This document shows positions 1 to 64,000 of a stretch of 64,000 bases of DNA, piece after piece. Location: the IMG/VR virus record IMGVR_UViG_3300027832_000011, positions 1 to 64,000 of that record. One strand, given 5' to 3'. The position numbers and the translations under genes were made by a program. The notes beneath the pieces were generated by a model, which made no database searches, had not been told where the DNA came from, and saw only the letters and a program-made list of their open reading frames with translations. The stretch comes from a virus. Positions within the stretch are counted from its first letter, which is position 1, and every line of letters begins with the position of its first letter.

Positions 1-42
1 CACGGGTTTGGCAAAATGGCTGTTTAGTTCTTCTATCAACAT
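1..42 (-). CDS. 5' end of a cassette gene cut by the left edge
   Basis: The first 14 codons (MLIEELNSHFAKPV) of a gene that continues beyond the left edge. They are identical in DNA to the first 14 codons of the gene at 3802-4491, because both starts lie inside the same duplicated attC-like repeat. What follows outside the window is unknown: either a second copy of the same methyltransferase or another cassette fused to this start. Confidence 0.4.
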   Translation of the reverse strand, partial: MLIEELNSHFAKPV

Positions 43-119
43 TTGTTTTTAATTTTTAAGTTTAGTTTTTCAATTTAGCATTCGGTTCAGCCACTTCGCC
101 AAGCCCGAACCCGTTAGTG
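1..119 (-). repeat. attC-like site, exact copy of 4450-4565
   Basis: Bases 1-116 are identical to 4450-4565. The arms pair as GGTTTGGC-(aaaa)-TGGCTG with CAGCCA-(cttc)-GCCAAGCC, leaving an unpaired bubble as in attC. The TTA at 114-116 is both the stop of the next gene and part of the terminal GTTA box. The outer box on the left side is cut by the window edge. Confidence 0.7.
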
Positions 120-908
120 GCAATACTCCAAAGCCCTCCGAACAGCTATATCGAAATATTGTTTTTCCTTTTCTATCCCTATTGATTTGCGATTTAATTT
201 GATACAAGCCAAATTAGTTGTCCCTGACCCCATCGTATTGTCTAAAACTATATCGCCTTTATCAGTATAAGATTTCACAAGCATTTCAAGTAAAGCAATA
301 GGTTTTTGTGTCGGGTGAATAGTTCCATCAAGTTTAGTTTTCTGTTTATCCGAAGCAAATACTTGTACGCTTCGTGGGTATCTATCAGTTTCTCCACCAC
401 CGCTTACGTCTTGTTTTACTTTTCCATATACTTCTGTTTTATTACAAACTTCCGCTCTTTTTGTATAAGTATTTATAGGGCTATGCCCTTCGGTTTTTTG
501 TGGGTTAAACTTTGGGCTTTTCTTATAAAACACTAAAATATTTTCGTGTGCTTTCATAGGCATTTTCTTTGCGTTAAAATATCCAGTTGCCTGTGTTTTC
601 TCCCAAATCCATTCGTATTTTAACCATTCTAAATTTGAGCATCCAAGCACTTTATCAAATGGTGTTTGAGCAAATAAAATCACTACCCCATTTTTTTTAA
701 GTATTCTTTTGTATTGCTCCCAAAGTTTTCCCAAATCTAAAACCGAATCCCATTTGCAGTTAGTAGTTCCGTAAGGTAAATCACAAATTATGGCATCAAT
801 AGTATTGTCCTCTATAAAAGGAAAAATATCGAAGCAATCAGCATTAAGAAAAGTACTGCCACTAACATCGGTTTGGCAAAATTGGGGGTTTATTGGTTTA
901 TTAAACAT
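114..908 (-). CDS. DNA methyltransferase, beta-type N4-cytosine/N6-adenine
   Basis: A 264-residue SAM-dependent DNA methyltransferase acting on exocyclic amino groups. The catalytic motif IV is DLPYGTT near residue 45, a DPPY variant. The SAM-binding motif I (DNTMGSGTT) lies near the C-terminus, next to HPTQKP. Motif IV before motif I is the beta-class order, and the length is normal for phage orphan enzymes. No restriction partner is visible, so self-protection or host mimicry is the likely role. The start is inside the preceding attC-like palindrome (862-991), so the first 14 residues or so come from the recombination site. No other ATG precedes the conserved core. The stop TAA is part of the next attC box. 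Confidence 0.88.
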   Translation of the reverse strand: MFNKPINPQFCQTDVSGSTFLNADCFDIFPFIEDNTIDAIICDLPYGTTNCKWDSVLDLGKLWEQYKRILKKNGVVILFAQTPFDKVLGCSNLEWLKYEWIWEKTQATGYFNAKKMPMKAHENILVFYKKSPKFNPQKTEGHSPINTYTKRAEVCNKTEVYGKVKQDVSGGGETDRYPRSVQVFASDKQKTKLDGTIHPTQKPIALLEMLVKSYTDKGDIVLDNTMGSGTTNLACIKLNRKSIGIEKEKQYFDIAVRRALEYCH

Positions 909-991
909 TTATGATTTTAATTAACATTAGTGATAATTTGAGCGTTTCGTTTTCAAAGCCCCCAACTTCGCCAAGTCGAGGCTTGTTAGGC
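862..991 (-). repeat. attC-like site with a start codon in its loop
   Basis: On the plus strand CTAACATCGGTTTGGC-aaaa-TTGGGGG (862-890) pairs with CCCCCAA-cttc-GCCAAGTC (960-978). It ends in GTTAGGC (985-991), a perfect GTTRRRY box. The ATG of the downstream methyltransferase (908) sits in the loop. Confidence 0.75.
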
Positions 992-1192
992 GACAGCTTC
1001 CACTACCGCAGAAAGTAAGCCGTAAAATTCAGGATTTCCACAATTTGGGCAAACTAAATTAGTCCAACCTTCACTATCTTTTTGCTTTGCTTTTTGTTCG
1101 TCTGTACCTTGCCATTTACATTTCTTTTTTGAGCATTCGTAATGTGTGATTTTAACTTTATCAGACATTATTGAGTATTTGCGTTTTGCCAT
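986..1192 (-). CDS. Small zinc-ribbon protein
   Basis: A 68-residue protein with an N-terminal CSKKKC cluster and a C-terminal CPNCG cluster, which together can bind one zinc ion. Its target is unknown. It overlaps the preceding gene by one base (TAATG), so the two are translationally coupled and share one cassette. Its stop TAA is inside the GCCTAAC box of the attC-like site. Confidence 0.6.
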   Translation of the reverse strand: MAKRKYSIMSDKVKITHYECSKKKCKWQGTDEQKAKQKDSEGWTNLVCPNCGNPEFYGLLSAVVEAVA

Positions 1193-1464
1193 TACGATTG
1201 ATTTATAGTTTCAGAATCTTCATACAAAGGCTTTCCAATAAATGGGCAAAATTTTGCGTAAACCATCATTTCTTTGTAAGTCTTAGAATAGTTTTCTCCT
1301 TTTTTTGTTCGATACATACACGGTATCATTAAATGCCTGCCTTCTGTACTTCCTAAGAAAAAAGTTGAAGCATTAAAACCCGCTTGAGGGTCGTTTGTTT
1401 TTTCTCTAACTGCTTTTTCAGTTTCCGTAATTGCACTCCAATTTTCTGAAATTTTCTTTTCCAT
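1192..1464 (-). CDS. Hypothetical protein, first gene of a two-gene cassette
   Basis: A 90-residue soluble protein of no recognised family. It has a charged N-terminus and a Gly/aromatic core (GFNASTFFLG). The ATG lies about 50 bp after the GTTAGGC box of the upstream attC-like site, the usual place for a cassette start. It overlaps the zinc-ribbon gene by one base. Confidence 0.55.
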   Translation of the reverse strand: MEKKISENWSAITETEKAVREKTNDPQAGFNASTFFLGSTEGRHLMIPCMYRTKKGENYSKTYKEMMVYAKFCPFIGKPLYEDSETINQS

Positions 1465-1517
1465 TTTTGTATTTATTTAATAATTAATATTTGTTGTTGT
1501 AAATAAAAAGCCGAATC

Positions 1518-1650
1518 GCCTAACACGTGTTTTGCGACATTGTGAGTTTGCTGGTTCAATCGTGTTCAGTGTTCGCATTATATTTATTTTTGAGTTCATG
1601 TTTAATTTTTCCGAAGTTCACAACCTCGCAAAGCACGGAAACGTTATAAG
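1518..1650 (-). repeat. attC-like site
   Basis: GCCTAACACGTGTTTTGCG-aca-TTGTGA (from 1518) pairs with TCACAA-cct-CGCAAAGCACG, ending ACGTTATAAG at 1650. There is a long loop of about 70 bp. The unpaired aca/cct bubble is at the same place as in the other sites. Confidence 0.75.
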
Positions 1651-1655
1651 CAACC

Positions 1656-1976
1656 CTAAAACAAGCGTAACGACCTGAACCAATTTAAAATTCTATTCTT
1701 TTCACCGAGAGGATAACCCCATTTTCCAGTAACAATAAAGGCAAACGGTAACGCTATAAGCATTAGTAACATAAGCACAATTGCGAACGGTAACGTTAAT
1801 CGCATCCACACGTTTACAGGTGTCTTTTTTTCAGTGAAGAAATCAACTCCTAATTCTTGCCATCTATCACACATTTCTTCGCTAGGCACTTTGTTTAATT
1901 CAGGGAATATTTCTCTGAATTTTGGAATGTAATTCGCATCGTTGTGCGACCAAGTCCGTTTTAATTTTCTATACAT
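1656..1976 (-). CDS. Membrane protein with one hydrophobic hairpin
   Basis: A 106-residue protein. The N-terminal half is soluble, with Trp and His residues. A segment at about residues 60-88 (RLTLPFAIVLMLLMLIALPF) is one long or two short membrane spans. The C-terminus is basic (NRILNWFRSLRLF). No family recognised. It is a single-gene cassette flanked by attC-like sites on both sides. Confidence 0.5.
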   Translation of the reverse strand: MYRKLKRTWSHNDANYIPKFREIFPELNKVPSEEMCDRWQELGVDFFTEKKTPVNVWMRLTLPFAIVLMLLMLIALPFAFIVTGKWGYPLGEKNRILNWFRSLRLF

Positions 1977-2014
1977 ATTTTAGTTTTAATTGATTAATTC
2001 CGAAAGAAGGGCAG

Positions 2015-2085
2015 CTTATAACCGCACCTACACGCAATTTTTGTGAAAAACAAAAACTGCAAGTGTAGCTGCGAAGCGTTATAAG
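2015..2085 (-). repeat. attC-like site, compact
   Basis: CTTATAACcGC-ac-CTACAC at the left pairs with GTGTAG-ct-GCgaagcGTTATAAG at the right. Outer 8-bp boxes are perfectly complementary and the central loop is short. This is the clearest compact member of the set: about 71 bp, within the usual attC size. Confidence 0.8.
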
Positions 2086-2091
2086 AAATAG

Positions 2092-2283
2092 CTAACTAAT
2101 ATCTATTTCATTACCACTTTTAGGATGAACTCGCATGTAATCGTCAGTTCCATCTAAAGATATTTTATTGATTGTTAATCTACCATCTATTGATTCAGAT
2201 AACCTATATCTATTGCCGTTTATCTCTATGGTAGCATTTCTAACTTCGATGTATTCTTCGTCCCTTTTTATTTGTATTTTCAT
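2092..2283 (-). CDS. Hypothetical small protein
   Basis: A 63-residue acidic protein, apparently all beta (alternating hydrophobic residues in EVRNATIEINGNRYRL). No family recognised. It is the only gene in its cassette; the start lies about 35 bp after a GTTATAAG box and the stop is just before the next ATAAC box. Confidence 0.45.
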   Translation of the reverse strand: MKIQIKRDEEYIEVRNATIEINGNRYRLSESIDGRLTINKISLDGTDDYMRVHPKSGNEIDIS

Positions 2284-2314
2284 AATTACTTTTGGTTTAA
2301 TTTACCCGCTACTT

Positions 2315-2397
2315 CTTATAACAGGTGTTTGTAAATACCAGCCGAATTTATGTTGGTGTGTAGGCTGGCATCTACAAGCAACGGGAACGTTATGTGC
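2315..2397 (-). repeat. attC-like site
   Basis: CTTATAACAGGTGTTTGTA-aata-CCAGCC pairs with GGCTGG-catc-TACAAGC, ending ACGTTATGTG. The bubble aata/catc corresponds to the unpaired central spacer of attC sites. Confidence 0.75.
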
Positions 2398-2401
2398 AAG
2401 G

Positions 2402-2839
2402 CTACTTCTCGTTTTCAAAACAACCTATTCTCTCAAGATAATTCTCAATTGTTTTCCAACAAGCAAATGGTCTTTGAGATAATTCTAAATTGTAAATTAA
2501 AGGGCAACCTAGCGCACTATCATCAATCATTAATTCAGCATAACTTTTCGGAGAAGTTGTCCAATTTAATTGTGTTGGATTTTTTTGAATACCGTAAAGT
2601 TTAATTTCATTTTGATTAAACCAATTTACAGCATCTGTTAAAAATTTACCTGTAACATTTTGAATTGTTGGGTCAATAACTGGTTTTGCTTCTTTTCTGT
2701 CTGAACGCATAGTAAATAATATTAATTGATGTCCGTTATCAACTAATCTTTTTAATACTTTTTCAGCACCAATACCTTTTCCAATATTTGGGAAATCGTG
2801 AGTTACACAAGTTCCGTCAAAATCAATATTTATTGTCAT
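2402..2839 (-). CDS. HAD-superfamily hydrolase-like protein
   Basis: A 145-residue protein with the HAD motifs in order: IDFDGT at residues 5-10 (nucleophile Asp and acid/base Asp), TMRSD near residue 43 (motif II Thr), and MIDDSALGCPL near residue 110 (motif IV acidic pair). It would be a small cap-less phosphatase. The substrate is not evident; nucleotide or polynucleotide 3'/5'-phosphates are typical for phage members. It is a single-gene cassette; the start follows the box GTTATGTG by about 25 bp. Confidence 0.7.
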   Translation of the reverse strand: MTINIDFDGTCVTHDFPNIGKGIGAEKVLKRLVDNGHQLILFTMRSDRKEAKPVIDPTIQNVTGKFLTDAVNWFNQNEIKLYGIQKNPTQLNWTTSPKSYAELMIDDSALGCPLIYNLELSQRPFACWKTIENYLERIGCFENEK

Positions 2840-2864
2840 AATTTAGTTTTAATTACCCGTCCAG

Positions 2865-3145
2865 CACATAACAAGTGTTTGGCAAAAAAGCGGGTTTGGT
2901 TTATAATTCAAGTTTTTTTATTCTAATTGCGTTTATTGGTTTCTGAAAATCTCGTTTTCGAAATCCGCTTCTTCGCAAAGCACTCGGACGATGAGAAAAA
3001 GACTCCGTCTTTCCCTCATCAAGCCTCGACTACGTCGGACGACGAGAAAAGTCCTTTCAGTCCTTCTCTCATCTCCAACTTGGACTCATTTCTTTCGAGA
3101 GAAATCTCTCTCAGAAACGAAGACCAAGTCGAGGCTTGTTATAGG
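2865..3145 (-). repeat. Composite, highly structured attC-like spacer
   Basis: It begins CACATAACAAGTGTTTGGC-aaaaaa-GCGG, which pairs with CCGC-ttcttc-GCAAAGCAC (about 2965-2983). A second inverted repeat follows: CAAGCCTCGACT near 3018 pairs with AGTCGAGGCTTG before the final GTTATAGG box. Inside are further hairpins, such as GATGAG...CTCATC and GAGAGA...TCTCTC. The right arm AAGTCGAGGCTTGTTA also occurs at the site ending at 991. It holds no gene and looks like two fused or nested attC sites. Confidence 0.6.
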
Positions 3146-3150
3146 AAATA

Positions 3151-3705
3151 TTATTTTTTCAGAACGTTCTCGAATACTATGACGTTTTCCAAAACATTAC
3201 TACATAAAAATACACTTGAAAAAGGTGGATTTAAACTTGGTTTTTGGTCGTCATAACTTTTAAAATAACTTATTCTTTTATCGAAATACATTACTTCAAT
3301 TTTATTATTCTTAAACATTTCAAATCGTTTTTTACTTTCAAACAATCCTACAACTCCAACAAGCATTGCAAATGGTATTCCTAATTCAAATAGTTTCAAA
3401 AAAACTTATGCTTTTATTGAGTAAGGTGGATTTGAAATAATATAATCAAAATTTTTACACTTTTCTTTATTTGCGTCAAAAAAATCAAAACCATCTTCAA
3501 TATGGCTATTGCTCACAATATGTCCTTGTTTGGTTAATAATTTCACAAAGTTACTTTCTTTAGTATCAAATGGACACCATATTTTACTATTTGATTTTAA
3601 GTGTTTTAATAATGGTTCAATCGCATAAGTTGGAGTGTAAAACTCATCATTTGGATTTATTTTTCCTTGCTTTTCAGCTTTGTTTGTAATCAAATCTAAT
3701 TTCAT
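3151..3705 (-). pseudogene. DNA methylase-like gene interrupted by one in-frame TAA
   Basis: The right part (3406-3705) encodes 99 residues ending with the catalytic motif SNPPYSIKA and then TAA. The left part (3151-3399) continues in the same frame with VFLKLFELGIPFAMLVG, which is how phage N6-adenine methylase-like proteins usually continue after NPPYS. Only a single TAA codon, at 3406-3408, separates the halves. The gene is therefore a full-length 184-residue methylase-like gene with one nonsense codon. A downstream restart at MKLFELG would give an 82-residue fragment. Assembly error at the stop is possible. No functional partner is seen. Confidence 0.65.
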
Positions 3706-3739
3706 ATTTAGTTAATTTAGTTTATAAAAAATAATACAT

Positions 3740-3808
3740 CCTATAACAGCACCTAACCAAAATTTTTGCAAGGGCAAAAACTATCGGTTAGCTGCAAAAC
3801 GTTATCGG
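3740..3808 (-). repeat. attC-like site, compact
   Basis: CTATAACAGCACCTAACC pairs with GGTTAGCTGCAAAACGTTATCGG around the inner hairpin TTTTTGC-aagg-GCAAAAA. It is about 69 bp with both boxes intact. The TTA at 3802-3804 is the stop of the next gene. Confidence 0.8.
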
Positions 3809-4491
3809 CAAGCGTAAGACGACCACTGCACAGCCATAGCGTTTGCAATTCCATCAAATGTTTTGCTTCTTAATTTTGCTCTTTCATCTTTCGGTAACTT
3901 CCAAGCATCGGCATACCAAGTAGGCATACTTTTACCGCTCGCAAATTCAGTTCGTTTGGGTGGCTCAACAATATTTGTTGGTTCTAATTTTGGCAATCCT
4001 TTCAACCATAAGCAAGTCTTTTTTTCAAACGCATCGCCAAATTGATAAGGGTTTATAATTTGGTCAGGTTTTCGCCATTCACTACTCATTATGCCTACGG
4101 GGTTTTCAATCGCTATAAATTTGCAATCAGCATCAGCAAACATTTTAAAGAATTTAATTGCAAACTCTCTGTCTTTGTGCCTTTGTATTGCTTGTTCTCC
4201 ATAGCGTTCAATATTAAACCATCTATTCCCTGTTACGGTAATATAAGTGCAAGGCGGAAACGCAATTATCATATCCCATTTTAATTTTAGCAAGTCTGTT
4301 ACATCTTCTTGTAAATGCCATTCAGGGTGTCCACCACTTTCAGGCAGTAAATCACAGCTAAATGCTTCGTGTCCTAATTTGCGTAACTCCTTTGTAACAG
4401 ATTGGCTTTCCTCACAAGCAACAAGCACTCGGAGAACGCCAGCCGATAACACGGGTTTGGCAAAATGGCTGTTTAGTTCTTCTATCAACAT
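3802..4491 (-). CDS. DNA cytosine-5 methyltransferase-like protein
   Basis: A 229-residue protein. A degenerate SAM-binding motif I (LVACEESQSVTKELRKLGH) near residue 25 is followed by FPPCTY near residue 75, the Pro-Cys motif IV of C5 methyltransferases, and a C-terminal conserved block with WRKPD and the Lys/Cys-rich ending. Similar short C5-methylase-like proteins are common in phages. The usual target-recognition domain is short or absent, so activity is uncertain. The start and the first 14 codons lie inside the duplicated attC-like repeat; a GTG at codon 14 or 22 is an alternative. The stop is part of the next box. Confidence 0.7.
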   Translation of the reverse strand: MLIEELNSHFAKPVLSAGVLRVLVACEESQSVTKELRKLGHEAFSCDLLPESGGHPEWHLQEDVTDLLKLKWDMIIAFPPCTYITVTGNRWFNIERYGEQAIQRHKDREFAIKFFKMFADADCKFIAIENPVGIMSSEWRKPDQIINPYQFGDAFEKKTCLWLKGLPKLEPTNIVEPPKRTEFASGKSMPTWYADAWKLPKDERAKLRSKTFDGIANAMAVQWSSYACR

Positions 4492-4568
4492 TTGTTTTTA
4501 ATTTTTAAGTTTAGTTTTTCAATTTAGCATTCGGTTCAGCCACTTCGCCAAGCCCGAACCCGTTATAT
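4444..4568 (-). repeat. attC-like site, second copy of the 116-bp repeat
   Basis: Bases 4450-4565 are identical to 1-116. The full site starts CCGATAACACGGGTTTGGC and ends CCCGTTATATG. The loop carries the ATG at 4489-4491 used by the C5-methylase-like gene, plus an A/T-rich leader. Confidence 0.78.
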
Positions 4569-4702
4569 GAAATAGGGTGGCAGAGCTTCGATTGAACATT
4601 CTGTTAGAAAAATCAAATAAAAGCCCAACCACTAACAGCATATATAAAAAATGGTGGGTTCGCTATTTACGTAACAGACACAAAGCGATGGACCGTTATA
4701 GG
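4566..4702 (-). other. Very short cassette, coding status unclear
   Basis: Only about 65 bp separate the attC-like boxes at 4568 and 4634, so this cassette holds no normal gene. A 40-codon ATG frame runs from 4641 to 4519, through the next attC-like site, and would encode a hydrophobic N-terminus (MLLVVGLLFDF). It could be a tiny membrane peptide, a non-coding cassette or a deletion remnant. Confidence 0.35.
4631..4702 (-). repeat. attC-like site
   Basis: The left box ACTAACAGC and right box CCGTTATAGG are present. The arms are only weakly complementary (CCCAACC before the box, GGTGGGTT inside). It is less regular than its neighbours. Confidence 0.5.
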
Positions 4703-5038
4703 TTATTTTAGAACAGACCCTAATAAGTCCAACATTTCCTCAATAGACCAATCTTTTTTTACAAATTTGTAAGACCCATTTTTTAACTCTTTAAATTTTG
4801 GGAAAAGGTAAAATTCGTGAATAACGCTTCTAAACTCTTTACCTATAAAAGAAATTTCATACCCTGTTTTTTCAAAGTGTTTGTTTAATTTATTTGACAG
4901 TCTTGTGCATTTGTTTTCTGTGTCGGCTTTTTGCCAGCACTTTAAAAACGGAATATATTTTCCTTCTTCCCAAAGCGGGTAAGTGATAAATTCTTCACTT
5001 ATGAATGGTATTAATTTTTCTATTTTTTGATTTATCAT
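4703..5038 (-). CDS. Hypothetical protein
   Basis: A 111-residue soluble, Lys-rich, mostly helical protein with aromatic clusters (EFYLFPKFKEL). No family recognised. It is a single-gene cassette; the start follows the GTTATAGG box by about 30 bp and the stop lies in TTATTTTAG just before the next box. Confidence 0.5.
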   Translation of the reverse strand: MINQKIEKLIPFISEEFITYPLWEEGKYIPFLKCWQKADTENKCTRLSNKLNKHFEKTGYEISFIGKEFRSVIHEFYLFPKFKELKNGSYKFVKKDWSIEEMLDLLGSVLK

Positions 5039-5069
5039 ATTTTTAAATTTAATTCGTGAATAAAAACAA

Positions 5070-5155
5070 CCTATAACGCACGCTTGGTAAAAGTGGTGGT
5101 TTGAAAATTTGCGCTTCTATGCCCCACCTGACACAAACCCGAAAACGTTGTGTGT
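5070..5155 (-). repeat. attC-like site
   Basis: The left box CCTATAACGC and right box ACGTTGTGTG are present. The inner arms GTGGTGG and CCCCACC pair. The right box has GTTG instead of GTTA. Confidence 0.5.
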
Positions 5156-5174
5156 AAGACTAAGATTTCCTTTA

Positions 5175-5360
5175 TTAACACGATTGGTCGCATCCGTTAC
5201 CTAAACAACAAGATAATCCACACCAACCTGTTTTATTATCGTAAATTTCATCACATTCTTCGCAAATATCTTTTCCAGTGTATTCACCATATTTATCACA
5301 ATACTCATCGCATCCTTCGCAATATAATTGACATTGTTATGTTTTTTCGTAACTTTTCAT
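5175..5360 (-). pseudogene. Cysteine-rich small protein with an in-frame stop at codon 8
   Basis: The frame begins MKSYEKT, meets TAA, and continues QCQLYCEGCDEYC and on to GCDQSC before its normal TAA. The 61 codons contain about 13 cysteines in CxxC pairs, so a zinc-binding or disulfide-rich fold is likely. No alternative ATG lies between the stop and the first Cys. It is either a decayed gene, an assembly error, or started from a non-ATG codon. It is the only coding content of this cassette. Confidence 0.5.
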
Positions 5361-5374
5361 AATATATTTAGTTT

Positions 5375-5406
5375 TATAAACCCACCAAGCACTAGGACGT
5401 TAGTGG
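5375..5406 (-). repeat. attC-like half site
   Basis: CACCAAGCACTAGGACGTTAGTGG resembles the right half of the other sites and supplies the TTA stop of the next gene at 5400-5402. No matching left half is evident. Confidence 0.35.
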
Positions 5407-5669
5407 TAATTTAATAGAACGGCAGACTTTAGATTACTCGCACCATCTGACGTGTCTATAAACATTCCATAATTGAAGTAAAGATTATTTTTAGTTTGTA
5501 AAATAATTTCCTTTGTTCTTGTCTTTACTTCAACAATTTCAAACACCTTAAATCGAAATGATTTTCTTGGGTAGTCGTGCATATCTCGGTGAAATTCACA
5601 AGCTATTGTGTCGCCTTTTTGCAAACCTTCAAAGTCTGCTACTGTTTTTAATTCTTTACTTTGTATCAT
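5400..5669 (-). CDS. Hypothetical protein, last gene of a three-gene cassette
   Basis: An 89-residue protein, probably a small beta-barrel (alternating FRFKVFEIVEVKTRTKEII). The N-terminal part, FEGLQKGDTIACEFHRD, resembles a turn-rich domain. No family recognised. It overlaps the preceding 56-residue gene by four bases (ATGA). The TAA stop is part of the attC-like box. Confidence 0.5.
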   Translation of the reverse strand: MIQSKELKTVADFEGLQKGDTIACEFHRDMHDYPRKSFRFKVFEIVEVKTRTKEIILQTKNNLYFNYGMFIDTSDGASNLKSAVLLNYH

Positions 5670-5836
5670 TTTTGGTACTTTACGAGTGTTTTGTCGATTA
5701 AAAATCTAACCTTAAATCTTCCTAAATTGTCAGTTTTTATAGTTTGTTTGGAGTTCTCCCCAAGTCTATTTTTAAAATCTATTGCGTGTTTTTCACTATA
5801 AAAAACTTTAGTCGCATATTTTTGAATCCCTTTCAT
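5666..5836 (-). CDS. Small hypothetical protein
   Basis: A 56-residue basic protein (MKGIQKYATKVFYSE to TLVKYQK). It resembles a short beta-rich nucleic-acid-binding protein by charge only; no family is recognised. The TGA stop overlaps the ATG of the next gene. The upstream cupin gene ends 8 bp before its start, so the three genes form one transcription unit inside one cassette. Confidence 0.5.
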   Translation of the reverse strand: MKGIQKYATKVFYSEKHAIDFKNRLGENSKQTIKTDNLGRFKVRFLIDKTLVKYQK

Positions 5837-5844
5837 AATTAAAG

Positions 5845-6339
5845 CTACTTATAATATTGGTGAATAGAATGTCGTTTTTCGTTTTGAGAATCAATTTTAT
5901 TAGAATGCCCGATAAACCATATTCCATTTGATTTTTTACACCACAATTTTTTATTATTTACTGTTCTTTGAAAAATCCCATCAGTTTCTTTTTCTTTTCT
6001 TGTATTGAAAGCATTCCATTTGTATTTACCGTAGGCAATAAATAACGTTATAGTTGATTCTCCTTTTATCTCATCAATTCTATGATAACAGGAATGCTTT
6101 CTTTTTATAATTGATAAAAAACCATGGCTACGCACTTTTTCAATCTTATTCTCTATAAAAGTTTCACTGTACCCACCTTTTAAAATTATTGATATATAGT
6201 TGAATGGGTGATTATGAAAAAGAGTTGTTCTGTCTTTATCAGTAATTTTATGTAATCTTATATGTAAATTTCTGATTTTTACTAAAGTGTATCTCTGTAA
6301 AAAATCTTTAATGTTTGTGTATGGTTTGAATAAAGTCAT
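5845..6339 (-). CDS. Cupin-like protein
   Basis: A 164-residue protein whose core reads LHKITDKDRTTLFHNHPFNYISIILKG. It has the HxH(x)n pattern of the first cupin motif, followed by GGYSE and a second His further on (RKHSCYHRID), as expected for a metal-binding double-stranded beta-helix. The similar phage and bacterial proteins are often annotated as cupins of unknown substrate. It is the first gene of a three-gene cassette. Confidence 0.6.
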   Translation of the reverse strand: MTLFKPYTNIKDFLQRYTLVKIRNLHIRLHKITDKDRTTLFHNHPFNYISIILKGGYSETFIENKIEKVRSHGFLSIIKRKHSCYHRIDEIKGESTITLFIAYGKYKWNAFNTRKEKETDGIFQRTVNNKKLWCKKSNGIWFIGHSNKIDSQNEKRHSIHQYYK

Positions 6340-6376
6340 TCTATTAAAATTTATTGTTTAATAATCCGAAACGAGA

Positions 6377-6505
6377 GCATAACAACACCTAAACAAGATG
6401 ATTGGCTCGGTGCTTCGTTTTAAAGTTTATCGTTTGAATTACCCATTGTTCTTCTTATTAAAATCAACCACCTCGTTTAGCTTCGAAAAGTAACTGTCTA
6501 TGCTG
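6377..6505 (-). repeat. attC-like site
   Basis: GCATAACAACACCTAAACAAG pairs with CTCGTTTAGCTTC and the outer GCATAAC with GTCTATGC. The right box is imperfect (one inserted base). The loop is about 80 bp. Confidence 0.6.
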
Positions 6506-6508
6506 CAA

Positions 6509-6817
6509 TTAAGTAATTAAGAAAATTTTAAAATCTAATAGTTGCTTTTCCGCTTCTTCTAAAGTGTGAAAGCTTCCTAACCCTATTGTTTTACCTTTAA
6601 ACTCCATAGACACATAAAACAATCTGTTTTTTTTATTATAATATATTCTTTTTGGCATTATTTTACTATGTTCATTATAAAATAATTTACTAAATTCAGA
6701 ATAAATATTATAATCTAAATCTTCAATACCTGTGCTTTTACCTAAAGATAATTGTTTTTTATTAACTCTATCGTAAAATTTTATATACCCGTTAATGTCT
6801 ATTCTGATAAATTTCAT
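6509..6817 (-). CDS. AP2-like DNA-binding domain protein
   Basis: A 102-residue protein. The C-terminal half (about residues 55-100) reads PKRIYYNKKNRLFYVSMEF, then GKTIGLGSFHTLEEAEKQLLDFK. It has the three strands and helix of AP2/ERF-like domains found in phage homing endonucleases and integrases. No nuclease domain is attached. The ATG at 6817 follows the GTTATCA box by about 35 bp. A longer frame to 6859 would read through that box and is less likely. Confidence 0.5.
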   Translation of the reverse strand: MKFIRIDINGYIKFYDRVNKKQLSLGKSTGIEDLDYNIYSEFSKLFYNEHSKIMPKRIYYNKKNRLFYVSMEFKGKTIGLGSFHTLEEAEKQLLDFKIFLIT

Positions 6818-6941
6818 AATATTTTTTATTTTTAAAACCCGCACAAATGATAACAGCATATTTGCGCTATTGCCGTACTAGGATTTGGTTGTTATTTTGT
6901 ATTTCAATAAATTCGGTATTTTATAACTTCAGGTAGGTTTT

Positions 6942-7220
6942 TTACATTAACTTTATTTTAAGGTTTTTAAGTATTTCTTTCCCAATTATCACATCAACTT
7001 CTTTATGATGTTTTATGTCGTCATATTGCTCTTTAAATTGCCATTCGCACTTATCTTTTATTTGTTCTGTGTATCCATCACGTATTACACCATACACTGA
7101 TTGTAACGCATATTCCTCATCCTTTATAGTATCATCATAAACATATCCTTTAATGTTTTGGGAAAATATTTTCTGAATATCAATTTCAACTTCTGTTTCT
7201 ATTTTAAACTTCATTACCAT
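6942..7220 (-). CDS. Hypothetical protein
   Basis: A 92-residue acidic protein starting MVMKFKIETEVEIDIQKIF. It reads as a beta strand followed by helices, with a Trp-Gln-Phe motif. No family recognised. The start lies about 12 bp after a GTTATAAG box; the downstream spacer has no clear attC. Confidence 0.5.
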   Translation of the reverse strand: MVMKFKIETEVEIDIQKIFSQNIKGYVYDDTIKDEEYALQSVYGVIRDGYTEQIKDKCEWQFKEQYDDIKHHKEVDVIIGKEILKNLKIKLM

Positions 7221-7229
7221 AATAAAAGC

Positions 7230-7356
7230 TACTTATAACAGCAATTACACGCAATTGCTACATTGTGATTAATTTAATGTTTATTTTGTACCTTTCAAAT
7301 CCGTGTTAATCTGAAAGATGGGTTTTGTGTTTTTACGCAACGGGAATGTTAGCGGT
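7230..7356 (-). repeat. attC-like site
   Basis: The left box CTTATAACAGC is followed by the palindrome GCAATTacacgcAATTGC. The right box ATGTTAGCGG contains the stop of the next gene (TTA at 7349-7351). Arms are only partly complementary. Confidence 0.5.
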
Positions 7357-7582
7357 AATGCTTCCTAAAATACCATAAACAAGCAGTTAATGATTCCCAT
7401 CCTATTTCTTCACCAACTCTAATCCAAGTATCTCTATCAAACTCCGCACCTTCCCATCTGCTTGTATATTTCTTTATTACCTCAAGATTGTTTTTTGTCA
7501 ACCCAAATGTAACTTTAGCACTACCAATAACATCGGTTTTATTCAATTCCGAATCTTGTGGTATATTCAAATCTTCCTTCAT
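7349..7582 (-). CDS. Hypothetical protein
   Basis: A 77-residue protein starting at MKEDLNIPQDSEL. The C-terminal half has two Trp-rich turns (RWEGAEFDRDTW and CLWYFRKHYR). The frame opens further to a TTG at 7636, but the ATG is the better start. No family recognised. A 35-codon gene lies just upstream. Confidence 0.5.
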   Translation of the reverse strand: MKEDLNIPQDSELNKTDVIGSAKVTFGLTKNNLEVIKKYTSRWEGAEFDRDTWIRVGEEIGWESLTACLWYFRKHYR

Positions 7583-7647
7583 AATTACGTTTTGTTTAAA
7601 ATTAAAATTTAGTTTTTTAAGTTCGGTACTAAACAAAGCCGAAAATC

Positions 7648-7755
7648 TTATCGGTAAGGATTATTAAAATCTATTTCGATAACCATATATCGTTTGATAG
7701 TTATAGTTGGTTTAATATGTGGATACTTTAGTAATTCTAACAATCTTCTTATCAT
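7648..7755 (-). CDS. Very small basic protein
   Basis: A 35-residue frame, MIRRLLELLKYPHIK to NNPYR, with an ATG start. It may be an independent peptide or an upstream frame coupled to the next gene. Support is only its position between the attC-like box and the next gene. Confidence 0.35.
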   Translation of the reverse strand: MIRRLLELLKYPHIKPTITIKRYMVIEIDFNNPYR

Positions 7756-7779
7756 AATTTAAACTTTTGTATTTCAATG

Positions 7780-7811
7780 CCGCTACTGACAGCAACACTC
7801 GAACGTTATGA
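7780..7811 (-). repeat. attC-like site, short
   Basis: CCGCTACTGACAGC and ACTCGAACGTTATGACC are present, with the right box ending next to the following gene. The arms are too short to fold convincingly. Confidence 0.35.
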
Positions 7812-7815
7812 CCAA

Positions 7816-8121
7816 TTATCTAACCGAAACCTCGACCCAATAACAACCGCTTATGTTTGAAAGTTTATTCCATCTTTCAAATTTAGTGTGAATATGTTCA
7901 TCAGATATCCAAGTCATTATTCCGTATTTTTGCGTCTCAAATTGTTTATAATAGGCTTTCCATTTTTTTAAAATTTTATTAAATTTGGTACAATATTTAG
8001 TAGCTGTTGTTTTCTTACTTGTTGTGAAAATTACAACGTCAAAGTCATTTTCATAACTTCCACCCGAATATCTAACCAAGTAATAACTGGTCATAACGGC
8101 TTGTTTATTCAATTGTGGCAT
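7816..8121 (-). CDS. Hypothetical protein
   Basis: A 101-residue protein with many Tyr, Trp and Lys residues (KILKKWKAYYKQFE). A second ATG (MTSYYLVRYS) nine codons in follows a GTTATGACC box and could be the true start. No family recognised. Confidence 0.5.
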   Translation of the reverse strand: MPQLNKQAVMTSYYLVRYSGGSYENDFDVVIFTTSKKTTATKYCTKFNKILKKWKAYYKQFETQKYGIMTWISDEHIHTKFERWNKLSNISGCYWVEVSVR

Positions 8122-8170
8122 GGTTGATTAATTTATTGATTAGTTAATTTTTGTTATTGTTAAATCTCTC

Positions 8171-8280
8171 ATAAGTCCTATATTTTAGTGTTTCGCTTTA
8201 TTGCTGGTGTAAAGATACAACCAATATTTATATAAACAACACTTTTTTGTGATTATTTTTAAAATATTTACTAATTTAAC
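8171..8280 (-). repeat. Promoter-bearing repeat, copy 1
   Basis: About 110 bp, closely similar to 10279-10389 and in part to 9583-9665. It contains the promoter at 8210-8239 and ends at the attC-like box. It looks like a conserved cassette leader. Confidence 0.6.
8210..8239 (-). promoter_or_regulatory. Bacteroidetes-type promoter
   Basis: On the minus strand TTG (8239-8237), a 19-bp spacer, then TATCTTTA (8217-8210). This matches the primary sigma factor consensus TTG-N19-TAnnTTTG of Bacteroidota. It drives the gene at 7816-8121. Confidence 0.7.
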
Positions 8281-8318
8281 ATAAATCAGCAACGTTGCGA
8301 AGCAAATTACCGTTATGT
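8276..8318 (-). repeat. attC-like site, short
   Basis: The left box TTAACATAAATCAGC and right box CCGTTATGTG flank the perfect 10-bp palindrome GCAACGTTGC. Confidence 0.4.
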
Positions 8319-8422
8319 GTAATGGCTACGGAACATCTACCCAAGCCGCTGCTATTTTGAAACTTAATTCTTTTTTTAGAGTCTAATTTTGAAAATACTT
8401 CTATTATTTGATTTGTTTTCAT
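8276..8422 (-). CDS. Small hypothetical protein
   Basis: A 48-residue frame starting MKTNQIIEVFSKLDSKK. Its last part is encoded by the attC-like spacer (GTTATGTG box read as CATAACGG), so the C-terminus may be recombinational rather than functional. No family recognised. Confidence 0.4.
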   Translation of the reverse strand: MKTNQIIEVFSKLDSKKRIKFQNSSGLGRCSVAITHNGNLLRNVADLC

Positions 8423-8460
8423 AAATTTAAATATTTTTATATGAAATTAGTAACTGTAAA

Positions 8461-8508
8461 TATAACTTTCCAAATTTTACCACTTATTATAGCTGTGAAA
8501 CGTTATAA
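8461..8508 (-). repeat. attC-like site, short
   Basis: TATAACTTTCC and GAAACGTTATAACTC form outer complementary boxes of 6-7 bp. There is a short CAC/GTG inner pairing. Confidence 0.4.
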
Positions 8509-8832
8509 CTCAGTTGTCGTACTACCAAAATCTTCGAGTTTTTTTAATTGCTCATAATGTAAAGCCTTTAATAAGTAATCAAACCCACTAAATTGATAAA
8601 GAGAGTCTTTAAGTCTATTGAAATAACTGTCAAATTTAATAATTTCATCAAAAGTCAAGTCTGGTAATTCTTTAGATAAATAACCTTTAAAAAATTCAAA
8701 TCTTTTTTTAAATTCTTCATTAGTTCCTATGTCGGCAAAGTTTAATCTATTACCCGAGCTGTCTGATGACATTTTATCTATCAAATCGTCAAGTGAAGCG
8801 CATTTTAATAATAAGTTTTCTTCTATTTTCAT
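8503..8832 (-). CDS. Hypothetical protein
   Basis: A 109-residue acidic, helical protein (MKIEENLLLKCASLDDLID) with several Phe-rich amphipathic helices. No family recognised. Its stop is in the attC-like box. Confidence 0.5.
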   Translation of the reverse strand: MKIEENLLLKCASLDDLIDKMSSDSSGNRLNFADIGTNEEFKKRFEFFKGYLSKELPDLTFDEIIKFDSYFNRLKDSLYQFSGFDYLLKALHYEQLKKLEDFGSTTTEL

Positions 8833-8858
8833 AATTTTTGTGATTTAAAAAGCCTAAG

Positions 8859-8927
8859 TGATAACAATGGATAATACTAATTAAGTTCTCGTTACGTCTT
8901 CTTATTATAACTACAAAACGTTAGTAG
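8859..8927 (-). repeat. attC-like site
   Basis: The left box GTGATAAC and right box ACGTTAGTAG are present. The arms between them pair weakly. Confidence 0.4.
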
Positions 8928-8930
8928 TGA

Positions 8931-9128
8931 TTACCTATTAATGGTAAGTTGAAGACGTTTTATTCTACCTAACCAAACATCTCTATAGCAAACATTACTA
9001 CCAACAGCATATATAAATTCAATTCCTTTTTGATTTAATAACATTTCTTTTCTTTGCTCGTATTTTAGTGCTTTTTTACAGCAATAGTTTATAAGCTGTC
9101 TAACTAAATATTGTTTTATTTTACTCAT
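8931..9128 (-). CDS. Small basic hypothetical protein
   Basis: A 65-residue basic protein (MSKIKQYLVRQLINYCCKKALKYEQRK). The N-terminal part is one amphipathic helix with a Cys-Cys pair. No family recognised. It is a single-gene cassette. Confidence 0.45.
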   Translation of the reverse strand: MSKIKQYLVRQLINYCCKKALKYEQRKEMLLNQKGIEFIYAVGSNVCYRDVWLGRIKRLQLTINR

Positions 9129-9242
9129 ATTTTGTGTGTCATAACTAACGCTAAAAGTATAATACTAATTACAGCATCGGTCTTTAATTTATAGTTTGTT
9201 TTGTGTTTACCCCGTTTAACCCAAAAATTTGTCTGTACTTAT

Positions 9243-9277
9243 CGGTAACAGCGCAAGATATATGAAACGTTATGTGA
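9243..9277 (-). repeat. attC-like site, short
   Basis: CGGTAACAGCGCAAG and GAAACGTTATGTG. A wider version from CATAAC at 9138 to 9277 is also possible. The 150-bp spacer holds no gene. Confidence 0.4.
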
Positions 9278-9281
9278 GATG

Positions 9282-9533
9282 CTAGTAGGAATCTAAAAAC
9301 ACCTCAAAATCATCTCTTTTTAACGAACCATAATTTTGTTTTTTATGCCATTCAAAAAAATCATTAAACATTTTTTTTCTTAAATCATAATCTTCTTTTG
9401 GTGGAACTATTGAATTATCTTCATTAAAAAGAAATTCAATAATATGTGTTGCAATTTCTCTTTCTGTTTTTTCATTTTTTTCTGAAATAATAATTCCAGT
9501 TAATACGTTTGTCAGCTCTTTTATCGTCCTCAT
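9282..9533 (-). CDS. Hypothetical protein
   Basis: An 83-residue helical, charged protein. The C-terminus (RDDFEVFLDSY) is acidic and aromatic. No family recognised. A promoter upstream is not obvious. Confidence 0.5.
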   Translation of the reverse strand: MRTIKELTNVLTGIIISEKNEKTEREIATHIIEFLFNEDNSIVPPKEDYDLRKKMFNDFFEWHKKQNYGSLKRDDFEVFLDSY

Positions 9534-9588
9534 TTTGTTTTAATTTGTTAATTACTAAAAAGCACAATATTTGTTTATTTCTATGGCG

Positions 9589-9596
9589 TAAAGATA
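9589..9596 (-). promoter_or_regulatory. Bacteroidetes-type -7 box, promoter repeat copy 2
   Basis: TATCTTTA on the minus strand, inside the second, shorter copy (about 9583-9665) of the conserved leader. It drives the gene at 9282-9533. Confidence 0.55.
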
Positions 9597-9659
9597 CAAC
9601 TAATAGTTATATAAAAAATACTTTTTCATGATTATTTTTAAAATATTTACAAATTAAAA

Positions 9660-9727
9660 ATAAACAGCGGTTAACATCACATAAGTGCAACCAAAAGGTA
9701 TGCACCTATGTGTCAACCGTTATAAAG
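9660..9727 (-). repeat. attC-like site, compact
   Basis: CGGTTAACATCACATAAGTGCA pairs with TGCACCTATGTGTCAACCG across the loop ACCAAAAGGTA. The right box is CGTTATAAAG. It is one of the best folded sites. Confidence 0.75.
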
Positions 9728-9965
9728 AATTATACATCTCGATTAACAACTTATCTACAACTAAAATAGCTTTCTTTTTATCTGAAAAACACTTACCACC
9801 TAAAAACAAATCTAATTCTTCGCATGTCGCAAATTCACTTATGTAATCATATTCATCATCATTAATCCACCAAGCTGCCTTAATTGCATCATCAAATGCG
9901 TCAGTAACCCCGCCAAACCCCTTGATGATTATGTCAGTTCTATTCTTTCTACCTTGTCTACTCAT
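9720..9965 (-). CDS. Hypothetical protein
   Basis: An 81-residue acidic protein after a basic start (MSRQGRKNRTDIIIKGFGG). The central part is rich in Asp and Trp. No family recognised. Its stop TAA is made by the attC-like box; the start is 8 bp after a GTTATAAAG box. Confidence 0.5.
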   Translation of the reverse strand: MSRQGRKNRTDIIIKGFGGVTDAFDDAIKAAWWINDDEYDYISEFATCEELDLFLGGKCFSDKKKAILVVDKLLIEMYNSL

Positions 9966-10005
9966 AATAACTCTTTATAACAGCAATTACTGCATTTTGA
10001 TTAAT

Positions 10006-10281
10006 TTAAAGTTGGGGAATCACCCTTTCAATTCCGTTATCTACAATATCTAAATCGGAATAACAAAGATAATGCCTTGTTATCGTTTTTTGATGTATAA
10101 TTCGAATGTCTAAATGTTCATATCCGTCTTTACCTAAAATATATTTCATCCCTGCTTTTACATCAACTTTTGAAGAAGCTAGAAACCCATTGTCATAATA
10201 TTTAACAAATTTTAGTTTATGAGTTTTACAATATTCTTTTATTTTTACCTTCAAAATTTTTGTTGTTGTTAAATCCATCAT
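10006..10281 (-). CDS. Hypothetical protein
   Basis: A 91-residue protein starting MMDLTTTKILKVKIKEY. Beta-rich, with several His and Tyr residues (RIIHQKTITRHYLCYSD). No family recognised. A GTTGGGG box lies inside its last codons. It is driven by the promoter at 10319. Confidence 0.5.
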   Translation of the reverse strand: MMDLTTTKILKVKIKEYCKTHKLKFVKYYDNGFLASSKVDVKAGMKYILGKDGYEHLDIRIIHQKTITRHYLCYSDLDIVDNGIERVIPQL

Positions 10282-10318
10282 AAGCCCTATATTTTAGTGT
10301 TTCGCTTTATTGCTGGTG

Positions 10319-10326
10319 TAAAAATA
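10319..10326 (-). promoter_or_regulatory. Bacteroidetes-type -7 box, promoter repeat copy 3
   Basis: TATTTTTA on the minus strand, in the third copy of the leader (10279-10389). This copy closely matches 8171-8280, but its -33 TTG has become TTA. Confidence 0.5.
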
Positions 10327-10384
10327 CAACTAATATTTATATAAATAATACTTTTTTGTAATTATTTTTAAAATATTTACTAAT

Positions 10385-10438
10385 TTAACATAAACAGCGG
10401 TTTTATTCAATTGAGAGTTTACTTGTAAAACGTTAGGC
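10385..10438 (-). repeat. attC-like site, short
   Basis: The left part AACATAAACAGCGG is shared with the sites at 8276 and 9660. The right box is ACGTTAGGC. The arms pair weakly. Confidence 0.45.
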
Positions 10439-10442
10439 ACAA

Positions 10443-10658
10443 TTAAGTCACACCTAACCAATTTCCGTTTTCATCGCACAATACCATATCATTACTAAAG
10501 TACGCAGATACTTTATCTTCTTCCCCGTAAGGTTTGAAGTAAAGTTGTCCATCGTATTTTTTATAAACTTGGTGAACACCATCTTTTTGTACATCAACAA
10601 AACTCCCTTCTTTAACTTCATTATCAAATTTATCGGTACATTTTATATATTTTTCCAT
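10443..10658 (-). CDS. Hypothetical small beta-rich protein
   Basis: A 71-residue protein (MEKYIKCTDKFDNEVKEGSF) resembling a small SH3-like or Tudor-like barrel by its strand pattern, with Gly-Lys turns. No family recognised. It is flanked by GCCTAAC and GTTAGGC boxes. Confidence 0.5.
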   Translation of the reverse strand: MEKYIKCTDKFDNEVKEGSFVDVQKDGVHQVYKKYDGQLYFKPYGEEDKVSAYFSNDMVLCDENGNWLGVT

Positions 10659-10668
10659 AAATAACTGT

Positions 10669-10816
10669 GCCTAACAATATGTATAAGCAATAGCTGTTAG
10701 GTATTTTTAACTATTGCGGTTGTTTAATTATTTATTTTGGTTCTATTTACTAACTTATGCGAGATGCCACACGAACCGCATAGCGTGAGCATTGGAGTTT
10801 TTAAATGTGTTATCGG
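10669..10816 (-). repeat. attC-like site, long
   Basis: GCCTAACAATATG at the left; CCTAAC...GTTAGG forms an internal hairpin. The right box is GTGTTATCGG. GAACCGC and GCGGTT pair within the 140 bp. No gene is in the spacer. Confidence 0.5.
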
Positions 10817-11188
10817 TTATTTTAGAGTAACGTTTTCCAAAATGTTAAGTTCTTTAAACTTTAAATAAACAATCATTTTTTCTTCATCAGTAAAATTCTT
10901 AAAGTTGAACCATTGTCCAATAAATTGTCTTTCATTTTCTTTTCTTACTTTAATTAAAACTTCCTCTGTTTGTAGAAACCATTTTCTATATCTGTCTCCA
11001 TATTCACAAAAACTTGTTTTTGTGTTATGCCATTCCGTAGTAGGTTCATTTATTATTTTTCTACCGTTAGACAAAACCGCTTGTGTTTTTGTCAGTCTTA
11101 CAACTTCACCAAGTATGTAATTAATTCTTCCTGTCCATCTTGAAGTTTCTGCGATATATATTTTATCGCCTATTTTTAATTTTTCCAT
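10817..11188 (-). CDS. Hypothetical protein with an SH3-like N-terminus
   Basis: A 123-residue protein. Residues 1-45 (LKIGDKIYIAETSRWTGRI, then GEVVRLTKTQAVLSNG) look like a small beta barrel. A charged helical C-terminus follows. Similar proteins of unknown role occur in phages and mobile cassettes. It is a single-gene cassette. Confidence 0.5.
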   Translation of the reverse strand: MEKLKIGDKIYIAETSRWTGRINYILGEVVRLTKTQAVLSNGRKIINEPTTEWHNTKTSFCEYGDRYRKWFLQTEEVLIKVRKENERQFIGQWFNFKNFTDEEKMIVYLKFKELNILENVTLK

Positions 11189-11213
11189 TTTATTTTTGAT
11201 TTAGTTTGTTGTT

Positions 11214-11251
11214 AAAATAACCAACTTCTTATGGCTGTAAAATGTTATAAG
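11214..11251 (-). repeat. attC-like site, short
   Basis: AAAATAACCAAC and GTAAAATGTTATAAG. The right end is the same as at 2085 (GTTATAAGAAATAGCTA), but the left arm is mostly lost. Confidence 0.4.
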
Positions 11252-11262
11252 AAATAGCTATG

Positions 11263-11463
11263 TTAATAGTCCCCAGATAAATATTCAATTACTTGAGGTT
11301 TATTAATCACCATTTCATTAACGACCATTTCTGAAGTATGGGTAATCGTTTTTATCGCCATTTCTTCAGCTTGTTCTTGATTAAATGCTGCTAATACTAA
11401 ACAATTCCCCACTGGGTACACCCCATTAAATTCTACTCTATATATTTTCAACCGTTCAATCAT
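11263..11463 (-). CDS. Hypothetical small protein
   Basis: A 66-residue protein (MIERLKIYRVEFNGVYPVGN). The strand-helix-strand pattern resembles small ferredoxin-like phage proteins. No family recognised. The gene ends 11 bp after the GTTATAAG box. Confidence 0.5.
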   Translation of the reverse strand: MIERLKIYRVEFNGVYPVGNCLVLAAFNQEQAEEMAIKTITHTSEMVVNEMVINKPQVIEYLSGDY

Positions 11464-11520
11464 AATTTTAAATATTAATTTGTATTTGTGATTGTGAGGG
11501 TAGTTTTTAATTTGGTAAAA

Positions 11521-12141
11521 CTACTCATGCCTTCCAATCGTTAATTTATTTTTTAAAATATCTTTTATTTCTAGCAACGAAAATATACTATACTCCCCAA
11601 ACATATTGTAATAACTGTCAACCCCCACGTCCATAGTCTTGTATTTGTGAACTTCTTTCATTATGGTATTTTCATCCCCATGTAAGTGTCCGTGTAAATG
11701 AAAAGACCCCTCGTCTTGATTGTTCCAATTGAATTGTGGGTAATGTGAACAACTAATAAATTGTTTATCTACAAATAATTCTAAATAATCCCCAGTATGT
11801 AACAACTTTTCTATTTGACAATCAGTAACAACTTTTAGTAGCTTCCCTCTGTTACAGTGATTCCCAAACAACATAATCACATTTTCACACTTAATCCCAA
11901 GTAAGAATTCCACATAATTCTTTTCTCCCATCATAGTATCCCCAAGTAAAACTAATAAGTCGTTTTTCTCAACTTTCCGATTAATCTCCGCAATTAAATC
12001 ACTATTCATTTCTTCTACACTACCAAAATCTCTCCCGAATTTGATGACCGCTTCGTGATTTAAATGTAGGTCAGAACTGAAAAATACGTTATCAACTTCA
12101 ATGGTTTTCTTGGGATATGTTGAATTTATTTTAATTTTCAT
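11521..12141 (-). CDS. Calcineurin-like metallophosphoesterase
   Basis: A 206-residue phosphoesterase. The metal-binding motifs appear in order: SDLHLNH near residue 24, LGDTM near residue 65, GNHCNRG near residue 92, SHYPQ near residue 132, and LHGHLHGD near residue 148. The family cleaves phosphomonoesters or diesters. A short phage-type enzyme of this kind may act on nucleotides or RNA ends; the substrate cannot be told. It has its own strong Bacteroidetes promoter, and a separate SbcD-type nuclease is encoded at 37670. Confidence 0.85.
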   Translation of the reverse strand: MKIKINSTYPKKTIEVDNVFFSSDLHLNHEAVIKFGRDFGSVEEMNSDLIAEINRKVEKNDLLVLLGDTMMGEKNYVEFLLGIKCENVIMLFGNHCNRGKLLKVVTDCQIEKLLHTGDYLELFVDKQFISCSHYPQFNWNNQDEGSFHLHGHLHGDENTIMKEVHKYKTMDVGVDSYYNMFGEYSIFSLLEIKDILKNKLTIGRHE

Positions 12142-12189
12142 AAGTTTTAATTTTATTGTTAATTTTTACCTAAACAGGTTAATTTAATA

Positions 12190-12219
12190 CAAAGATAGTA
12201 ATTATTTTTAATTATACAA
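12190..12219 (-). promoter_or_regulatory. Bacteroidetes-type promoter for the metallophosphoesterase gene
   Basis: On the minus strand TTG (12219-12217), a 19-bp spacer and TATCTTTG (12197-12190), a near-perfect consensus. The start codon lies about 49 bp downstream. Confidence 0.75.
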
Positions 12220-12237
12220 CTATAATGATTATAAATA

Positions 12238-12273
12238 AGGTTATCACAAGACAAAACCTCAGGACGTTATGCG
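12238..12273 (-). repeat. attC-like half site
   Basis: CCTCAGGACGTTATGCGCAAC matches the box GTTATGnGCAA seen at 2389-2400. It lies over the 3' end of the next gene. No left arm is recognised. Confidence 0.35.
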
Positions 12274-12584
12274 CAACTTATGTCAGTAATTGTAATTATA
12301 TCTTGTTTGTGATATTGGTCGGTTATTATATTTGGTTCGCTATGAAAATCAGTTACTCTAATGTGAACTTCATTTTTAGTGAAAAGTATGGGGTACCTAA
12401 TACTTCCAGCGTTTTTAGAAAAAGACCCTTTAATTATTTTTACGTTTTTATGTAAGTACAACCCTTTGTATTTATCATTTTTAGCAACTAAGCAAGTTTT
12501 TCCGTTATATATAACTCGCATATCATCAAGCGTGCAGTTTTCCCTTTTGTACGGCTTAATTATTAATGTAAATGAATGTTTCAC
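12267..12584 (-). CDS. Hypothetical protein
   Basis: A 105-residue basic protein starting with GTG directly after the preceding TAA (TAATGTG). It reads as alternating beta strands (FTLIIKPYKRENCTLDDMRV). No family recognised. It is coupled to the gene at 12586. Confidence 0.5.
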   Translation of the reverse strand: MKHSFTLIIKPYKRENCTLDDMRVIYNGKTCLVAKNDKYKGLYLHKNVKIIKGSFSKNAGSIRYPILFTKNEVHIRVTDFHSEPNIITDQYHKQDIITITDISCA

Positions 12585-12585
12585 A

Positions 12586-13050
12586 TTATAATTGGTAAAA
12601 TTGCTTAATTAATCCTTCGTGTTTTTCCATAAATTCAGCTGCAATCTCGAGAGTGTTAAATGTTAAAAAGTTAAATGTGTTGGAATAAACTTGAATACTT
12701 AATTGATTTTCATAAATTTCTAGGCAATACTTACTATTTGATTTACCCCAGTCAACATCACAATCTCCACAATCATACATTAATTGTGTTAATTGCGCAT
12801 AAGCTAATGTGGATTTTGCTTGTTTTTGTGTTTTAAAAACGTTTTTGTTTACTACACTTGTGATTATCGAAAATGAAGTTTTTGAAATACAAGAGACTTC
12901 TTCAATATAGTAACCATCTATTTCATCTAATTGCTCCCAACTATCCGCAACCTTTGAGGGTTTTAATTCAGGATAATCTATGTAAATTTCAGTAGCCATT
13001 TCAGGCATTTTGTTAAGCATTATTAAAGCTTGTTCTTTTGTTATTTTCAT
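12586..13050 (-). CDS. Hypothetical protein
   Basis: A 154-residue protein. An N-terminal acidic helix (KITKEQALIMLNKMPEMATE) is followed by a mixed domain with DCGDCDVDWG and a C-terminal helix. Phage proteins of this type are common and unnamed. It ends one base before the next gene's GTG. Confidence 0.55.
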   Translation of the reverse strand: MKITKEQALIMLNKMPEMATEIYIDYPELKPSKVADSWEQLDEIDGYYIEEVSCISKTSFSIITSVVNKNVFKTQKQAKSTLAYAQLTQLMYDCGDCDVDWGKSNSKYCLEIYENQLSIQVYSNTFNFLTFNTLEIAAEFMEKHEGLIKQFYQL

Positions 13051-13143
13051 TTTATATTAATTTAGTTATTATTCCGACAGCTAAGGTAGTTGGGTACTTG
13101 ATGTTACCAGCAAGGGATAAACCGTTAATAGAGATAGCTACGT

Positions 13144-13350
13144 TTAGTAATTTTCAAGCTCTTCTTTTACCTCTACCCACCACTCTTTACCCAAGAAAGA
13201 ACCAAATGGTTTGATTGCATTTATAATTTCATCAACTAAAATTAACGCACATATAACAGCATCTTCCGTATATATTGTAGTGCTATTATTTTTGAATAAA
13301 TCACCTTGTATTTTATTTACTATTTGTTTTGCTTTTTCTTTTGGTTCCAT
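13144..13350 (-). CDS. Hypothetical small protein
   Basis: A 68-residue helical protein (MEPKEKAKQIVNKIQGDLF) with WWVEVKEEL near the C-terminus. No family recognised. A degenerate GTTAATAG box lies between its stop and the next gene. Confidence 0.5.
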   Translation of the reverse strand: MEPKEKAKQIVNKIQGDLFKNNSTTIYTEDAVICALILVDEIINAIKPFGSFLGKEWWVEVKEELENY

Positions 13351-13578
13351 AGTTACTTTTGAAAGATTGTGTTCTTAAATTTCATCAAAATTTGTTACGA
13401 TTTTAATTTTACATTATTTAAGTCGTAACTGTTTTAACATATTCAACATATTCAACCTCTTTTTCAATAATTCTTTCATAATCTTATATTTAGTAAACCG
13501 TTTTACGGGTTTTTGTGGTTAATTGGTATTTATGTTACTCGAAGGTATTTTATTTACTAAATTATATAGTTAAACCAA

Positions 13579-13923
13579 CTATTTGTTATGGTCAATCGTT
13601 ACGTGATGCTGTGCGACCCAAAAAACAACAGCTTCGTAGACCGCGTCAAGTTTGGTTTCACCAACAAATTCCATATCACCTAATTGGACGCAATTACCGA
13701 AAATATCAAGTTCGTTATCATCCCCACCAAAACTTTCTATTTTAATAACAACAGGCATCAACTCATCCCAAGTATTGTAAAATGGTAATCCATCATAATC
13801 TTTAAATTCTAAATTATTGTAATAATAATATTCACCACCTGTATTCACGCTTATACCTTTAATGGGGGTAATCCCCATAAACCTTGCTATTTTTAACGTA
13901 TTTTCTGTGTATTCGTATTTCAT
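13579..13923 (-). CDS. Hypothetical protein, last gene with an attC-like box
   Basis: A 114-residue acidic protein (MKYEYTENTLKIARFMGITP). The middle part is Tyr- and Asp-rich (GGEYYYYNNLEFKDYDG). No family recognised. A GTTATGGTCAA box overlaps its last codons; right of this gene no further box is seen. Confidence 0.5.
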   Translation of the reverse strand: MKYEYTENTLKIARFMGITPIKGISVNTGGEYYYYNNLEFKDYDGLPFYNTWDELMPVVIKIESFGGDDNELDIFGNCVQLGDMEFVGETKLDAVYEAVVFWVAQHHVTIDHNK

Positions 13924-13926
13924 TTC

Positions 13927-14082
13927 TTATATTTTAAAATTACCTTTAAAACCCCTATTTTTAAAATTTAATTTTTCTTTAGGTTTTTTATTTTTAAAAA
14001 TAATTTTATTTAAGTTAAAGAAATAAAATAATTCCCTAAATAAATAAATAAACATACATATTATTATAATTTTAACCACCAT
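13927..14082 (-). CDS. Possible small membrane peptide
   Basis: A 51-residue frame starting MVVKIIIICMFIYLF with one membrane span and a Lys/Asn-rich tail. The A/T-rich 250-bp gap between 13923 and 14175 has a strong -7 box at 14143, and this frame lies just downstream. An overlapping 24-codon frame (14064-14138) is the alternative product. Support is weak. Confidence 0.35.
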   Translation of the reverse strand: MVVKIIIICMFIYLFRELFYFFNLNKIIFKNKKPKEKLNFKNRGFKGNFKI

Positions 14083-14142
14083 TGTTTTACATATTTTAGG
14101 GTTACAGTTCCATCAAATAAAGGTTTTAACTTTACCATGATA

Positions 14143-14150
14143 CAAATGTA
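14143..14150 (-). promoter_or_regulatory. -7 promoter box TACATTTG
   Basis: TACATTTG on the minus strand, matching TAnnTTTG. It lies upstream of the A/T-rich gap and marks the left end of the phage-core transcription units. Confidence 0.5.
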
Positions 14151-14175
14151 CTTATTTTTTTTTAAATAACCAAAT

Positions 14176-14427
14176 TTATTTTTTAAATGTATTAGTAAAT
14201 AAAGCTGAATTTATAACCATCAAAAATAATGTGGTGCTGGATATGATAAAACATTTTACTAAAATTACTATACATAACGAAATTAATGTGTCTAATTCAC
14301 TCTCACCATTTTTAATTGAAAACTCAGATATTGGTAATGTGAATGCCCAAATTAATATCCCAATGAAAAAAAATGTTTTAATAATGTTATGGTTAAAAGT
14401 TGCGATTTTATATTTAAATTCCATCAT
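14176..14427 (-). CDS. Two-span membrane protein
   Basis: An 83-residue protein starting MMEFKYKIATF. Two hydrophobic segments (IIKTFFFIGILIWAFTL and SLCIVILVKCFIISSTTLF) flank a polar loop. The ATG overlaps the end of the upstream zincin-like gene (stop at 14414), so the two are coupled. A holin-like or superinfection-exclusion role is possible but unsupported. Confidence 0.55.
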   Translation of the reverse strand: MMEFKYKIATFNHNIIKTFFFIGILIWAFTLPISEFSIKNGESELDTLISLCIVILVKCFIISSTTLFLMVINSALFTNTFKK

Positions 14428-15631
14428 AACTATCCTTGTTCTCTTTTTCTTTAAACTTATAATAATATTGTGAAGCTCTTCGATATAAATATTTTCTATC
14501 CTTATCACTTATTTTATCCCAACCTACGAAATAACTCTTAAAGTTAGCCAAGTAGTTTTTTAAAGTTATGAAATTATTAGGTTCAGAACTATCATCTAAC
14601 GGTATTTCATCTATTGTTTGTGTAAACCTAGCGTTTATTTCGTGTTTCAACTTCAGGTAATTTGTAAATGCTGATGTTTTCCCATCATCTTTTAAATTTT
14701 CAACATTTGAGTAGTATTTTTTTGAGGATTTGTCTGATACGTATTTACCATCACTAATGAAATTATCATAAGCATGTTGTAATTCATGTTTTAGAACAGT
14801 TAATAAATTAGAGGATGTTAATAAGCTATAAATTTTACTTTCAACAATACCCCTATCATCATATTTGGTTACCATTTTTTTATACATATTAAATATTGTA
14901 TCGTGTGGTATGTTTAGTATAATACCACCAGATTTACCATCAAAACTATTGAATTGCCCGAGAGATGGTATTGATATAAACCTAAAGGCCAAATTAAATC
15001 CACCAACAAAATCATTCATAACCCCATAATCACCTTTTAACCCTTTAAATGGGTTTGATATAACCGAATTTGGTGATTTACCTCCATTATTTAAAATTTC
15101 ATTTATGAAATAATTAATGTGGGCCTTAACCACGTCAATCGCTAAATTACCAATATTATTTTGCGATTCAAAATCCTCATCTATTAATTTAACCCCATCA
15201 CTAAAAGTGTTTAAATCAAATATTATCTTATCAACCCTCAATTTTTCGATTAGATTACCCTCATCTCTACTCTGAATATCTTTTCTTAACATAAACGTTG
15301 TTACTCTATCGTTTCTAACAATAACCCAGAATTCATTACCTGTAGAATCCTTAAGTAATTCATTATTTATGCGATAGTATTCCCTATCACCTATCTTTAG
15401 GTAATATTTAGATTGTGGGTTAATTTTGAACCCACCTAACTTTATACCATAAGATTTGGTGGGTTCAAATTTGATAGTGTCTAATAAGTTTAGATTTTTG
15501 ATAATATTAAATTTATCGGTGTCATCCAAATCTGTAGGTGCTAAAACTGAAAACCTACTTTTTATCCTTCCAACCTCATGGCTAGTTTTATAAGCTTCCT
15601 TTAAAATCGTGTTTTTCTTCTTTAATCTCAT
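14414..15631 (-). CDS. Zincin-like protein with HExxH motif
   Basis: A 405-residue protein. Residues about 275-290 read LLTVLKHELQHAYDNF, a zinc-metallopeptidase HExxH motif in a helix. An acidic stretch follows that could supply the third ligand. The rest (N-terminal RLKKKNTILKEAYKTSHE, then a beta-rich middle) is not recognised. Large phages carry similar zincin-like proteins of unknown target, either virion-linked or host-directed. A 32-bp tandem duplication upstream creates an 11-codon frame whose TGA overlaps this ATG. Confidence 0.55.
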   Translation of the reverse strand: MRLKKKNTILKEAYKTSHEVGRIKSRFSVLAPTDLDDTDKFNIIKNLNLLDTIKFEPTKSYGIKLGGFKINPQSKYYLKIGDREYYRINNELLKDSTGNEFWVIVRNDRVTTFMLRKDIQSRDEGNLIEKLRVDKIIFDLNTFSDGVKLIDEDFESQNNIGNLAIDVVKAHINYFINEILNNGGKSPNSVISNPFKGLKGDYGVMNDFVGGFNLAFRFISIPSLGQFNSFDGKSGGIILNIPHDTIFNMYKKMVTKYDDRGIVESKIYSLLTSSNLLTVLKHELQHAYDNFISDGKYVSDKSSKKYYSNVENLKDDGKTSAFTNYLKLKHEINARFTQTIDEIPLDDSSEPNNFITLKNYLANFKSYFVGWDKISDKDRKYLYRRASQYYYKFKEKENKDSYDGI

Positions 15632-15663
15632 TTTAAAATCGTGTTTTTCTTCTTTAATCTCAT
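15600..15663 (-). repeat. 32-bp tandem duplication with a short upstream frame
   Basis: Two exact 32-bp copies in tandem (15600-15631 and 15632-15663). The second repeats the first eleven codons of the zincin-like gene (MRLKKKNTILK) and then stops at TGA. This TGA overlaps the true ATG (ATGA). It forms a 12-codon upstream frame, 15628-15663. Confidence 0.75.
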
Positions 15664-15704
15664 TTTAATAAATATAAAACTGTAATCTAGATAATTTATT
15701 TTTT

Positions 15705-15887
15705 TTATCTTTCCCCATCTTTTTCTAACTCAACAAAAACCACTATAAAGCCACCTTCTTTTTTAAATACTAACTCCCCATTGTAATTAGAAGCATCAGA
15801 TATTTTTCTGTACTTATCGACAATGAAATCGAAATCATTTATAAAATTAATATGTTTTTCCCTACCTAAAATTCTAACGTGTTTCAT
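15705..15887 (-). CDS. Small hypothetical protein
   Basis: A 60-residue protein (MKHVRILGREKHINFINDFDF). No family recognised. It has its own promoter (15972) and a leader with a hairpin (AACCCACC...GGTGGGTT at about 15918-15942). Confidence 0.5.
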   Translation of the reverse strand: MKHVRILGREKHINFINDFDFIVDKYRKISDASNYNGELVFKKEGGFIVVFVELEKDGER

Positions 15888-15971
15888 AATCTCTAATTGT
15901 TTAATTTTGTGAACTACTAACCCACTTAAAAAAGGTGGGTTAGTTTTACGCTCTGTTCTATAAATATATTA

Positions 15972-15979
15972 CAAAGTTA
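15972..15979 (-). promoter_or_regulatory. -7 promoter box TAACTTTG
   Basis: TAACTTTG on the minus strand, about 85 bp before the ATG at 15887. The leader contains a 7-bp-stem hairpin that could be regulatory. Confidence 0.5.
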
Positions 15980-16065
15980 CTAAAAATATAGATTAATCGT
16001 AATATTTTTTAATTTATTTAAAACACACGATAAGCAAAAAAAAATGTGTTTTTCGCTATCTACTT

Positions 16066-16404
16066 TTACAACGCATATAACTTACTTTTATAAGTTAAAA
16101 CAGCGTCTAACTTAACCCCATCAAACTTGTTTTCTTTGAAAATCCAATAAGGTGATGATTTAGGGTTATATTTAATTTGTTGACTTTCGTTGATTTCAAA
16201 AGTGTTAACTATTATCGAATTTTGTATTTGTATTTCCTCAGCTTCAATCCAAGAACAAACATTTTTCTCATTATTAAATTTAACATTTAGTAATAATAAC
16301 TCATATTTGTTTGGGTCTAGAATCGTAACACTTTTATCTGGGTTAATTACTTTCCACTTCTCATAATCAACACCTTTACTTAAATTAAATCTTATCTTAT
16401 ACAT
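16066..16404 (-). CDS. Hypothetical protein
   Basis: A 112-residue protein (MYKIRFNLSKGVDYEKWKV), beta-rich. No family recognised. It is preceded by the macro-domain gene at a distance of 25 bp and probably co-transcribed with it. Confidence 0.5.
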   Translation of the reverse strand: MYKIRFNLSKGVDYEKWKVINPDKSVTILDPNKYELLLLNVKFNNEKNVCSWIEAEEIQIQNSIIVNTFEINESQQIKYNPKSSPYWIFKENKFDGVKLDAVLTYKSKLYAL

Positions 16405-16429
16405 CTATCCTATAAATTTAAATTACTAA

Positions 16430-17008
16430 TTACCCATCATATCTAACTAACGTAACATCCATGTCTTTCAACTCATCTTTAATTATTTGTAGTACTATGT
16501 TTTCATCACCCTTAGCCAAACCACAACCAATTAATGGGATACCAATACTTTTACCGTTAAATATTGAGTTTATCTTCCTAAGACATAGCGTAAGAGCTAT
16601 GTAGTCTAAAGGTATTTCACCAATTTTAAGGTTTTTGGTGCCATAATAATATTGTGTGTAAGAATTTACAACGAATAATATTTTTAATTTATCTTCATTA
16701 TCGTGTATAGATTGCCAAGCCCATTCTAAATTATCACCATATAAGTTGGACCCAGATTTTAAATGCTCTAATTCACTAGTGCTATCAGTTAAGTGTAACC
16801 CAAAATCTATCTGACCTAATTTGTTGTAAAACCCAGTATTTTCTTGTCTCTCCAAAGGATATTCATCACAATTAAAAGCTTTAGCTAATTTAGGTGCTAT
16901 ACCAGCACCCATATTACAAAAACAATTTACCCCATGAGTAATAACATCAAACTCACCATTTAAAGCCAATGTTATTAAATCACCCTTAACTTCTTTATAT
17001 TTACCCAT
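16430..17008 (-). CDS. Macro-domain protein (ADP-ribose binding or processing)
   Basis: A 192-residue protein with macro-domain hallmarks: KGDLITLALNGEFDVITHGVN at the N-terminus, CNMGAGIAPKLAKAF, and GIPLIGCGLAKGD near residue 165. The family binds ADP-ribose and can remove it from proteins or nucleic acids, or process ADP-ribose-1''-phosphate. In a phage it could reverse host ADP-ribosylation defences or process NAD+ breakdown products. The gene has its own TATATTTG promoter. Confidence 0.85.
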   Translation of the reverse strand: MGKYKEVKGDLITLALNGEFDVITHGVNCFCNMGAGIAPKLAKAFNCDEYPLERQENTGFYNKLGQIDFGLHLTDSTSELEHLKSGSNLYGDNLEWAWQSIHDNEDKLKILFVVNSYTQYYYGTKNLKIGEIPLDYIALTLCLRKINSIFNGKSIGIPLIGCGLAKGDENIVLQIIKDELKDMDVTLVRYDG

Positions 17009-17044
17009 AAAATTATTTGTTTTAATTTATTATCATTTAAGTTA

Positions 17045-17052
17045 CAAATATA
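17045..17052 (-). promoter_or_regulatory. Phage promoter box TATATTTG (macro-domain gene)
   Basis: TATATTTG on the minus strand, 37 bp before the ATG at 17008. It is the same 8-mer as before the genes at 17087, 17810, 21386, 25006, 34012 and 41386. Confidence 0.65.
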
Positions 17053-17086
17053 TGTAAATTTTAACCAAAAAACAACTTTAAAATTA

Positions 17087-17302
17087 TCATTTTTCCAATT
17101 CAGGAAACTCTTCAACGATTATATAAATTTCTTTATTTGGGTTTAAACTGTAAATAACGTTCAATACCCTATAATATTTATCATTTGTTGTTAACAATAA
17201 TTCATTTTCTCTAGGTATAGATTTTAATTTAATGTTTTGATATAAAAAAACCCAATCAGAATTTATAATATTAACATTTACTTTACGATTTAAAATTCCC
17301 AT
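17087..17302 (-). CDS. Small hypothetical protein
   Basis: A 71-residue basic beta-rich protein (MGILNRKVNVNIINSDWVF). No family recognised. It is preceded by a TATATTTG promoter. Confidence 0.5.
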   Translation of the reverse strand: MGILNRKVNVNIINSDWVFLYQNIKLKSIPRENELLLTTNDKYYRVLNVIYSLNPNKEIYIIVEEFPELEK

Positions 17303-17317
17303 ATTTAATTTTAATTA

Positions 17318-17325
17318 CAAATATA
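17318..17325 (-). promoter_or_regulatory. Phage promoter box TATATTTG (gene 17087)
   Basis: TATATTTG on the minus strand, 16 bp before the ATG at 17302, so the leader is very short. Confidence 0.6.
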
Positions 17326-17391
17326 CTAAATAATTAATAATTTAGGACTATTTATTATTATGTTAATAACGTATTTTAAAATTATAACTTT

Positions 17392-17508
17392 ATGTGTTCA
17401 TGTAAAAGAGGTACTAGTAATACAGTTACTGTATCCACTCCACAACCTAAACAACCTGAGTCATCAAAGACTTCGGTAAACTCACCTACTATACCAAATA
17501 GTAAATAA
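17392..17508 (+). CDS. Small Ser/Thr/Pro-rich protein on the plus strand
   Basis: A 38-residue frame starting MCSCKRGTSNTVTVST, ending TIPNSK. It lies on the opposite strand to its neighbours, between the promoter of the left gene and a bidirectional terminator, which supports a real plus-strand unit. It has TATAACTTTA just before the ATG. Two Cys at the N-terminus and a disordered tail; function unknown. Confidence 0.45.
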   Translation: MCSCKRGTSNTVTVSTPQPKQPESSKTSVNSPTIPNSK

Positions 17509-17509
17509 C

Positions 17510-17542
17510 AAAAAAAAAGACCCTAGAGGGTCTTTTTTTTTA
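17510..17542. terminator. Bidirectional terminator
   Basis: AAAGACCC-taga-GGGTCTTT flanked by an A-run on one side and a T-run on the other. It ends both the small plus-strand frame and the minus-strand gene set that ends at 17540. Confidence 0.85.
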
Positions 17543-17788
17543 TTCTTCTTCATTCTCATCATTTGGTTTGACTTTTTTAACACCAGCAAAAAACTCTGAC
17601 GCTGTAAATCCCAAACCAGCAATAACAATATATGACATCGTATCATACATGTATTGGACAACAATTAAATTAAAAAATAAATTAGAGATAAATGCGATTG
17701 TTAAAAGTAAGAAAGCACTTATTGAAATAACTCTTTTACTTGAAACCCCTTTATCTGAGGAAAAACACTTTTTAATGAATTCTTTCAC
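17540..17788 (-). CDS. Two-span membrane protein, holin candidate
   Basis: An 82-residue protein. A basic N-terminus is followed by membrane spans at about residues 24-45 (SISAFLLLTIAFISNLFF) and 53-70 (MSYIVIAGLGFTASEFF), then an acidic tail DENEEE. Size, two spans and charged tail fit a class II holin-like membrane protein. No amidase gene is adjacent, so this is only a candidate. Confidence 0.45.
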   Translation of the reverse strand: MKEFIKKCFSSDKGVSSKRVISISAFLLLTIAFISNLFFNLIVVQYMYDTMSYIVIAGLGFTASEFFAGVKKVKPNDENEEE

Positions 17789-17809
17789 TGTAATAATTTT
17801 TAATATATG

Positions 17810-18172
17810 TTATTTTACATCAAAAACAATTTTATCCACACGTATTAGGTTACCCATTGAATCATTATTGGTAACTTTAAACTTATATTTACCTTTATTA
17901 ACTCTCCAAGAAAGTCTAACTGGTTTATTATCGATTACTAACCTTAAATTATTATCATTTGAAAACTCAAAAACACCTTTATACTCACCAATAATTTCAT
18001 CTATCTCAATTATCTTAATAACCTTACATTCAACAGAACTTACAGTTAGAGTTATTAAATTATCTTTAGTGATTGATACAACCACATCATCTAAAATTAT
18101 TGTTTGAGCTACATTAAAAGATGATGTTAACATCATAATTAAAAAACATGCTAAAAATTTATATAGTCTCAT
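17810..18172 (-). CDS. Exported hypothetical protein
   Basis: A 120-residue protein with an N-terminal signal peptide (MRLYKFLACFLIMMLTSSF, cleavage probably after NVA). The mature part is beta-rich. It may act in the periplasm of the infected cell. It is preceded by a TATATTTG promoter. Confidence 0.5.
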   Translation of the reverse strand: MRLYKFLACFLIMMLTSSFNVAQTIILDDVVVSITKDNLITLTVSSVECKVIKIIEIDEIIGEYKGVFEFSNDNNLRLVIDNKPVRLSWRVNKGKYKFKVTNNDSMGNLIRVDKIVFDVK

Positions 18173-18198
18173 ATTATTATATTTAATGATTTATTATT

Positions 18199-18206
18199 CA
18201 AATATA
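18199..18206 (-). promoter_or_regulatory. Phage promoter box TATATTTG (gene 17810)
   Basis: TATATTTG on the minus strand, 27 bp before the ATG at 18172. Confidence 0.6.
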
Positions 18207-18247
18207 TGAAAAATTTTAACATAAACAAAATTTATATGGTACTATTT

Positions 18248-19525
18248 TTAATTGCAGTCACCTTTTATACTAAAACCAGTATTACCTACTGGTGAATAAA
18301 CCAATAATTTACCAACTTTACCATTATCTATATCGAATTTTGATTCACCACCGCTTTTACTGTAAAAAAGGAAACTTTTTTGCCCCATATCCCATAGTTT
18401 TTTTAGTAATTTTAAACCTTCTGAAATTTCACCCCTACTATCAGTGGAATAATCATGCGTTTTATCCTTTAACATAAACTTAACTAAGTTATCAAAACTA
18501 CTAAATGTTTTCACATCTCTCTCTAAACCACTAACAGCTGGTGAGTCTGGTGAGTTAACCATAATTTCAGTTAATTTAGCTATGTATAATGGGATAACAT
18601 CCCATTGTTTATAACTATGTTTACCATCCGCAAAATAACCTGTGTCAGATAAGATACCATCATCACTAATAACTTGCATCCTATCTGGTATCGAACCAGG
18701 TGTTAAGTTAATTCTACCCTTACCAATTAAATCTTGATTGAAGCTAATATAATCGTCTTCAACCGATGCAACCTTACCATCCTGATTAAATTTCATTTCA
18801 CAAGCAGTCATACCTTTAGGGTGTAATTCTATTATAACAAATTGGTCGTCAATATATTTAGAATCATTTTTATCACCACCATCCCAAATAGCATCACCTA
18901 TTTCAGTTGAGGACTCAACTGATAATCCATTAATATCATTCCCTTCCAAGTAATTCTTAATCAAACTAGAAAGTATAGAGGCCCTACGTTTAGCTAAATC
19001 ACCAGACTTAATACCATCTTGGTTTGGTACTTGAGATTCTGACGCTCTTACTTTTATTTTGAAGGAATTACCGTTATCCTTTAAGAATTCTTTCAAACCA
19101 TTTAATTTATCGTATACCACATTAGGTTCTATCTCATACGTACCACTTTCAAAGTTGTTTGTGAAATTAATGTTGAATTTTGATTCTTTACTAGTTTTAA
19201 TATTAGCAAGAGCATCATTCCCATCGGTTTTCATAAGTCTAGAGATTTGTGATTTTAAATTATCTGGAGCTTTTTCAACCGCTTGACTAAAAGCCAAGTT
19301 TGACATTAGTGATACCATAACAGTTGCGGTTATTAGTTTACTTTTACTAGATTTTAATACCTTAATAAACCTATTTAGAATTTCTTGACCATCAGCTTCA
19401 TTTATATCATTTACCTCCCCTAAAATGTACGATATAACCACGCTTGACTCATCACTTTCCTCTTCAATTTTATAAAACTCCAATAATGCTTTACGTATTT
19501 TATTATCGTTTAAGGTGTTTAACAT
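18248..19525 (-). CDS. OmpA-like domain protein with a membrane segment
   Basis: A 425-residue protein started at MLNTLNDNKIRK (19525). A longer frame would begin inside the terminator hairpin. Residues about 70-85 (KLITATVMVSLMSNLAFSQA) form a signal or membrane segment after a cytoplasmic helix-rich part. Residues about 130-215 resemble an OmpA peptidoglycan-binding domain (KIKVRASESQVPNQ, then DLAKRRASILSSLIKNYL). The C-terminal part is beta-rich and ends with a Cys. It could anchor to cell-wall peptidoglycan, perhaps in lysis or in the virion. Neighbours do not settle this. Confidence 0.5.
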   Translation of the reverse strand: MLNTLNDNKIRKALLEFYKIEEESDESSVVISYILGEVNDINEADGQEILNRFIKVLKSSKSKLITATVMVSLMSNLAFSQAVEKAPDNLKSQISRLMKTDGNDALANIKTSKESKFNINFTNNFESGTYEIEPNVVYDKLNGLKEFLKDNGNSFKIKVRASESQVPNQDGIKSGDLAKRRASILSSLIKNYLEGNDINGLSVESSTEIGDAIWDGGDKNDSKYIDDQFVIIELHPKGMTACEMKFNQDGKVASVEDDYISFNQDLIGKGRINLTPGSIPDRMQVISDDGILSDTGYFADGKHSYKQWDVIPLYIAKLTEIMVNSPDSPAVSGLERDVKTFSSFDNLVKFMLKDKTHDYSTDSRGEISEGLKLLKKLWDMGQKSFLFYSKSGGESKFDIDNGKVGKLLVYSPVGNTGFSIKGDCN

Positions 19526-19554
19526 TGTTTTAATTATAAATATAATCAAAACAC

Positions 19555-19583
19555 AAAAAACCATCACAATGTGATGGTTTTTT
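19555..19583 (-). terminator. Terminator downstream of the tmRNA
   Basis: CCATCAC-aat-GTGATGG with a T-run on the minus-strand side. It lies between the tmRNA 3' end and the start of the OmpA-like gene. Confidence 0.8.
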
Positions 19584-19656
19584 ACTTTTTCATAATAGCG
19601 ATATATTATAAAACTTAAAAGACTATAGACTAAATGATTCTAAAATCAAAAAGGTC

Positions 19657-19999
19657 TAGTGGAGATAGAGGGAATCGAACCCTCGTGTAAGATACTTTTC
19701 AATAACTTTCTACATGTTTACCTAGTTTACTAAAACTAGTAAATCTTTTTAAATGTTTATAAAGTGTTACATCTATTCACTTAATCTATTTAACCATTAG
19801 ATTTCATGGTAATCGTAATACTATTTCTTAGGCAATAGTAACCTCTCTGTTTAACGTACCCATTTGAGCACCTTCGAAGATGTTTTCTGAAATACTAAAA
19901 GTATCTGCGTTTAAATTTTTTATAGTTTTTTTAAGTGATACTAAATAACACTACATGCTTATTATCTAAAACTATACCATATCGATACCAGTTACCCCC
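19657..19999 (-). ncRNA. ssrA: Phage-encoded tmRNA
   Basis: Transfer-messenger RNA of about 343 nt, for rescue of stalled ribosomes. The 5' end GGGGGTA (19999-19993) pairs with TATCTCC (19667-19661) into a 7-bp acceptor stem. CTGGTATCGATATGG resembles the CUGGAUUCGAC block of tmRNAs, and AAGCATGTAGTG resembles the Bacteroidetes tmRNA block. GAGGG-TTCGATT-CCCTC is the T arm. The reading frame for the tag starts at GCA (19908), 91 nt from the 5' end as in known tmRNAs, and stops at TAA (19830-19828). It gives 26 residues, from ADTFS to EVTIA, longer than the usual 8-15. The 3' end is ACTA, so CCA would be added or repaired. A tRNA alone is excluded by the length. Confidence 0.85.
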
Positions 20000-20010
20000 A
20001 TTTATTAATA

Positions 20011-20018
20011 CAAATATA
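20011..20018 (-). promoter_or_regulatory. Promoter box TATATTTG for the tmRNA
   Basis: TATATTTG on the minus strand, 12 bp before the first G of the tmRNA, so the RNA has its own promoter and almost no leader. Confidence 0.7.
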
Positions 20019-20035
20019 CTAATAAATATATATAT

Positions 20036-20067
20036 AAAACCAAATAAATTTAAATTTATTTGGTTTT
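20036..20067 (-). terminator. Terminator downstream of clpP
   Basis: AAAACCAAATAAAT pairs with ATTTATTTGGTTTT. It separates the clpP transcript from the tmRNA unit. Confidence 0.7.
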
Positions 20068-20077
20068 ATGTGTTTAT

Positions 20078-20815
20078 TTATTTTCTTTTGGTGATTAAAC
20101 CATCAATAATACCATATTCTTTAGCTTCAACTGATGTCAACCATAAATCACGGTTAGCATCTCCCATAATTTGTTTAGGGTCTTTTCCAGTGTATTCACC
20201 CAACATATTAAATAAAGTCGTATTATATTTTCTACCTTCAGCTACTGATATATCAACATCTGCCATAGTTCCAGAAGCACCACATGATACTTGGTGTAAC
20301 ATTACCTTACTATTTGGTAGTGCGAGTCTTTTACCTTTAGTACCAGCACCTAGTAAGATACTACCCATTGATGCTGCCATACCAGTGTTTATTGTCATAA
20401 CGTCTGGTTTTATGTAGTTCATAATATCAACAATTGATAAACCAGATTTTACTGAACCACCTGGGGAATCAATATGTAATTGGATATCTTTACTAGAATC
20501 AATGTTATCTAGAAACATTAACTGAGCTTGTACAACTGTACTCATTTGGTCATTAACTGGTCCAGCTAACCATAGGATTCTATCCATCATTAACCTTGAA
20601 AATATATCCATCTGAGTAACTTGCATTTTTCTCTCCTCCAAAATGTATGGAGTTAATGAACCATTAGGTGATGTGGCTGACATAGTCTGTGGGTTACCAT
20701 ACAAACTATTTTGTAGTTTTTCCCAAGAATAAAATTGCATACCAGTGATGCCCATGTGTTTAATAGCGTAATTTCTGAACTCACTAAAGAATTCAACATT
20801 TGAATAGTTATCCAT
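20078..20815 (-). CDS. clpP: ATP-dependent Clp protease proteolytic subunit ClpP
   Basis: A 245-residue serine protease. The catalytic residues are visible: Ser149 in GMAASMGS, His174 in VMLHQ, and Asp219 in MGDANRD. The substrate-side motif HIDSPGG is near residue 115 and the C-terminal block AKEYGIIDGL is normal. It has about 45 extra N-terminal residues compared with ordinary ClpP (about 200 residues), which may act like a propeptide or alter interaction with ClpX/ClpA. It would form tetradecamers working with a host unfoldase, since no phage ClpX is visible. It lies directly before the tmRNA, so tagging and degradation are linked. Confidence 0.93.
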   Translation of the reverse strand: MDNYSNVEFFSEFRNYAIKHMGITGMQFYSWEKLQNSLYGNPQTMSATSPNGSLTPYILEERKMQVTQMDIFSRLMMDRILWLAGPVNDQMSTVVQAQLMFLDNIDSSKDIQLHIDSPGGSVKSGLSIVDIMNYIKPDVMTINTGMAASMGSILLGAGTKGKRLALPNSKVMLHQVSCGASGTMADVDISVAEGRKYNTTLFNMLGEYTGKDPKQIMGDANRDLWLTSVEAKEYGIIDGLITKRK

Positions 20816-20892
20816 AAATTTATTTTTTTTAATTATACAATTTTCTCAACAAATATTAGGGTAGAATATATTTAAACTACCCTACATATTAT

Positions 20893-21321
20893 CTACTTTT
20901 TATTTTTTTCTTTCTCAGCAAGATAAAGAGTTTTAATCGACTCTGTTAATACCTCATAATTTTCATATGTGTATTTCTTAAGGATAGAACTAAATGTTTT
21001 AACATCTGGTGTTAACATTATAACAGCATCTTTATCGCTATCATAAGAAACCTTAGCTAATTCTTCCTCCAATACCATGCGAGGAAACCTAGCGTTAGCC
21101 ATTTCTAATTGGTCAAAGATAGTCTCATTAATGAAAAGGTAGAAATCATTACCAGTCTCATGTTTTAATAGTGGTGTTGATTTTTTAATCTCCACAACAT
21201 TTTTTAGTGTATTATCAACTAAGACCTTAATCCTAATACCCATTCGCTCGATAATCGTGTTGTTTAACACCTCATTAAACATTTCAACTATTCCATCGTG
21301 TGCCTCATCAAATTTTGCCAT
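20893..21321 (-). CDS. Hypothetical protein
   Basis: A 142-residue protein (MAKFDEAHDGIVEMFNEVL), mixed alpha/beta, with LFINETIFDQLEMANARFP. No family recognised. It sits between dnaJ and clpP and is likely in the same chaperone/protease region. A TAAGTTTG box at 21364-21357 precedes it. Confidence 0.5.
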   Translation of the reverse strand: MAKFDEAHDGIVEMFNEVLNNTIIERMGIRIKVLVDNTLKNVVEIKKSTPLLKHETGNDFYLFINETIFDQLEMANARFPRMVLEEELAKVSYDSDKDAVIMLTPDVKTFSSILKKYTYENYEVLTESIKTLYLAEKEKNKK

Positions 21322-21356
21322 AATTACATTTTTAATTTATTATTAATATTATTCCA

Positions 21357-21364
21357 CAAACTTA
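21357..21364 (-). promoter_or_regulatory. -7 promoter box TAAGTTTG
   Basis: TAAGTTTG on the minus strand, 36 bp before the ATG at 21321; it would drive this gene and clpP. Confidence 0.45.
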
Positions 21365-21385
21365 CGCATAAAAAAATTATAAACC

Positions 21386-22369
21386 TTAAGATTCATGAAG
21401 TTTTTTAATTAAATTTAAATAATTTTCTTCTTCATCACTAATAACAACACTTGAAACGCTTTTTAATACCACATATAAATCACCTCTAATTTCACCACCA
21501 ACATATAGACCCTTACCTTTTAATCTAACCGAACTTTCATTTTTAGTATTTTTATTTATTGTGAATTTAACATTAATACCATCAATAATTGGTACCTCAA
21601 TCTCACCACCTAACATCATAGAATAGTAAGGTATTTCTTTAACCATCACCAAATTATACCCATCCACATCGTATAGGTTATTTTTACTAACTTTTAGATA
21701 TAAAGCTAAATCACCATGTTCTAACCCCTTTTTTTGATTACCTTCTTTTGGTATTATTATGGGCCTACCAGGAGCGTAAGAACATGGTATTGTAATAGTC
21801 TCTTCGTGAGAAATAATTCTCGTTTTTTTGTTATTACAAGTATTACAATGTACTTCATTAACACTACCAGTACCATTACATGTATCACATATGTGTTCTG
21901 AATACATATTATGTTGTATTTGAGTGTGGAAAATCCCTTTACCGTTACATTTAACGCATTTAACCATATTTTTATCAGCGCATGAATCACAATCAACTAT
22001 TTTATTATACCTAATTTTCTTCACAACACCATTAAAATATTCTTCTAATGTTAGTGTAATTTGGATATTACAATTCTCAGCTTTAGGTGCGTAGTTTGTC
22101 TCTTCTTTATAAAAACCACGCATAAAATCTCTAAAGTCACCATAGCCACCGTTATTACCATTATTAACGTTTTTTTCATCGCCAAACCTATCGTAATTAC
22201 TACGTTTTTTATCATCTGATAAAGTTTCATAGGCTTTACTGATATTTTTAAATACTTCCTCATCACCACCCTTATCTGGGTGGTGAATTTTAACTAACTC
22301 ACGATAAGCTTTTTTAATTTCAACTTTATTAGCTATTTTTGGGACACCTAAAATTTCGTATAAATCCAT
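21386..22369 (-). CDS. dnaJ: Chaperone DnaJ
   Basis: A 327-residue Hsp40 co-chaperone. The J domain covers residues 1-68 with HPD at 30-32. A Gly/Asn/Phe-rich linker follows (NNGNNGGYGDFRDF). The zinc domain contains CDSC, CVKC, CDTC and CNTC, all four CxxC halves. The C-terminal substrate domain includes APGRPIIIPKEGN. Slightly shorter than E. coli DnaJ (376). It would recruit host DnaK and complement ClpP and tmRNA in a phage protein-quality-control set. It has its own TATATTTG promoter. Confidence 0.95.
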   Translation of the reverse strand: MDLYEILGVPKIANKVEIKKAYRELVKIHHPDKGGDEEVFKNISKAYETLSDDKKRSNYDRFGDEKNVNNGNNGGYGDFRDFMRGFYKEETNYAPKAENCNIQITLTLEEYFNGVVKKIRYNKIVDCDSCADKNMVKCVKCNGKGIFHTQIQHNMYSEHICDTCNGTGSVNEVHCNTCNNKKTRIISHEETITIPCSYAPGRPIIIPKEGNQKKGLEHGDLALYLKVSKNNLYDVDGYNLVMVKEIPYYSMMLGGEIEVPIIDGINVKFTINKNTKNESSVRLKGKGLYVGGEIRGDLYVVLKSVSSVVISDEEENYLNLIKKLHES

Positions 22370-22396
22370 ATTTGTTTATTTATTTATTTATTTACA

Positions 22397-22404
22397 CAAA
22401 TATA
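22397..22404 (-). promoter_or_regulatory. Phage promoter box TATATTTG (dnaJ)
   Basis: TATATTTG on the minus strand, with TTG 18 bp upstream. It lies in the divergent gap between dnaJ and the plus-strand gene at 22462. Confidence 0.7.
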
Positions 22405-22461
22405 CGTTTTTTTTTTTACTTCCAAATCTTTATTATTAATAAATAATAATTATATATTAAT

Positions 22462-23127
22462 ATGAGTAACTATAGAACAATATTAATGCGTAACGGTGAG
22501 TATAAAAAAACTTTACATAGAGCTACACTTAAGGAAACCGCTTTCATTAACTACCGAAAATTTAAAGAGGTTAGTGATAAAGTATTATTTGAAAAAAGAT
22601 TTATAAATACTAATGGTATCAAACCAGTTAAATATGAGATATTAATAGTTAAAAATCACAAAGAAGGTGATGTGGTTCGTAAAATTAGAAATTCTGATGG
22701 TCTTATGGTTGATGAAGAGGTAATGTTCGGTATTTGGACGGTTCTAGATTCACAACCTTATAGAGTTGAGGAAGAATTTAATGTGTATGGTTTTTGTAGT
22801 AGAAACGATAGGAAACAAATTAGTTACATAATAAAAATTTTATTACATAAAATGAACGTTGATAATAATAGTAAAGAATTGATTGTTGTAAACAATAAGT
22901 TAATTATTTACAATGAAGAACAATTTGATATGATAATATGTAAATGTAAAAAAGACGCTCAAAGATTACATCATACTTTACATGACGCAACTAGAGGTCT
23001 TAAGATTAAGAATATATTATTTATGGGTACTTGTCGCCCTTCTAATATTGGTATGCTATACGATGTTATACACGAGCAAACAGGTTGGGCTTACACCAAG
23101 ATTAGAAGAACTAGTACCAGACCTTAA
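22462..23127 (+). CDS. Hypothetical protein on the plus strand
   Basis: A 221-residue protein (MSNYRTILMRNGEYKKTLHR). The core is alpha/beta and rich in Lys and Asp, with ending GWAYTKIRRTSTRP. No family recognised. It is divergent from dnaJ and one of only four plus-strand units in the window. It converges with the GIY-YIG gene, and the two stops touch. Confidence 0.6.
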   Translation: MSNYRTILMRNGEYKKTLHRATLKETAFINYRKFKEVSDKVLFEKRFINTNGIKPVKYEILIVKNHKEGDVVRKIRNSDGLMVDEEVMFGIWTVLDSQPYRVEEEFNVYGFCSRNDRKQISYIIKILLHKMNVDNNSKELIVVNNKLIIYNEEQFDMIICKCKKDAQRLHHTLHDATRGLKIKNILFMGTCRPSNIGMLYDVIHEQTGWAYTKIRRTSTRP

Positions 23128-23583
23128 TTACTTCAAGAATAATTCTTGAACTTTGATAATGAGCCCATCTATTTTACTTTGTAGGTTATTGATTTCAGTT
23201 TGCTTTTCATCAGGCATATTAATAAAGTAATTTGATTTTATTTTAGAAATTTCTCTTTGATACGCATCACTTTCCCTTAGATACTCATCATACTTAACAC
23301 CTTTTTCACTTTGATTTAATTTCATTATATTTTTTTTTATTAAATTAATTTTTTTTAGTTTTGGTAATTTTTTAATCTTATATTCTTCCTTACTAGCTTC
23401 ACTCCTATTTTCAAATTGTAAAACTAATAACAATATTAATGGACCTCTATTTTTAGTATATTTAGCACCAAGTCCTTTATTATGTTTATTTATCCTATTA
23501 ATCACGTTATTAGATATACCTGTATAGTAACTACCATCAGAACATTTTACAATGTAAACAAACCATTTTGGTGATACATGCAT
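23128..23583 (-). CDS. GIY-YIG domain protein
   Basis: A 151-residue protein. Residues 6-90 carry the GIY-YIG nuclease fold of the small YhbQ/UPF0213 type: FVYIVKCSDGSYYTGISNN, RINKHNKG, and EASKEEYKIKKLPK. A 60-residue charged C-terminal extension follows. YhbQ-like members are single-domain and their substrate is uncertain; homing activity is not implied. The ATG starts directly after the convergent gene's region. Confidence 0.75.
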   Translation of the reverse strand: MHVSPKWFVYIVKCSDGSYYTGISNNVINRINKHNKGLGAKYTKNRGPLILLLVLQFENRSEASKEEYKIKKLPKLKKINLIKKNIMKLNQSEKGVKYDEYLRESDAYQREISKIKSNYFINMPDEKQTEINNLQSKIDGLIIKVQELFLK

Positions 23584-23589
23584 TTACGT

Positions 23590-24099
23590 TTATTCACCTT
23601 TCATTTTATTTATATCGAAATTATTTTCAATATCATTAATCAAAGTATTAATTCTTTCAATTTGTTCACCACTAGCGATAGTTGGGTTTATACATTCAAC
23701 TCTCTCAACACCATTAGTTGGTAAGAATAAAGCCATTACATTATAATTATTATCATTAATGTAAAAATTAACGCTGTCAACAAATTCTTTAGCGATTTCA
23801 CCATTCTTTAATACCTCACTTTCTATGTAGAAACATAAAACTAGTGGAGTATCCCCATGAGATACGTTTAACTTCTCTTCAGTTATCGTAATTGGTGTTT
23901 CAATATTATTTTTCATATCACCCAAAGTTATCTTTACAATAATATCTTTAATTAATTCTTGTTTAGCTTCATCACCAATTACTGTTTGAGCACTTATTTT
24001 AGTATCATCGTCCATCATTTCATACACAATGTATTCTTTTATAACACCACTACAAACCAAACTTTTGTACTCATCTATTTGTTTACTAACTATCTTCAT
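23590..24099 (-). CDS. Hypothetical protein
   Basis: A 169-residue acidic alpha/beta protein (MKIVSKQIDEYKSLVCSG). No family recognised. It precedes the GIY-YIG gene by 6 bp and follows the RNase HII gene, in a short co-transcribed set. Confidence 0.5.
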   Translation of the reverse strand: MKIVSKQIDEYKSLVCSGVIKEYIVYEMMDDDTKISAQTVIGDEAKQELIKDIIVKITLGDMKNNIETPITITEEKLNVSHGDTPLVLCFYIESEVLKNGEIAKEFVDSVNFYINDNNYNVMALFLPTNGVERVECINPTIASGEQIERINTLINDIENNFDINKMKGE

Positions 24100-24145
24100 G
24101 TTTTTTTATTAAGGTTATTAAAAATAAATTTAATAGTAAACAATA

Positions 24146-24760
24146 TTACTGTTTTTTTAACCAAGTATTAACATATTTTTCCCTATGGTAAGATGTTGTA
24201 CCAAACTTTAGTATAGCCTCACCATGTTTCTTACTGTAATAACCCTTATTCCCACCAAAATCATATTCTGGGAATAAGTTACCAACTTTAGTCATGTATT
24301 CATCACGCTTAACTTTAGCTATTATTGACGCTGCTGCTATCGATAGATATGTATCATCACCTTTAGGTACACATACATATGGTATATCACCATATGGTGG
24401 CCATTCCGTGCCATCCACTAAAAGATATTCTGGTTTTAATGATAAGTTATCTAAACATTTATACATGGCCTTAAACGTGCTTAAATTGATTCCATCAACG
24501 TTGATGAATTTAGCTTGTATAGCTTCTATTGAAAAGGAGATTGCCTCATCACATATTAATTCAAAAGCTCGTTCCCTTTGTTTTTGGGTTAATTTTTTTG
24601 AATCCCTAATTAAACCCGATTTAAAGTCTTTAGGTAATATAACTGATGCTGTCACTATTGGCCCAGCAAAGGAACCTCTACCACATTCATCTAAACCAGC
24701 AATATGTGTTAAATGTTTTAAATCATCTGGTGAATAGGATAGTAACTTACTCGCTTTCAT
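24146..24760 (-). CDS. rnhB: Ribonuclease HII
   Basis: A 204-residue RNase HII that cuts the RNA strand of RNA/DNA hybrids, for primer removal and ribonucleotide repair. Catalytic Asp24-Glu25 are in GLDECGRGSFAGP, with a Cys where Ala is usual. Further motifs are YLLVDGTEW near residue 113 and AAASIIAKVKRDEYM near residue 140. Length is normal. The start overlaps the preceding gene by 14 bases. Together with the primase and RuvC-like genes it points to autonomous replication functions. Confidence 0.92.
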   Translation of the reverse strand: MKASKLLSYSPDDLKHLTHIAGLDECGRGSFAGPIVTASVILPKDFKSGLIRDSKKLTQKQRERAFELICDEAISFSIEAIQAKFINVDGINLSTFKAMYKCLDNLSLKPEYLLVDGTEWPPYGDIPYVCVPKGDDTYLSIAAASIIAKVKRDEYMTKVGNLFPEYDFGGNKGYYSKKHGEAILKFGTTSYHREKYVNTWLKKQ

Positions 24761-25004
24761 TTATTAGGTTATTAGGTTCGTCTTCCAGCACGCCTATTGA
24801 TATAATAACACCTTCGATTTCAATCTCGATAACATCACTATGCGTAAATTTACCGTTATTATCACCATTTTTATAAAATAAGTGTTCATCTAATTTTATG
24901 TGCTTTTCGAATGGTATTAAATAACTTAAAGTTAAATTACCTTTCATTATTTTGTCGTTACTGATTATTTCAGAAACTGTTTCTATTAAATCTTGATACG
25001 TCAT
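24747..25004 (-). CDS. Hypothetical small protein
   Basis: An 85-residue acidic protein (MTYQDLIETVSEIISNDKIM). The strand-rich C-terminal half ends ISIGVLEDEPNNLINESE. No family recognised. It overlaps rnhB by 14 bases, so it is coupled to it. Confidence 0.5.
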   Translation of the reverse strand: MTYQDLIETVSEIISNDKIMKGNLTLSYLIPFEKHIKLDEHLFYKNGDNNGKFTHSDVIEIEIEGVIISIGVLEDEPNNLINESE

Positions 25005-25005
25005 A

Positions 25006-25233
25006 TTAGAATTTTGTGAAAAAATTACGAATTAAATTATTTAATTTATGTAGTAATGTTAGTTTTGGTTTTTTAATCACGTCCACTTTATTACCAATGG
25101 TTCTAATTGAATCACCCAAACCATTTTTAATTTCATCAATTAATAAAACTTTATTATTTTTAAGTGTGAGATTTAACCTCTTACTCTCATTTAGTGATTC
25201 ATCAATTTCACGCTCTAAATTAATTTTACCCAT
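25006..25233 (-). CDS. Hypothetical small protein
   Basis: A 75-residue basic helical protein starting MGKINLEREIDESLN. The frame opens to a TTG at 25254, but that TTG lies inside the promoter box, so the ATG is chosen. It is the first gene of the rnhB transcription unit. Confidence 0.5.
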   Translation of the reverse strand: MGKINLEREIDESLNESKRLNLTLKNNKVLLIDEIKNGLGDSIRTIGNKVDVIKKPKLTLLHKLNNLIRNFFTKF

Positions 25234-25251
25234 ATACCATATACTTTTAGA

Positions 25252-25259
25252 CAAATATA
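25252..25259 (-). promoter_or_regulatory. Phage promoter box TATATTTG (gene 25006 and rnhB)
   Basis: TATATTTG on the minus strand, 19 bp before the chosen ATG, in the divergent gap before 25286. Confidence 0.65.
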
Positions 25260-25285
25260 CGTAAATTATATTAAAAACTTATATT

Positions 25286-25588
25286 ATGTTAAATTTAATT
25301 TTAATCACGCTAATAGCGTATGGTATTACGAATATTTTAATATTTGGTAGTATTTTCGAAAGCCTTAGGCTATATATAATTAAACACTCCAATTTCTTAG
25401 GGAAATTAGTTTCATGTATGATGTGTATGTCTTTTTGGGTGGGAGTTTTATTGTCTATAACCGTTAAGTCAATTACATATTCAAATGGACTTGTAGATGA
25501 TAAGATGTTGGCGATATTTTTAGATGCCTCCTTAATATCTGGTGTTGTATGGTTAATACATACATTACAAGAGTATTTTGAAAAATAA
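25286..25588 (+). CDS. Membrane protein with a CxxCxSFW motif (DUF1360-like)
   Basis: A 100-residue plus-strand protein. An N-terminal span (LNLILITLIAYGITNILIF) is followed by KLVSCMMCMSFWVGVLLSI, with the Cys-x-x-Cys-x-Ser-Phe-Trp pattern typical of DUF1360-type proteins of phages. A third span is near the C-terminus. The role in the family is unknown. The gene ends at a strong terminator. Confidence 0.65.
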   Translation: MLNLILITLIAYGITNILIFGSIFESLRLYIIKHSNFLGKLVSCMMCMSFWVGVLLSITVKSITYSNGLVDDKMLAIFLDASLISGVVWLIHTLQEYFEK

Positions 25589-25612
25589 AAGGGTTTTTAA
25601 ACCCTTTTTTTT
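25587..25612. terminator. Bidirectional terminator
   Basis: AAAAGGGTTT-tt-AAACCCTTTT with T-runs on both strands. It separates the plus-strand membrane gene from the convergent minus-strand genes to the right. Confidence 0.85.
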
Positions 25613-25616
25613 GTTA

Positions 25617-26258
25617 TTACATTTCTAAACATATTTCACACATGTCACCATTTTGACATTTACAAACACTTTTAGTTGGTTCAAAAGTTTCCAACTCAAT
25701 TTTACTACCCCTTGGTGGTAAGTCAAATTCTAAATTATTAATTATATCGCTAGAAACAAACTTATTTTTTGTTTTTGGTAATATCACATCTTCAGTCTCA
25801 ACTGTTGGAGGTAATAACGGTAATAACGGTACTAATATTGGTTCCTCAACATTAATAATCACTTCCTCAACTTTAATACTTGGTATAACACTTAATTGTT
25901 TATTAAGGTCGTTAAAAGTGTAATTTAAAGATTGTAATACTTCTAACGAATTAGATTCGAATAAGTTCTCTAATTCAATTATCTTTTTACCTAATAACTC
26001 AATTTTATTTTCTTGCTCAACATTTTTATTTATAACTAACTCAATAAATTCTAATATTTGGTCAACATCTAAATCACCATCACCACTATAAACCATATAA
26101 TAGTTAGGTGTCTCCTCACTCTTACCAATTTTAATATTTTCAGTTTCATCCATCACCCAATGGTCTTTTAATATAACATCCACAATTGTTAAACCTTGTG
26201 TGAACCTAATACCAATTACATGTGGTTTTAATTTGTTAATTTTATCTTGAATCTTCAT
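25617..26258 (-). CDS. Hypothetical coiled-coil protein with a C-terminal Cys cluster
   Basis: A 213-residue protein. Residues about 70-125 form a coiled coil (ENKIELLGKKIIELENLFE). A Pro/Leu-rich linker (LLPLLPPTVET) follows. The C-terminus is CKCQNGDMCEICLEM, a possible zinc knuckle. No family recognised. It overlaps the small membrane gene upstream by one base. Confidence 0.5.
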   Translation of the reverse strand: MKIQDKINKLKPHVIGIRFTQGLTIVDVILKDHWVMDETENIKIGKSEETPNYYMVYSGDGDLDVDQILEFIELVINKNVEQENKIELLGKKIIELENLFESNSLEVLQSLNYTFNDLNKQLSVIPSIKVEEVIINVEEPILVPLLPLLPPTVETEDVILPKTKNKFVSSDIINNLEFDLPPRGSKIELETFEPTKSVCKCQNGDMCEICLEM

Positions 26259-26464
26259 TAATATAATAATTTTATTCCATTTATTAAACCAGTTAAGATG
26301 TAAGAAATTGATAGACCTAGGAGGAATATTGATGGGTTATTAATTATGTATTTCCGATTTTCATCAGAGTAGTATGTTTGTATGAAAAAAAATAAGTGCC
26401 TCACACAATTTAAAATTGATAATATGTATAGTAATATTAATACGCTGTTTAAAAATCCTACCAT
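26258..26464 (-). CDS. Small two-span membrane protein
   Basis: A 68-residue protein. Two hydrophobic segments (VGFLNSVLILLYILSIL and NPSIFLLGLSISYILTGLI) flank a short charged loop. No family recognised. It is coupled to the downstream coiled-coil gene (TAATG overlap). Confidence 0.5.
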   Translation of the reverse strand: MVGFLNSVLILLYILSILNCVRHLFFFIQTYYSDENRKYIINNPSIFLLGLSISYILTGLINGIKLLY

Positions 26465-26471
26465 TAAGCTT

Positions 26472-26699
26472 CTATTTATTAATATTTACGTTATTTAACG
26501 GGTCCTCAGCATTTTTAGTTAATAACACCCATTTATTAAATTTAATCTCATTTAACGCTAACTCACCTAACACACGGTCAATATTATCTGACTTCAAACC
26601 TAAGCTTAAATTCCCATTAATAATATTTTCTAACTCACCTTCAAGTGTTATTCTATCTAACGATAGTTTAATATTCATTATGTTAACTATTTTTTCCAT
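26472..26699 (-). CDS. Small hypothetical protein
   Basis: A 75-residue helical, acidic protein (MEKIVNIMNIKLSLDRITLE). No family recognised. It lies 7 bp before the membrane gene and belongs to the same unit. Confidence 0.5.
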   Translation of the reverse strand: MEKIVNIMNIKLSLDRITLEGELENIINGNLSLGLKSDNIDRVLGELALNEIKFNKWVLLTKNAEDPLNNVNINK

Positions 26700-26748
26700 T
26701 TACTTTTATTTTATTTTAAACTTAACAATTTTAAAATGAAAATAAAGG

Positions 26749-27222
26749 TTATTTAAAAGATTTATTAAAAACTGAGTATAACATTAAAAACATTTCCACA
26801 TCTAATTTTGTTTTATCTATTCTATAATTAAACAATTGTTTCCACACCCTCTCAACACTTTTTTTAGTCTTAATATCATATTTATCAGGCTCTTCTAAAA
26901 AGTAAAAAACCTCATTAAAAAAATCCTTAAAGTATTCATATAATTCTTGATTGTGGTGGAAATAAATATTCTCACATGTAAAACTATCACATACTCGATT
27001 CCAAACCCAATCAAAATGAATTTTTTGGATATGTGGTGGTGAAACGTCATCACCTAAATATGTTTCTTGCGTTAATTTATTTAAACTAAAAATAAAATCC
27101 AAATATAAATCAACTCTTAAAAAATCAACTCCATTATCTCTACAAACATTATAAATGTGGTGTGTATTTTTTGAATTATTTAACGCTAATAGAAAACCCT
27201 TAGTTTTATCTATTTCATCCAT
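26749..27222 (-). CDS. Hypothetical protein
   Basis: A 157-residue helical protein (MDEIDKTKGFLLALNNSKNT), rich in Phe, Tyr and Trp (YEYFKDFFNEVFYFLEEPD). No family recognised. A terminator upstream separates it from the structural-type genes at 27346 and beyond. Confidence 0.55.
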   Translation of the reverse strand: MDEIDKTKGFLLALNNSKNTHHIYNVCRDNGVDFLRVDLYLDFIFSLNKLTQETYLGDDVSPPHIQKIHFDWVWNRVCDSFTCENIYFHHNQELYEYFKDFFNEVFYFLEEPDKYDIKTKKSVERVWKQLFNYRIDKTKLDVEMFLMLYSVFNKSFK

Positions 27223-27270
27223 TTTTACTATAATTTACAATTTTCATTTGAAATATAAATAGCGTACACG

Positions 27271-27300
27271 AAAAAACCCCTATTTAAGGGGTTTTTATTT
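27271..27300. terminator. Terminator
   Basis: AAAAAACCCC-tattta-AGGGGTTTTTA, with T-run on both strands. Confidence 0.8.
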
Positions 27301-27345
27301 AAACTATTATAGTTCTATTAAATTAGGTTTTTAACCTTTTAATAA

Positions 27346-28488
27346 CTATTTTTTGTTTTTACTTAATTCTTTAGTTTTATTAATTAATTCATTTAATTTA
27401 TTGTTCTCATCAATCCTATCCTTACCTTTAACAGCACCTAAAGTATTTAATGAGCTATAAGCGATTAAATGTTTCATCTTACTCATTTCCTCACTAACTA
27501 ACTTTTTATTAGTACCAGAAACAACAATTCCCTGACCTTCTGTTAAACTTCCTTCCCATTTAACTCTATAAGTTTCATTACCATCAGTCATTTCAAAGAT
27601 TTTATTATCAACCTTATAACTTTCTGGGATTAAATTTAATGCGTTAGAAACTCCGTTGAACTCACTTTTAAATCTTAATCTTTTAATACCTTCCATCACT
27701 TTTAAATTATTAATTTTTTTAAATACCCAATTACTACCCATACCATCAGTTGTAACCCAATTACCTTTCTTATCTTTAAATCTATCCATTCCGTTAACAG
27801 AATCAACATAAGTTACTAAATAAGTATTATCATCGTTCTTATTCTTCATCTCGATAGTATCACCTTTATTAGCTTCGAAACCAATATGGAATGTTTCATT
27901 AACATTATCTTTTTCATTTGAAGCACCTTCAACCGCTATTTTTTTACCACCACCAACGGTTTTAGTTCCTTTTGGTAAAACCTCAATATCATCACCAAAT
28001 TGTGTAGTTGGTACTGTGGCTTTATTTCGCTTATCGTTAGAGGATTTTACTGTAGCTACTAATTCAGAACCGAAGTTATCGTTAGACGCACCCCAAACCG
28101 ATTCAGTGTTACCATTACCCTCACCAGTTTCAGGGTTCCATTTACCAGTTTTAACTGCATTACCCATAGTTGAATCACCAGTTAAAGATTTTTTTGCTCT
28201 ATCTTTGAACGTTTCGCTAGGCTCTCTGTCATATTTAAGCATTTCTTGCCCATTTCTGATTTCCATTTCATCATGATATTCTTTTTCAGAACCCTCATAA
28301 TTCATCTTCACACCATCTTCTAACTCGTTATCATCAGTTTTAGCGTAGTCAGCCATTTTTTTAGTAACCTCATCGTAATACTCTTTATTAACCTCATCTT
28401 CATCCTTCTGAACTTTTTCAGTACCTTGAGTTGAATTATGTTTAACAAACGCTTCAAAAAGGGCATTCTTAATTAAATCCTTATCCAT
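27346..28488 (-). CDS. Hypothetical acidic protein, virion or assembly candidate
   Basis: A 380-residue, mainly acidic protein. Its N-terminal 110 residues are Glu/Lys-rich (MDKDLIKNALFEAFVKHNS), the middle Gly/Asn-rich, and the C-terminus helical (EEMSKMKHLIAYSSLNTL). It overlaps the next gene by 8 bases. The pair resembles the large paired genes of unknown role seen in T4-like phages. No family recognised. Confidence 0.5.
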   Translation of the reverse strand: MDKDLIKNALFEAFVKHNSTQGTEKVQKDEDEVNKEYYDEVTKKMADYAKTDDNELEDGVKMNYEGSEKEYHDEMEIRNGQEMLKYDREPSETFKDRAKKSLTGDSTMGNAVKTGKWNPETGEGNGNTESVWGASNDNFGSELVATVKSSNDKRNKATVPTTQFGDDIEVLPKGTKTVGGGKKIAVEGASNEKDNVNETFHIGFEANKGDTIEMKNKNDDNTYLVTYVDSVNGMDRFKDKKGNWVTTDGMGSNWVFKKINNLKVMEGIKRLRFKSEFNGVSNALNLIPESYKVDNKIFEMTDGNETYRVKWEGSLTEGQGIVVSGTNKKLVSEEMSKMKHLIAYSSLNTLGAVKGKDRIDENNKLNELINKTKELSKNKK

Positions 28489-29923
28489 TATTTTTAGTTT
28501 TATTTCTTTTAATTATTTCTCTAACTTCATTAACAGTTCTACCAGTTTTTAATGCAACTGATTCATAAAAACCCTCAATTTTAACAACATCATCAACACT
28601 ACCAACACTACAACCACCATCTTGGGCTACCGTATTGTTATTTAATTTTGTGCAATCATCAAAAGAAACTTGACTATCCGTTTTTTTAAAATTCTCACCA
28701 ATACTACCAAATTTCCTTGGTTGAATGTTAGTTACTCTAGCATTTACATCAAATTTTTTATTTATCATTCTAGTAATACCAAAACCCTTAGCTTCGGCTT
28801 CCTCAATCGTATTACCATCAATATACATGTCTAACTCAACAACGAATCTTAATTTCTTACTATCATCTTTATCGTATCCATCCTCAATCATCTTACCACC
28901 TCTAACTATTGATTTCCTACCCAATGGTTGGACATAACTACCCCCAACGCTACCAGTAGTAGTCATCTCTTTTAAATTATTAAGATGTTGTTCAATCTCA
29001 TCTCTATCACCATCGAAAGTGTTACCCAAAAATTCTTCTTTATTAAATGAAGTTATTTTAGATATTACATTAGCACTAAATAATTTAGTACCTTTAGTGT
29101 CTAATTCAAGCTCACCGCTTTCAATCGCAACATTTATTTTATTGTTTAGGAAATCGTTATCCGAATTTGGGTCATAATGGAAATTCATTAAGTCAATGTA
29201 GTATTTACCACCATCATTATCAGATAATAAACCAAAATCACCATAATTTTTAATTAACATTACAACATTTTCTTGTGACTCCATTTCGTATTCTGGTCTC
29301 GCATCACTTTGATTCCAAGGTGCATTTGAATCATCCTCAGCACCAGATGGGTAATCACCATATTCATTCACATTCCCTAACTCTAAATCATCACCATATA
29401 AAACCTCATCAACTTTTTCACCATCTACATTAATAACTTTACCACCATTTTCCATATCATACCTATTCTCAACGAATTTATTATATAGATGTCTACCAGC
29501 TGTTTTAATAATCTTTAAAACTTCTTGTTTAGGTAATTTATTTATTAATTTTCTATTTAATTTTAAAACTTCACTACCACCAATAACTAAAGTTGTGAAC
29601 AACCCAGTTGATAATAGGAATGCTTTATAATCACCCCAAGTAACACCATTTTTAACCCAAAAAGGTGATAACCCTTTTTGTGATGGGTCGTTAATGAAAC
29701 TCTTAAAAGTACTTATTAAATTAGATAGAAATTCAGGGTCAACACTAGTAAGTGTATCCATAATACCCTCACTCACGTTATTAAGGGTCATTTGTTTTTC
29801 TTTTGACTCAAATAACCTTGAATACTGACCCTTATCTATTTTTAATATTATTCGTTTTCCAATTGAATCCTCATGCTCCTGAATCATTTTTACTTGAGAA
29901 TTAGTTAATTTTATTTTACTCAT
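28481..29923 (-). CDS. Hypothetical protein, partner of 27346
   Basis: A 480-residue protein. N-terminal helices (MSKIKLTNSQVKMIQEHED) are followed by a hydrophobic helix at about residues 105-120 (YKAFLLSTGLFTTLVIGG), then acidic and Gly/Asn-rich segments. A Cys pair lies near the C-terminus. No family recognised. It is coupled to the next gene by an 8-base overlap. Confidence 0.5.
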   Translation of the reverse strand: MSKIKLTNSQVKMIQEHEDSIGKRIILKIDKGQYSRLFESKEKQMTLNNVSEGIMDTLTSVDPEFLSNLISTFKSFINDPSQKGLSPFWVKNGVTWGDYKAFLLSTGLFTTLVIGGSEVLKLNRKLINKLPKQEVLKIIKTAGRHLYNKFVENRYDMENGGKVINVDGEKVDEVLYGDDLELGNVNEYGDYPSGAEDDSNAPWNQSDARPEYEMESQENVVMLIKNYGDFGLLSDNDGGKYYIDLMNFHYDPNSDNDFLNNKINVAIESGELELDTKGTKLFSANVISKITSFNKEEFLGNTFDGDRDEIEQHLNNLKEMTTTGSVGGSYVQPLGRKSIVRGGKMIEDGYDKDDSKKLRFVVELDMYIDGNTIEEAEAKGFGITRMINKKFDVNARVTNIQPRKFGSIGENFKKTDSQVSFDDCTKLNNNTVAQDGGCSVGSVDDVVKIEGFYESVALKTGRTVNEVREIIKRNKTKNNG

Positions 29924-29994
29924 TTATAATATCTTTTAAGTTCTTACATATAAATATTAAAATAATTCATAAAAACACTAAATAAAGGGTTTTA

Positions 29995-30774
29995 TTAAAA
30001 ATTAAATAAATTATAACTGAAACCAACGCCTAATTGGGCTCCTAATCCAGCTGTACCCCTAAAATTATCAACGTAGATACCATAACCAGTATAAAATCCA
30101 ACACCAAACCTTCTTTTTTTAGTGTATTTACTCAAAACTGGGTGGGTTTGAGGGTCTATAATAACTGAGTTTAAATCCTTAAGAGAGAAATCAGGGTAAT
30201 TTGACCTTACAAACATCTCAACATTACCATCTTTTTCTCTTAAACCTTGTATTACGTCAAAACTAATCTCATCATTTATTATCTCAGTATTTAAAGGTCT
30301 TAACTCTAAATTAATTGTATCAACTATATATTTAGAAACGCCAGAAATTCTTCTATAATTTACTGAATCGTAAACTTTTTCATAATCCCATTTCAAACCT
30401 TTCACACCATTAGGGTAAATCGCAATATAGTTTGGTACTTTAATAGTGTCTTTTGGGTTATTCTTAATTGATATAACGTACTTAGTTAGCTGACTAACCT
30501 TACCCTTCTCTTTTGATAATTCATTAGCTAAATCACTGTTTAAATTCTTTAAATCTTTTTTTTCTGAAACTAGTATATTTTTACTATATTCAACATCACC
30601 AACTTTATTTTCACTAACCCTTAATGAATCACTTAAAGCTTTTAAATTTTGCTCAGTAATATTATTTTTAACTTGTAGGTTACTAGATTTATTACAATTT
30701 AAAACCGTTAATAAGATTAAACCTATCATAATAACAATTAACAGTCGGTTGGTTTTTTTATAATCCATTTTCAT
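29995..30774 (-). CDS. Inner-membrane-anchored coiled-coil protein, spanin-like candidate
   Basis: About 259 residues from MKMDYKKTNR; two further ATGs are near. A single N-terminal membrane span (LLIVIMIGLILLTVLNC) is followed by a long coiled coil (residues about 40-100, SEKKDLKNLNSDLANEL). The C-terminal domain is Gly/Tyr-rich (GVGFYTGYGIYVDNF) and looks like an outer-membrane barrel strand. Bacteroidetes phages use proteins of this outline as spanin-like lysis genes. The adjacent amidase-like gene supports that, but it is an inference. Confidence 0.5.
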   Translation of the reverse strand: MKMDYKKTNRLLIVIMIGLILLTVLNCNKSSNLQVKNNITEQNLKALSDSLRVSENKVGDVEYSKNILVSEKKDLKNLNSDLANELSKEKGKVSQLTKYVISIKNNPKDTIKVPNYIAIYPNGVKGLKWDYEKVYDSVNYRRISGVSKYIVDTINLELRPLNTEIINDEISFDVIQGLREKDGNVEMFVRSNYPDFSLKDLNSVIIDPQTHPVLSKYTKKRRFGVGFYTGYGIYVDNFRGTAGLGAQLGVGFSYNLFNF

Positions 30775-31225
30775 CCCTATCACCATTTTTGTATTCAGTA
30801 TTTATTTTTTTAGCCCACTCGTCAGCCCATCTATCATAAAAACCTTTTAGTTTTTTAATCAAATTAATGGTTTCATCATCAAGTTGTAAATTATTAGCTG
30901 TTATATACAGACCATTAGATTCTTCTAATGATAATTGCCACTCCATACCATTTTGTAGTACACCACCAAATATTACATTACTAACATCAGGGTATATTTT
31001 AAATGTTGTGAAATCAACTCTAGCTGAAACCAAATCCCTAAATGTGTTGTGTTCTTGATTTAATTCTTCTTGACTAAGTGATACGGCTTTATTTTCATTG
31101 GAATCACCAACCCCATTTTCACCAAAACCCTCTTTGATTAACCTGTTTCCTTTGGTGTGATTTTCTCTAATAACATTTAACATCTTCCTAGTGATGTCAT
31201 GCTCATTATTTTGCTCTATACTCAT
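30758..31225 (-). CDS. Hypothetical protein
   Basis: A 155-residue soluble acidic protein (MSIEQNNEHDITRKMLNVI). The middle part is beta-rich and the end has WADEWAKK. No family recognised. It lies between the amidase-like gene and the spanin-like gene. Confidence 0.5.
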   Translation of the reverse strand: MSIEQNNEHDITRKMLNVIRENHTKGNRLIKEGFGENGVGDSNENKAVSLSQEELNQEHNTFRDLVSARVDFTTFKIYPDVSNVIFGGVLQNGMEWQLSLEESNGLYITANNLQLDDETINLIKKLKGFYDRWADEWAKKINTEYKNGDRDENGL

Positions 31226-31227
31226 TT

Positions 31228-31836
31228 TTATTTACTTTTTACAATTTTTTTATTAAACTCATTAAAATCGAATGCTGGTGAAACGTCATAATTAAATTTT
31301 GAAAAATTACTCCTAAACATTATACCATCAAAACCATTAGGATTCATTATCTCAACATTGTGACCAATACATTCTAACGGTATTTCGAATAATATGGATA
31401 AATCTTTACATAATGAAACTAAACTATTAAGTTGTTTCTCACTATATGGTGCCCAAAGTTCTTTATCACGCCATTTTTTACTAATTAACCTACTCTTCCT
31501 AATATAAATATCATTATTCCAAGTTAACTTATCTTTTTTTTCATTTTCAACATTAATATAACCTTCATTAACCAAAGTAATACCTATAATTGAGTTATCA
31601 ACTGATTCATCATTTATAAAATAACTAAAGTACTTGGGGTTAAAATGTTCGTAGATAACCCCATTTAAATCAATGGTATAACTTGATGTGTTCTTATAAT
31701 CACCAGATATTCTATTAACCCACCTATCAAAATGTTTCATTTCGGAAGTGTTAGAGTTACCAATAACAATTTTATTTTTAGGTGAGACTACCTTAATATA
31801 ATTCGACTCACCTAATTTATATTCTTTATTAACCAT
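31228..31836 (-). CDS. Amidase_2-like endolysin, possibly degenerate
   Basis: A 202-residue protein starting MVNKEYKLGESNY. An N-acetylmuramoyl-L-alanine amidase-like fold (T7 lysozyme/PGRP type) is suggested by SYTIDLNGVIYEHF, GITLVNEGYIN, IGHNVEIMNP and YDVSPAFDF, which match the family's order. The first zinc ligand position, normally His in V-x-H-x, reads IVIGNSNTS here, so the site may be altered. The third block lacks the usual Cys/Asp. It might be a binding protein or an altered amidase. It follows the large membrane gene with a two-base gap. Confidence 0.55.
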   Translation of the reverse strand: MVNKEYKLGESNYIKVVSPKNKIVIGNSNTSEMKHFDRWVNRISGDYKNTSSYTIDLNGVIYEHFNPKYFSYFINDESVDNSIIGITLVNEGYINVENEKKDKLTWNNDIYIRKSRLISKKWRDKELWAPYSEKQLNSLVSLCKDLSILFEIPLECIGHNVEIMNPNGFDGIMFRSNFSKFNYDVSPAFDFNEFNKKIVKSK

Positions 31837-31837
31837 C

Positions 31838-33094
31838 CTATTTTCGATAAAACATGTTTTTAGTGTCTCCGTTAACATTAAACATATCACCGTCTATTCT
31901 ATTAACCGAATTCTTGATATCGGGTATTGAGGTTGGGAAACCTCTATCACGTTCATTAATCTCTCTTATTTCCTTGATATCATCCCTCTGAACCTTCCTA
32001 GTCTTATTTAAAATATCAACAATACTATCAATTAATTCCTCATTTACAACCTCATTTACAACCTCACTATCTAAGTTTACAGCCTCATTTACAACCTCAT
32101 TTACAACCTCATTTACAACCTCATTTGTAACCTCTTCATCTAATTTTATAGTCTTACTAGTAAGTTCATTAAAATGTTCTACACTCTTGAAAGTATCGAT
32201 AGGTTCATCAATCAAATTATTATCCTCTTCTATTGTTAAAGTATCAAAATCTAATTTGGTTTCTTTAATCTCACCTACATTTTTATTTGCTTCAGGTTTG
32301 ACCAATAAAGCTTTTCTATTCTTATCGAAAACCCAATTAGTTGCTATTACCAATGCAATGGCTAAAGGGTCGAATACGAATATTAGTAATAGTATAAAAT
32401 AATTAACTATCTTATCCATAGATGTGTTAGTTAACTCTGAAATATATTTTAAAGGGCCTATCTCCCCAGCAACCTTGGAGTTACCTACTATTTTAAATTT
32501 TTCATTTTTTAATGATGAAATTGAATCTAATAGTTTGTTATTTTCAGAAACTAAATTATCAATTTCTGAATTCATAGTTTGTATTTCAGAACTAGCTTGT
32601 TTAATATCATTTCTTATCGCCCAACTATTCTTACCCAAGTCTAATCTATTTTCTTGACTAACTCTAGAGTTATTCAATTGATTAACACGCTTAGATTTCA
32701 ACTCAACTAATTTATTATTTGAGCTTACCTTACTATCAAATTGTCTAATCTTATTATCATATAAATTAGATTCCCCATTTAACATGTCTAAATTATTCGC
32801 TGTAATTTGATATGCGTTAGATAGGAATCCATAAATACCAGCAGAGGTTATCGTGACTAGCACGGCAACCCCTGTTGTTAAATATATTTTTAATGATTTA
32901 CTTATCTCTTTCCAATATATATGTAAAAAACTAGTGGCGATTATTTTACTAAACTCTAGTGCTGATGCCATTATAATAACAGCTAAACTAGCTCCAGCAA
33001 ATAATTGACTAAGACCATATACAGAGAAAAAAGCTGCGCAACCAGCTACTAATAAAGCTGATAATCCGAGTAAATATCCAAAATGTAACTTCAT
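31838..33094 (-). CDS. Membrane protein with coiled coil and a VNEV repeat
   Basis: A 418-residue protein. Membrane spans lie at about residues 5-25, 30-50, 68-92 and 232-250. Between the third and fourth span is a long coiled coil (residues about 100-220, KRVNQLNNSRVSQENR). The cytoplasmic C-terminal tail carries a tandem repeat of V-V-N-E (near residue 340) encoded by 12-bp repeats. No family recognised. Its size and plan resemble a membrane anchor or take-over protein. Confidence 0.55.
   Translation of the reverse strand: MKLHFGYLLGLSALLVAGCAAFFSVYGLSQLFAGASLAVIIMASALEFSKIIATSFLHIYWKEISKSLKIYLTTGVAVLVTITSAGIYGFLSNAYQITANNLDMLNGESNLYDNKIRQFDSKVSSNNKLVELKSKRVNQLNNSRVSQENRLDLGKNSWAIRNDIKQASSEIQTMNSEIDNLVSENNKLLDSISSLKNEKFKIVGNSKVAGEIGPLKYISELTNTSMDKIVNYFILLLIFVFDPLAIALVIATNWVFDKNRKALLVKPEANKNVGEIKETKLDFDTLTIEEDNNLIDEPIDTFKSVEHFNELTSKTIKLDEEVTNEVVNEVVNEVVNEAVNLDSEVVNEVVNEELIDSIVDILNKTRKVQRDDIKEIREINERDRGFPTSIPDIKNSVNRIDGDMFNVNGDTKNMFYRK
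32038..32132 (-). repeat. 12-bp tandem repeat encoding V-N-E-V units
   Basis: catttacaacct is repeated about 6 times, interrupted once by cactatctaagtttacagc. Each unit encodes a VNEV-type tetrapeptide in the tail of the membrane protein. Such in-frame repeats change length by replication slippage. Confidence 0.8.
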
Positions 33095-33095
33095 A

Positions 33096-33941
33096 TTATT
33101 TATCTAATATTTTTTGTAAATTTATTGTGTTATGTCTAAGCTTTCTAATAGCCTTTTCTTTAATTTGTCTAATCCTCTCTTTAGTAAGATTAAACTTATC
33201 ACCAATATCTTCCAAGGTCATAGGTTCGTATTCATAGTCTAGACCAAAATAAAAGCTGATGATTTCTCTCTCCCTAACATTCAAAACTTTTAATGTTTCA
33301 ATTAAAGCATTTCTTAGTTTATCGCTATCAGTTTTATTGATTATTAAATCCTCGATATTTATATCATCGGATATTAAATCAGATAACTCATCACCATCTT
33401 CATTTATATAATCATTCAAAGAGCTACAAGAGGAAACGTTAATCTCCTCGAATATTAAATTTTCACCATTAAAGTCAATCTCTTCATTATCCGTTGGTAG
33501 TCTCCCATTCTCGAACTCAAAACTAGCCATATGTTTTTTAGTTAAGTTAATCTTACTAATAACATTAACTGGTAACCTAATCGTTCTACCATGCTCATTT
33601 AGATATTGCATGATAGATTGTTTAATCCAATATACAGCATATGAAATAAATCTAAAACCTCTAGTTGGGTCAAACCTATAGGCTGCTTTTATTAACCCAT
33701 AATTACCCTCATTGATTAAATCACTAAATAAAACACCACTATTCTGATATTCTTTAGCTACTGAAATCACAAATTTTAAATTTGCCTCAACTAATTCGTT
33801 AACAGCTTTTTCATCACCACTCTGGATTCTATTACCTAACTCCACTTCTTCGTCAATTGTTAATAAATCAACTTTTTTAATTTCCTTAAAATACTTAATC
33901 ACACTATCAGTATTATCAAGATTAACATAATTACTCCTCAT
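33096..33941 (-). CDS. RNA polymerase sigma factor, sigma-70 family
   Basis: A 281-residue sigma factor. Region 1.2/2 includes NLKFVISVAKEYQ, DLINEGNYGLIKAAYRFDP and FRFISYAVYWIKQSIMQYL. Region 4 has a helix-turn-helix with MTLEDIGDKFNLTKERIRQI and EKAIRKLR. It resembles primary or group-2 sigmas rather than ECF. In a phage it would redirect host RNA polymerase to phage promoters, possibly late genes, since the TATATTTG box is not seen in the virion module. It lies 2 bp before the membrane gene. Confidence 0.93.
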   Translation of the reverse strand: MRSNYVNLDNTDSVIKYFKEIKKVDLLTIDEEVELGNRIQSGDEKAVNELVEANLKFVISVAKEYQNSGVLFSDLINEGNYGLIKAAYRFDPTRGFRFISYAVYWIKQSIMQYLNEHGRTIRLPVNVISKINLTKKHMASFEFENGRLPTDNEEIDFNGENLIFEEINVSSCSSLNDYINEDGDELSDLISDDINIEDLIINKTDSDKLRNALIETLKVLNVREREIISFYFGLDYEYEPMTLEDIGDKFNLTKERIRQIKEKAIRKLRHNTINLQKILDK

Positions 33942-34011
33942 TAAATTAATTAATTAATTTTACCTTATACTTAACTATATAACATACTAAATGTTACATA
34001 AAAGTAAAGAT

Positions 34012-34530
34012 TTATTTTTTTATACTGTTTAATTTAACTAGTAAGTTTTTATCATACTCAGTTAAATTAAAAAAGCCTTTATCTAATAATAAATCTATTG
34101 ATTCCTCAATTTCAGAATCTGTCATAAACCTAATGTCTAAATTTGAACCTTTAGTGTTTACTGATTTAAAAATTGGGGTTTCAGTTGTTGTGGCACTGAA
34201 TGGATTACCATTTAAATCATCGTAAGATTCTGAAATGTCTACTGTGTTTATGTAATCAATGTAATCACCGAAAAGATGCTCATCGAATTTCTTACTACCT
34301 AATGAAACACTTAAAGTTTTCTTATTTATTTCCGAAATGAAAAAAGTTCTTCCCTCAATAGAGTTTAAATAAGTTTTAATCTCATTACAATTTAACCCTG
34401 ATTTAAATGTGCTCATAAAAACGTTTTTAGCGTTTATATATTTTGGGTGACCTTCAGAAATTTCTAATAAATCCTCTTTAATACCATCAATAGCACCTAA
34501 ACTAACTAACAAATAATTTTTTAAACCCAT
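34012..34530 (-). CDS. Hypothetical protein
   Basis: A 172-residue protein (MGLKNYLLVSLGAIDGIKED), mixed alpha/beta. No family recognised. It is a monocistronic or leading gene with its own TATATTTG promoter. Confidence 0.55.
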   Translation of the reverse strand: MGLKNYLLVSLGAIDGIKEDLLEISEGHPKYINAKNVFMSTFKSGLNCNEIKTYLNSIEGRTFFISEINKKTLSVSLGSKKFDEHLFGDYIDYINTVDISESYDDLNGNPFSATTTETPIFKSVNTKGSNLDIRFMTDSEIEESIDLLLDKGFFNLTEYDKNLLVKLNSIKK

Positions 34531-34553
34531 ATTCCTTATCTTTATTATTAATA

Positions 34554-34561
34554 CAAATATA
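34554..34561 (-). promoter_or_regulatory. Phage promoter box TATATTTG (gene 34012)
   Basis: TATATTTG on the minus strand, 24 bp before the ATG at 34530 and just after the end of the split ATPase gene. Confidence 0.65.
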
Positions 34562-34573
34562 CATATAAAATTC

Positions 34574-36811
34574 TTACTTAACGTATATTTCTGATATATT
34601 ATCAGTTTTGGTTATTGATATTATATTGTCAGACCAATCTTTCACAATGTCGTTGTGTGTGATTAAAAATACAATCTCGTACATGTCACGTATCTTCTCA
34701 AACATTGGTTTCAATTTTTCAATATTAATATCAGCTATTTTACCCAAAACTTCGTCAAACGTAATGAAATTTGGCATTGGTAGGTGTGACATCTTACCTA
34801 AAACACATCTTAAAGCCAAACTAGCTATGGTTCTTTCTAAACCACTACCAGATTTTAAAGGTTTTAAAATATCATCCTTTTCTAATAAATACTCAACTTC
34901 GTTTTTTGAGTTAATAATTAATTCAATATTAAAATCACAAGACTCATCAAGTAATCTATATAACTCAGAATTTATGATAGGTAATACTGACCTTAACACT
35001 AGTTTACTAATACCCTTTTTACCAACCATTTCAATGTAAACTTTAAATATCTTATCAACCTCTTCCTCGTTCTTAATCTTGGAAACTAAAACATTGTTTT
35101 TCTCAATTAATAATTTCTTATCCCTTAATAAAGTTTCAATCTCACTTATTTTTTTAAGTAATTCAGATTTATTATATTCCTCAATCTGAATATCAGATTT
35201 AATCTTAGAAACCATCAAATCAACGTCTAAGTTAAATTCTATGGAATCTTTATTTAAGTTATACTCAGTTAAAAGTTTATTTTGGTCAACATAATCAACC
35301 TTTAATTGCGCTAACTCCAATTCATTTTTACCAAGTAGGTTTTCTAACCTCATTCGCCTATCAACTAATAATTTATTTGTATTTAAATCCTCAATAACCT
35401 TATTAATTTCAATTAATTTAGCTTCAAATTTTATAATATCACCAATTTTAATAAGTAATAACGCCTTATTATCTTTTATCTCAGTAGAATGGTCCACATC
35501 CTCTAACGGTCTACTACATGTAGGGCATAACTCACCATTTTCCAAATCTGAAACCAACTTTTCAATTCTAAGTTTATCCAGACCAGAATTTGATATTTCA
35601 TTATTTATAATCGCTCTATCCTCAATTAATTTAAAATATTTAGATTCATCATAATCAACAGCTAATAATGATTTAATCTCAACATTTAAATTTGCAATCT
35701 CAACATTTTTATTTTTACCAGCCAAACCAATAGCTGATAATTTACTCTCTAAAGTATCTGGGTTTAGAATTGATATTTTCTCATTAACATTCTTTTTGGA
35801 TGATAATTTAATGTCTTTAGATTCATTTAAATTACTAAGCTTGCCATTTAATACTCCCATAGTTTCGTTTTGATTACTAAATGCAATATCTAGTAACTCA
35901 ATTTTCTCACCACAATCATTTATCTCATCAAATAATGTTGTAATATCATAAATATTAGCAGTTTTAGTTTTAGCAAATTCATTGTACATATCCCTAGCTG
36001 ATTTTTCTTTCAACTCAATTATTTCAAGACCAATGAATTTAGTTAATAATTTACCACTCTCAGTTGGTGTTGAGTCGATTAAATCCTCAAGGTTACCACC
36101 AGTTGCTAATATTGTAATATCAAAATCTTTCTCAGAACCAATCGTATTTTGAATTGTCATAGTTGAAGCCTTGCTATCCTCATCATTCAATAAAACCTCA
36201 TCACCATCTGGTAATAACTCAAAATAATTAAGTTGATTCTTCACAGCCCAACCACCTTCTTTTTTAAGCGTTCTACTCATCTTTCTCTCGATTATAATTT
36301 CCTTACCATCGAATTCAATCATCCCTCTAACCTTCAACTCATTTTCATCGGTATATGAGTTAAAAATTTGTTCATTCTTATCAGTTTTAGTTGTTCTACC
36401 AAAAAATAAGAATTTTAATGCGTCAACACTAAAAGTTGTATTATGTGAAACTATACCATTGGAGTAGTATTGATGAACTTCAGCCACTTGAATGTCATAT
36501 AATGTATCTTTGGAAGACATCAACTCAATGGATTTAACGTTAGACATCCCATTAACTGTTTGAATCGACTCACCAACCTCAACTTCCTTTAAAAGAACGA
36601 AATCCCCATCCTCTTTTTTTAACCTATGGTAATCAGCACCCTCAACGTATTTACCATCTTCAAGTTCACAACGATATACATCAGCATTTTCTTCGGTTAT
36701 ACCACACCAAGTTATATCTTTATATCCATATGGTGTCTCAACCTTAAAGTTTAAATCACCATATTTTTCATATATAGAATTTAATTCACCAATTGTTATT
36801 TCTTTATTCAT
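34574..36811 (-). CDS. C-terminal intein half plus C-terminal part of an SbcC/gp46-like ATPase
   Basis: A 745-residue protein. Residues 1-124 are an intein C-part without endonuclease: block B (GADYHRLKKEDGDF), then block F LYDIQVAEVHQYYSNGIVSHN ending at His123-Asn124, followed by Thr125 as the +1 residue. Residues 125 onward continue an SMC-like ATPase (TTFSVDALKFLFF) with a long coiled coil, the zinc-hook motif CPTCSRPL, the signature KSGSGLERTIASLALR and Walker B FITFDEVLGK. Trans-splicing with the partner at 36839 would restore GGK|TTF, the Walker A loop. It would then pair with the SbcD/gp47 nuclease to process DNA ends. Confidence 0.88.
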   Translation of the reverse strand: MNKEITIGELNSIYEKYGDLNFKVETPYGYKDITWCGITEENADVYRCELEDGKYVEGADYHRLKKEDGDFVLLKEVEVGESIQTVNGMSNVKSIELMSSKDTLYDIQVAEVHQYYSNGIVSHNTTFSVDALKFLFFGRTTKTDKNEQIFNSYTDENELKVRGMIEFDGKEIIIERKMSRTLKKEGGWAVKNQLNYFELLPDGDEVLLNDEDSKASTMTIQNTIGSEKDFDITILATGGNLEDLIDSTPTESGKLLTKFIGLEIIELKEKSARDMYNEFAKTKTANIYDITTLFDEINDCGEKIELLDIAFSNQNETMGVLNGKLSNLNESKDIKLSSKKNVNEKISILNPDTLESKLSAIGLAGKNKNVEIANLNVEIKSLLAVDYDESKYFKLIEDRAIINNEISNSGLDKLRIEKLVSDLENGELCPTCSRPLEDVDHSTEIKDNKALLLIKIGDIIKFEAKLIEINKVIEDLNTNKLLVDRRMRLENLLGKNELELAQLKVDYVDQNKLLTEYNLNKDSIEFNLDVDLMVSKIKSDIQIEEYNKSELLKKISEIETLLRDKKLLIEKNNVLVSKIKNEEEVDKIFKVYIEMVGKKGISKLVLRSVLPIINSELYRLLDESCDFNIELIINSKNEVEYLLEKDDILKPLKSGSGLERTIASLALRCVLGKMSHLPMPNFITFDEVLGKIADINIEKLKPMFEKIRDMYEIVFLITHNDIVKDWSDNIISITKTDNISEIYVK

Positions 36812-36838
36812 TTATTTTCTTCTTAAAATTATCGTTAA

Positions 36839-37417
36839 TTATTTCAATTCATCTGGTAGGAAACCTAGTTTTTTTACTATGTCATCAACATTATAACTAA
36901 TTTTTATGTTAGTGTTTGCCCTAACGCATTTACCACCTTGATTTGATGGGTTTGACGTTACAACATTAAGCCCTTTTAAATTAGCGAATGATATGAAGTT
37001 TTGTTTTGGACCATAACATAAGAAATTGTTTAACATTAACCACTTCAAATTCCAAGACCTATGTGTTTTTTGTGTTAAATCAATATTTAATGAATTATTT
37101 ACCTTATCATCTAATTTCATTAACCTATCTAAATCAACACTTTTAGCTTCCCTAACGAACCATTCCTTCATCAAGCTACGTTGATATGAAATATCCATTA
37201 TATTATCAATAGAAGCTCCTTTAACCTCTATTAACTCACCTTTAGAATTTACCTTAAAAGGTCTGAAAATTATATTAACGTTATTTTTATCAACCCCGTA
37301 TTTTTTTGCGAAATCATTTCTAACTTTAATTTTATTCTCACGACTGTAATTCTCACCTTTATCACCCCAATGTACTTTAATTTTAGCACTTTGAGGAATA
37401 TTTATAATTTTATTCAT
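36839..37417 (-). CDS. N-terminal part of the SbcC/gp46-like ATPase plus N-terminal intein half
   Basis: A 192-residue protein started at MNKIINIPQSAKIK. Residues 1-163 are the N-terminal ATPase extein ending NPSNQGGK. Residues 164-192 are a 29-residue intein N-part: CVRANTNIKISYNVDDI, to GFLPDELK. Cys164 is the intein's first residue. The gene stops, and the C-half gene starts 27 bp later with its own ATG. The 29-residue N-part is short, as in atypically split phage inteins (for example the AceL type). A frameshift or stop inside one intein is the alternative; the frames differ and both ends are clean. Confidence 0.85.
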   Translation of the reverse strand: MNKIINIPQSAKIKVHWGDKGENYSRENKIKVRNDFAKKYGVDKNNVNIIFRPFKVNSKGELIEVKGASIDNIMDISYQRSLMKEWFVREAKSVDLDRLMKLDDKVNNSLNIDLTQKTHRSWNLKWLMLNNFLCYGPKQNFISFANLKGLNVVTSNPSNQGGKCVRANTNIKISYNVDDIVKKLGFLPDELK

Positions 37418-37670
37418 CTTCTCCGTAAATATTTTTATTAACCTTATTAACCTTATTAATTTTAACACTTTCAATTTTAATCACGTCAATAACCTTTGGT
37501 GGTTCCACTTTTTTGTTTTTAATCGGTATTGTAACTCTATGTCCATACTTAATACTATTAAAACCAACCCTAATAGCTTTACTGATGAATAATGTTGTGT
37601 CTAAAACATCATTCAACTCACAATATTCTTTAATATCACTAATTAACTTATCATCAATCTCTATTAACAT
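37410..37670 (-). CDS. Hypothetical protein, possible ribbon-helix-helix
   Basis: An 86-residue protein (MLIEIDDKLISDIKEYCELN). The first 40 residues have a strand-helix-helix pattern like ribbon-helix-helix regulators. The C-terminus is Lys/Val-rich with NKVNKVNKN repeats. It sits between gp47- and gp46-like genes, overlapping each by a few bases. Confidence 0.45.
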   Translation of the reverse strand: MLIEIDDKLISDIKEYCELNDVLDTTLFISKAIRVGFNSIKYGHRVTIPIKNKKVEPPKVIDVIKIESVKINKVNKVNKNIYGEDE

Positions 37671-38482
37671 TATTCGTTTATTAATTTTTCAACATTATTT
37701 TGAACATCATCAACCGAAGTTATTTTAAAATGGTAGAACGAATAATCATTTTCTAACTCATAATCAACATTACTTTTAGTGTTAACATCCCAAATTGTAT
37801 AACCATGTTTAGATACCGTTTCACCAAAATTTTGTTGGATTAATGAACCAGAAAACTTAATTGGGATACCATTATGGTTGAACTCACTGCGTTTGTGTAT
37901 GTCACCTAACAATACCATATCACAACCATCAAAATATTCTAATGACGTACCATGTTCAAATTCATAACCAACATCAGTTTTAGCACCAATTATTGGACCG
38001 TGAAATAAACCAACGTATGTTTTATCACCATATTTAGCTCTACCATCTTCTATGTTCGGTCTAGCGTTTTCTTCGAAAATAGAGTAATTACACCAAACAA
38101 TGTTCTCATCTGGATAACATATACTTTCTTTTAAATAACTAATATTATTATTATCCAATAATTGAATCATTGGTGATATTGAATCTAACCTATCTTTGTT
38201 ATTCTCTAATAAATCGTGATTACCAGCTATTATCACAACTGGTGCTATCTTTGAAAGTTTAGTTAGAAAATCGCAACATAGGATTAATTGCTCATTTGAA
38301 ATTGTTATTTTTTGGTGAACTAAATCACCAGCTACAACGATTCTAACCTCATTATACTCAAAACCTAACATATACTCTCTTAGTTTAATATAAAGCTTAT
38401 TAAAAGATTCGTTATACTCCGTGTGTAATTTATAGGTCCTAATATGTATGTCAGCTAAGTGTATTATTGATTTAATTACCAT
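37670..38482 (-). CDS. SbcD/gp47-like DNA exonuclease subunit
   Basis: A 270-residue metallophosphoesterase started at MVIKSIIHLADIH. Motifs: HLADIHIRTYK (residues 7-17), VAGDLVHQ, IIAGNHDLLEN, LFHGPI and LLGDIHKRS, as in SbcD, Mre11 and T4 gp47. It processes DNA ends with the gp46-like ATPase encoded just downstream. A shorter C-terminal cap than SbcD is normal in phages. A TTG six bases further upstream is not preferred. Confidence 0.92.
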   Translation of the reverse strand: MVIKSIIHLADIHIRTYKLHTEYNESFNKLYIKLREYMLGFEYNEVRIVVAGDLVHQKITISNEQLILCCDFLTKLSKIAPVVIIAGNHDLLENNKDRLDSISPMIQLLDNNNISYLKESICYPDENIVWCNYSIFEENARPNIEDGRAKYGDKTYVGLFHGPIIGAKTDVGYEFEHGTSLEYFDGCDMVLLGDIHKRSEFNHNGIPIKFSGSLIQQNFGETVSKHGYTIWDVNTKSNVDYELENDYSFYHFKITSVDDVQNNVEKLINE

Positions 38483-39119
38483 ACCCAACTAATTTTAATA
38501 CCCTAACTTCATTTCTATTAGTAAGGGAAATTAAATTATCACCTATATTAGAGTTAACCTTAATTTTTATCTTATTTAAATAATAAGAGTTATCAATTAA
38601 CATAACTAATTTTTCATTATCTAAAACTCTAAATGTTTTTTCACTTATGACAGCAAAATCAATCGGTGAGCCAGAATCATTTGAAAGGTTATTATTTATA
38701 GAGTCTACCATCTCAATAATGGTTTGGTTCGATAATAGTTTATCGTGCATGTAGTCAGACTCACTATCCATCTCAATTAGTGTGTCCAAGAAACCAATTT
38801 CCCATTGTAAAACCCAATCACCGTCAACATATGTTTTAGATAATGGTTTATCTAAAACAATTACAACACCTAACTCTAAATCATTGAAAATACCTTCTAA
38901 GATTTTAATGTCCACGTTAAATAATTTAGTACTACCCTTTTTAATCCTACCATTAACAACTTCTTTACCATTGTAAAAGTTAATTGGTTCTACGTTGTCA
39001 TTCTCAATATCATATGAGAATATTGGTTTATCTATAAACCTAACCTTACTCATATTAACCCCATTGTCTGATAACATCTCGCTGTAATCAGAAACTAATT
39101 TTAAAAATTCTTTTTCCAT
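38472..39119 (-). CDS. Hypothetical protein
   Basis: A 215-residue acidic protein (MEKEFLKLVSDYSEMLSDN). Alternating beta and helix with Asp/Asn-rich turns. No family recognised. It overlaps the gp47-like gene and lies in the recombination operon. Confidence 0.5.
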   Translation of the reverse strand: MEKEFLKLVSDYSEMLSDNGVNMSKVRFIDKPIFSYDIENDNVEPINFYNGKEVVNGRIKKGSTKLFNVDIKILEGIFNDLELGVVIVLDKPLSKTYVDGDWVLQWEIGFLDTLIEMDSESDYMHDKLLSNQTIIEMVDSINNNLSNDSGSPIDFAVISEKTFRVLDNEKLVMLIDNSYYLNKIKIKVNSNIGDNLISLTNRNEVRVLKLVGYGN

Positions 39120-39122
39120 AAT

Positions 39123-40775
39123 TTATTTATATAATTGTGTGTACTTGTGTATGTCTAGCAATTTTTTAGCGTCAGACTTTAAATACATTACTGGTATCTT
39201 TTCAAACACCTCATTTACTTTATCCCAATATCCAATCCATATTTGTCTACATTTCATACCAGTTTCCATTTCACACATCAAAGCGTAAGTACTTAATTGC
39301 ATTGAATATATAGAATATTGGCAGTCTTGGAGATGGTCAAAAGGTTTGTTTAGTGTTTTATAACCAAATTTATTGAAGAAATTGAATTCCTTATTTGTGT
39401 TATGTGTTACACTAAAACTAAACCCATATAAAAAAGTACTAGTTAAACTTCCCACTTCGATACATCTAGTTGGCACTGATTCTACTTTACTAACCCTAAT
39501 AATATTTTTAAATGTTTTATTATTATACTCAACATTTAACACCTCTTTACTTAAAAATGGGTTTAAATTATCTGTACTAAAGCAAATATCAATTACGTCA
39601 ACAATTTCACCATTAACCTTTTTATTATATTTAATAACAGTTGTTTTAATACCTAGTGAAGACGCTAACTTATTAAATTCATTTCCTTGCCACTCTATAG
39701 TTGTTGACATAACAAATCTTTTACGTGACTTGTTATAATGACCATTAACATCCATAAACCCACGTAATAAACCCACACGTTGTTCATATGATGACATAAA
39801 AAATGTATCTGGTATACGTTTATCATTTACCAAATTTAATTCTAACCAAACATTTTCATCAACGATTATCGTTTTGGTAATATCTTTATCCCCATCACAT
39901 AACCAAACACCCAATAAATAAGGGTCTAAAGGTAAATCAATGTGTTGATTATCCAAAGCTTTACATATTTTAACCTTAGGTATTTTATATGACCATCTTT
40001 TAGTACCTAACTTATTAGTGTGTTCAAATAATTCTTCTGATGTCATAACTTTATCAGTTAAATTCCCACTACGCATAAATGAAACCAACCATCTATGCTC
40101 ATGGTCAGATATTATTACTTCACCATTATCAAATTCAATTTCAAAACAATCTTTATTTTTTATTTCGGAAAAATGTAAAATATCACATAATTTACCATCC
40201 ATATCATAAACTTTATCACCATGTGATAAGCTAGCCATAGTTTTCCAACCATTATTAGTGAATATTGGTGTGTCTATTGGTAAACCTTTCCAATCCCCAA
40301 TATCAAAGTATGTTTCATTAATATCAATCTTTAAATCAGCAGTGCCAGCTAATTCGTACTCTTCTGAAAACATAATCCTCTCTGGGTATATTTCAATACC
40401 TTCATCAACCTCTAAATCTTCATAAGCTTTAATCACCTTCAATTCAAAAGGGTCGCTAGTGAAATACATTTTATTAGCTAATAGATATCTCTCAACTATT
40501 TCATGAACCATAGTACCGTATATATTAGCAGTGTCATTCAACTCTTGCCAATAATCTAATATTTGTTCTTTATTCATCCCAATATAAGCTGGGTTTTTTT
40601 TTGGGTTTGAGTCTGATTGTTTAGCGATATTACCAGCTATTCTATCACCCTCGAAATGAGGTTCTATTGAAGATAGAACTTTGGTTACCGATGTGAAACG
40701 CTTTCCACTCTCCCTATGAATATAAACATGTTCTATTGGTTCTAAATAGACCATACTTTTCTCAATTTTCGCCAT
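39123..40775 (-). CDS. PD-(D/E)XK nuclease interrupted by a LAGLIDADG intein
   Basis: A 550-residue precursor. The exteins (residues 1-163 and 460-550) form a RecB/Cas4-like nuclease: AGTADLKI (Asp146) and DIGDWK (Lys163). The insert, residues 164-459, is an intein: it starts GLPIDTPIFT, with B-block His in SDHEHRW. LAGLIDADG motifs LLGVWLCDGD (about 287-296) and LLRGFMDVNG (about 336-345) mark a homing endonuclease, and it ends SVTHN|T. Splicing gives DWK-TNKEF, the catalytic Lys-Thr of the nuclease. Gly at the first intein position is unusual. The mature nuclease is 254 residues, perhaps a DNA-end processing enzyme. Confidence 0.88.
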   Translation of the reverse strand: MAKIEKSMVYLEPIEHVYIHRESGKRFTSVTKVLSSIEPHFEGDRIAGNIAKQSDSNPKKNPAYIGMNKEQILDYWQELNDTANIYGTMVHEIVERYLLANKMYFTSDPFELKVIKAYEDLEVDEGIEIYPERIMFSEEYELAGTADLKIDINETYFDIGDWKGLPIDTPIFTNNGWKTMASLSHGDKVYDMDGKLCDILHFSEIKNKDCFEIEFDNGEVIISDHEHRWLVSFMRSGNLTDKVMTSEELFEHTNKLGTKRWSYKIPKVKICKALDNQHIDLPLDPYLLGVWLCDGDKDITKTIIVDENVWLELNLVNDKRIPDTFFMSSYEQRVGLLRGFMDVNGHYNKSRKRFVMSTTIEWQGNEFNKLASSLGIKTTVIKYNKKVNGEIVDVIDICFSTDNLNPFLSKEVLNVEYNNKTFKNIIRVSKVESVPTRCIEVGSLTSTFLYGFSFSVTHNTNKEFNFFNKFGYKTLNKPFDHLQDCQYSIYSMQLSTYALMCEMETGMKCRQIWIGYWDKVNEVFEKIPVMYLKSDAKKLLDIHKYTQLYK

Positions 40776-40794
40776 TATTGCTTTATTTTATCAC

Positions 40795-40802
40795 AAAAAT
40801 AC
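40795..40802 (-). promoter_or_regulatory. -7 promoter box TATTTTTG (intein nuclease gene)
   Basis: TATTTTTG on the minus strand, 20 bp before the ATG at 40775. It is the likely start of the transcription unit reading the nuclease, gp47-like and split gp46-like genes. Confidence 0.6.
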
Positions 40803-40845
40803 TAATCTTTTAATTAAAATCCAAGTATTTATATTAAAAGAAATT

Positions 40846-41376
40846 ATGATAGTTTTTATAAAAGAATCATTAAGGGTTAAATTATTAGAGAATTCTATGG
40901 GTATTAAACCTCTTCAAGTTAAAGAATTAATAGATTTAGGTATGAGAACAGCTTTTAGTGATAAGGATATAGCTAAAGATTTTCTTAAACAAAATTTGGA
41001 GATTGTGGATAGGTTACCAAATACCCTTACACTACATAGAGTGGTTTTTTTAAAAAATAAAAAAGATTTGAATTATAATGAGGTTGGTACCCATTATGTT
41101 ATAAATAGACGTGAACTAGAGCAATCACATAACCAAGCTAGTCATGTTGGCGGTGGTAAACCTTACATGCTAACTGTTAAAGCACCAAAAAAATTGGTAG
41201 ATGTAATGGCCACTTTATCAAATAAAATGCAACACCCTCACGAAAATGAGATTTCACTATTAAATCAAGGTTTTGGAGCGAAAATTATTAATATCGAAGT
41301 TTTTAAAACGTCTAATGATGTGGATTTTGAGATGGATGATTATGATGAATACGATGATGATAGAATTGGTTATTAA
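40846..41376 (+). CDS. Hypothetical protein, possible ADP-ribosyltransferase-like fold
   Basis: A 176-residue plus-strand protein (MIVFIKESLRVKLLENSMG). LHRVVF (Arg65), a middle strand block (KPYMLTVKAPKK) and HPHENEISLLNQGF fit the R...ExE pattern of mono-ADP-ribosyltransferases only loosely. The C-terminus is a long acidic tail (EMDDYDEYDDDRI). The S-T-S motif is unclear, so this is a weak call. It is divergent from the nuclease gene; AAAGAAATT precedes the ATG. Confidence 0.4.
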   Translation: MIVFIKESLRVKLLENSMGIKPLQVKELIDLGMRTAFSDKDIAKDFLKQNLEIVDRLPNTLTLHRVVFLKNKKDLNYNEVGTHYVINRRELEQSHNQASHVGGGKPYMLTVKAPKKLVDVMATLSNKMQHPHENEISLLNQGFGAKIINIEVFKTSNDVDFEMDDYDEYDDDRIGY

Positions 41377-41385
41377 AACCATTAA

Positions 41386-42339
41386 TTATAACTCACTCTC
41401 TGGAATAATATTAGCAGTCTTTAATACAGCTATAATAGCCTTCCTACCGAACTTTTCATTGATTAATGATAAATCATAAGCTTCTTTTAATTTAATCATT
41501 CTAACCCTGTTATATAGGTTTAGTGTGTTAATACGCTTATAAATTATTTTAGCGTCCTCATAAGCATCACCATCTAGGGCCACAACTATTAAACCCTTTG
41601 CTTTAGTTTGTAATTTATATAATAACTCAATTGGTAATACCTTACCTAATAAAGGTATTGAGTTTGGTATTACGATGCCATCAAAAACACCTTCAACTAA
41701 ATATATTGTAGCATCCCAATTAATAAAGTTCTCACTAAATGTTATCAACTCTTTTCTAAACGTAGGGTTAAGATATTTTGGTTTACCCCACTTAGTAAAG
41801 GCTCTACCAACGAAAAAATTTAAATTACCATCAGCACAATATGATGGGATTATGATTCTATTAGCGTATTCACCAATAGTTGTGAAACCGATATTATATT
41901 TTTCTATAATATCATGAGTTATATTTCTATTACTTAAATATTTGGACGCTTCGGAAAAGCGGAATAGTTTTTCATCACAAGAAGCTAATGGTGTGAAACC
42001 ATCAGGTAATGATAATTCTTTTAACTCATCAATAACATATTCCTTATCATAGTTGTAATTTGGGTTTATTAAAACGTACTCATCAAAATCTCTACGACTA
42101 CCGAACCTTTTAATTAACCTAGAAATTGAACCACTCATGTTATTCGTTTCATAACACGCCCAACATTTGAAAACACCTTTATTAATGTTTACCTCCAAAT
42201 TACCCTTACCCACACTTTTTTCACTACCATTAATTTCAGCGCAAGATGGACAGTCAAATTTTATTTGACCTGAATCGTGGTTATGACCTCTATCAACACC
42301 TAAAAAATTACCTAATATACCTAAAATTAATTGTGACAT
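41386..42339 (-). CDS. DNA primase with zinc finger and TOPRIM domain
   Basis: A 317-residue primase started at MSQLILGILG. An N-terminal zinc finger CPSCAEI...CWACYE lies at about residues 25-60. A TOPRIM domain follows: IYLVEGVFDG near residue 210 and VALDGDAYEDAK near residue 255. It would synthesise RNA primers or act with a helicase not seen here. The longer frame to 42354 overlaps the promoter box, so the transcript starts almost at the ATG (leaderless). Confidence 0.85.
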   Translation of the reverse strand: MSQLILGILGNFLGVDRGHNHDSGQIKFDCPSCAEINGSEKSVGKGNLEVNINKGVFKCWACYETNNMSGSISRLIKRFGSRRDFDEYVLINPNYNYDKEYVIDELKELSLPDGFTPLASCDEKLFRFSEASKYLSNRNITHDIIEKYNIGFTTIGEYANRIIIPSYCADGNLNFFVGRAFTKWGKPKYLNPTFRKELITFSENFINWDATIYLVEGVFDGIVIPNSIPLLGKVLPIELLYKLQTKAKGLIVVALDGDAYEDAKIIYKRINTLNLYNRVRMIKLKEAYDLSLINEKFGRKAIIAVLKTANIIPESEL

Positions 42340-42343
42340 TATG

Positions 42344-42351
42344 CAAATATA
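42344..42351 (-). promoter_or_regulatory. Phage promoter box TATATTTG (primase)
   Basis: TATATTTG on the minus strand ends 5 bp before the primase ATG, so the mRNA would have almost no leader. Confidence 0.65.
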
Positions 42352-42400
42352 CAAAAAAAAATTACATAACCTATTTAATTATATAATTTTTAATTTAATT

Positions 42401-43060
42401 TTATTCCCACAACCCCATTTTCTTCATATACCCTAAAGTTGCGCATACACTATCTGCCATATCAAAATTCTCTTTAGTTAGAATATTCTTTTTGTTGTAT
42501 ATCCAATTTATTTGTGGATAAGTCTCAGCAACCTTATCCCATAGAACGCTTTTTTTATCAATGTCCCATTTATACCCACCAAACAAAACTGGTTTTTGGG
42601 TGGATAACTTCTTATCGCTATACCTAACACCCTTTTTATCAACCTCTCTAATCGCCATCAATTCTGGGAAAGCATATTTCCTAGCGTCATAAGATGATAC
42701 GTATTCTGGTACCACGTTTAACATCTTATAGATGGCCCTAGAAACTATTCCATTAAATTTTAATAATGTTGCGACAGTATTAACATTATTGGACCTTAAC
42801 AATGGTTCCTCTATAATAACTTTATGGATATTAAAATTTGTGTAATCTTTTAAAAAATCATTTTCAAATATATCACCTTTTAGGAATAACAACTCCATTT
42901 TATTTGTTGGAATTGGTTTAACATTTGGTGTTACATGGTGTAGTAAAACTAATTTCCCATAACTACCAAAATCCTCATATAGCGCAATACCTATAGTTTT
43001 GGTTGATATATCTAACCCAAGTATAAACTTCTTTTCATTTTCTACCATAACTTTTTTCAC
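42401..43060 (-). CDS. RuvC-like Holliday junction resolvase
   Basis: A 219-residue protein with an RNase H/RuvC-like nuclease fold. ILGLDISTKTIGIAL (first catalytic Asp), VIIEEPL (Glu) and FDMADSVCATLGY (last Asp) are visible. Proteins of this type resolve branched DNA during phage replication and packaging. Length agrees with phage members. It is first in its unit, upstream of the primase. Confidence 0.75.
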   Translation of the reverse strand: MKKVMVENEKKFILGLDISTKTIGIALYEDFGSYGKLVLLHHVTPNVKPIPTNKMELLFLKGDIFENDFLKDYTNFNIHKVIIEEPLLRSNNVNTVATLLKFNGIVSRAIYKMLNVVPEYVSSYDARKYAFPELMAIREVDKKGVRYSDKKLSTQKPVLFGGYKWDIDKKSVLWDKVAETYPQINWIYNKKNILTKENFDMADSVCATLGYMKKMGLWE

Positions 43061-43105
43061 TTAATGTAAATAATAAACCAATAAAATAAAGGTTATTAAA
43101 TAATA

Positions 43106-44296
43106 TTATATAGTAACTTTAACACCTAAAGCCATAAATTGGTTAGTCCCTATCGTTATATGTTTGTTCATCTTAGCTATCGCTATTAAATTACCATTTG
43201 AGTTATATAAACCTACCTCACTAACCCTAATCAAATCACCATTACTGTAAGTTTGATTTTTAGAAGCTATAAATTCACCTCTATTCACAATACATATGAT
43301 ATCTTGTGACATTTCGGTTGATAGACTATCAAAACTAACACTCACACTTAGAGATGCATCTAACGAATCTAAAATGCTTTGGTTATTAATAACTATTAAA
43401 CCCTTATCCAAATGTATTAACCCAACTGGCGTATCAGCGTATTTCTGTATCGTATTGTTAGTTGTTAAGTTAAATAATTCTTTATTATTAACACTAAATG
43501 GTTTATTTAAATTGTACCCAGTACCCCAACTTTTCAATGGGTTGTTATTTGGCTTTTTAATAGCATCGCAGAATAAGAACGCTATGTTGTTACCAATTAA
43601 ACCACTTTTTATTGATGATTCCCTAATATTAACATCTTGCGTTGTTTTTGATGTTAATGAAGATTGGAATGTTGAGTAAATAGTAAATGTACTAGTTGAA
43701 GTTGTTAATTCTATTTTAACAGTCTTACCATCTATTATCTCACCATACTCTAAATTACTAATATCTATTACTAACCCTTCGTTAACATTAAGTAATGCTA
43801 TCCCAGTATCCGAAAACCCACCGTTAGCATCGCTTACTGTGTTAAATAAAGCTTTCTGAGTGACAGTTATAGGTAGTCCTAGTGAATTAAATAAGTTACC
43901 ACTGGATGAAATTAAATCATTTTTACTAATTAACTTAAAATTAACATCTGGTGATACTAAATTTTTAAACCCAACACTTCTTAAAGTACTACTTATTTTA
44001 CCCGCATTAGGTTCTACTGGTTTAGTTAAATCACCGATAGAGTTTACTATTACCTTATCCCTTATTTTGTAGTTAGTTGGTGAGCTATTATTAACACTAC
44101 CTAAAACACCAATTTCACCAGATATACTCGGTACTTCACCACTTTCTAATATATTAGATACGTAGTAATTAGCGTCTGAATCACCTAAACTAAAGTTCGT
44201 AATTATTTTATTACTCTTTGATAACAATTCTTCTCTACCAAATGGCGTTAATTTCGCTATAACCGTAACAGTTGTTGCACTTTGTATGTAACCCAT
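43106..44296 (-). CDS. Tail-collar/fibre-like structural protein, paralogue of 44341
   Basis: A 396-residue protein. The N-terminus (IQSATTVTVIAKLTPFGREELL, then FSLGDSDANYY) is similar to the next gene's (VSTKLTEKGREKLAKGE, then WAIGDSEINYE). The C-terminal block VSEVGLYNSNGNLIAIAK resembles DUF3751-type phage tail-collar proteins. It would be a tail or fibre-base component. The middle part is shorter than in its paralogue. Confidence 0.65.
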   Translation of the reverse strand: MGYIQSATTVTVIAKLTPFGREELLSKSNKIITNFSLGDSDANYYVSNILESGEVPSISGEIGVLGSVNNSSPTNYKIRDKVIVNSIGDLTKPVEPNAGKISSTLRSVGFKNLVSPDVNFKLISKNDLISSSGNLFNSLGLPITVTQKALFNTVSDANGGFSDTGIALLNVNEGLVIDISNLEYGEIIDGKTVKIELTTSTSTFTIYSTFQSSLTSKTTQDVNIRESSIKSGLIGNNIAFLFCDAIKKPNNNPLKSWGTGYNLNKPFSVNNKELFNLTTNNTIQKYADTPVGLIHLDKGLIVINNQSILDSLDASLSVSVSFDSLSTEMSQDIICIVNRGEFIASKNQTYSNGDLIRVSEVGLYNSNGNLIAIAKMNKHITIGTNQFMALGVKVTI

Positions 44297-44340
44297 ATTT
44301 TATTTTTTTATTTATTATTAATATTTTTAAGTAATTATAA

Positions 44341-46452
44341 TTAAAAGTCGATACCAAGCTCTACCATTATTGTATTACCACCACCTAATTCTAATGGCTC
44401 ACTTAGTTTACCAATTAAAACCAACTCATTGTTATTATCATAAATACCAATCTCACTCACTTTAATGCTAGGTGGGTTGGTTAAGAAATCACTACTTCTA
44501 GTAGGGTTAGTGGTTTTAGTGAATTGACTAGAATCAATTCTAATGTCAAATATAGTTTTAAATATCGTAGCACCAATGAATGTCTGAATGTTACCATAAA
44601 AAAACCTTTCATCACCAAATTGTAATAATTCAGGTTGAGTAATAGGTGGTAAATTTAGTTTATCAATTAAATTATATGGTAATGCGATATCATCATCTAA
44701 TATTGTAATTACTTGGTTGTTATCATTGTGATTTTGAGACTCTAATAATAATGGGTCTATCGTTTCATTAACACCACCAGTAATATTAGTTGATGTGTAA
44801 TCCAAAACTTTCCAACCATCCGATGTAGGTCTAGAATCATCAGCTACTATTTGATAAATAACTTTAAACTCATACCCATAGAAACCAGTATTATCATACC
44901 CAACATCTTCAATTTTCTTCAAATAAGGTAATAAATTAACACCCTCTAACCTAAATTGAACATCCTTAGCTGTTGATAAACTATTTTTAATTCTACCATA
45001 TTTCTGACATGGTAATGCTGATGTATAACCAACACCACTATTATTTTCAATACCATAAGTTATATACATAGTCTCACCATTTTGTAATAAACCCGTTGAC
45101 GCACCACCAGATGGTGACGCTAAATTAGTTAGTAAACTAGGTAGTGTCCAATTTCTATTAGATTTATAAGATATAGCACTAATAATCTCAGCATCCTCAA
45201 AAACAACTATTTTTAACTGTGGAAACACTTTACCAACAATTAATGGAGTCCCATCTATTATTAAAGTAGGGCTCTCAATTAAATCATAATATTGAATATT
45301 GGAAGTACCAATTAATTTTATATTACCACTTGAAATAAAAGTCATACCCATGGTAGTACCACTACCGCTACCAACCGAATTTCTTCTATGGTACATCAAA
45401 TCAGGTATTTGAACCTTTAAATTCTTATTATTAGTGTTATTAATATAGAAAAACTCACCATATAAATTAGATATAGTATTATTAGTGTAGTGAATAACCG
45501 CAAATGATTTATCATACCCATCATAACCACCAATCCCAGTTATCTCATCACATGTAAATGTTATTTCATTTACCAAACCCCCATTATCATTACCCAACTC
45601 TAGATATTGCTCACCTAAACCAATGTATTCATACGAACCATATCTTGTGTGGTCCTCGTAATTAACACCACTAATACCTAACATAGTTTCCATGAAAACA
45701 TTATTCATATTAAAAACAGGGACATCTTCCCTAGTTATATCACAACTACTATCAAATGATAGTGTTCCAGTATCCCAATAAGCCGTTGTGTTATTCTCAC
45801 TAAAAGAACTGTCAGATATCTCACCACCATCATATACGATAACTTGTACATTACCACTTAAAGTTAAATTAGGTAATTCCCTATCAACATTAATGATTGT
45901 ATTAGAAACTGATTGAGCTTTAAACCATAAATGTGGTACTGGCATATTATTACCATTAATCTCTTCACCACATTTTATTAAAATTAAATTACCCTGAGTA
46001 GCACCACTAACGCCAATATCAAATGATGTCCCGCCACTAAAAGTTGTAGCTAAAACTATCTCACTTAATATGGTATACGGTGTACCGCTTAAAGTAACAT
46101 AAGCATCTGGATTACCCTCGAAAAAACCTCTTTCAGTTGCCTCATTATTCACAACAATTTTCATCGTTTTAATGTTAGACGGTTGAAGTGAGTTTAATGG
46201 GGTTTCACCACCAGTATTTACGAAATACTTAATATTTGGTTGCCTATCTTTTGGTTTTAAAATCTTATCGATTCTAGAGTACGCCTCATCTAATGGATAT
46301 GAATTTGTTAATATCGCTCTTTCATAATTAATCTCAGAATCACCAATAGCCCAAGAGTTGAAGGTTAATTCACCTTTTGCTAATTTTTCACGACCCTTTT
46401 CGGTTAATTTAGTACTAACAAATGGGTTAGTTGTGTTTATTATATAACTCAT
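44341..46452 (-). CDS. Tail-collar/fibre-like structural protein
   Basis: A 703-residue protein. The N-terminal TKLTEKGREKL block and the C-terminal VSEIGIYDNNNELVLIGK block match the paralogue at 43106. A long Gly/Asn/Ser-rich beta middle part (residues about 100-600) looks like a fibre shaft or exposed domain. It is probably a virion tail-end protein; receptor binding is likely but not shown. 45 bp separate the two genes. Confidence 0.65.
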   Translation of the reverse strand: MSYIINTTNPFVSTKLTEKGREKLAKGELTFNSWAIGDSEINYERAILTNSYPLDEAYSRIDKILKPKDRQPNIKYFVNTGGETPLNSLQPSNIKTMKIVVNNEATERGFFEGNPDAYVTLSGTPYTILSEIVLATTFSGGTSFDIGVSGATQGNLILIKCGEEINGNNMPVPHLWFKAQSVSNTIINVDRELPNLTLSGNVQVIVYDGGEISDSSFSENNTTAYWDTGTLSFDSSCDITREDVPVFNMNNVFMETMLGISGVNYEDHTRYGSYEYIGLGEQYLELGNDNGGLVNEITFTCDEITGIGGYDGYDKSFAVIHYTNNTISNLYGEFFYINNTNNKNLKVQIPDLMYHRRNSVGSGSGTTMGMTFISSGNIKLIGTSNIQYYDLIESPTLIIDGTPLIVGKVFPQLKIVVFEDAEIISAISYKSNRNWTLPSLLTNLASPSGGASTGLLQNGETMYITYGIENNSGVGYTSALPCQKYGRIKNSLSTAKDVQFRLEGVNLLPYLKKIEDVGYDNTGFYGYEFKVIYQIVADDSRPTSDGWKVLDYTSTNITGGVNETIDPLLLESQNHNDNNQVITILDDDIALPYNLIDKLNLPPITQPELLQFGDERFFYGNIQTFIGATIFKTIFDIRIDSSQFTKTTNPTRSSDFLTNPPSIKVSEIGIYDNNNELVLIGKLSEPLELGGGNTIMVELGIDF

Positions 46453-46505
46453 AATTTTAAATTGTTTTTATATCTTAATAATAAATACTCAATAGTCAAT
46501 TATAT

Positions 46506-47942
46506 TTAGTAAGAATTTAATGAATTTGTGTTAATTATTAATGGAATGACCTCACTGTATGCAATTGACTCAATGACATCACCACTTAATGTTATGTAAT
46601 TTTTTTGATTTACGACCCTATAATACCTCTTATCACCTATATCACCCGAAACTTCTAAAGTTGCTGAATATACTTTAATACCAACTTCATAAGGTTTTAC
46701 CACTGAATATAAAATATTAGTAAAATCATTAGTATCCGATAATTGTAAGGTGAAAATACCATTATTCTTATCTGGATAATCATCAGTATTCCAACTCACA
46801 TCAAATATAGGTTCAGTAATAGAACCAACATAACTCCCAAATGAATTATAAAATATTGCTATTACATCACCGATTAGTAAACTACCTTCTAAAATGAACC
46901 TCTTTCGATTAGTAATTGATTGAAAGTAGTCTATATTATTAGTTAACGTAACACCATTTAAACTGATTATAACATTAGAGTTATCAATTGGTGATGTTTT
47001 TGTGAATACCTCGTATTTACCAGAATCAGTGTTTAAATATATTGAATTATCACCCTCACCGTTAAACGGTCCGCTAGGTATTACATTATTAATTAATATC
47101 ACATCATTTTGCAACCCATTCCCAGTGGAACCAGCAACGAATATTATCGTTAGTATATCACCATGATAAGTTGAACCTAATAATGATATAGTGTTATCGT
47201 TAGTAAAAAGATAATCATCTTCAATCGCTAATGTTAAACCATTTAAAGTTACAATTGGAAACCCACCTATCGTTTGTGACGTTAAAAAAACAGTGTGTCC
47301 TGATGGGAAGAAACTTTCAGTTGTTAAAACCCCAATAGGACCACCACCATTAGGTGTTAGGTTAAATATTGGAGAATTAGCGTTTTTTATCGCAACAAAG
47401 TAATAATCAAAATCTTCATTAAAATTACCATATGGTAACCCAACTTCATTTGTGTTAGTAAAATGTCTTAAACCTAACCTACCTAGAATATCAGTGCATA
47501 TTGGGTATGAAAACTCACCTTTTAAAATATACTCACCATCTAAATTTAAATTAGTTATAGGTATGTAATTTTGGAAAATAAAGGCATTGTTATATAGCTC
47601 ATCACCTGTTTTAAATGGTGATGAGTATATTACCGTACTTTTAAAAACATTATCGCTACTTAATTTGTGTAAATTAAACTTAAATAGTAATTCCGAATTA
47701 CCCATAAAACCACTTGTGTTAGTGGTAAATAATAGTGATAAATCAATATTGGAATCACCATCAATAATGTGTACTGAATCACTAGAACTAGTTAACCCAG
47801 ATAAAACATTAGTAGCACCACTCATTACAAAGTTAGATGATTTGAATACACAAACATCAGAACTTGTGTTAACGGTCAAAATATCCTTATTCCTAACACA
47901 AGAATGTGATGTTTGCACGTATATATTTTCTTGTCTCCTCAT
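46506..47942 (-). CDS. Fibre-like structural protein with two related beta modules
   Basis: A 478-residue protein. Two similar modules are visible at about residues 220-280 (VTLNGLTLAIEDDYLF) and 315-370 (ISLNGVTLTNNIDYFQ), each ending in GD-x-I-x-I-F. Such LNG-x-x-L...DY modules are common in phage fibres. It overlaps the preceding gene by one base (TAATG). Probably a tail fibre or baseplate appendage. Confidence 0.6.
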   Translation of the reverse strand: MRRQENIYVQTSHSCVRNKDILTVNTSSDVCVFKSSNFVMSGATNVLSGLTSSSDSVHIIDGDSNIDLSLLFTTNTSGFMGNSELLFKFNLHKLSSDNVFKSTVIYSSPFKTGDELYNNAFIFQNYIPITNLNLDGEYILKGEFSYPICTDILGRLGLRHFTNTNEVGLPYGNFNEDFDYYFVAIKNANSPIFNLTPNGGGPIGVLTTESFFPSGHTVFLTSQTIGGFPIVTLNGLTLAIEDDYLFTNDNTISLLGSTYHGDILTIIFVAGSTGNGLQNDVILINNVIPSGPFNGEGDNSIYLNTDSGKYEVFTKTSPIDNSNVIISLNGVTLTNNIDYFQSITNRKRFILEGSLLIGDVIAIFYNSFGSYVGSITEPIFDVSWNTDDYPDKNNGIFTLQLSDTNDFTNILYSVVKPYEVGIKVYSATLEVSGDIGDKRYYRVVNQKNYITLSGDVIESIAYSEVIPLIINTNSLNSY

Positions 47943-48184
47943 TAGTAAGATATTTCTAAATTTATTACGTTATCACCACTTTTAAGACCATATTTATTTT
48001 TAGTGTTACTACTAATTAAACCAACTTTAATAACACTTGAGAAATTTTGAGTGAAACCAATAAAATTATTAAGTTTCACATAATCTTCTAAACCTATAGT
48101 ACCAACTAATTTTTTATAAAAATAATTTTCACCTATGAAATTATTAAATATCTCCCCTTCTACTTTCTTTACTAAATATGGCAT
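47942..48184 (-). CDS. Small structural protein
   Basis: An 80-residue protein started at MPYLVKKVEGEIF (48184), directly after the TGA/TAA of the upstream gene. A longer frame to 48223 overlaps that gene by 38 bases. Beta-rich, no family recognised. It may be a linker in the tail module. Confidence 0.5.
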   Translation of the reverse strand: MPYLVKKVEGEIFNNFIGENYFYKKLVGTIGLEDYVKLNNFIGFTQNFSSVIKVGLISSNTKNKYGLKSGDNVINLEISY

Positions 48185-48185
48185 A

Positions 48186-50333
48186 TTATATTGATTTTTG
48201 TATTGTTGAACTCTCTGATTCATTTAATATTATCACATCACCAGAATTTCTAAGTCGGATATTCTGATACTGCCATCCAACTATATTCACACTCCCTATG
48301 AATTCAGACCCATCATTAATTTGTGAAATATAAACAGTACTACATTTTGTTGACTCCTCAACCAAGACCCCATCATTTTTATCATCATAATAATACGATG
48401 TGATATCAGCATCAACATTATTATTAATACCTATTATAGGTAATGTCGGTGTTGAAGATGGTGTGCAATTGAATAAACTACTTTTTCTATATTTAAACTT
48501 ATTATTATCAAAAATTGTATTATTATACTTATAAGTTGAACCCCAAATAGTGGTTGATGGGATAACTTGTTCGATTAAATCCACCCAATACGCTCCAATC
48601 AACGAAATGAAGTCATTCATGGTGGTATAACTTAATTTAGATGAGTTGACACCACAAATAGCGTAACTATTCAAATAAGCATCGTATAAGGCTTTTAGGA
48701 GTGGGTAACCACTAATTGTTTTCCTAGATTTAACATCTATTAACTCCGAATATAAAATATCCTTAAATTCATTTATAGTAATACCAGCAGTAAATATGTT
48801 AGTCGTTAAAACACCAGAGAATGAGTCCATCAAACAAGGGTTATTTTTTATAAAACTTTGGAAATCACTCTCAATAGCTAAACTAGGGTTTAAATTTATA
48901 TCAATCTCTTTACTATTAATACCTAATTTAGAATTATTTATAAGATAACCAGTTTCTCTCTTAGGTAATAAGAATTTTCTTTTCTCAACATTATCATTAC
49001 TAACCCAAGATTTTTTATTATCTATTACTCTATTTAACTCAAATGATGGGCATGTGTTTATAAATGTCTCAGTTTTTTCAATTACACTACAAGACCTATT
49101 AAACTCAACGTTATCTAATAATATTGATAACTCACATAAACTATTTTCAACGTATAAACCTAATTTTAAATACTTATTCTCAATTAATTTCAGTGTATTC
49201 GAATCCTCAATCTCCATTTTAAAATGAACCCATTGTGAGTTTAAAGATTGCTCTAACTTAGTGAAGCTAACTTCACCAGCTAAGTTTTCATTAATTGAGT
49301 TAATAATAAAATTACAATCACCCGAATCATTATTTAAAAATAATCCAGTATTCGTAGAGTTATTAAAATACTCAGTAAGGTCGTCAACATCATAAAGTTT
49401 CTCAGTGAGTATAGGCCTATAAACTTGAGGGGTCTCAAAATTGGTGTTAGTGGAAACAACACTATCAATATTAGTAAGTACGTCTAAAGTCATGCTTAAC
49501 TTAAGATTGGTTAAAATATCAGCTAACATTATTTTAGGTGGTACTAATTCCAAATCAAAACCCCACTCCGCACTTTCAGATATCTTTAAATATTTAACAA
49601 ATTTAACTTTATTTATCGAACTACCATAATAATTAATCCTAGATTGTAATTCAATATCTAAATTTTGGTTAACACCTTTAACAGTATCTCTCTCAACATT
49701 AATAATGTCAATCTCATTTTTTAAAATTGTTAATGTGTTATTATAATTAATCTTAGTTATTGGGTCAGACTCATCGTTAAGTAAGTTATTCACTCTACTA
49801 ACCTCACTATTATTAAATGTTAGTCTATCATCTAAAACTTCTAACTCTAAAACACCATCACTAATTTTAATCTCAAAAGCCTCACGAACCCTTTTAAAAT
49901 CAGAATTTAACGCTATTATAGATTCATCATCTTCATTAATTAACGCATCATTATTCGATATTTTACCATTAATGACACCAACCTCATTTTCATTAGACTC
50001 ATTTCCCGCTAAACATTCACTTAAAGCACCACAATTTAACTCAATCAAATAATCAAACTCAATAGTTAATTTACAATCATCATTTTCATTTACTTGGTAA
50101 AAAAGCCCATCATCCCCATCTGGTGATATTAATATTTTAACATCATCATCAAATTCACACGGTTTTTTCCAATAACAAACACCATCAACAGAATCAAATT
50201 GGTGGTTTAAAGAGTTGCAACAATTATTATCAACCGATGATTTAATATTGATATCATCAAAACCATAAACAATACCATCATCACCAAATTGGAAGGATTT
50301 AATTACCTCACCATTTATATTTTTACACTCCAT
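48186..50333 (-). CDS. Structural protein with a Cys-Cys module and coiled coil
   Basis: A 715-residue protein. The N-terminal 75 residues contain ECKNING, DNNCCNSLN and VDGVCYWKKPCEF, a copy of the Cys-Cys module repeated in the next genes. Residues about 145-220 form a coiled coil (LNNDESDPITK, NNTLTILKNEIDI). The rest is beta and Asn-rich. Likely a tail or baseplate protein of unknown exact position. Confidence 0.55.
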   Translation of the reverse strand: MECKNINGEVIKSFQFGDDGIVYGFDDINIKSSVDNNCCNSLNHQFDSVDGVCYWKKPCEFDDDVKILISPDGDDGLFYQVNENDDCKLTIEFDYLIELNCGALSECLAGNESNENEVGVINGKISNNDALINEDDESIIALNSDFKRVREAFEIKISDGVLELEVLDDRLTFNNSEVSRVNNLLNDESDPITKINYNNTLTILKNEIDIINVERDTVKGVNQNLDIELQSRINYYGSSINKVKFVKYLKISESAEWGFDLELVPPKIMLADILTNLKLSMTLDVLTNIDSVVSTNTNFETPQVYRPILTEKLYDVDDLTEYFNNSTNTGLFLNNDSGDCNFIINSINENLAGEVSFTKLEQSLNSQWVHFKMEIEDSNTLKLIENKYLKLGLYVENSLCELSILLDNVEFNRSCSVIEKTETFINTCPSFELNRVIDNKKSWVSNDNVEKRKFLLPKRETGYLINNSKLGINSKEIDINLNPSLAIESDFQSFIKNNPCLMDSFSGVLTTNIFTAGITINEFKDILYSELIDVKSRKTISGYPLLKALYDAYLNSYAICGVNSSKLSYTTMNDFISLIGAYWVDLIEQVIPSTTIWGSTYKYNNTIFDNNKFKYRKSSLFNCTPSSTPTLPIIGINNNVDADITSYYYDDKNDGVLVEESTKCSTVYISQINDGSEFIGSVNIVGWQYQNIRLRNSGDVIILNESESSTIQKSI

Positions 50334-50341
50334 ACCATTAA

Positions 50342-52114
50342 TTAATTACACGCATTAGCTTCGAAATCACCAATGGTTATATTATTATATTTAATATCTA
50401 AAATAGCACTAACAGGAACGCAAACATCTCCAACACCGTTAGTGTTGTTAGCGCACACAGTCCAAACAATAACGAAATAACCATTTGATGGAATTATGAA
50501 ACTTCTATAAGTTGAGATACTTTCACTTTGTGAAACACCATTTATCGTTATTACATTAGTTAAACCTGAAAGACCATTGTTACTAATAATAGTTTTAAAT
50601 TCAACCTTAGAACCAACATCACCAGTAACCCTTATTCTTTGAGTATCACAACCTTCAATCTCGAAACCTGTGTTAGGTTCAAGTGTGGCTCTAACAGTGT
50701 TATTTGGACCACAAACAATAGTGTTACTAAAAATATACTCAACCCTACTAGGGTCATCACCAATTATCACCAGCGAACTTTCTTTAACACACCTTTCAAT
50801 TTGTAAATTAGTTAGAGTACCTGCATCTGGGGAAAGTTCACTTGATAAAGTACGAGTAAAATTTTCACCATCACAATATTCACCAGACACTGATATCGAA
50901 TTGTCAGTTTGGTTTACATTACCAGGTACTATTGATATAACAGATAAGTGACGGCAAATATCAATTGATGGGTTTGGTCTACAAGCATAACCACTTCTAG
51001 TTAAAATGGCGGTTGTCTTAGTCGGACAACACTCACTAGTTGGGACATATATTGTACGTGAACCAGATATTTTATCAAAAATTAAAAAACCATTATCATC
51101 AAGTTCTTCAGTTGGTGTGAAAATAGAACACTCATCAAAAAATATGTTTTTACATTTGGTTACAACAGTCGCACCAAAAGGTTTTGAGATATCTTGTGAG
51201 TTAGGTTGTGACCCACTTTGTACAGTTACTGGAACTGGTGAAGTTAATGTCGGACAACAATTACCACTTGGTACCGCTTCAAATGTTTCCCCGTTGTAAT
51301 CAACAAAGACCGCTATTCCCAAAGAATTAAATTCGTAACTATCGTAACTTTTACATGGTGAACAATATATCAAACCATTCAATTGAATAGGTTTATAGTC
51401 GAATATCGAACAACACTCGATAGACGGTACTGTTGATGATGTTGTATCTTCATCTATATAATAGAACAGAACGTAACCATCATTATCAAGTGAACCAGAT
51501 GGTGTGTAATCTGAACATGAATCATTTTCCTTGATAATCAAACAACGATAACCAAAATTACTTACCTCAGGAACACTATTAGTTGGGCAACACTCGATAG
51601 ACGGTACATAAGTCGTGCTTGAACCATCCGAGGTTTGAAAATGAACAAACCCATCAGATTCACCTAAAACCACGAAACCACTACATGGGTCAATTTCAAT
51701 TTCTTGCCACCTACATTGGGATAAACCATTACTAGAATTTATTTCTGATGTGAAACCTAAAGACTCACAACATTCTGGTGCTGTGAAAAAGGTGTTATTA
51801 CTGTTAACAACAAAAAGAACTAAACCACTATCATCTAAAGTAAATTCACTAATTTCACATTTTGGACCTTCAGGTTCAATTTTCTTAATCGTAATTCTAA
51901 GGGAACCTTTTTGACAAACATTAATAGGGCAACCACAATCATCAAAATACTTGATTGGTGGGTTAGTTTTGATGACCTCAGTGGTAACTAAGGTGCATTC
52001 TGATATATCTAAATTGTCAGAATCAACAACAACCAAATTAATAGCCGTTGTAGAACCAGAGACTTCAAAAGTGTCGGTAGTTATTATAGTATTATTTATA
52101 TTACCCGTAATCAT
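50342..52114 (-). CDS. Structural protein built of Cys-Cys repeats
   Basis: A 590-residue protein. Five tandem modules at about residues 75-390 each read C...DDSG-x-V/L-F...VPS-x-ECC...G-x-x-C, for example FTAPECCESLGF, VPSIECCPTN (twice in similar form), AVPSGNCCPT and VPTSECCPTK. The C-terminal part (residues 395-590) is a Gly/Asn-rich beta domain. The modules may be disulfide- or metal-stabilised exterior domains. It is adjacent to two proteins with one module each. Confidence 0.6.
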   Translation of the reverse strand: MITGNINNTIITTDTFEVSGSTTAINLVVVDSDNLDISECTLVTTEVIKTNPPIKYFDDCGCPINVCQKGSLRITIKKIEPEGPKCEISEFTLDDSGLVLFVVNSNNTFFTAPECCESLGFTSEINSSNGLSQCRWQEIEIDPCSGFVVLGESDGFVHFQTSDGSSTTYVPSIECCPTNSVPEVSNFGYRCLIIKENDSCSDYTPSGSLDNDGYVLFYYIDEDTTSSTVPSIECCSIFDYKPIQLNGLIYCSPCKSYDSYEFNSLGIAVFVDYNGETFEAVPSGNCCPTLTSPVPVTVQSGSQPNSQDISKPFGATVVTKCKNIFFDECSIFTPTEELDDNGFLIFDKISGSRTIYVPTSECCPTKTTAILTRSGYACRPNPSIDICRHLSVISIVPGNVNQTDNSISVSGEYCDGENFTRTLSSELSPDAGTLTNLQIERCVKESSLVIIGDDPSRVEYIFSNTIVCGPNNTVRATLEPNTGFEIEGCDTQRIRVTGDVGSKVEFKTIISNNGLSGLTNVITINGVSQSESISTYRSFIIPSNGYFVIVWTVCANNTNGVGDVCVPVSAILDIKYNNITIGDFEANACN

Positions 52115-52141
52115 ATTAATTATTTAATTTATCTACCAATG

Positions 52142-54640
52142 TTATTGTAAACTACCTATCGTTGCGTAACAATTAAAACCACCTTGTACCGCTTTAACTT
52201 GATAACCTAAGTTGGTACAACATTCGCTATCAATTAAAATATTATCAACTAAACCACTAAATGTAACCAACCCACAATAAAAATACAAAACCCCATTAAT
52301 CATTTCACTAACTGGACATATAAATGTAGGTTCAACGCTAATAACTGGTTTACAATCGTTACAAGAATAGTCTAAGTTTAATTTTAATTCAACCCTAATC
52401 ACTTTACCCAAATAATAAGGCGTGTAGACCTCACATTGACCACTTTCCTCAACAAGACTATAACTCAAATTACTCACTTCTGACGTTATCGGTGCGTAAT
52501 TACTATTTAACTCATTATAAAACACATTTAAAGCACCCAGATATTGAGACGCTAAGTTATTATAGTTAACCAACACACCATTTAATAGTGAATCACCACC
52601 TAATAAAGTTGATGATGTAACTAACTCATTATCTAGGTAACAATCTAAAACCCAAGTTGTTGTCCCAGAACAACCACTTAATTCTGGTTGTATTTCATAA
52701 CCTTGCAAACTTTCAACTATTTGTGTATTTACAATACCACTAAAATTAACATTTAAATCAATGTTAGAAACAATGTTGCTATCATATATCGAATCAAAAG
52801 TACCATTATCATAATTAATGAATAAATTAGTAGTTTCATCTCTAGTCTTCTCACTAATTAAAGTAACTGGCTCAAAATCAGGTATAAGACAATTAAATTG
52901 GTTCATGTATTCTTGACCACCATCGTATGGTCCAATATGTGGGTTATTACCCACTAAGATATCAACATTTGAGTTAACACCTCCAGTTTCTCTATACCAC
53001 AAACCAGCTTTTTGGAAATACATCTCACTATTATTCCTATTGACAACTGGAAAACCATCATCATCAACATTTAAATCTTGCAAGTTATCAGTACCATTAC
53101 TCTCACTTAATATAGTTCTAAATGAGTTCATATCCAAAGAATTGTTAGCAACGTAGATGTATTCATTAAAAGAAATTAACCCATCTGGCGTTCCAATAAA
53201 TTTAAATAAAAATTCAATCGATTTCCTAGTACCTTTAGATTTCCATAACCATGGGGTATTCATTATTAACCTGCGATATAATTCAACTTCCTTCTCAACT
53301 GGTGATAAACCTCTAGAATGACCAACATAAGTGCTATCGCCAACCGATAAGTAGTTTTTTAATAAATCAACTTCTAAAATTGATGAAATTAAATCCCAAC
53401 CTAACACTTTGGCTAAATTCTTTATTAGTAAATTTGGTACGTTATCATTACCATCATAAGTTACAACATTAGCAAATCCAATACCGTCAATATATTTTTT
53501 AACCTCATCAAATTCTCTACCATATATTTTTAAAGTACTATTAACTTTTTGACCACTCGTTAAATCATCAAAATTAAGATTAGGTAGTGTATCAAATTCC
53601 GATATTGATTCACTAACAAAAAATCTATTAACTAAATTTGTGCTAGTTAAATCACTATTATCTGACATTTCTATTAACTGAGAAACAAAGTTAACATAGC
53701 TTTCACTTTGAAAGTCAATGTTATAACCATCCGATATAGGCCAAGTTATAGTTTTACTACCTAAGATAATATTACCACTATCAGCCTCATAATTGAAATT
53801 ATAACTTGAAGTGTATATTGGTGATGAAAACCTATTTAACACATTATTTTCAAAATCACTTAATTCAATAAAGAATTTCTCAATTAACGAATCATTTGGT
53901 CTAATATGGTAGTTTATCTTAAAATTAGTTAAACCATTAAATAAATTACCCTTAACCTTAACCTCAATGTAATCATTAATATTTGAATTGGAACCTGTAA
54001 AATCAACTACTGGTACTGAAACACCGTTGTAGACAATAACGTAACTACTGTAATTAACAGTTAAGTTCCTTAAATCATTACCCTCAGAATATGAGTTTAA
54101 CGTTTCACCATTTTTTAAGAAATTAATATCAAAATTATTATTTAACCTATTAACATTAACCTTGAAACTACTAATATCAGATATGTCATCATATACATAA
54201 TCTTCAACAGTATTTTCATTAACTAAAACATTATCGTCATTTAAAGGAGATGCAAATAAAGACGCTGGCCATTTAATTATAATATTCTCAAGTGACACTC
54301 TAATATATTCCCTTAACGACCCGAAATAAGCGTAATTACTTAACTTATGCTTATTTAAGTTAAGAGTCATCTTCTTCTCATTAAGTGTTAAGTTTATACT
54401 TTCACCATTTTTAAGGTCTGATAACGTAAGAAAGCTACTAAAATTATTAGTATTGAAAATCTTACTAATCTTACTATCCAAATTAGTCGTAATATCAAAG
54501 TTACCAATAGTGAATAGTGCGCTATTATTAGAGTTAGTTAGTTGATTACCAACTAAATTACTTGAAAAATTTCTATACTCAATACCATCATTATAAAATA
54601 CTTTCTGAGCATAACCAGCTACCTTTATTTTCCCAGCCAT
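52142..54640 (-). CDS. Large baseplate/tail protein with a terminal Cys-Cys module
   Basis: An 832-residue protein. The block LYRRLIMNTPWLWKSKGTRK followed by FLFKFIGTPDG near residue 455 resembles the core of phage tail protein I / baseplate proteins. The C-terminus holds one Cys-Cys module (LIDSECCTNLGYQ, NCYATIG). The rest is beta-rich. The position in the baseplate is an inference from context. Confidence 0.55.
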   Translation of the reverse strand: MAGKIKVAGYAQKVFYNDGIEYRNFSSNLVGNQLTNSNNSALFTIGNFDITTNLDSKISKIFNTNNFSSFLTLSDLKNGESINLTLNEKKMTLNLNKHKLSNYAYFGSLREYIRVSLENIIIKWPASLFASPLNDDNVLVNENTVEDYVYDDISDISSFKVNVNRLNNNFDINFLKNGETLNSYSEGNDLRNLTVNYSSYVIVYNGVSVPVVDFTGSNSNINDYIEVKVKGNLFNGLTNFKINYHIRPNDSLIEKFFIELSDFENNVLNRFSSPIYTSSYNFNYEADSGNIILGSKTITWPISDGYNIDFQSESYVNFVSQLIEMSDNSDLTSTNLVNRFFVSESISEFDTLPNLNFDDLTSGQKVNSTLKIYGREFDEVKKYIDGIGFANVVTYDGNDNVPNLLIKNLAKVLGWDLISSILEVDLLKNYLSVGDSTYVGHSRGLSPVEKEVELYRRLIMNTPWLWKSKGTRKSIEFLFKFIGTPDGLISFNEYIYVANNSLDMNSFRTILSESNGTDNLQDLNVDDDGFPVVNRNNSEMYFQKAGLWYRETGGVNSNVDILVGNNPHIGPYDGGQEYMNQFNCLIPDFEPVTLISEKTRDETTNLFINYDNGTFDSIYDSNIVSNIDLNVNFSGIVNTQIVESLQGYEIQPELSGCSGTTTWVLDCYLDNELVTSSTLLGGDSLLNGVLVNYNNLASQYLGALNVFYNELNSNYAPITSEVSNLSYSLVEESGQCEVYTPYYLGKVIRVELKLNLDYSCNDCKPVISVEPTFICPVSEMINGVLYFYCGLVTFSGLVDNILIDSECCTNLGYQVKAVQGGFNCYATIGSLQ

Positions 54641-55551
54641 TATATTGTAGTTATATTTTCAAAACTTTTTGTGAAATCAATACTATTTCTAATCTCTCTA
54701 ACCTCAAACAGTGGTTTACCAGAAAACTCATCTTTAATCTCATATAGATTAAATTGTTTGAATATCTCATTTTCGAAATTATAAATTGTGTATATCCCAT
54801 CTTCAATCGATTTAGTTTGCCCACCGAATAAACCTATCGCTAACGATTCAGTGTCATATTCAACCATTTCAACCTCCAACATGATTGGATTGAAAAAAGT
54901 ATTAGTTAGAATCACATCTTGATTTGATTCACCTATGTATGGTAATACGTTTGGCTTTACATTACTGGGTGAACTAGGTGTTACAGTGCAAAAAACTAAA
55001 TTTGAGTTATCATTAAATCGATATCTAATAGCTTTTTGACTAGTATTATTTAAGTTTTGCGTGATTGGCTCAGCCTTATTATTTGAGGTAATGATTCTAA
55101 AGAAATTATTAATCTTAGAATTAGTGGTTGTTGGTGTTGAACTCAAATATTCAATTCTATAACCTATCAAACCATTATTTTGGAATTTACTAATCAAATC
55201 ACTTGTAAGATTTGACGTATCAAATAATAAACCCTTTATATTTGGTTGTGATGATAAAACACCACTATCAATAATTTTAGTTCTAATCTCAATAGGTTTA
55301 ATCGCAATTGTGTAGATACCTTTAAGACCAAAAATAGTGGCTGGTAATTTAAGTGTGTATAAACCACCAAATATTTCAAATGTATTTTTATTATTAGGGT
55401 TTGAAATCCTCTGTAAAACATCGTTGGTGTTTAATTTAGTTAACCCAACATCACCCAAAGAACCCCTACTTGGTGAGAAATGTAAGAAAACCTCAACATC
55501 ATCAAGTGATACATCCGCTGGTCTCACTGTACCGTAAACTCCGTTAGCCAT
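54640..55551 (-). CDS. Structural protein
   Basis: A 303-residue beta-rich protein (MANGVYGTVRPADVSLDDVE). It overlaps the next gene by one base (TAATG). No family recognised. Likely a baseplate or tail protein of the module. It is the first gene after the terminator at 55588. Confidence 0.55.
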   Translation of the reverse strand: MANGVYGTVRPADVSLDDVEVFLHFSPSRGSLGDVGLTKLNTNDVLQRISNPNNKNTFEIFGGLYTLKLPATIFGLKGIYTIAIKPIEIRTKIIDSGVLSSQPNIKGLLFDTSNLTSDLISKFQNNGLIGYRIEYLSSTPTTTNSKINNFFRIITSNNKAEPITQNLNNTSQKAIRYRFNDNSNLVFCTVTPSSPSNVKPNVLPYIGESNQDVILTNTFFNPIMLEVEMVEYDTESLAIGLFGGQTKSIEDGIYTIYNFENEIFKQFNLYEIKDEFSGKPLFEVREIRNSIDFTKSFENITTI

Positions 55552-55587
55552 TTATATTGTATTTATATTTATTATCATTATTATCAT

Positions 55588-55620
55588 AAAAATTAACCCT
55601 GCTTATGAACAGGGTTAATG
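55588..55620 (-). terminator. Terminator inside the virion module
   Basis: TTAACCCTG-cttatgaa-CAGGGTTAA, followed on the minus strand by ATTTTTATG. It separates the upstream baseplate block (55677-63968) from the genes at 54640 and beyond, so a new promoter is expected just downstream; none with TATATTTG is seen. Confidence 0.7.
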
Positions 55621-55676
55621 GTGTTACTAGAATATATTAAAAAAAAATAATAAGTAAGTACTAAAATTAAAAATTA

Positions 55677-56399
55677 TTAATATTTTATTATATTAAAAAA
55701 CCTATTGTTATAATTAACTAAGTGGTTTAAATTTTCTATTTCAGACATTCTTAAATGTTTTTCCATTACATTAACATTACCTCTATCTATAAATACATCG
55801 TTTTTAACTTCTGGACTAAAAATAATACCCATTAGGTATTCTTCTTTGTATAATGCTGATAAAGAAGTATTTGTTTGATTCCATCCTTCACCATAAAACC
55901 TAACATTTGTAGGTGTTTCACTAAAATTATCTGGGAATGGTTCAGAATAAAAAATACCAGAAGTTTGGGCTTCAGTTCCTATTAAATTATCAAGTTTAGC
56001 GTTTATTGTGTAATCTATCTCACCATCACCAATCCTAGTAACTCTATTAACACCGTCAACACCAACACCTTTAAAATTAACATAACTCTCATTTTCAACA
56101 TTAAAACCAGCGATAAAAGGACTTAAAATATTGTAATTCCTAACCTCCTCTAATTTAGAATCAGTAAAACTTCTAACCAAACCAGATTCGACATACCACT
56201 TATTAACACCAACACCCTCAATTCTGAAAAACTTATCTAGCGTTGATAACTCCCTATTTACAATTTCTTTAGGTGTGAAATTTAATTCACTAAAATCACC
56301 TATATTATCAAAACTTTGTGTTAAGAAAATTTTAAAATACACATATCTATTAGTCTTATTAAAATATTTTAGACTTATTTTTTTCTTAATTATTTCCAT
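55677..56399 (-). CDS. Structural protein
   Basis: A 240-residue protein (MEIIKKKISLKYFNKTNRYV), beta-rich with a Phe/Asn-rich middle. No family recognised. It starts at the stop of the gene upstream. Confidence 0.5.
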   Translation of the reverse strand: MEIIKKKISLKYFNKTNRYVYFKIFLTQSFDNIGDFSELNFTPKEIVNRELSTLDKFFRIEGVGVNKWYVESGLVRSFTDSKLEEVRNYNILSPFIAGFNVENESYVNFKGVGVDGVNRVTRIGDGEIDYTINAKLDNLIGTEAQTSGIFYSEPFPDNFSETPTNVRFYGEGWNQTNTSLSALYKEEYLMGIIFSPEVKNDVFIDRGNVNVMEKHLRMSEIENLNHLVNYNNRFFNIIKY

Positions 56400-57250
56400 T
56401 ATATCACATTCATTTCATATAGTTTTATTACACAATCATCATTAATAACACCGTTATTAGTAAAACTACTGTATGTTATATTATTAGAATATGTACTATC
56501 CACATTATAATAATACCCATCATTGTTTCTAACTAAAACATATTTAGTGTATAGCATGCTATTTAAGTTACTAATATCTTGCGCCACATTTCCAGTCATA
56601 AATGGTATTGTCTCACCATTTTTAGCGTTGTTAAACTCAGCTTTCATGTATAACACCTTTGGTAACCCAAAGTTCACCTCATCCTTATAATGGTAAATGT
56701 AATAACCCTCGGAAAAACCATCTGGGTATTTTACTGGGTTATTAAGTATAAAATTTACCTTAAAAGCGTTGGCTGGTAATGGTAAATTAATACCGAAACC
56801 AGAATTCACAATATCCCTCTTACTTACCCTAGAAAATATACTTAAAAATGATATTAACCTTTGGTTAGTTGCAACGTCATTATCATAAAAACTTAACTTT
56901 AAGAATGATTTTGTGAAATTATTTTTCCTAAATTTTAAATCTGAATTAATAAAACCTAAATCAGAGTAATATGAGTTTGGGTTATATGTATTGGTGTCAT
57001 TTAAAAAATTTAATTCATATTTTATATTTTCCAAATCATCACCTGAATTATTTATTGGTATGAATCTTAACTTTTCGTAATCGATAATTGGGTTAATAAG
57101 TTTATCAACCTCCTTACTTATAAAGTCTCTAGACACAACCTCATATTGGTCAAAATGAGCAAACTCTAAATTTAATGGTATTTTAATATATGAATTGGGG
57201 TCTAACCCATTCAAATCCTTAATATTCACTTTAATTTTATTAACACTCAT
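56399..57250 (-). CDS. Structural protein
   Basis: A 283-residue protein started at MSVNKIKVNIKDLNG (57250). A longer frame to 57331 overlaps the upstream gene by 92 bases, which is unlikely. Beta-rich, no family recognised. Probably part of the baseplate. Confidence 0.5.
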   Translation of the reverse strand: MSVNKIKVNIKDLNGLDPNSYIKIPLNLEFAHFDQYEVVSRDFISKEVDKLINPIIDYEKLRFIPINNSGDDLENIKYELNFLNDTNTYNPNSYYSDLGFINSDLKFRKNNFTKSFLKLSFYDNDVATNQRLISFLSIFSRVSKRDIVNSGFGINLPLPANAFKVNFILNNPVKYPDGFSEGYYIYHYKDEVNFGLPKVLYMKAEFNNAKNGETIPFMTGNVAQDISNLNSMLYTKYVLVRNNDGYYYNVDSTYSNNITYSSFTNNGVINDDCVIKLYEMNVI

Positions 57251-58928
57251 CATCATTCGTTTTAAAAGTAGTCTTGTCATTAACGCCATTACCAAAAGGG
57301 TCTCTAGGTGCTTTTTCATAATATAACCCATACTCAGAAAAAGGGTCTTGTCTTTTTAATTGAAAATTAAATAAATCATGCATGTAGTGAACACCATTAA
57401 CAAATGGGTAGTCTAAGGTATTTTCATTAATACCGTTAACGCCAATATCTAGTAAATCCCGCCAAATAATTCTCCCATCCTCTAAATCCTCAGCGTAATC
57501 TGGTATACCAACAACAGAAGAATCACCTTGTTCTACATAACTTGAGAAATCTCTAATTTTAATCAAGTGGTGAGGTTTATACATATAACCCTCATATCTT
57601 TTACCTAAATCTAAAACATAATTAGTAATACTGTTAACAACACTACCACCAGCATCTCTATTATTAGTGTTGAACCTGTGCCAAACATCGGCTAAGATAT
57701 TCTCCCTAACCTCATACTTATTATATTCCACCAAATCACCAATGAAATCATCATTACCAATCATAACATTACCCTCTAAATGTTCATGTGTAATGAGGCT
57801 ATTTGATATTCGTCTAATATCTGGAATTTTTAAATCCAAATCAATACCACTAATATTCGCCATTGATAAACCAGATTTTACCTTAGAGAAAGTATTTTCA
57901 GAATCAGTCTTTATGAAAGTTAGGTAAACCTCTGATAATGGTCTACCTAAATTATCAAGTAAACCATTAACATCAATATCCTCATTCATGTTAAATTGCG
58001 ATATAATATCATTGTAAATATTTTTACTAAATGCTAAAGGGTATATTTCATAATCATTATTACCAATAACGAAAGTGTTCTTAGTTTTAATTTTACTAAA
58101 AACTCTATAGTAATATTTTGACTCTTGACCACCAAAAACCCTAACCATTCTACTATCATTAGAAATGGTAACTAAATTTGGGTTTAAATCAATTATAAAA
58201 TAATATTCACTATCATCACCATTAGATAAACCCAAACTAAGAACATTATAATCATCATTAAAATTAATTTGGGGTAAACCCTTAATCCTAACTGTTGAAC
58301 CAACGGATAAACCATGCTTTACTGGGACCCCAAATATAGTCATTTCCCTACCATTAAAAATGATAGTATCTTTATATATAATCTTTAAACCACCATTAGT
58401 TAAATCACTATCAATGGTACTTTTAGGGTATACAATCGTTATATCCCAATTTTTAACACCATTATTAGGTGTTAAAGTGAATAAATCTCTAGATGGTGAC
58501 ATATCGTAAAATAAGCAATTACTAACTTTAGAAATATCTGGGTCGTAATAACCAAACCAACCATGTTTTTCAACTAAGTGGGTTTGAATTGACTCCCCAT
58601 ATTTTAAATCCTCTTCCTCATCTAAATCAATACCATTAGGTGGGTAACTCCTATCTCTAAATATAGGACCCATAAATGTTGCGTAACTATTTTCACCAGT
58701 AACATTAAACAAAGCGTTAGTGAAGATAGGGTTAATCGTAAAATTGAAACGATATAATTTAGACTTTTGTCTCTCCTTATTGAATACATCCCCAACATTA
58801 ACAATTTCATTTATATCACCAATAGGTAATAACCTACTAGTACTCTTAAAAGGTACTTTTATGAAAGAATCAATATTAACCCTATTAACACCCTTACCAT
58901 TATTTAAAATTATTTTCACATTGTCCAT
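57240..58928 (-). CDS. Structural protein
   Basis: A 562-residue protein (MDNVKIILNNGKGVNRVNID). The plan is beta-rich with many Asn/Asp-Gly turns. No family recognised. It overlaps the next gene by about 10 bases (ATGATGATG run) and the previous one by one base. Confidence 0.5.
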   Translation of the reverse strand: MDNVKIILNNGKGVNRVNIDSFIKVPFKSTSRLLPIGDINEIVNVGDVFNKERQKSKLYRFNFTINPIFTNALFNVTGENSYATFMGPIFRDRSYPPNGIDLDEEEDLKYGESIQTHLVEKHGWFGYYDPDISKVSNCLFYDMSPSRDLFTLTPNNGVKNWDITIVYPKSTIDSDLTNGGLKIIYKDTIIFNGREMTIFGVPVKHGLSVGSTVRIKGLPQINFNDDYNVLSLGLSNGDDSEYYFIIDLNPNLVTISNDSRMVRVFGGQESKYYYRVFSKIKTKNTFVIGNNDYEIYPLAFSKNIYNDIISQFNMNEDIDVNGLLDNLGRPLSEVYLTFIKTDSENTFSKVKSGLSMANISGIDLDLKIPDIRRISNSLITHEHLEGNVMIGNDDFIGDLVEYNKYEVRENILADVWHRFNTNNRDAGGSVVNSITNYVLDLGKRYEGYMYKPHHLIKIRDFSSYVEQGDSSVVGIPDYAEDLEDGRIIWRDLLDIGVNGINENTLDYPFVNGVHYMHDLFNFQLKRQDPFSEYGLYYEKAPRDPFGNGVNDKTTFKTNDDEC

Positions 58929-61900
58929 TAGTAAATTGTTATTTCATTTGATTCACACCCATCCCTATGACTCACAAGGTATGCTTTATCACCAGCGGTT
59001 AGACCATTCGGTGGGAATGAATATACCCGTAGGAAAGAATTAGTGTCAAAATTATATACAATACCTATCGTAAACTCATAGAGTTTAACACTTGAACCGA
59101 CCTTAAATACATCAAATTTCTCGCCATCCCCAAACCCATTAAGTTGCCCAGCACGGGGTGAGGTAATACTGATTCTCCTCTTATCTATAATAAAATTTGA
59201 TTGTTCATTAGTTGCTATAGTTTCAAAATTAGATTCATCGAAATTTAACCCATTACCACCATACACACCATACCCACTAACCGAATTTGGTATGAATTTG
59301 TGGAAAGCATGTCCCATTCCGCTTAGAACCCCACCAGGAAAATAACTATATCTGAAATAATAATCTATATGTTGATTACTTAAATCATGTACAGAATTTT
59401 GAGCATTTAAAAAGTTAGCTAATGCATTACTTGACATAATAGAAATTCGAGATGGTAGAGTTATTACCTTAATCTCATAAAACCTAATTTTTAAAGCTGT
59501 TGGCATTACTATAGCTCCAGAACCAGTAACCACTTGACCAAATAAATCTGTTATAGTGATAGAAAAGGTGCCACTAGGTAACGAAAGATGGTTCATTAAT
59601 GTTGATGAATATGTTTCAGTACCACCGCTTTCATTCACAAAAGTTGGTCCAACAGTTTGTACTAAATATGGTGGTATCCCACCGTTTATTCGAATATTAA
59701 TTTCGGCATCATTATCATAATCAGGTGCGTAACATTCTGGCGATGTAAATGTTATGGTGGTCTCTAATTTAGGCGGTTTTAATATCTCAAAAACACTGTT
59801 ATAAGTCAAAGGTACGTTACTAGTATCAACGACTGTTAAGGTATATGTACCACTCGCCAACCCAGTAAATGTGAAATTGGGTATTGGGTTATTAACTGTT
59901 TGTGTAGTTGGGTTATTTGTTGGGCCCACTATTGTTACAAAATAATTACCATTACCACCAATAATCGAACTTAAAGTTAATGTACCATCACTACTTAATG
60001 GGGTTCTAGTGGTATTTACCACGATTTCAACCTTAATTGGTTTTGGTTGGCTAACTATAAACGTCTTTTTAACAACACTACCATTATCATCGGTAACGCT
60101 AACGGTGTACTCACCAGCGGTTAAATTAGATACCCCCTCAGTAATCTCACCATTACTCCAAAGATATGTGAATGGTTCGAAACCATCGATTATTGAGATA
60201 TTTATACTACCATCATTACCACCTAAATACGTTACATCACTAATCACACCCTCAATTATAAACTCATCTTCCACTACTTGTTCACAACTAGTAAAATATT
60301 TAGCGTTCATCTTATCAATAGCGCTATTATTTGGTGCTGTACCAAAATACATATAGAACGAATTACCCCTAGCTTGCTTTACAGTTCTTTTACCAAAATC
60401 TCTATAATTTTTATAATGTGAACCATTAAAACCACTATTTAAACCTGTAGTCGTTAAAGATAAAGTATTTGAATTTGAGACAATTAAACAATCCCTAACA
60501 AATTGGTTATCAATGTCTTCATCACCAATACTATTATTTTTAGAAACACCATTAGGTTCATCATTTCTATCTTCATCTAGACCAACACCAATCTCACATA
60601 ACCTTCTTATATTACTCATCTGATTATCACTAGCATTAAGCTTAGTACATGAAAATGTAAATAACAGGCCTCTATTGGGATTACTATCAGCCAATTTAGA
60701 TACATTAGGTTCATCTGTATTAGTTAATGGTGGTATCTTATATGATGTAGGTAGTAAGTATTCGTGAAAACTAGGTTTACCTTCCCAATCACATTTATTA
60801 ATAGCACCTAAGCAAGTTATATCGGTTGCGTATAAAATGTAATCTCTATCCTTATCATATGGGGCGTAAAATAATTCACCCTTAAAACTTTTAATGAACC
60901 CCTTATATATTTTTTCACTAGCGTGGTTTTTTAAATTACCATTAATTAAAGTGTCAACAATGTAACTATCCTCACTTACATCAACACTACAGAATTTCTC
61001 ATTATTCTTCTTTTTTTTATATTTTAATAAAAATGAAAATAATGTACCGTTAACCCAATCATTATAAAAATCAAACTCAAAAATATTTAAAGCTGAAGCA
61101 AGTTGAATTTTATAACACTCTTCTAAAGCATCTTTTGATGTACTTTTAGTACCATCAGGTTTTGCACGACTACCGCTACAACCTGGTGCGTACTTAACAC
61201 CATCACAATCTAAAGCTACACACCTAACACGCCCAAACAACCTAACTCTAGTGATAAGACTAAAAGCTCTGTTTGCTAACTCTAAAATCATTAAAATAAT
61301 ACCCACTATTAAACATATTATTAAGAATAATGGGTTGAAATCACCATCTAACTTATTAAATGGGAATGGGTTTTTATTACCAACACAATCATCAACATCT
61401 TTAACCCCAATCATTCTTCTGTTATCAGCACAACCACCTGAACAAGCAGATTGTATTCTAGTTATATGGTTTCTAACTGTGTATATTTTATTCCAAGATA
61501 AATCAGTAAAGTTATTACTTTTAGTGTCACTATTAAAATTATAATCAATATCATCAGCAGTTTTTGGGTTATGAGGGACTAAAAACTTAGCTCTACTTCT
61601 AATTCTACCTTCGCCACCAGTATCATCCATACCGATTTTAAATCTAACTTTAGCCCTAGTTGGTACACCTTTATTGGTGTCCTCACTAGGAATAAGTTCA
61701 CCAAATTCATCGGTAACAACATAATCTAAGTTCATAGGTATTTGGTAAGCCCAAGCACCGAACTCGTCAATTAAATTACCACCAGAAACATCAAATTTTT
61801 GAGTATTACCATCAATATCTTTCCTAATCATATTAATAGTACCCGAAGCGGATACCGTCTCACATAATTTACCCAAATCTTTTCTAGGTCTACAATTTTT

Positions 61901-62683
61901 ATTAAGTGAATTTTTCTCATTATCACCGAAAATACTACCGACAAATATTGCTGATGGTACTAAATTATAATTTAAATCCATATCAATTCTAGTTATACCA
62001 ATCTCACCCTCTTCACCCCAAAATGGTATTATATTGACACCTGCTTTTTGGTTTTTAAGTTGAGTTAGGGAATTTAGATTTTTACTACCTAGAAACACGG
62101 TAGATGATTTGAATAAATTTTCTGGGTTACCTTGTTCGATAAAATCATAAGGTTTTTGTGAGAATTGACCAATATCCGATAAATCAACATCAATATTTAT
62201 AATGTGATTACCAACTGGTACACCAAATAACATAAAATCACCAGCGTTATTAGTTGTTGTCGTGAATTTATAGTACTTGTCATACACCTCAAAAATAATA
62301 TTATTATCAAGTACCTCTCTCTTTTTTGGGAACGTACCTACTGGTGTGTGACAATCACCTTGATAGTCTTTTGGTAGAAGATTATACCTAACACCATCAA
62401 AATCTTCATCATTAGCCGTGTTAAATGGATATAAACTTTTAACCTCTTCCGAGTCAGAATCATTTAAAGGTATAAATAAGGATACTTTAGCGTTAGGTAC
62501 ACCCAAACCATTGTTTACGATAACTCTACCAACTACAACACCGTAATCAGAGTTAAAACGCCTATAAACATCTTCTTGGGATAACTTTAATGATAATATC
62601 TCAAGAAAATCGAAATCTTGTTCCAAATTAACCTTTAGATATTTATCAACACCTACATCCGTTTTTATCCTAATATTACTCAT
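58928..62683 (-). CDS. Large virion protein with SprB-like repeats
   Basis: About 1251 residues started at MSNIRIKTDVGV (62683); two more upstream ATG/TTG are possible. Residues about 50-180 resemble carboxypeptidase-regulatory-like beta domains (VVVGRVIVNNGLGVPNAKVS and FGVPVGNHIINID). A single hydrophobic segment (LFLIICLIVGIILMILELAN) lies at about 445-470. Cys-rich stretches surround it. Residues about 800-1060 are three SprB-like repeats (YLWSNGEITEG, LTAGEYTVSVTDDNG). SprB is the gliding adhesin of flavobacteria, so this part may bind the host surface. Probably a baseplate or tail-tip protein. Confidence 0.65.
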   Translation of the reverse strand: MSNIRIKTDVGVDKYLKVNLEQDFDFLEILSLKLSQEDVYRRFNSDYGVVVGRVIVNNGLGVPNAKVSLFIPLNDSDSEEVKSLYPFNTANDEDFDGVRYNLLPKDYQGDCHTPVGTFPKKREVLDNNIIFEVYDKYYKFTTTTNNAGDFMLFGVPVGNHIINIDVDLSDIGQFSQKPYDFIEQGNPENLFKSSTVFLGSKNLNSLTQLKNQKAGVNIIPFWGEEGEIGITRIDMDLNYNLVPSAIFVGSIFGDNEKNSLNKNCRPRKDLGKLCETVSASGTINMIRKDIDGNTQKFDVSGGNLIDEFGAWAYQIPMNLDYVVTDEFGELIPSEDTNKGVPTRAKVRFKIGMDDTGGEGRIRSRAKFLVPHNPKTADDIDYNFNSDTKSNNFTDLSWNKIYTVRNHITRIQSACSGGCADNRRMIGVKDVDDCVGNKNPFPFNKLDGDFNPLFLIICLIVGIILMILELANRAFSLITRVRLFGRVRCVALDCDGVKYAPGCSGSRAKPDGTKSTSKDALEECYKIQLASALNIFEFDFYNDWVNGTLFSFLLKYKKKKNNEKFCSVDVSEDSYIVDTLINGNLKNHASEKIYKGFIKSFKGELFYAPYDKDRDYILYATDITCLGAINKCDWEGKPSFHEYLLPTSYKIPPLTNTDEPNVSKLADSNPNRGLLFTFSCTKLNASDNQMSNIRRLCEIGVGLDEDRNDEPNGVSKNNSIGDEDIDNQFVRDCLIVSNSNTLSLTTTGLNSGFNGSHYKNYRDFGKRTVKQARGNSFYMYFGTAPNNSAIDKMNAKYFTSCEQVVEDEFIIEGVISDVTYLGGNDGSINISIIDGFEPFTYLWSNGEITEGVSNLTAGEYTVSVTDDNGSVVKKTFIVSQPKPIKVEIVVNTTRTPLSSDGTLTLSSIIGGNGNYFVTIVGPTNNPTTQTVNNPIPNFTFTGLASGTYTLTVVDTSNVPLTYNSVFEILKPPKLETTITFTSPECYAPDYDNDAEINIRINGGIPPYLVQTVGPTFVNESGGTETYSSTLMNHLSLPSGTFSITITDLFGQVVTGSGAIVMPTALKIRFYEIKVITLPSRISIMSSNALANFLNAQNSVHDLSNQHIDYYFRYSYFPGGVLSGMGHAFHKFIPNSVSGYGVYGGNGLNFDESNFETIATNEQSNFIIDKRRISITSPRAGQLNGFGDGEKFDVFKVGSSVKLYEFTIGIVYNFDTNSFLRVYSFPPNGLTAGDKAYLVSHRDGCESNEITIY

Positions 62684-63005
62684 CGTCATCAACCATTTGA
62701 TAATCCATTAACTCGTAGTTATCTACATTGTCAATATCAATATCCTCAATTTCATTATCATCATTTAAATTTTCTTTATCTTTATTTTTATTAATAATTT
62801 TATATAAAAAAATCATGGAAGGTATGATGGTGTTATTCTTATTAAGAATAAAACTATTAAATATAAAATAGACCCCAATTAACCAAAAAAATGGTGTTAA
62901 TATAGTTAGCAAAAATAAGGTAACAATAAAAACAATAACTCTACTTAATATACTTTCTTTTTCACCATCCAATGGTGAATCCACATTACTTTTACAACAA
63001 CTCAT
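62676..63005 (-). CDS. Two-span membrane protein in the baseplate block
   Basis: A 109-residue protein. The N-terminus (MSCCKSNVDSPLDGEKES) is polar. Hydrophobic segments at about residues 22-42 (RVIVFIVTLFLLTILTPFF) and 44-58 follow, then an acidic tail (NDDNEIEDIDIDNVDN). Unusual among virion genes. Its stop overlaps the start of the next gene. Confidence 0.5.
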   Translation of the reverse strand: MSCCKSNVDSPLDGEKESILSRVIVFIVTLFLLTILTPFFWLIGVYFIFNSFILNKNNTIIPSMIFLYKIINKNKDKENLNDDNEIEDIDIDNVDNYELMDYQMVDDDE

Positions 63006-63011
63006 AACTTT

Positions 63012-64000
<989 letters not shown>

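What the first reader, a model, noticed from the sequence alone, without database searches (positions are those of the whole stretch)
34574..37417. Atypically split intein exactly in the P-loop of the gp46/SbcC-like ATPase
The upstream gene ends NPSNQGGK + CVRANTNIK... (29-residue intein N-part). The downstream gene starts with a 124-residue intein C-part ending VSHN, followed by TTFSVDALKF. Joining them restores GGK-TTF, a Walker A motif. The two frames are separate, 27 bp apart, each with its own start and stop. Such short-N split inteins are known from few phage proteins. Splicing would make the ATPase dependent on both genes and perhaps act as a control.
Basis: partly seen in the sequence, partly recalled or inferred. 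Interest (0 to 1): 0.85.

Follow-up and report, generated by a model that had tools for sequence, protein, structure and literature searches.

The report
HEG-less split intein in phage gp46
A phage DNA-repair ATPase is encoded as two separate genes that a naturally split, self-splicing protein element (an intein) should stitch together at the ATP-binding loop; relatives show the same element with a DNA-cutting gene inside it, without that gene, apparently fused back together, or absent, so a mobile element can be followed through nearly its whole life cycle.

Summary
On the minus strand the gp46/SbcC-like ATPase is encoded by two genes, 27 bp apart. They meet at the Walker A motif through a 29-residue IntN and a 124-residue IntC that carry the key intein residues. 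It is not a frameshift or a sequencing error: two in-frame stops separate the halves, and 19 of the 21 other intein-bearing gp46 loci found in IMG/VR break at the same place. In 16 of these a ~340-aa Vsr-like homing endonuclease gene (HEG) sits between the halves. The window, L028 and L039 have short gaps; L028 and L039 keep endonuclease scars, the window's 27 bp do not. Two loci (L002, L022) carry the intein as one continuous frame. 54 distinct relatives have no intein and read straight through GGK-T/S. Intein and gp46 trees conflict, so the element moves between phages. A natural fused relative is predicted to fold like the atypically split intein VidaL; the break lies after the first helix, as in AceL/GOS TerL. 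Best reading: a member of the known 'fractured gene' split inteins that lost or lacks its endonuclease and persists because trans-splicing is needed to make gp46. A regulatory role has no support. The most novel point is apparent natural re-fusion of a split intein.

The parts
36929..37417 (-). N-extein of the gp46/SbcC-like ATPase (163 aa, ends SNPSNQGGK, first half of Walker A)
   Evidence: collinear with intein-free relatives
36842..36928 (-). IntN, 29 aa, CVRANTNIKISYNVDDIVKKLGFLPDELK; Cys1 (block A); stop codon at 36839-36841
   Evidence: same end ..PDELK* (or close variant) in 19 other split loci
36812..36838 (-). 27-bp intergenic gap, second in-frame TAA directly before the ATG; no endonuclease gene and no significant endonuclease scar
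36440..36811 (-). IntC, 124 aa, with block B (GADYH), block F (LYDIQVAEVHQYYSNG) and C-terminal His-Asn
   Evidence: Pfam Intein_splicing E=1e-5; VidaL and gp41-1; dN/dS 0.054 versus L002
34577..36439 (-). C-extein of the ATPase (621 aa): TTFS (rest of P-loop), coiled coil, zinc hook, Walker B, ITHN; stop codon at 34574-34576
   Evidence: PHROG 77 SbcC-like E=1e-26
35516..35527 (-). zinc-hook CPTC of the Rad50/SbcC-like coiled coil
   Evidence: invariant C305/C308 in alignment A3
34751..34768 (-). Walker B region FITFDE
   Evidence: invariant D562/E563 in alignment A3
37670..38488 (-). gp47/SbcD-like phosphoesterase, partner gene upstream on the same strand
   Evidence: Pfam Metallophos E=9e-10, PHROG 100 E=2e-22

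Best explanation
This is a naturally split class 1 intein of the atypical, short-N kind, inserted between Lys and Thr of the Walker A motif of a phage gp46 (SbcC/Rad50-like) ATPase. The two genes are expressed separately, presumably from one operon. IntN (29 aa) and IntC (124 aa) associate, Cys1 and Asn/Thr+1 chemistry joins the two gp46 halves, and only the joined product has a complete P-loop. The element spread as a 'fractured gene' homing unit, with a Vsr-like endonuclease gene between the halves. The copy in the window has no such gene, most likely because it was deleted. Splicing competence is kept because gp46 cannot be made without it, not because the split regulates anything. Shown: anatomy, conservation of key residues, the same break in relatives, purifying selection on IntC, horizontal movement, and endonuclease loss in two relatives. 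Inferred: trans-splicing itself, endonuclease cleavage of empty alleles, and endonuclease loss in the window lineage.
For: Anatomy and families. 22 distinct intein-bearing gp46 loci, 20 split at the identical site. 16 have an intact 324-362 aa ORF between the halves, with a conserved promoter-like stretch in front. 54 distinct intein-free relatives. Tree conflict: the intein data reject L002+L028 as sisters (p=1e-6) although their gp46 proteins are 93% identical; the gp46 data reject window+L002 as sisters (p=3e-6) although their IntC are 92% identical. IntC dN/dS 0.054 at dS about 1. Natural fused relative L002: AlphaFold pLDDT 84, best PDB match VidaL, E=1e-9. Endonuclease scars: L028 0/1000 shuffles, L039 1/1000. 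Endonuclease family linked to DUF559/Vsr-like nucleases. No second gp46 in the record.
Against: No splicing data. The window's 27-bp gap holds no significant endonuclease remnant, so loss in this lineage is inferred from its relatives. The endonuclease assignment is weak for the gp46-associated members themselves (best Pfam nuclease hit E=0.033; PDB 3r3p E=0.076) and rests partly on distant members. The record is a 76-kb, possibly incomplete contig, so a whole gp46 or an endonuclease elsewhere in the phage is not excluded.
Confidence: 0.87

Rival explanations
1. The split is kept because it regulates gp46, for example by making ATPase assembly depend on the balance of two gene products or on conditions during infection.
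For: The break sits in the catalytic P-loop, so the enzyme must be inactive before splicing; endonuclease-less split alleles persist in at least three lineages (window, L028, L039).
Against: Most relatives do without any intein (54 distinct); close relatives carry fused or endonuclease-bearing forms; intein and host trees conflict. P-loop insertion also occurs in unrelated ATPases, as expected for homing into conserved codons.
Confidence: 0.06
2. The intein is dead or the break is an assembly or sequencing error in a contiguous intein.
For: The two frames are in register across the 27-bp gap, and contiguous relatives exist (L002, L022).
Against: Two in-frame stops; the same termini (..PDELK* and M..KEI.IG) in 19 other split loci, most with a whole gene between; L039 has a 40-bp gap, not a multiple of three; IntC under strong purifying selection.
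Confidence: 0.03
3. The window shows the state before endonuclease entry: the intein was first split by a small insertion, and endonucleases entered such gaps later. (This concerns history only and is compatible with the trans-splicing mechanism.)
For: The window's 27 bp show no significant similarity to the endonuclease flanks.
Against: In the intein tree the window is nested among endonuclease-bearing forms (moderate support); L028 and L039 show the loss direction by scars; the distant gp46 L124 has the same split with an ORF between.
Confidence: 0.15

Closest known systems
'Fractured genes' with split inteins and Vsr-like homing endonucleases (Dassa et al. 2009, NAR 37:2560; cited in PMC11766414 and PMC13014065; paper not held, content from own knowledge)
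   Same: Phage DNA-metabolism enzyme broken by a split intein; in 16 relatives a free-standing Vsr/DUF559-like endonuclease ORF sits between the halves, preceded by a conserved control-like sequence.
   Different: The window copy has no endonuclease; the host gene is gp46/SbcC (whether the 2009 set included it could not be checked); the same site also shows empty, endonuclease-less and fused alleles.
AceL-TerL and GOS-TerL atypically split inteins
   Same: Short IntN (25 and 37 aa against 29 here) and a break after the first helix, the S2 site (PMC11766414, PMC13014065; model). P-loop insertion in those TerL genes is from own knowledge.
   Different: Different host gene; nucleophiles here are Cys1/Thr+1, whereas GOS-TerL uses Ser1/Cys+1 (PMC11766414); IntC profile hits to the related engineered Cat intein are weak (E=6e-4).
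VidaL atypically split intein (PDB 6vgv)
   Same: Best structural match (E=1e-9, TM 0.67-0.71) and among the best sequence-profile matches; IntC aligns over its whole length, with Ala in place of block-B Thr in both.
   Different: VidaL IntN is 16 aa with an earlier break, the S1 site (PMC13014065); only about 26% identity.
gp41-1 split intein
   Same: Phage split intein; a gp41-1 relative (E=4e-13) sits in the DnaB-like gene of the same phage.
   Different: Canonical break with a long IntN; a different intein lineage from the gp46 one.

Membership tests
Intein (HINT splicing domain, class 1) | Cys/Ser1, block B His, block F, C-terminal His-Asn, Cys/Ser/Thr at +1 | tested here: met
   C1, H in GADYH, LYDIQVAEVH, SHN, T+1; block-B His, His-Asn and Thr+1 invariant over 16 aligned relatives, Cys1 in all 22; Pfam E=1e-5
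Intein (HINT splicing domain, class 1) | HINT fold | tested here: met
   Model of the natural fused relative L002 (pLDDT 84): top 50 PDB matches are inteins or intein-like domains. The window pair itself could not be modelled as a complex.
Intein (HINT splicing domain, class 1) | Host protein exists without the insert and reads through | tested here: met
   54 distinct uninterrupted relatives with GGK-T/S
Atypically split intein | Two separate genes; IntN about 15-37 aa; break near the N end | tested here: met
   IntN 29 aa; break after helix 1; range from PMC13014065 and PMC11766414
Atypically split intein | Protein trans-splicing activity | not testable with these tools
   needs co-expression
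Fractured gene | Free-standing endonuclease gene between the halves | tested here: not met
   Window gap is 27 bp, no match in the 76-kb record (positive controls ring). Met in 16 relatives. The window is therefore filed as an endonuclease-less relative.
gp46/SbcC/Rad50-like ATPase | Split ABC ATPase with Walker A, coiled coil, zinc hook, Walker B; SbcD partner adjacent | tested here: met
   PHROG 77 E=1e-26, PHROG 100 neighbour; invariant CxxC and DE; Walker A starts with Pro instead of Gly
Vsr-like (EDxHD-type) homing endonuclease, for the ORF in relatives | Recognisable Vsr/DUF559-type nuclease core | tested here: inconclusive
   DUF559 above cut-off in distant members L132 and L137, Vsr E=0.003 in L137; gp46-associated members only weak hits; AlphaFold model poor

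The most novel reading that the evidence does not exclude
In this phage clade a naturally split intein has been turned back into a contiguous one (L002 LPDE|ITIGEL, L022 LPDEL|NEEITIGEL), at least once and perhaps twice. Endonuclease-less split pairs such as the window's would be the intermediate stage: splitting would be a reversible step in the homing cycle and not an end point.
Probability: 0.45. Interest if true: 0.68.

Novelty: new member of a known kind. Interest (0 to 1): 0.56.

Why it matters
Split inteins are widely used protein-ligation tools, and naturally split ones with a short N part are few. This clade adds about 20 natural pairs that share one break point. More importantly, one host gene at one site shows empty, endonuclease-bearing, endonuclease-less and apparently re-fused alleles among related phages, which makes the question of how split inteins arise and whether splitting can be undone directly testable. 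The same phage also carries an unrelated gp41-1-like split intein, so two trans-splicing pairs would have to work side by side.

Tried and rejected
Endonuclease scar in the window's own 27-bp gap: similarity to endonuclease flanks is no better than shuffles (678-852 of 1000 reach the score), so dropped. Frameshift or single-error origin: rejected (two in-frame stops, shared break point). Contiguous form as the ancestor of all split forms: rejected at p=0.007, with distant outgroups on very long branches; contiguous forms as one clade not rejected (p=0.15 and 0.22), so the number of fusions is open. The conserved sequence before the endonuclease ORF as a general promoter of this phage: no match in the window, and the shorter core is at chance level. 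AlphaFold of the endonuclease with three sequences: pLDDT 49, not used. Cultured phages: no close gp46 relative. Bacterial and archaeal genomes: one hit only, an intein-free contig in a Prochlorococcus assembly that IMG/VR also lists as viral. Dassa 2009 and Bachmann 2015 are not held.

Full report
The observation. On the minus strand, 36839-37417 encodes a 192-aa protein ending ...NPSNQGGK-CVRANTNIKISYNVDDIVKKLGFLPDELK*. After 27 bp, 34574-36811 encodes a 745-aa protein starting MNKEITIGELN... that contains ...HQYYSNGIVSHN-TTFSVDALKF. The frames are in register, but two in-frame stops separate them: the IntN stop and a TAA immediately before the ATG. IntC matches Pfam Intein_splicing (E=1e-5, below Pfam's own cut-off). 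The C-extein matches the SbcC-like PHROG (E=1e-26), and an SbcD-like gene lies upstream.

Relatives. Scans of IMG/VR gave 22 distinct intein-bearing gp46 loci, the window included, and 54 distinct intein-free ones. In 20 of the 22 the intein is split, and always at the same place: IntN is 29 residues (30 in L040) and ends PDELK* or a close variant; IntC starts a few residues before I.IG. In 16 loci the 1.02-1.59-kb gap holds an intact ORF of 324-362 aa, preceded by a conserved stretch of the type TTTACCTTTTTGGTTAAACGGTTATATTTATA. One more (L033 and its near-identical copies) has a 558-bp gap that starts with a remnant reading VDPSVIIKRLK, like the endonuclease N-terminus, and then an unrelated ORF. 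Three have short gaps: window 27 bp, L039 40 bp, L028 96 bp. Two are contiguous: L002 (LPDE-ITIGEL) and L022 (LPDEL-NEEITIGEL).

Endonuclease loss. The L028 gap keeps the 5' flank of the endonuclease region (0 of 1000 shuffles reach the score), and the L039 gap keeps the 3' end (1 of 1000), so both lost an endonuclease gene. The window's gap does not reach significance. Its loss is inferred from the shared break point and from its nested position. A profile of the endonuclease family finds nothing in the window's 76-kb record, while it rings strongly in the records of L005 and L017.

Movement. The intein tree and the gp46 tree conflict. The gp46 proteins of L002 and L028 are 93% identical (C-extein dS 0.25), but their inteins are only 77% identical (IntC dS 3.0), and one is fused while the other is split; the intein data reject them as sisters (p=1e-6). 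Conversely, window and L002 share 92% of IntC but only about 51% of gp46, and the gp46 data reject them as sisters (p=3e-6). Flanking identity between L002 and L028 returns to about 95% directly at both splice sites, so the replaced stretch is essentially the intein.

Selection and fold. IntC of window versus L002 has dN/dS 0.054 with dS about 1, so the split, endonuclease-less copy is being kept functional; IntN, with few sites, gives 0.34. A model of the natural fused L002 intein (pLDDT 84) matches VidaL best (E=1e-9), then NrdJ-1, Npu DnaB and others. The break lies after the first helix, the S2 site known from AceL TerL and GOS TerL; VidaL breaks earlier, at S1 (PMC13014065). IntN lengths of 25 (AceL) and 37 (GOS) are from PMC11766414.

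The ORF between the halves. The gp46-associated members match PHROG 22677 of unknown function (E to 9e-31). Distant members that also sit between intein halves match DUF559 above cut-off and Vsr weakly, and a 30-sequence profile picks 3r3p (I-Bth0305I, name from memory) and Vsr in the PDB, but only at E=0.08-0.5. A Vsr-like homing endonuclease is the best reading but is not proven. Loci of this family show short-N split inteins at P-loops of terminase, AAA+/Clp-like, DnaB-like and other SbcC genes (host genes named from sequence motifs), including the distant gp46 of L124, whose IntN (CVDPDTEIEIQYNIEEIIKKLGFLPNELK*) is clearly related to the window's.

Mechanism. Cys1, block-B His, penultimate His, terminal Asn and Thr+1 are all present, so a class 1 trans-splicing reaction is expected; it would join GGK to TTF and complete the P-loop. 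In this clade the P-loop reads PxNxGGK[T/S] in 54 of 54 intein-free genes. No second gp46 is seen in the record, so splicing is presumably required for gp46 activity. That gives selection to keep the intein working even without an endonuclease. There is no sign that the split serves as a control.

Direction of change. With the distant L124 and L122 as outgroups, a tree in which all split forms of this clade form one group apart from the contiguous ones is rejected (p=0.007). With the shared termini this favours re-fusion of a split intein in L002 and L022. Long outgroup branches, moderate support and the possible mosaic origin of L002 (its IntN is only 52% identical to the window's, against 92% for IntC) keep this at about even odds.

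Known or new. Function and layout fit the 'fractured gene' split inteins (Dassa et al. 2009, recalled, not held) and the atypically split inteins AceL/GOS TerL and VidaL. The window copy fails one defining feature of fractured genes, the endonuclease in the gap, and is best described as an endonuclease-less member of that lineage in a gp46 gene. Whether gp46 was among the 2009 host genes could not be checked.

Noticed in passing
window 39123-40775 (-): Exonuclease (PHROG 298) gene with an intein at DWK|T that begins GLPIDTP (no Cys1) but has Trp in block B (EHRW), Cys in block F (TRC) and Thr before the final His-Asn (VTHN): looks like a class 3 intein; weak homing-endonuclease Pfam match (Hom_end E=0.009).
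   Followed up: partly
L222:5379-7781 and 4868-5332 (-), i.e. G000 contig about 68868-71781, outside the window: DnaB/gp41-like helicase of the same phage carries a second, unrelated natural split intein, related to gp41-1 (PDB 6qaz, E=4e-13), with a 46-bp gap and no gene between.
   Followed up: partly
L222:5379-7781 (-): The same helicase gene has a contiguous, endonuclease-bearing intein at its P-loop (GVGK|ALPNSNK...FIVTHN|TTMITK) with Ala at position 1 and a W/C/T pattern like class 3. The phage thus carries four inteins, two of them split.
   Followed up: no
window 19657-19999 (-): Phage-encoded tmRNA (Rfam RF00023, 63 bits, E=3e-22).
   Followed up: no
L002:930-3028: The gp47/SbcD gene next to the fused-intein gp46 appears to be interrupted by a zinc-finger-like ORF with an EADGDYWH nuclease-like motif (1684-2583), weakly matching the endonuclease profile (E=1e-9); Rfam finds no intron there.
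   Followed up: partly
L117, L127, L130, L133, L135, L102, L122, L124: Other, distant SbcC/gp46 genes are also broken at the P-loop with nuclease-like ORFs between short-N intein halves, so this site has been invaded several times.
   Followed up: partly
L029, L030, L031, L033, L034 gaps: Extra small ORFs lie next to, or in place of, the endonuclease between the intein halves; those of L029 and L033 look related to each other.
   Followed up: no
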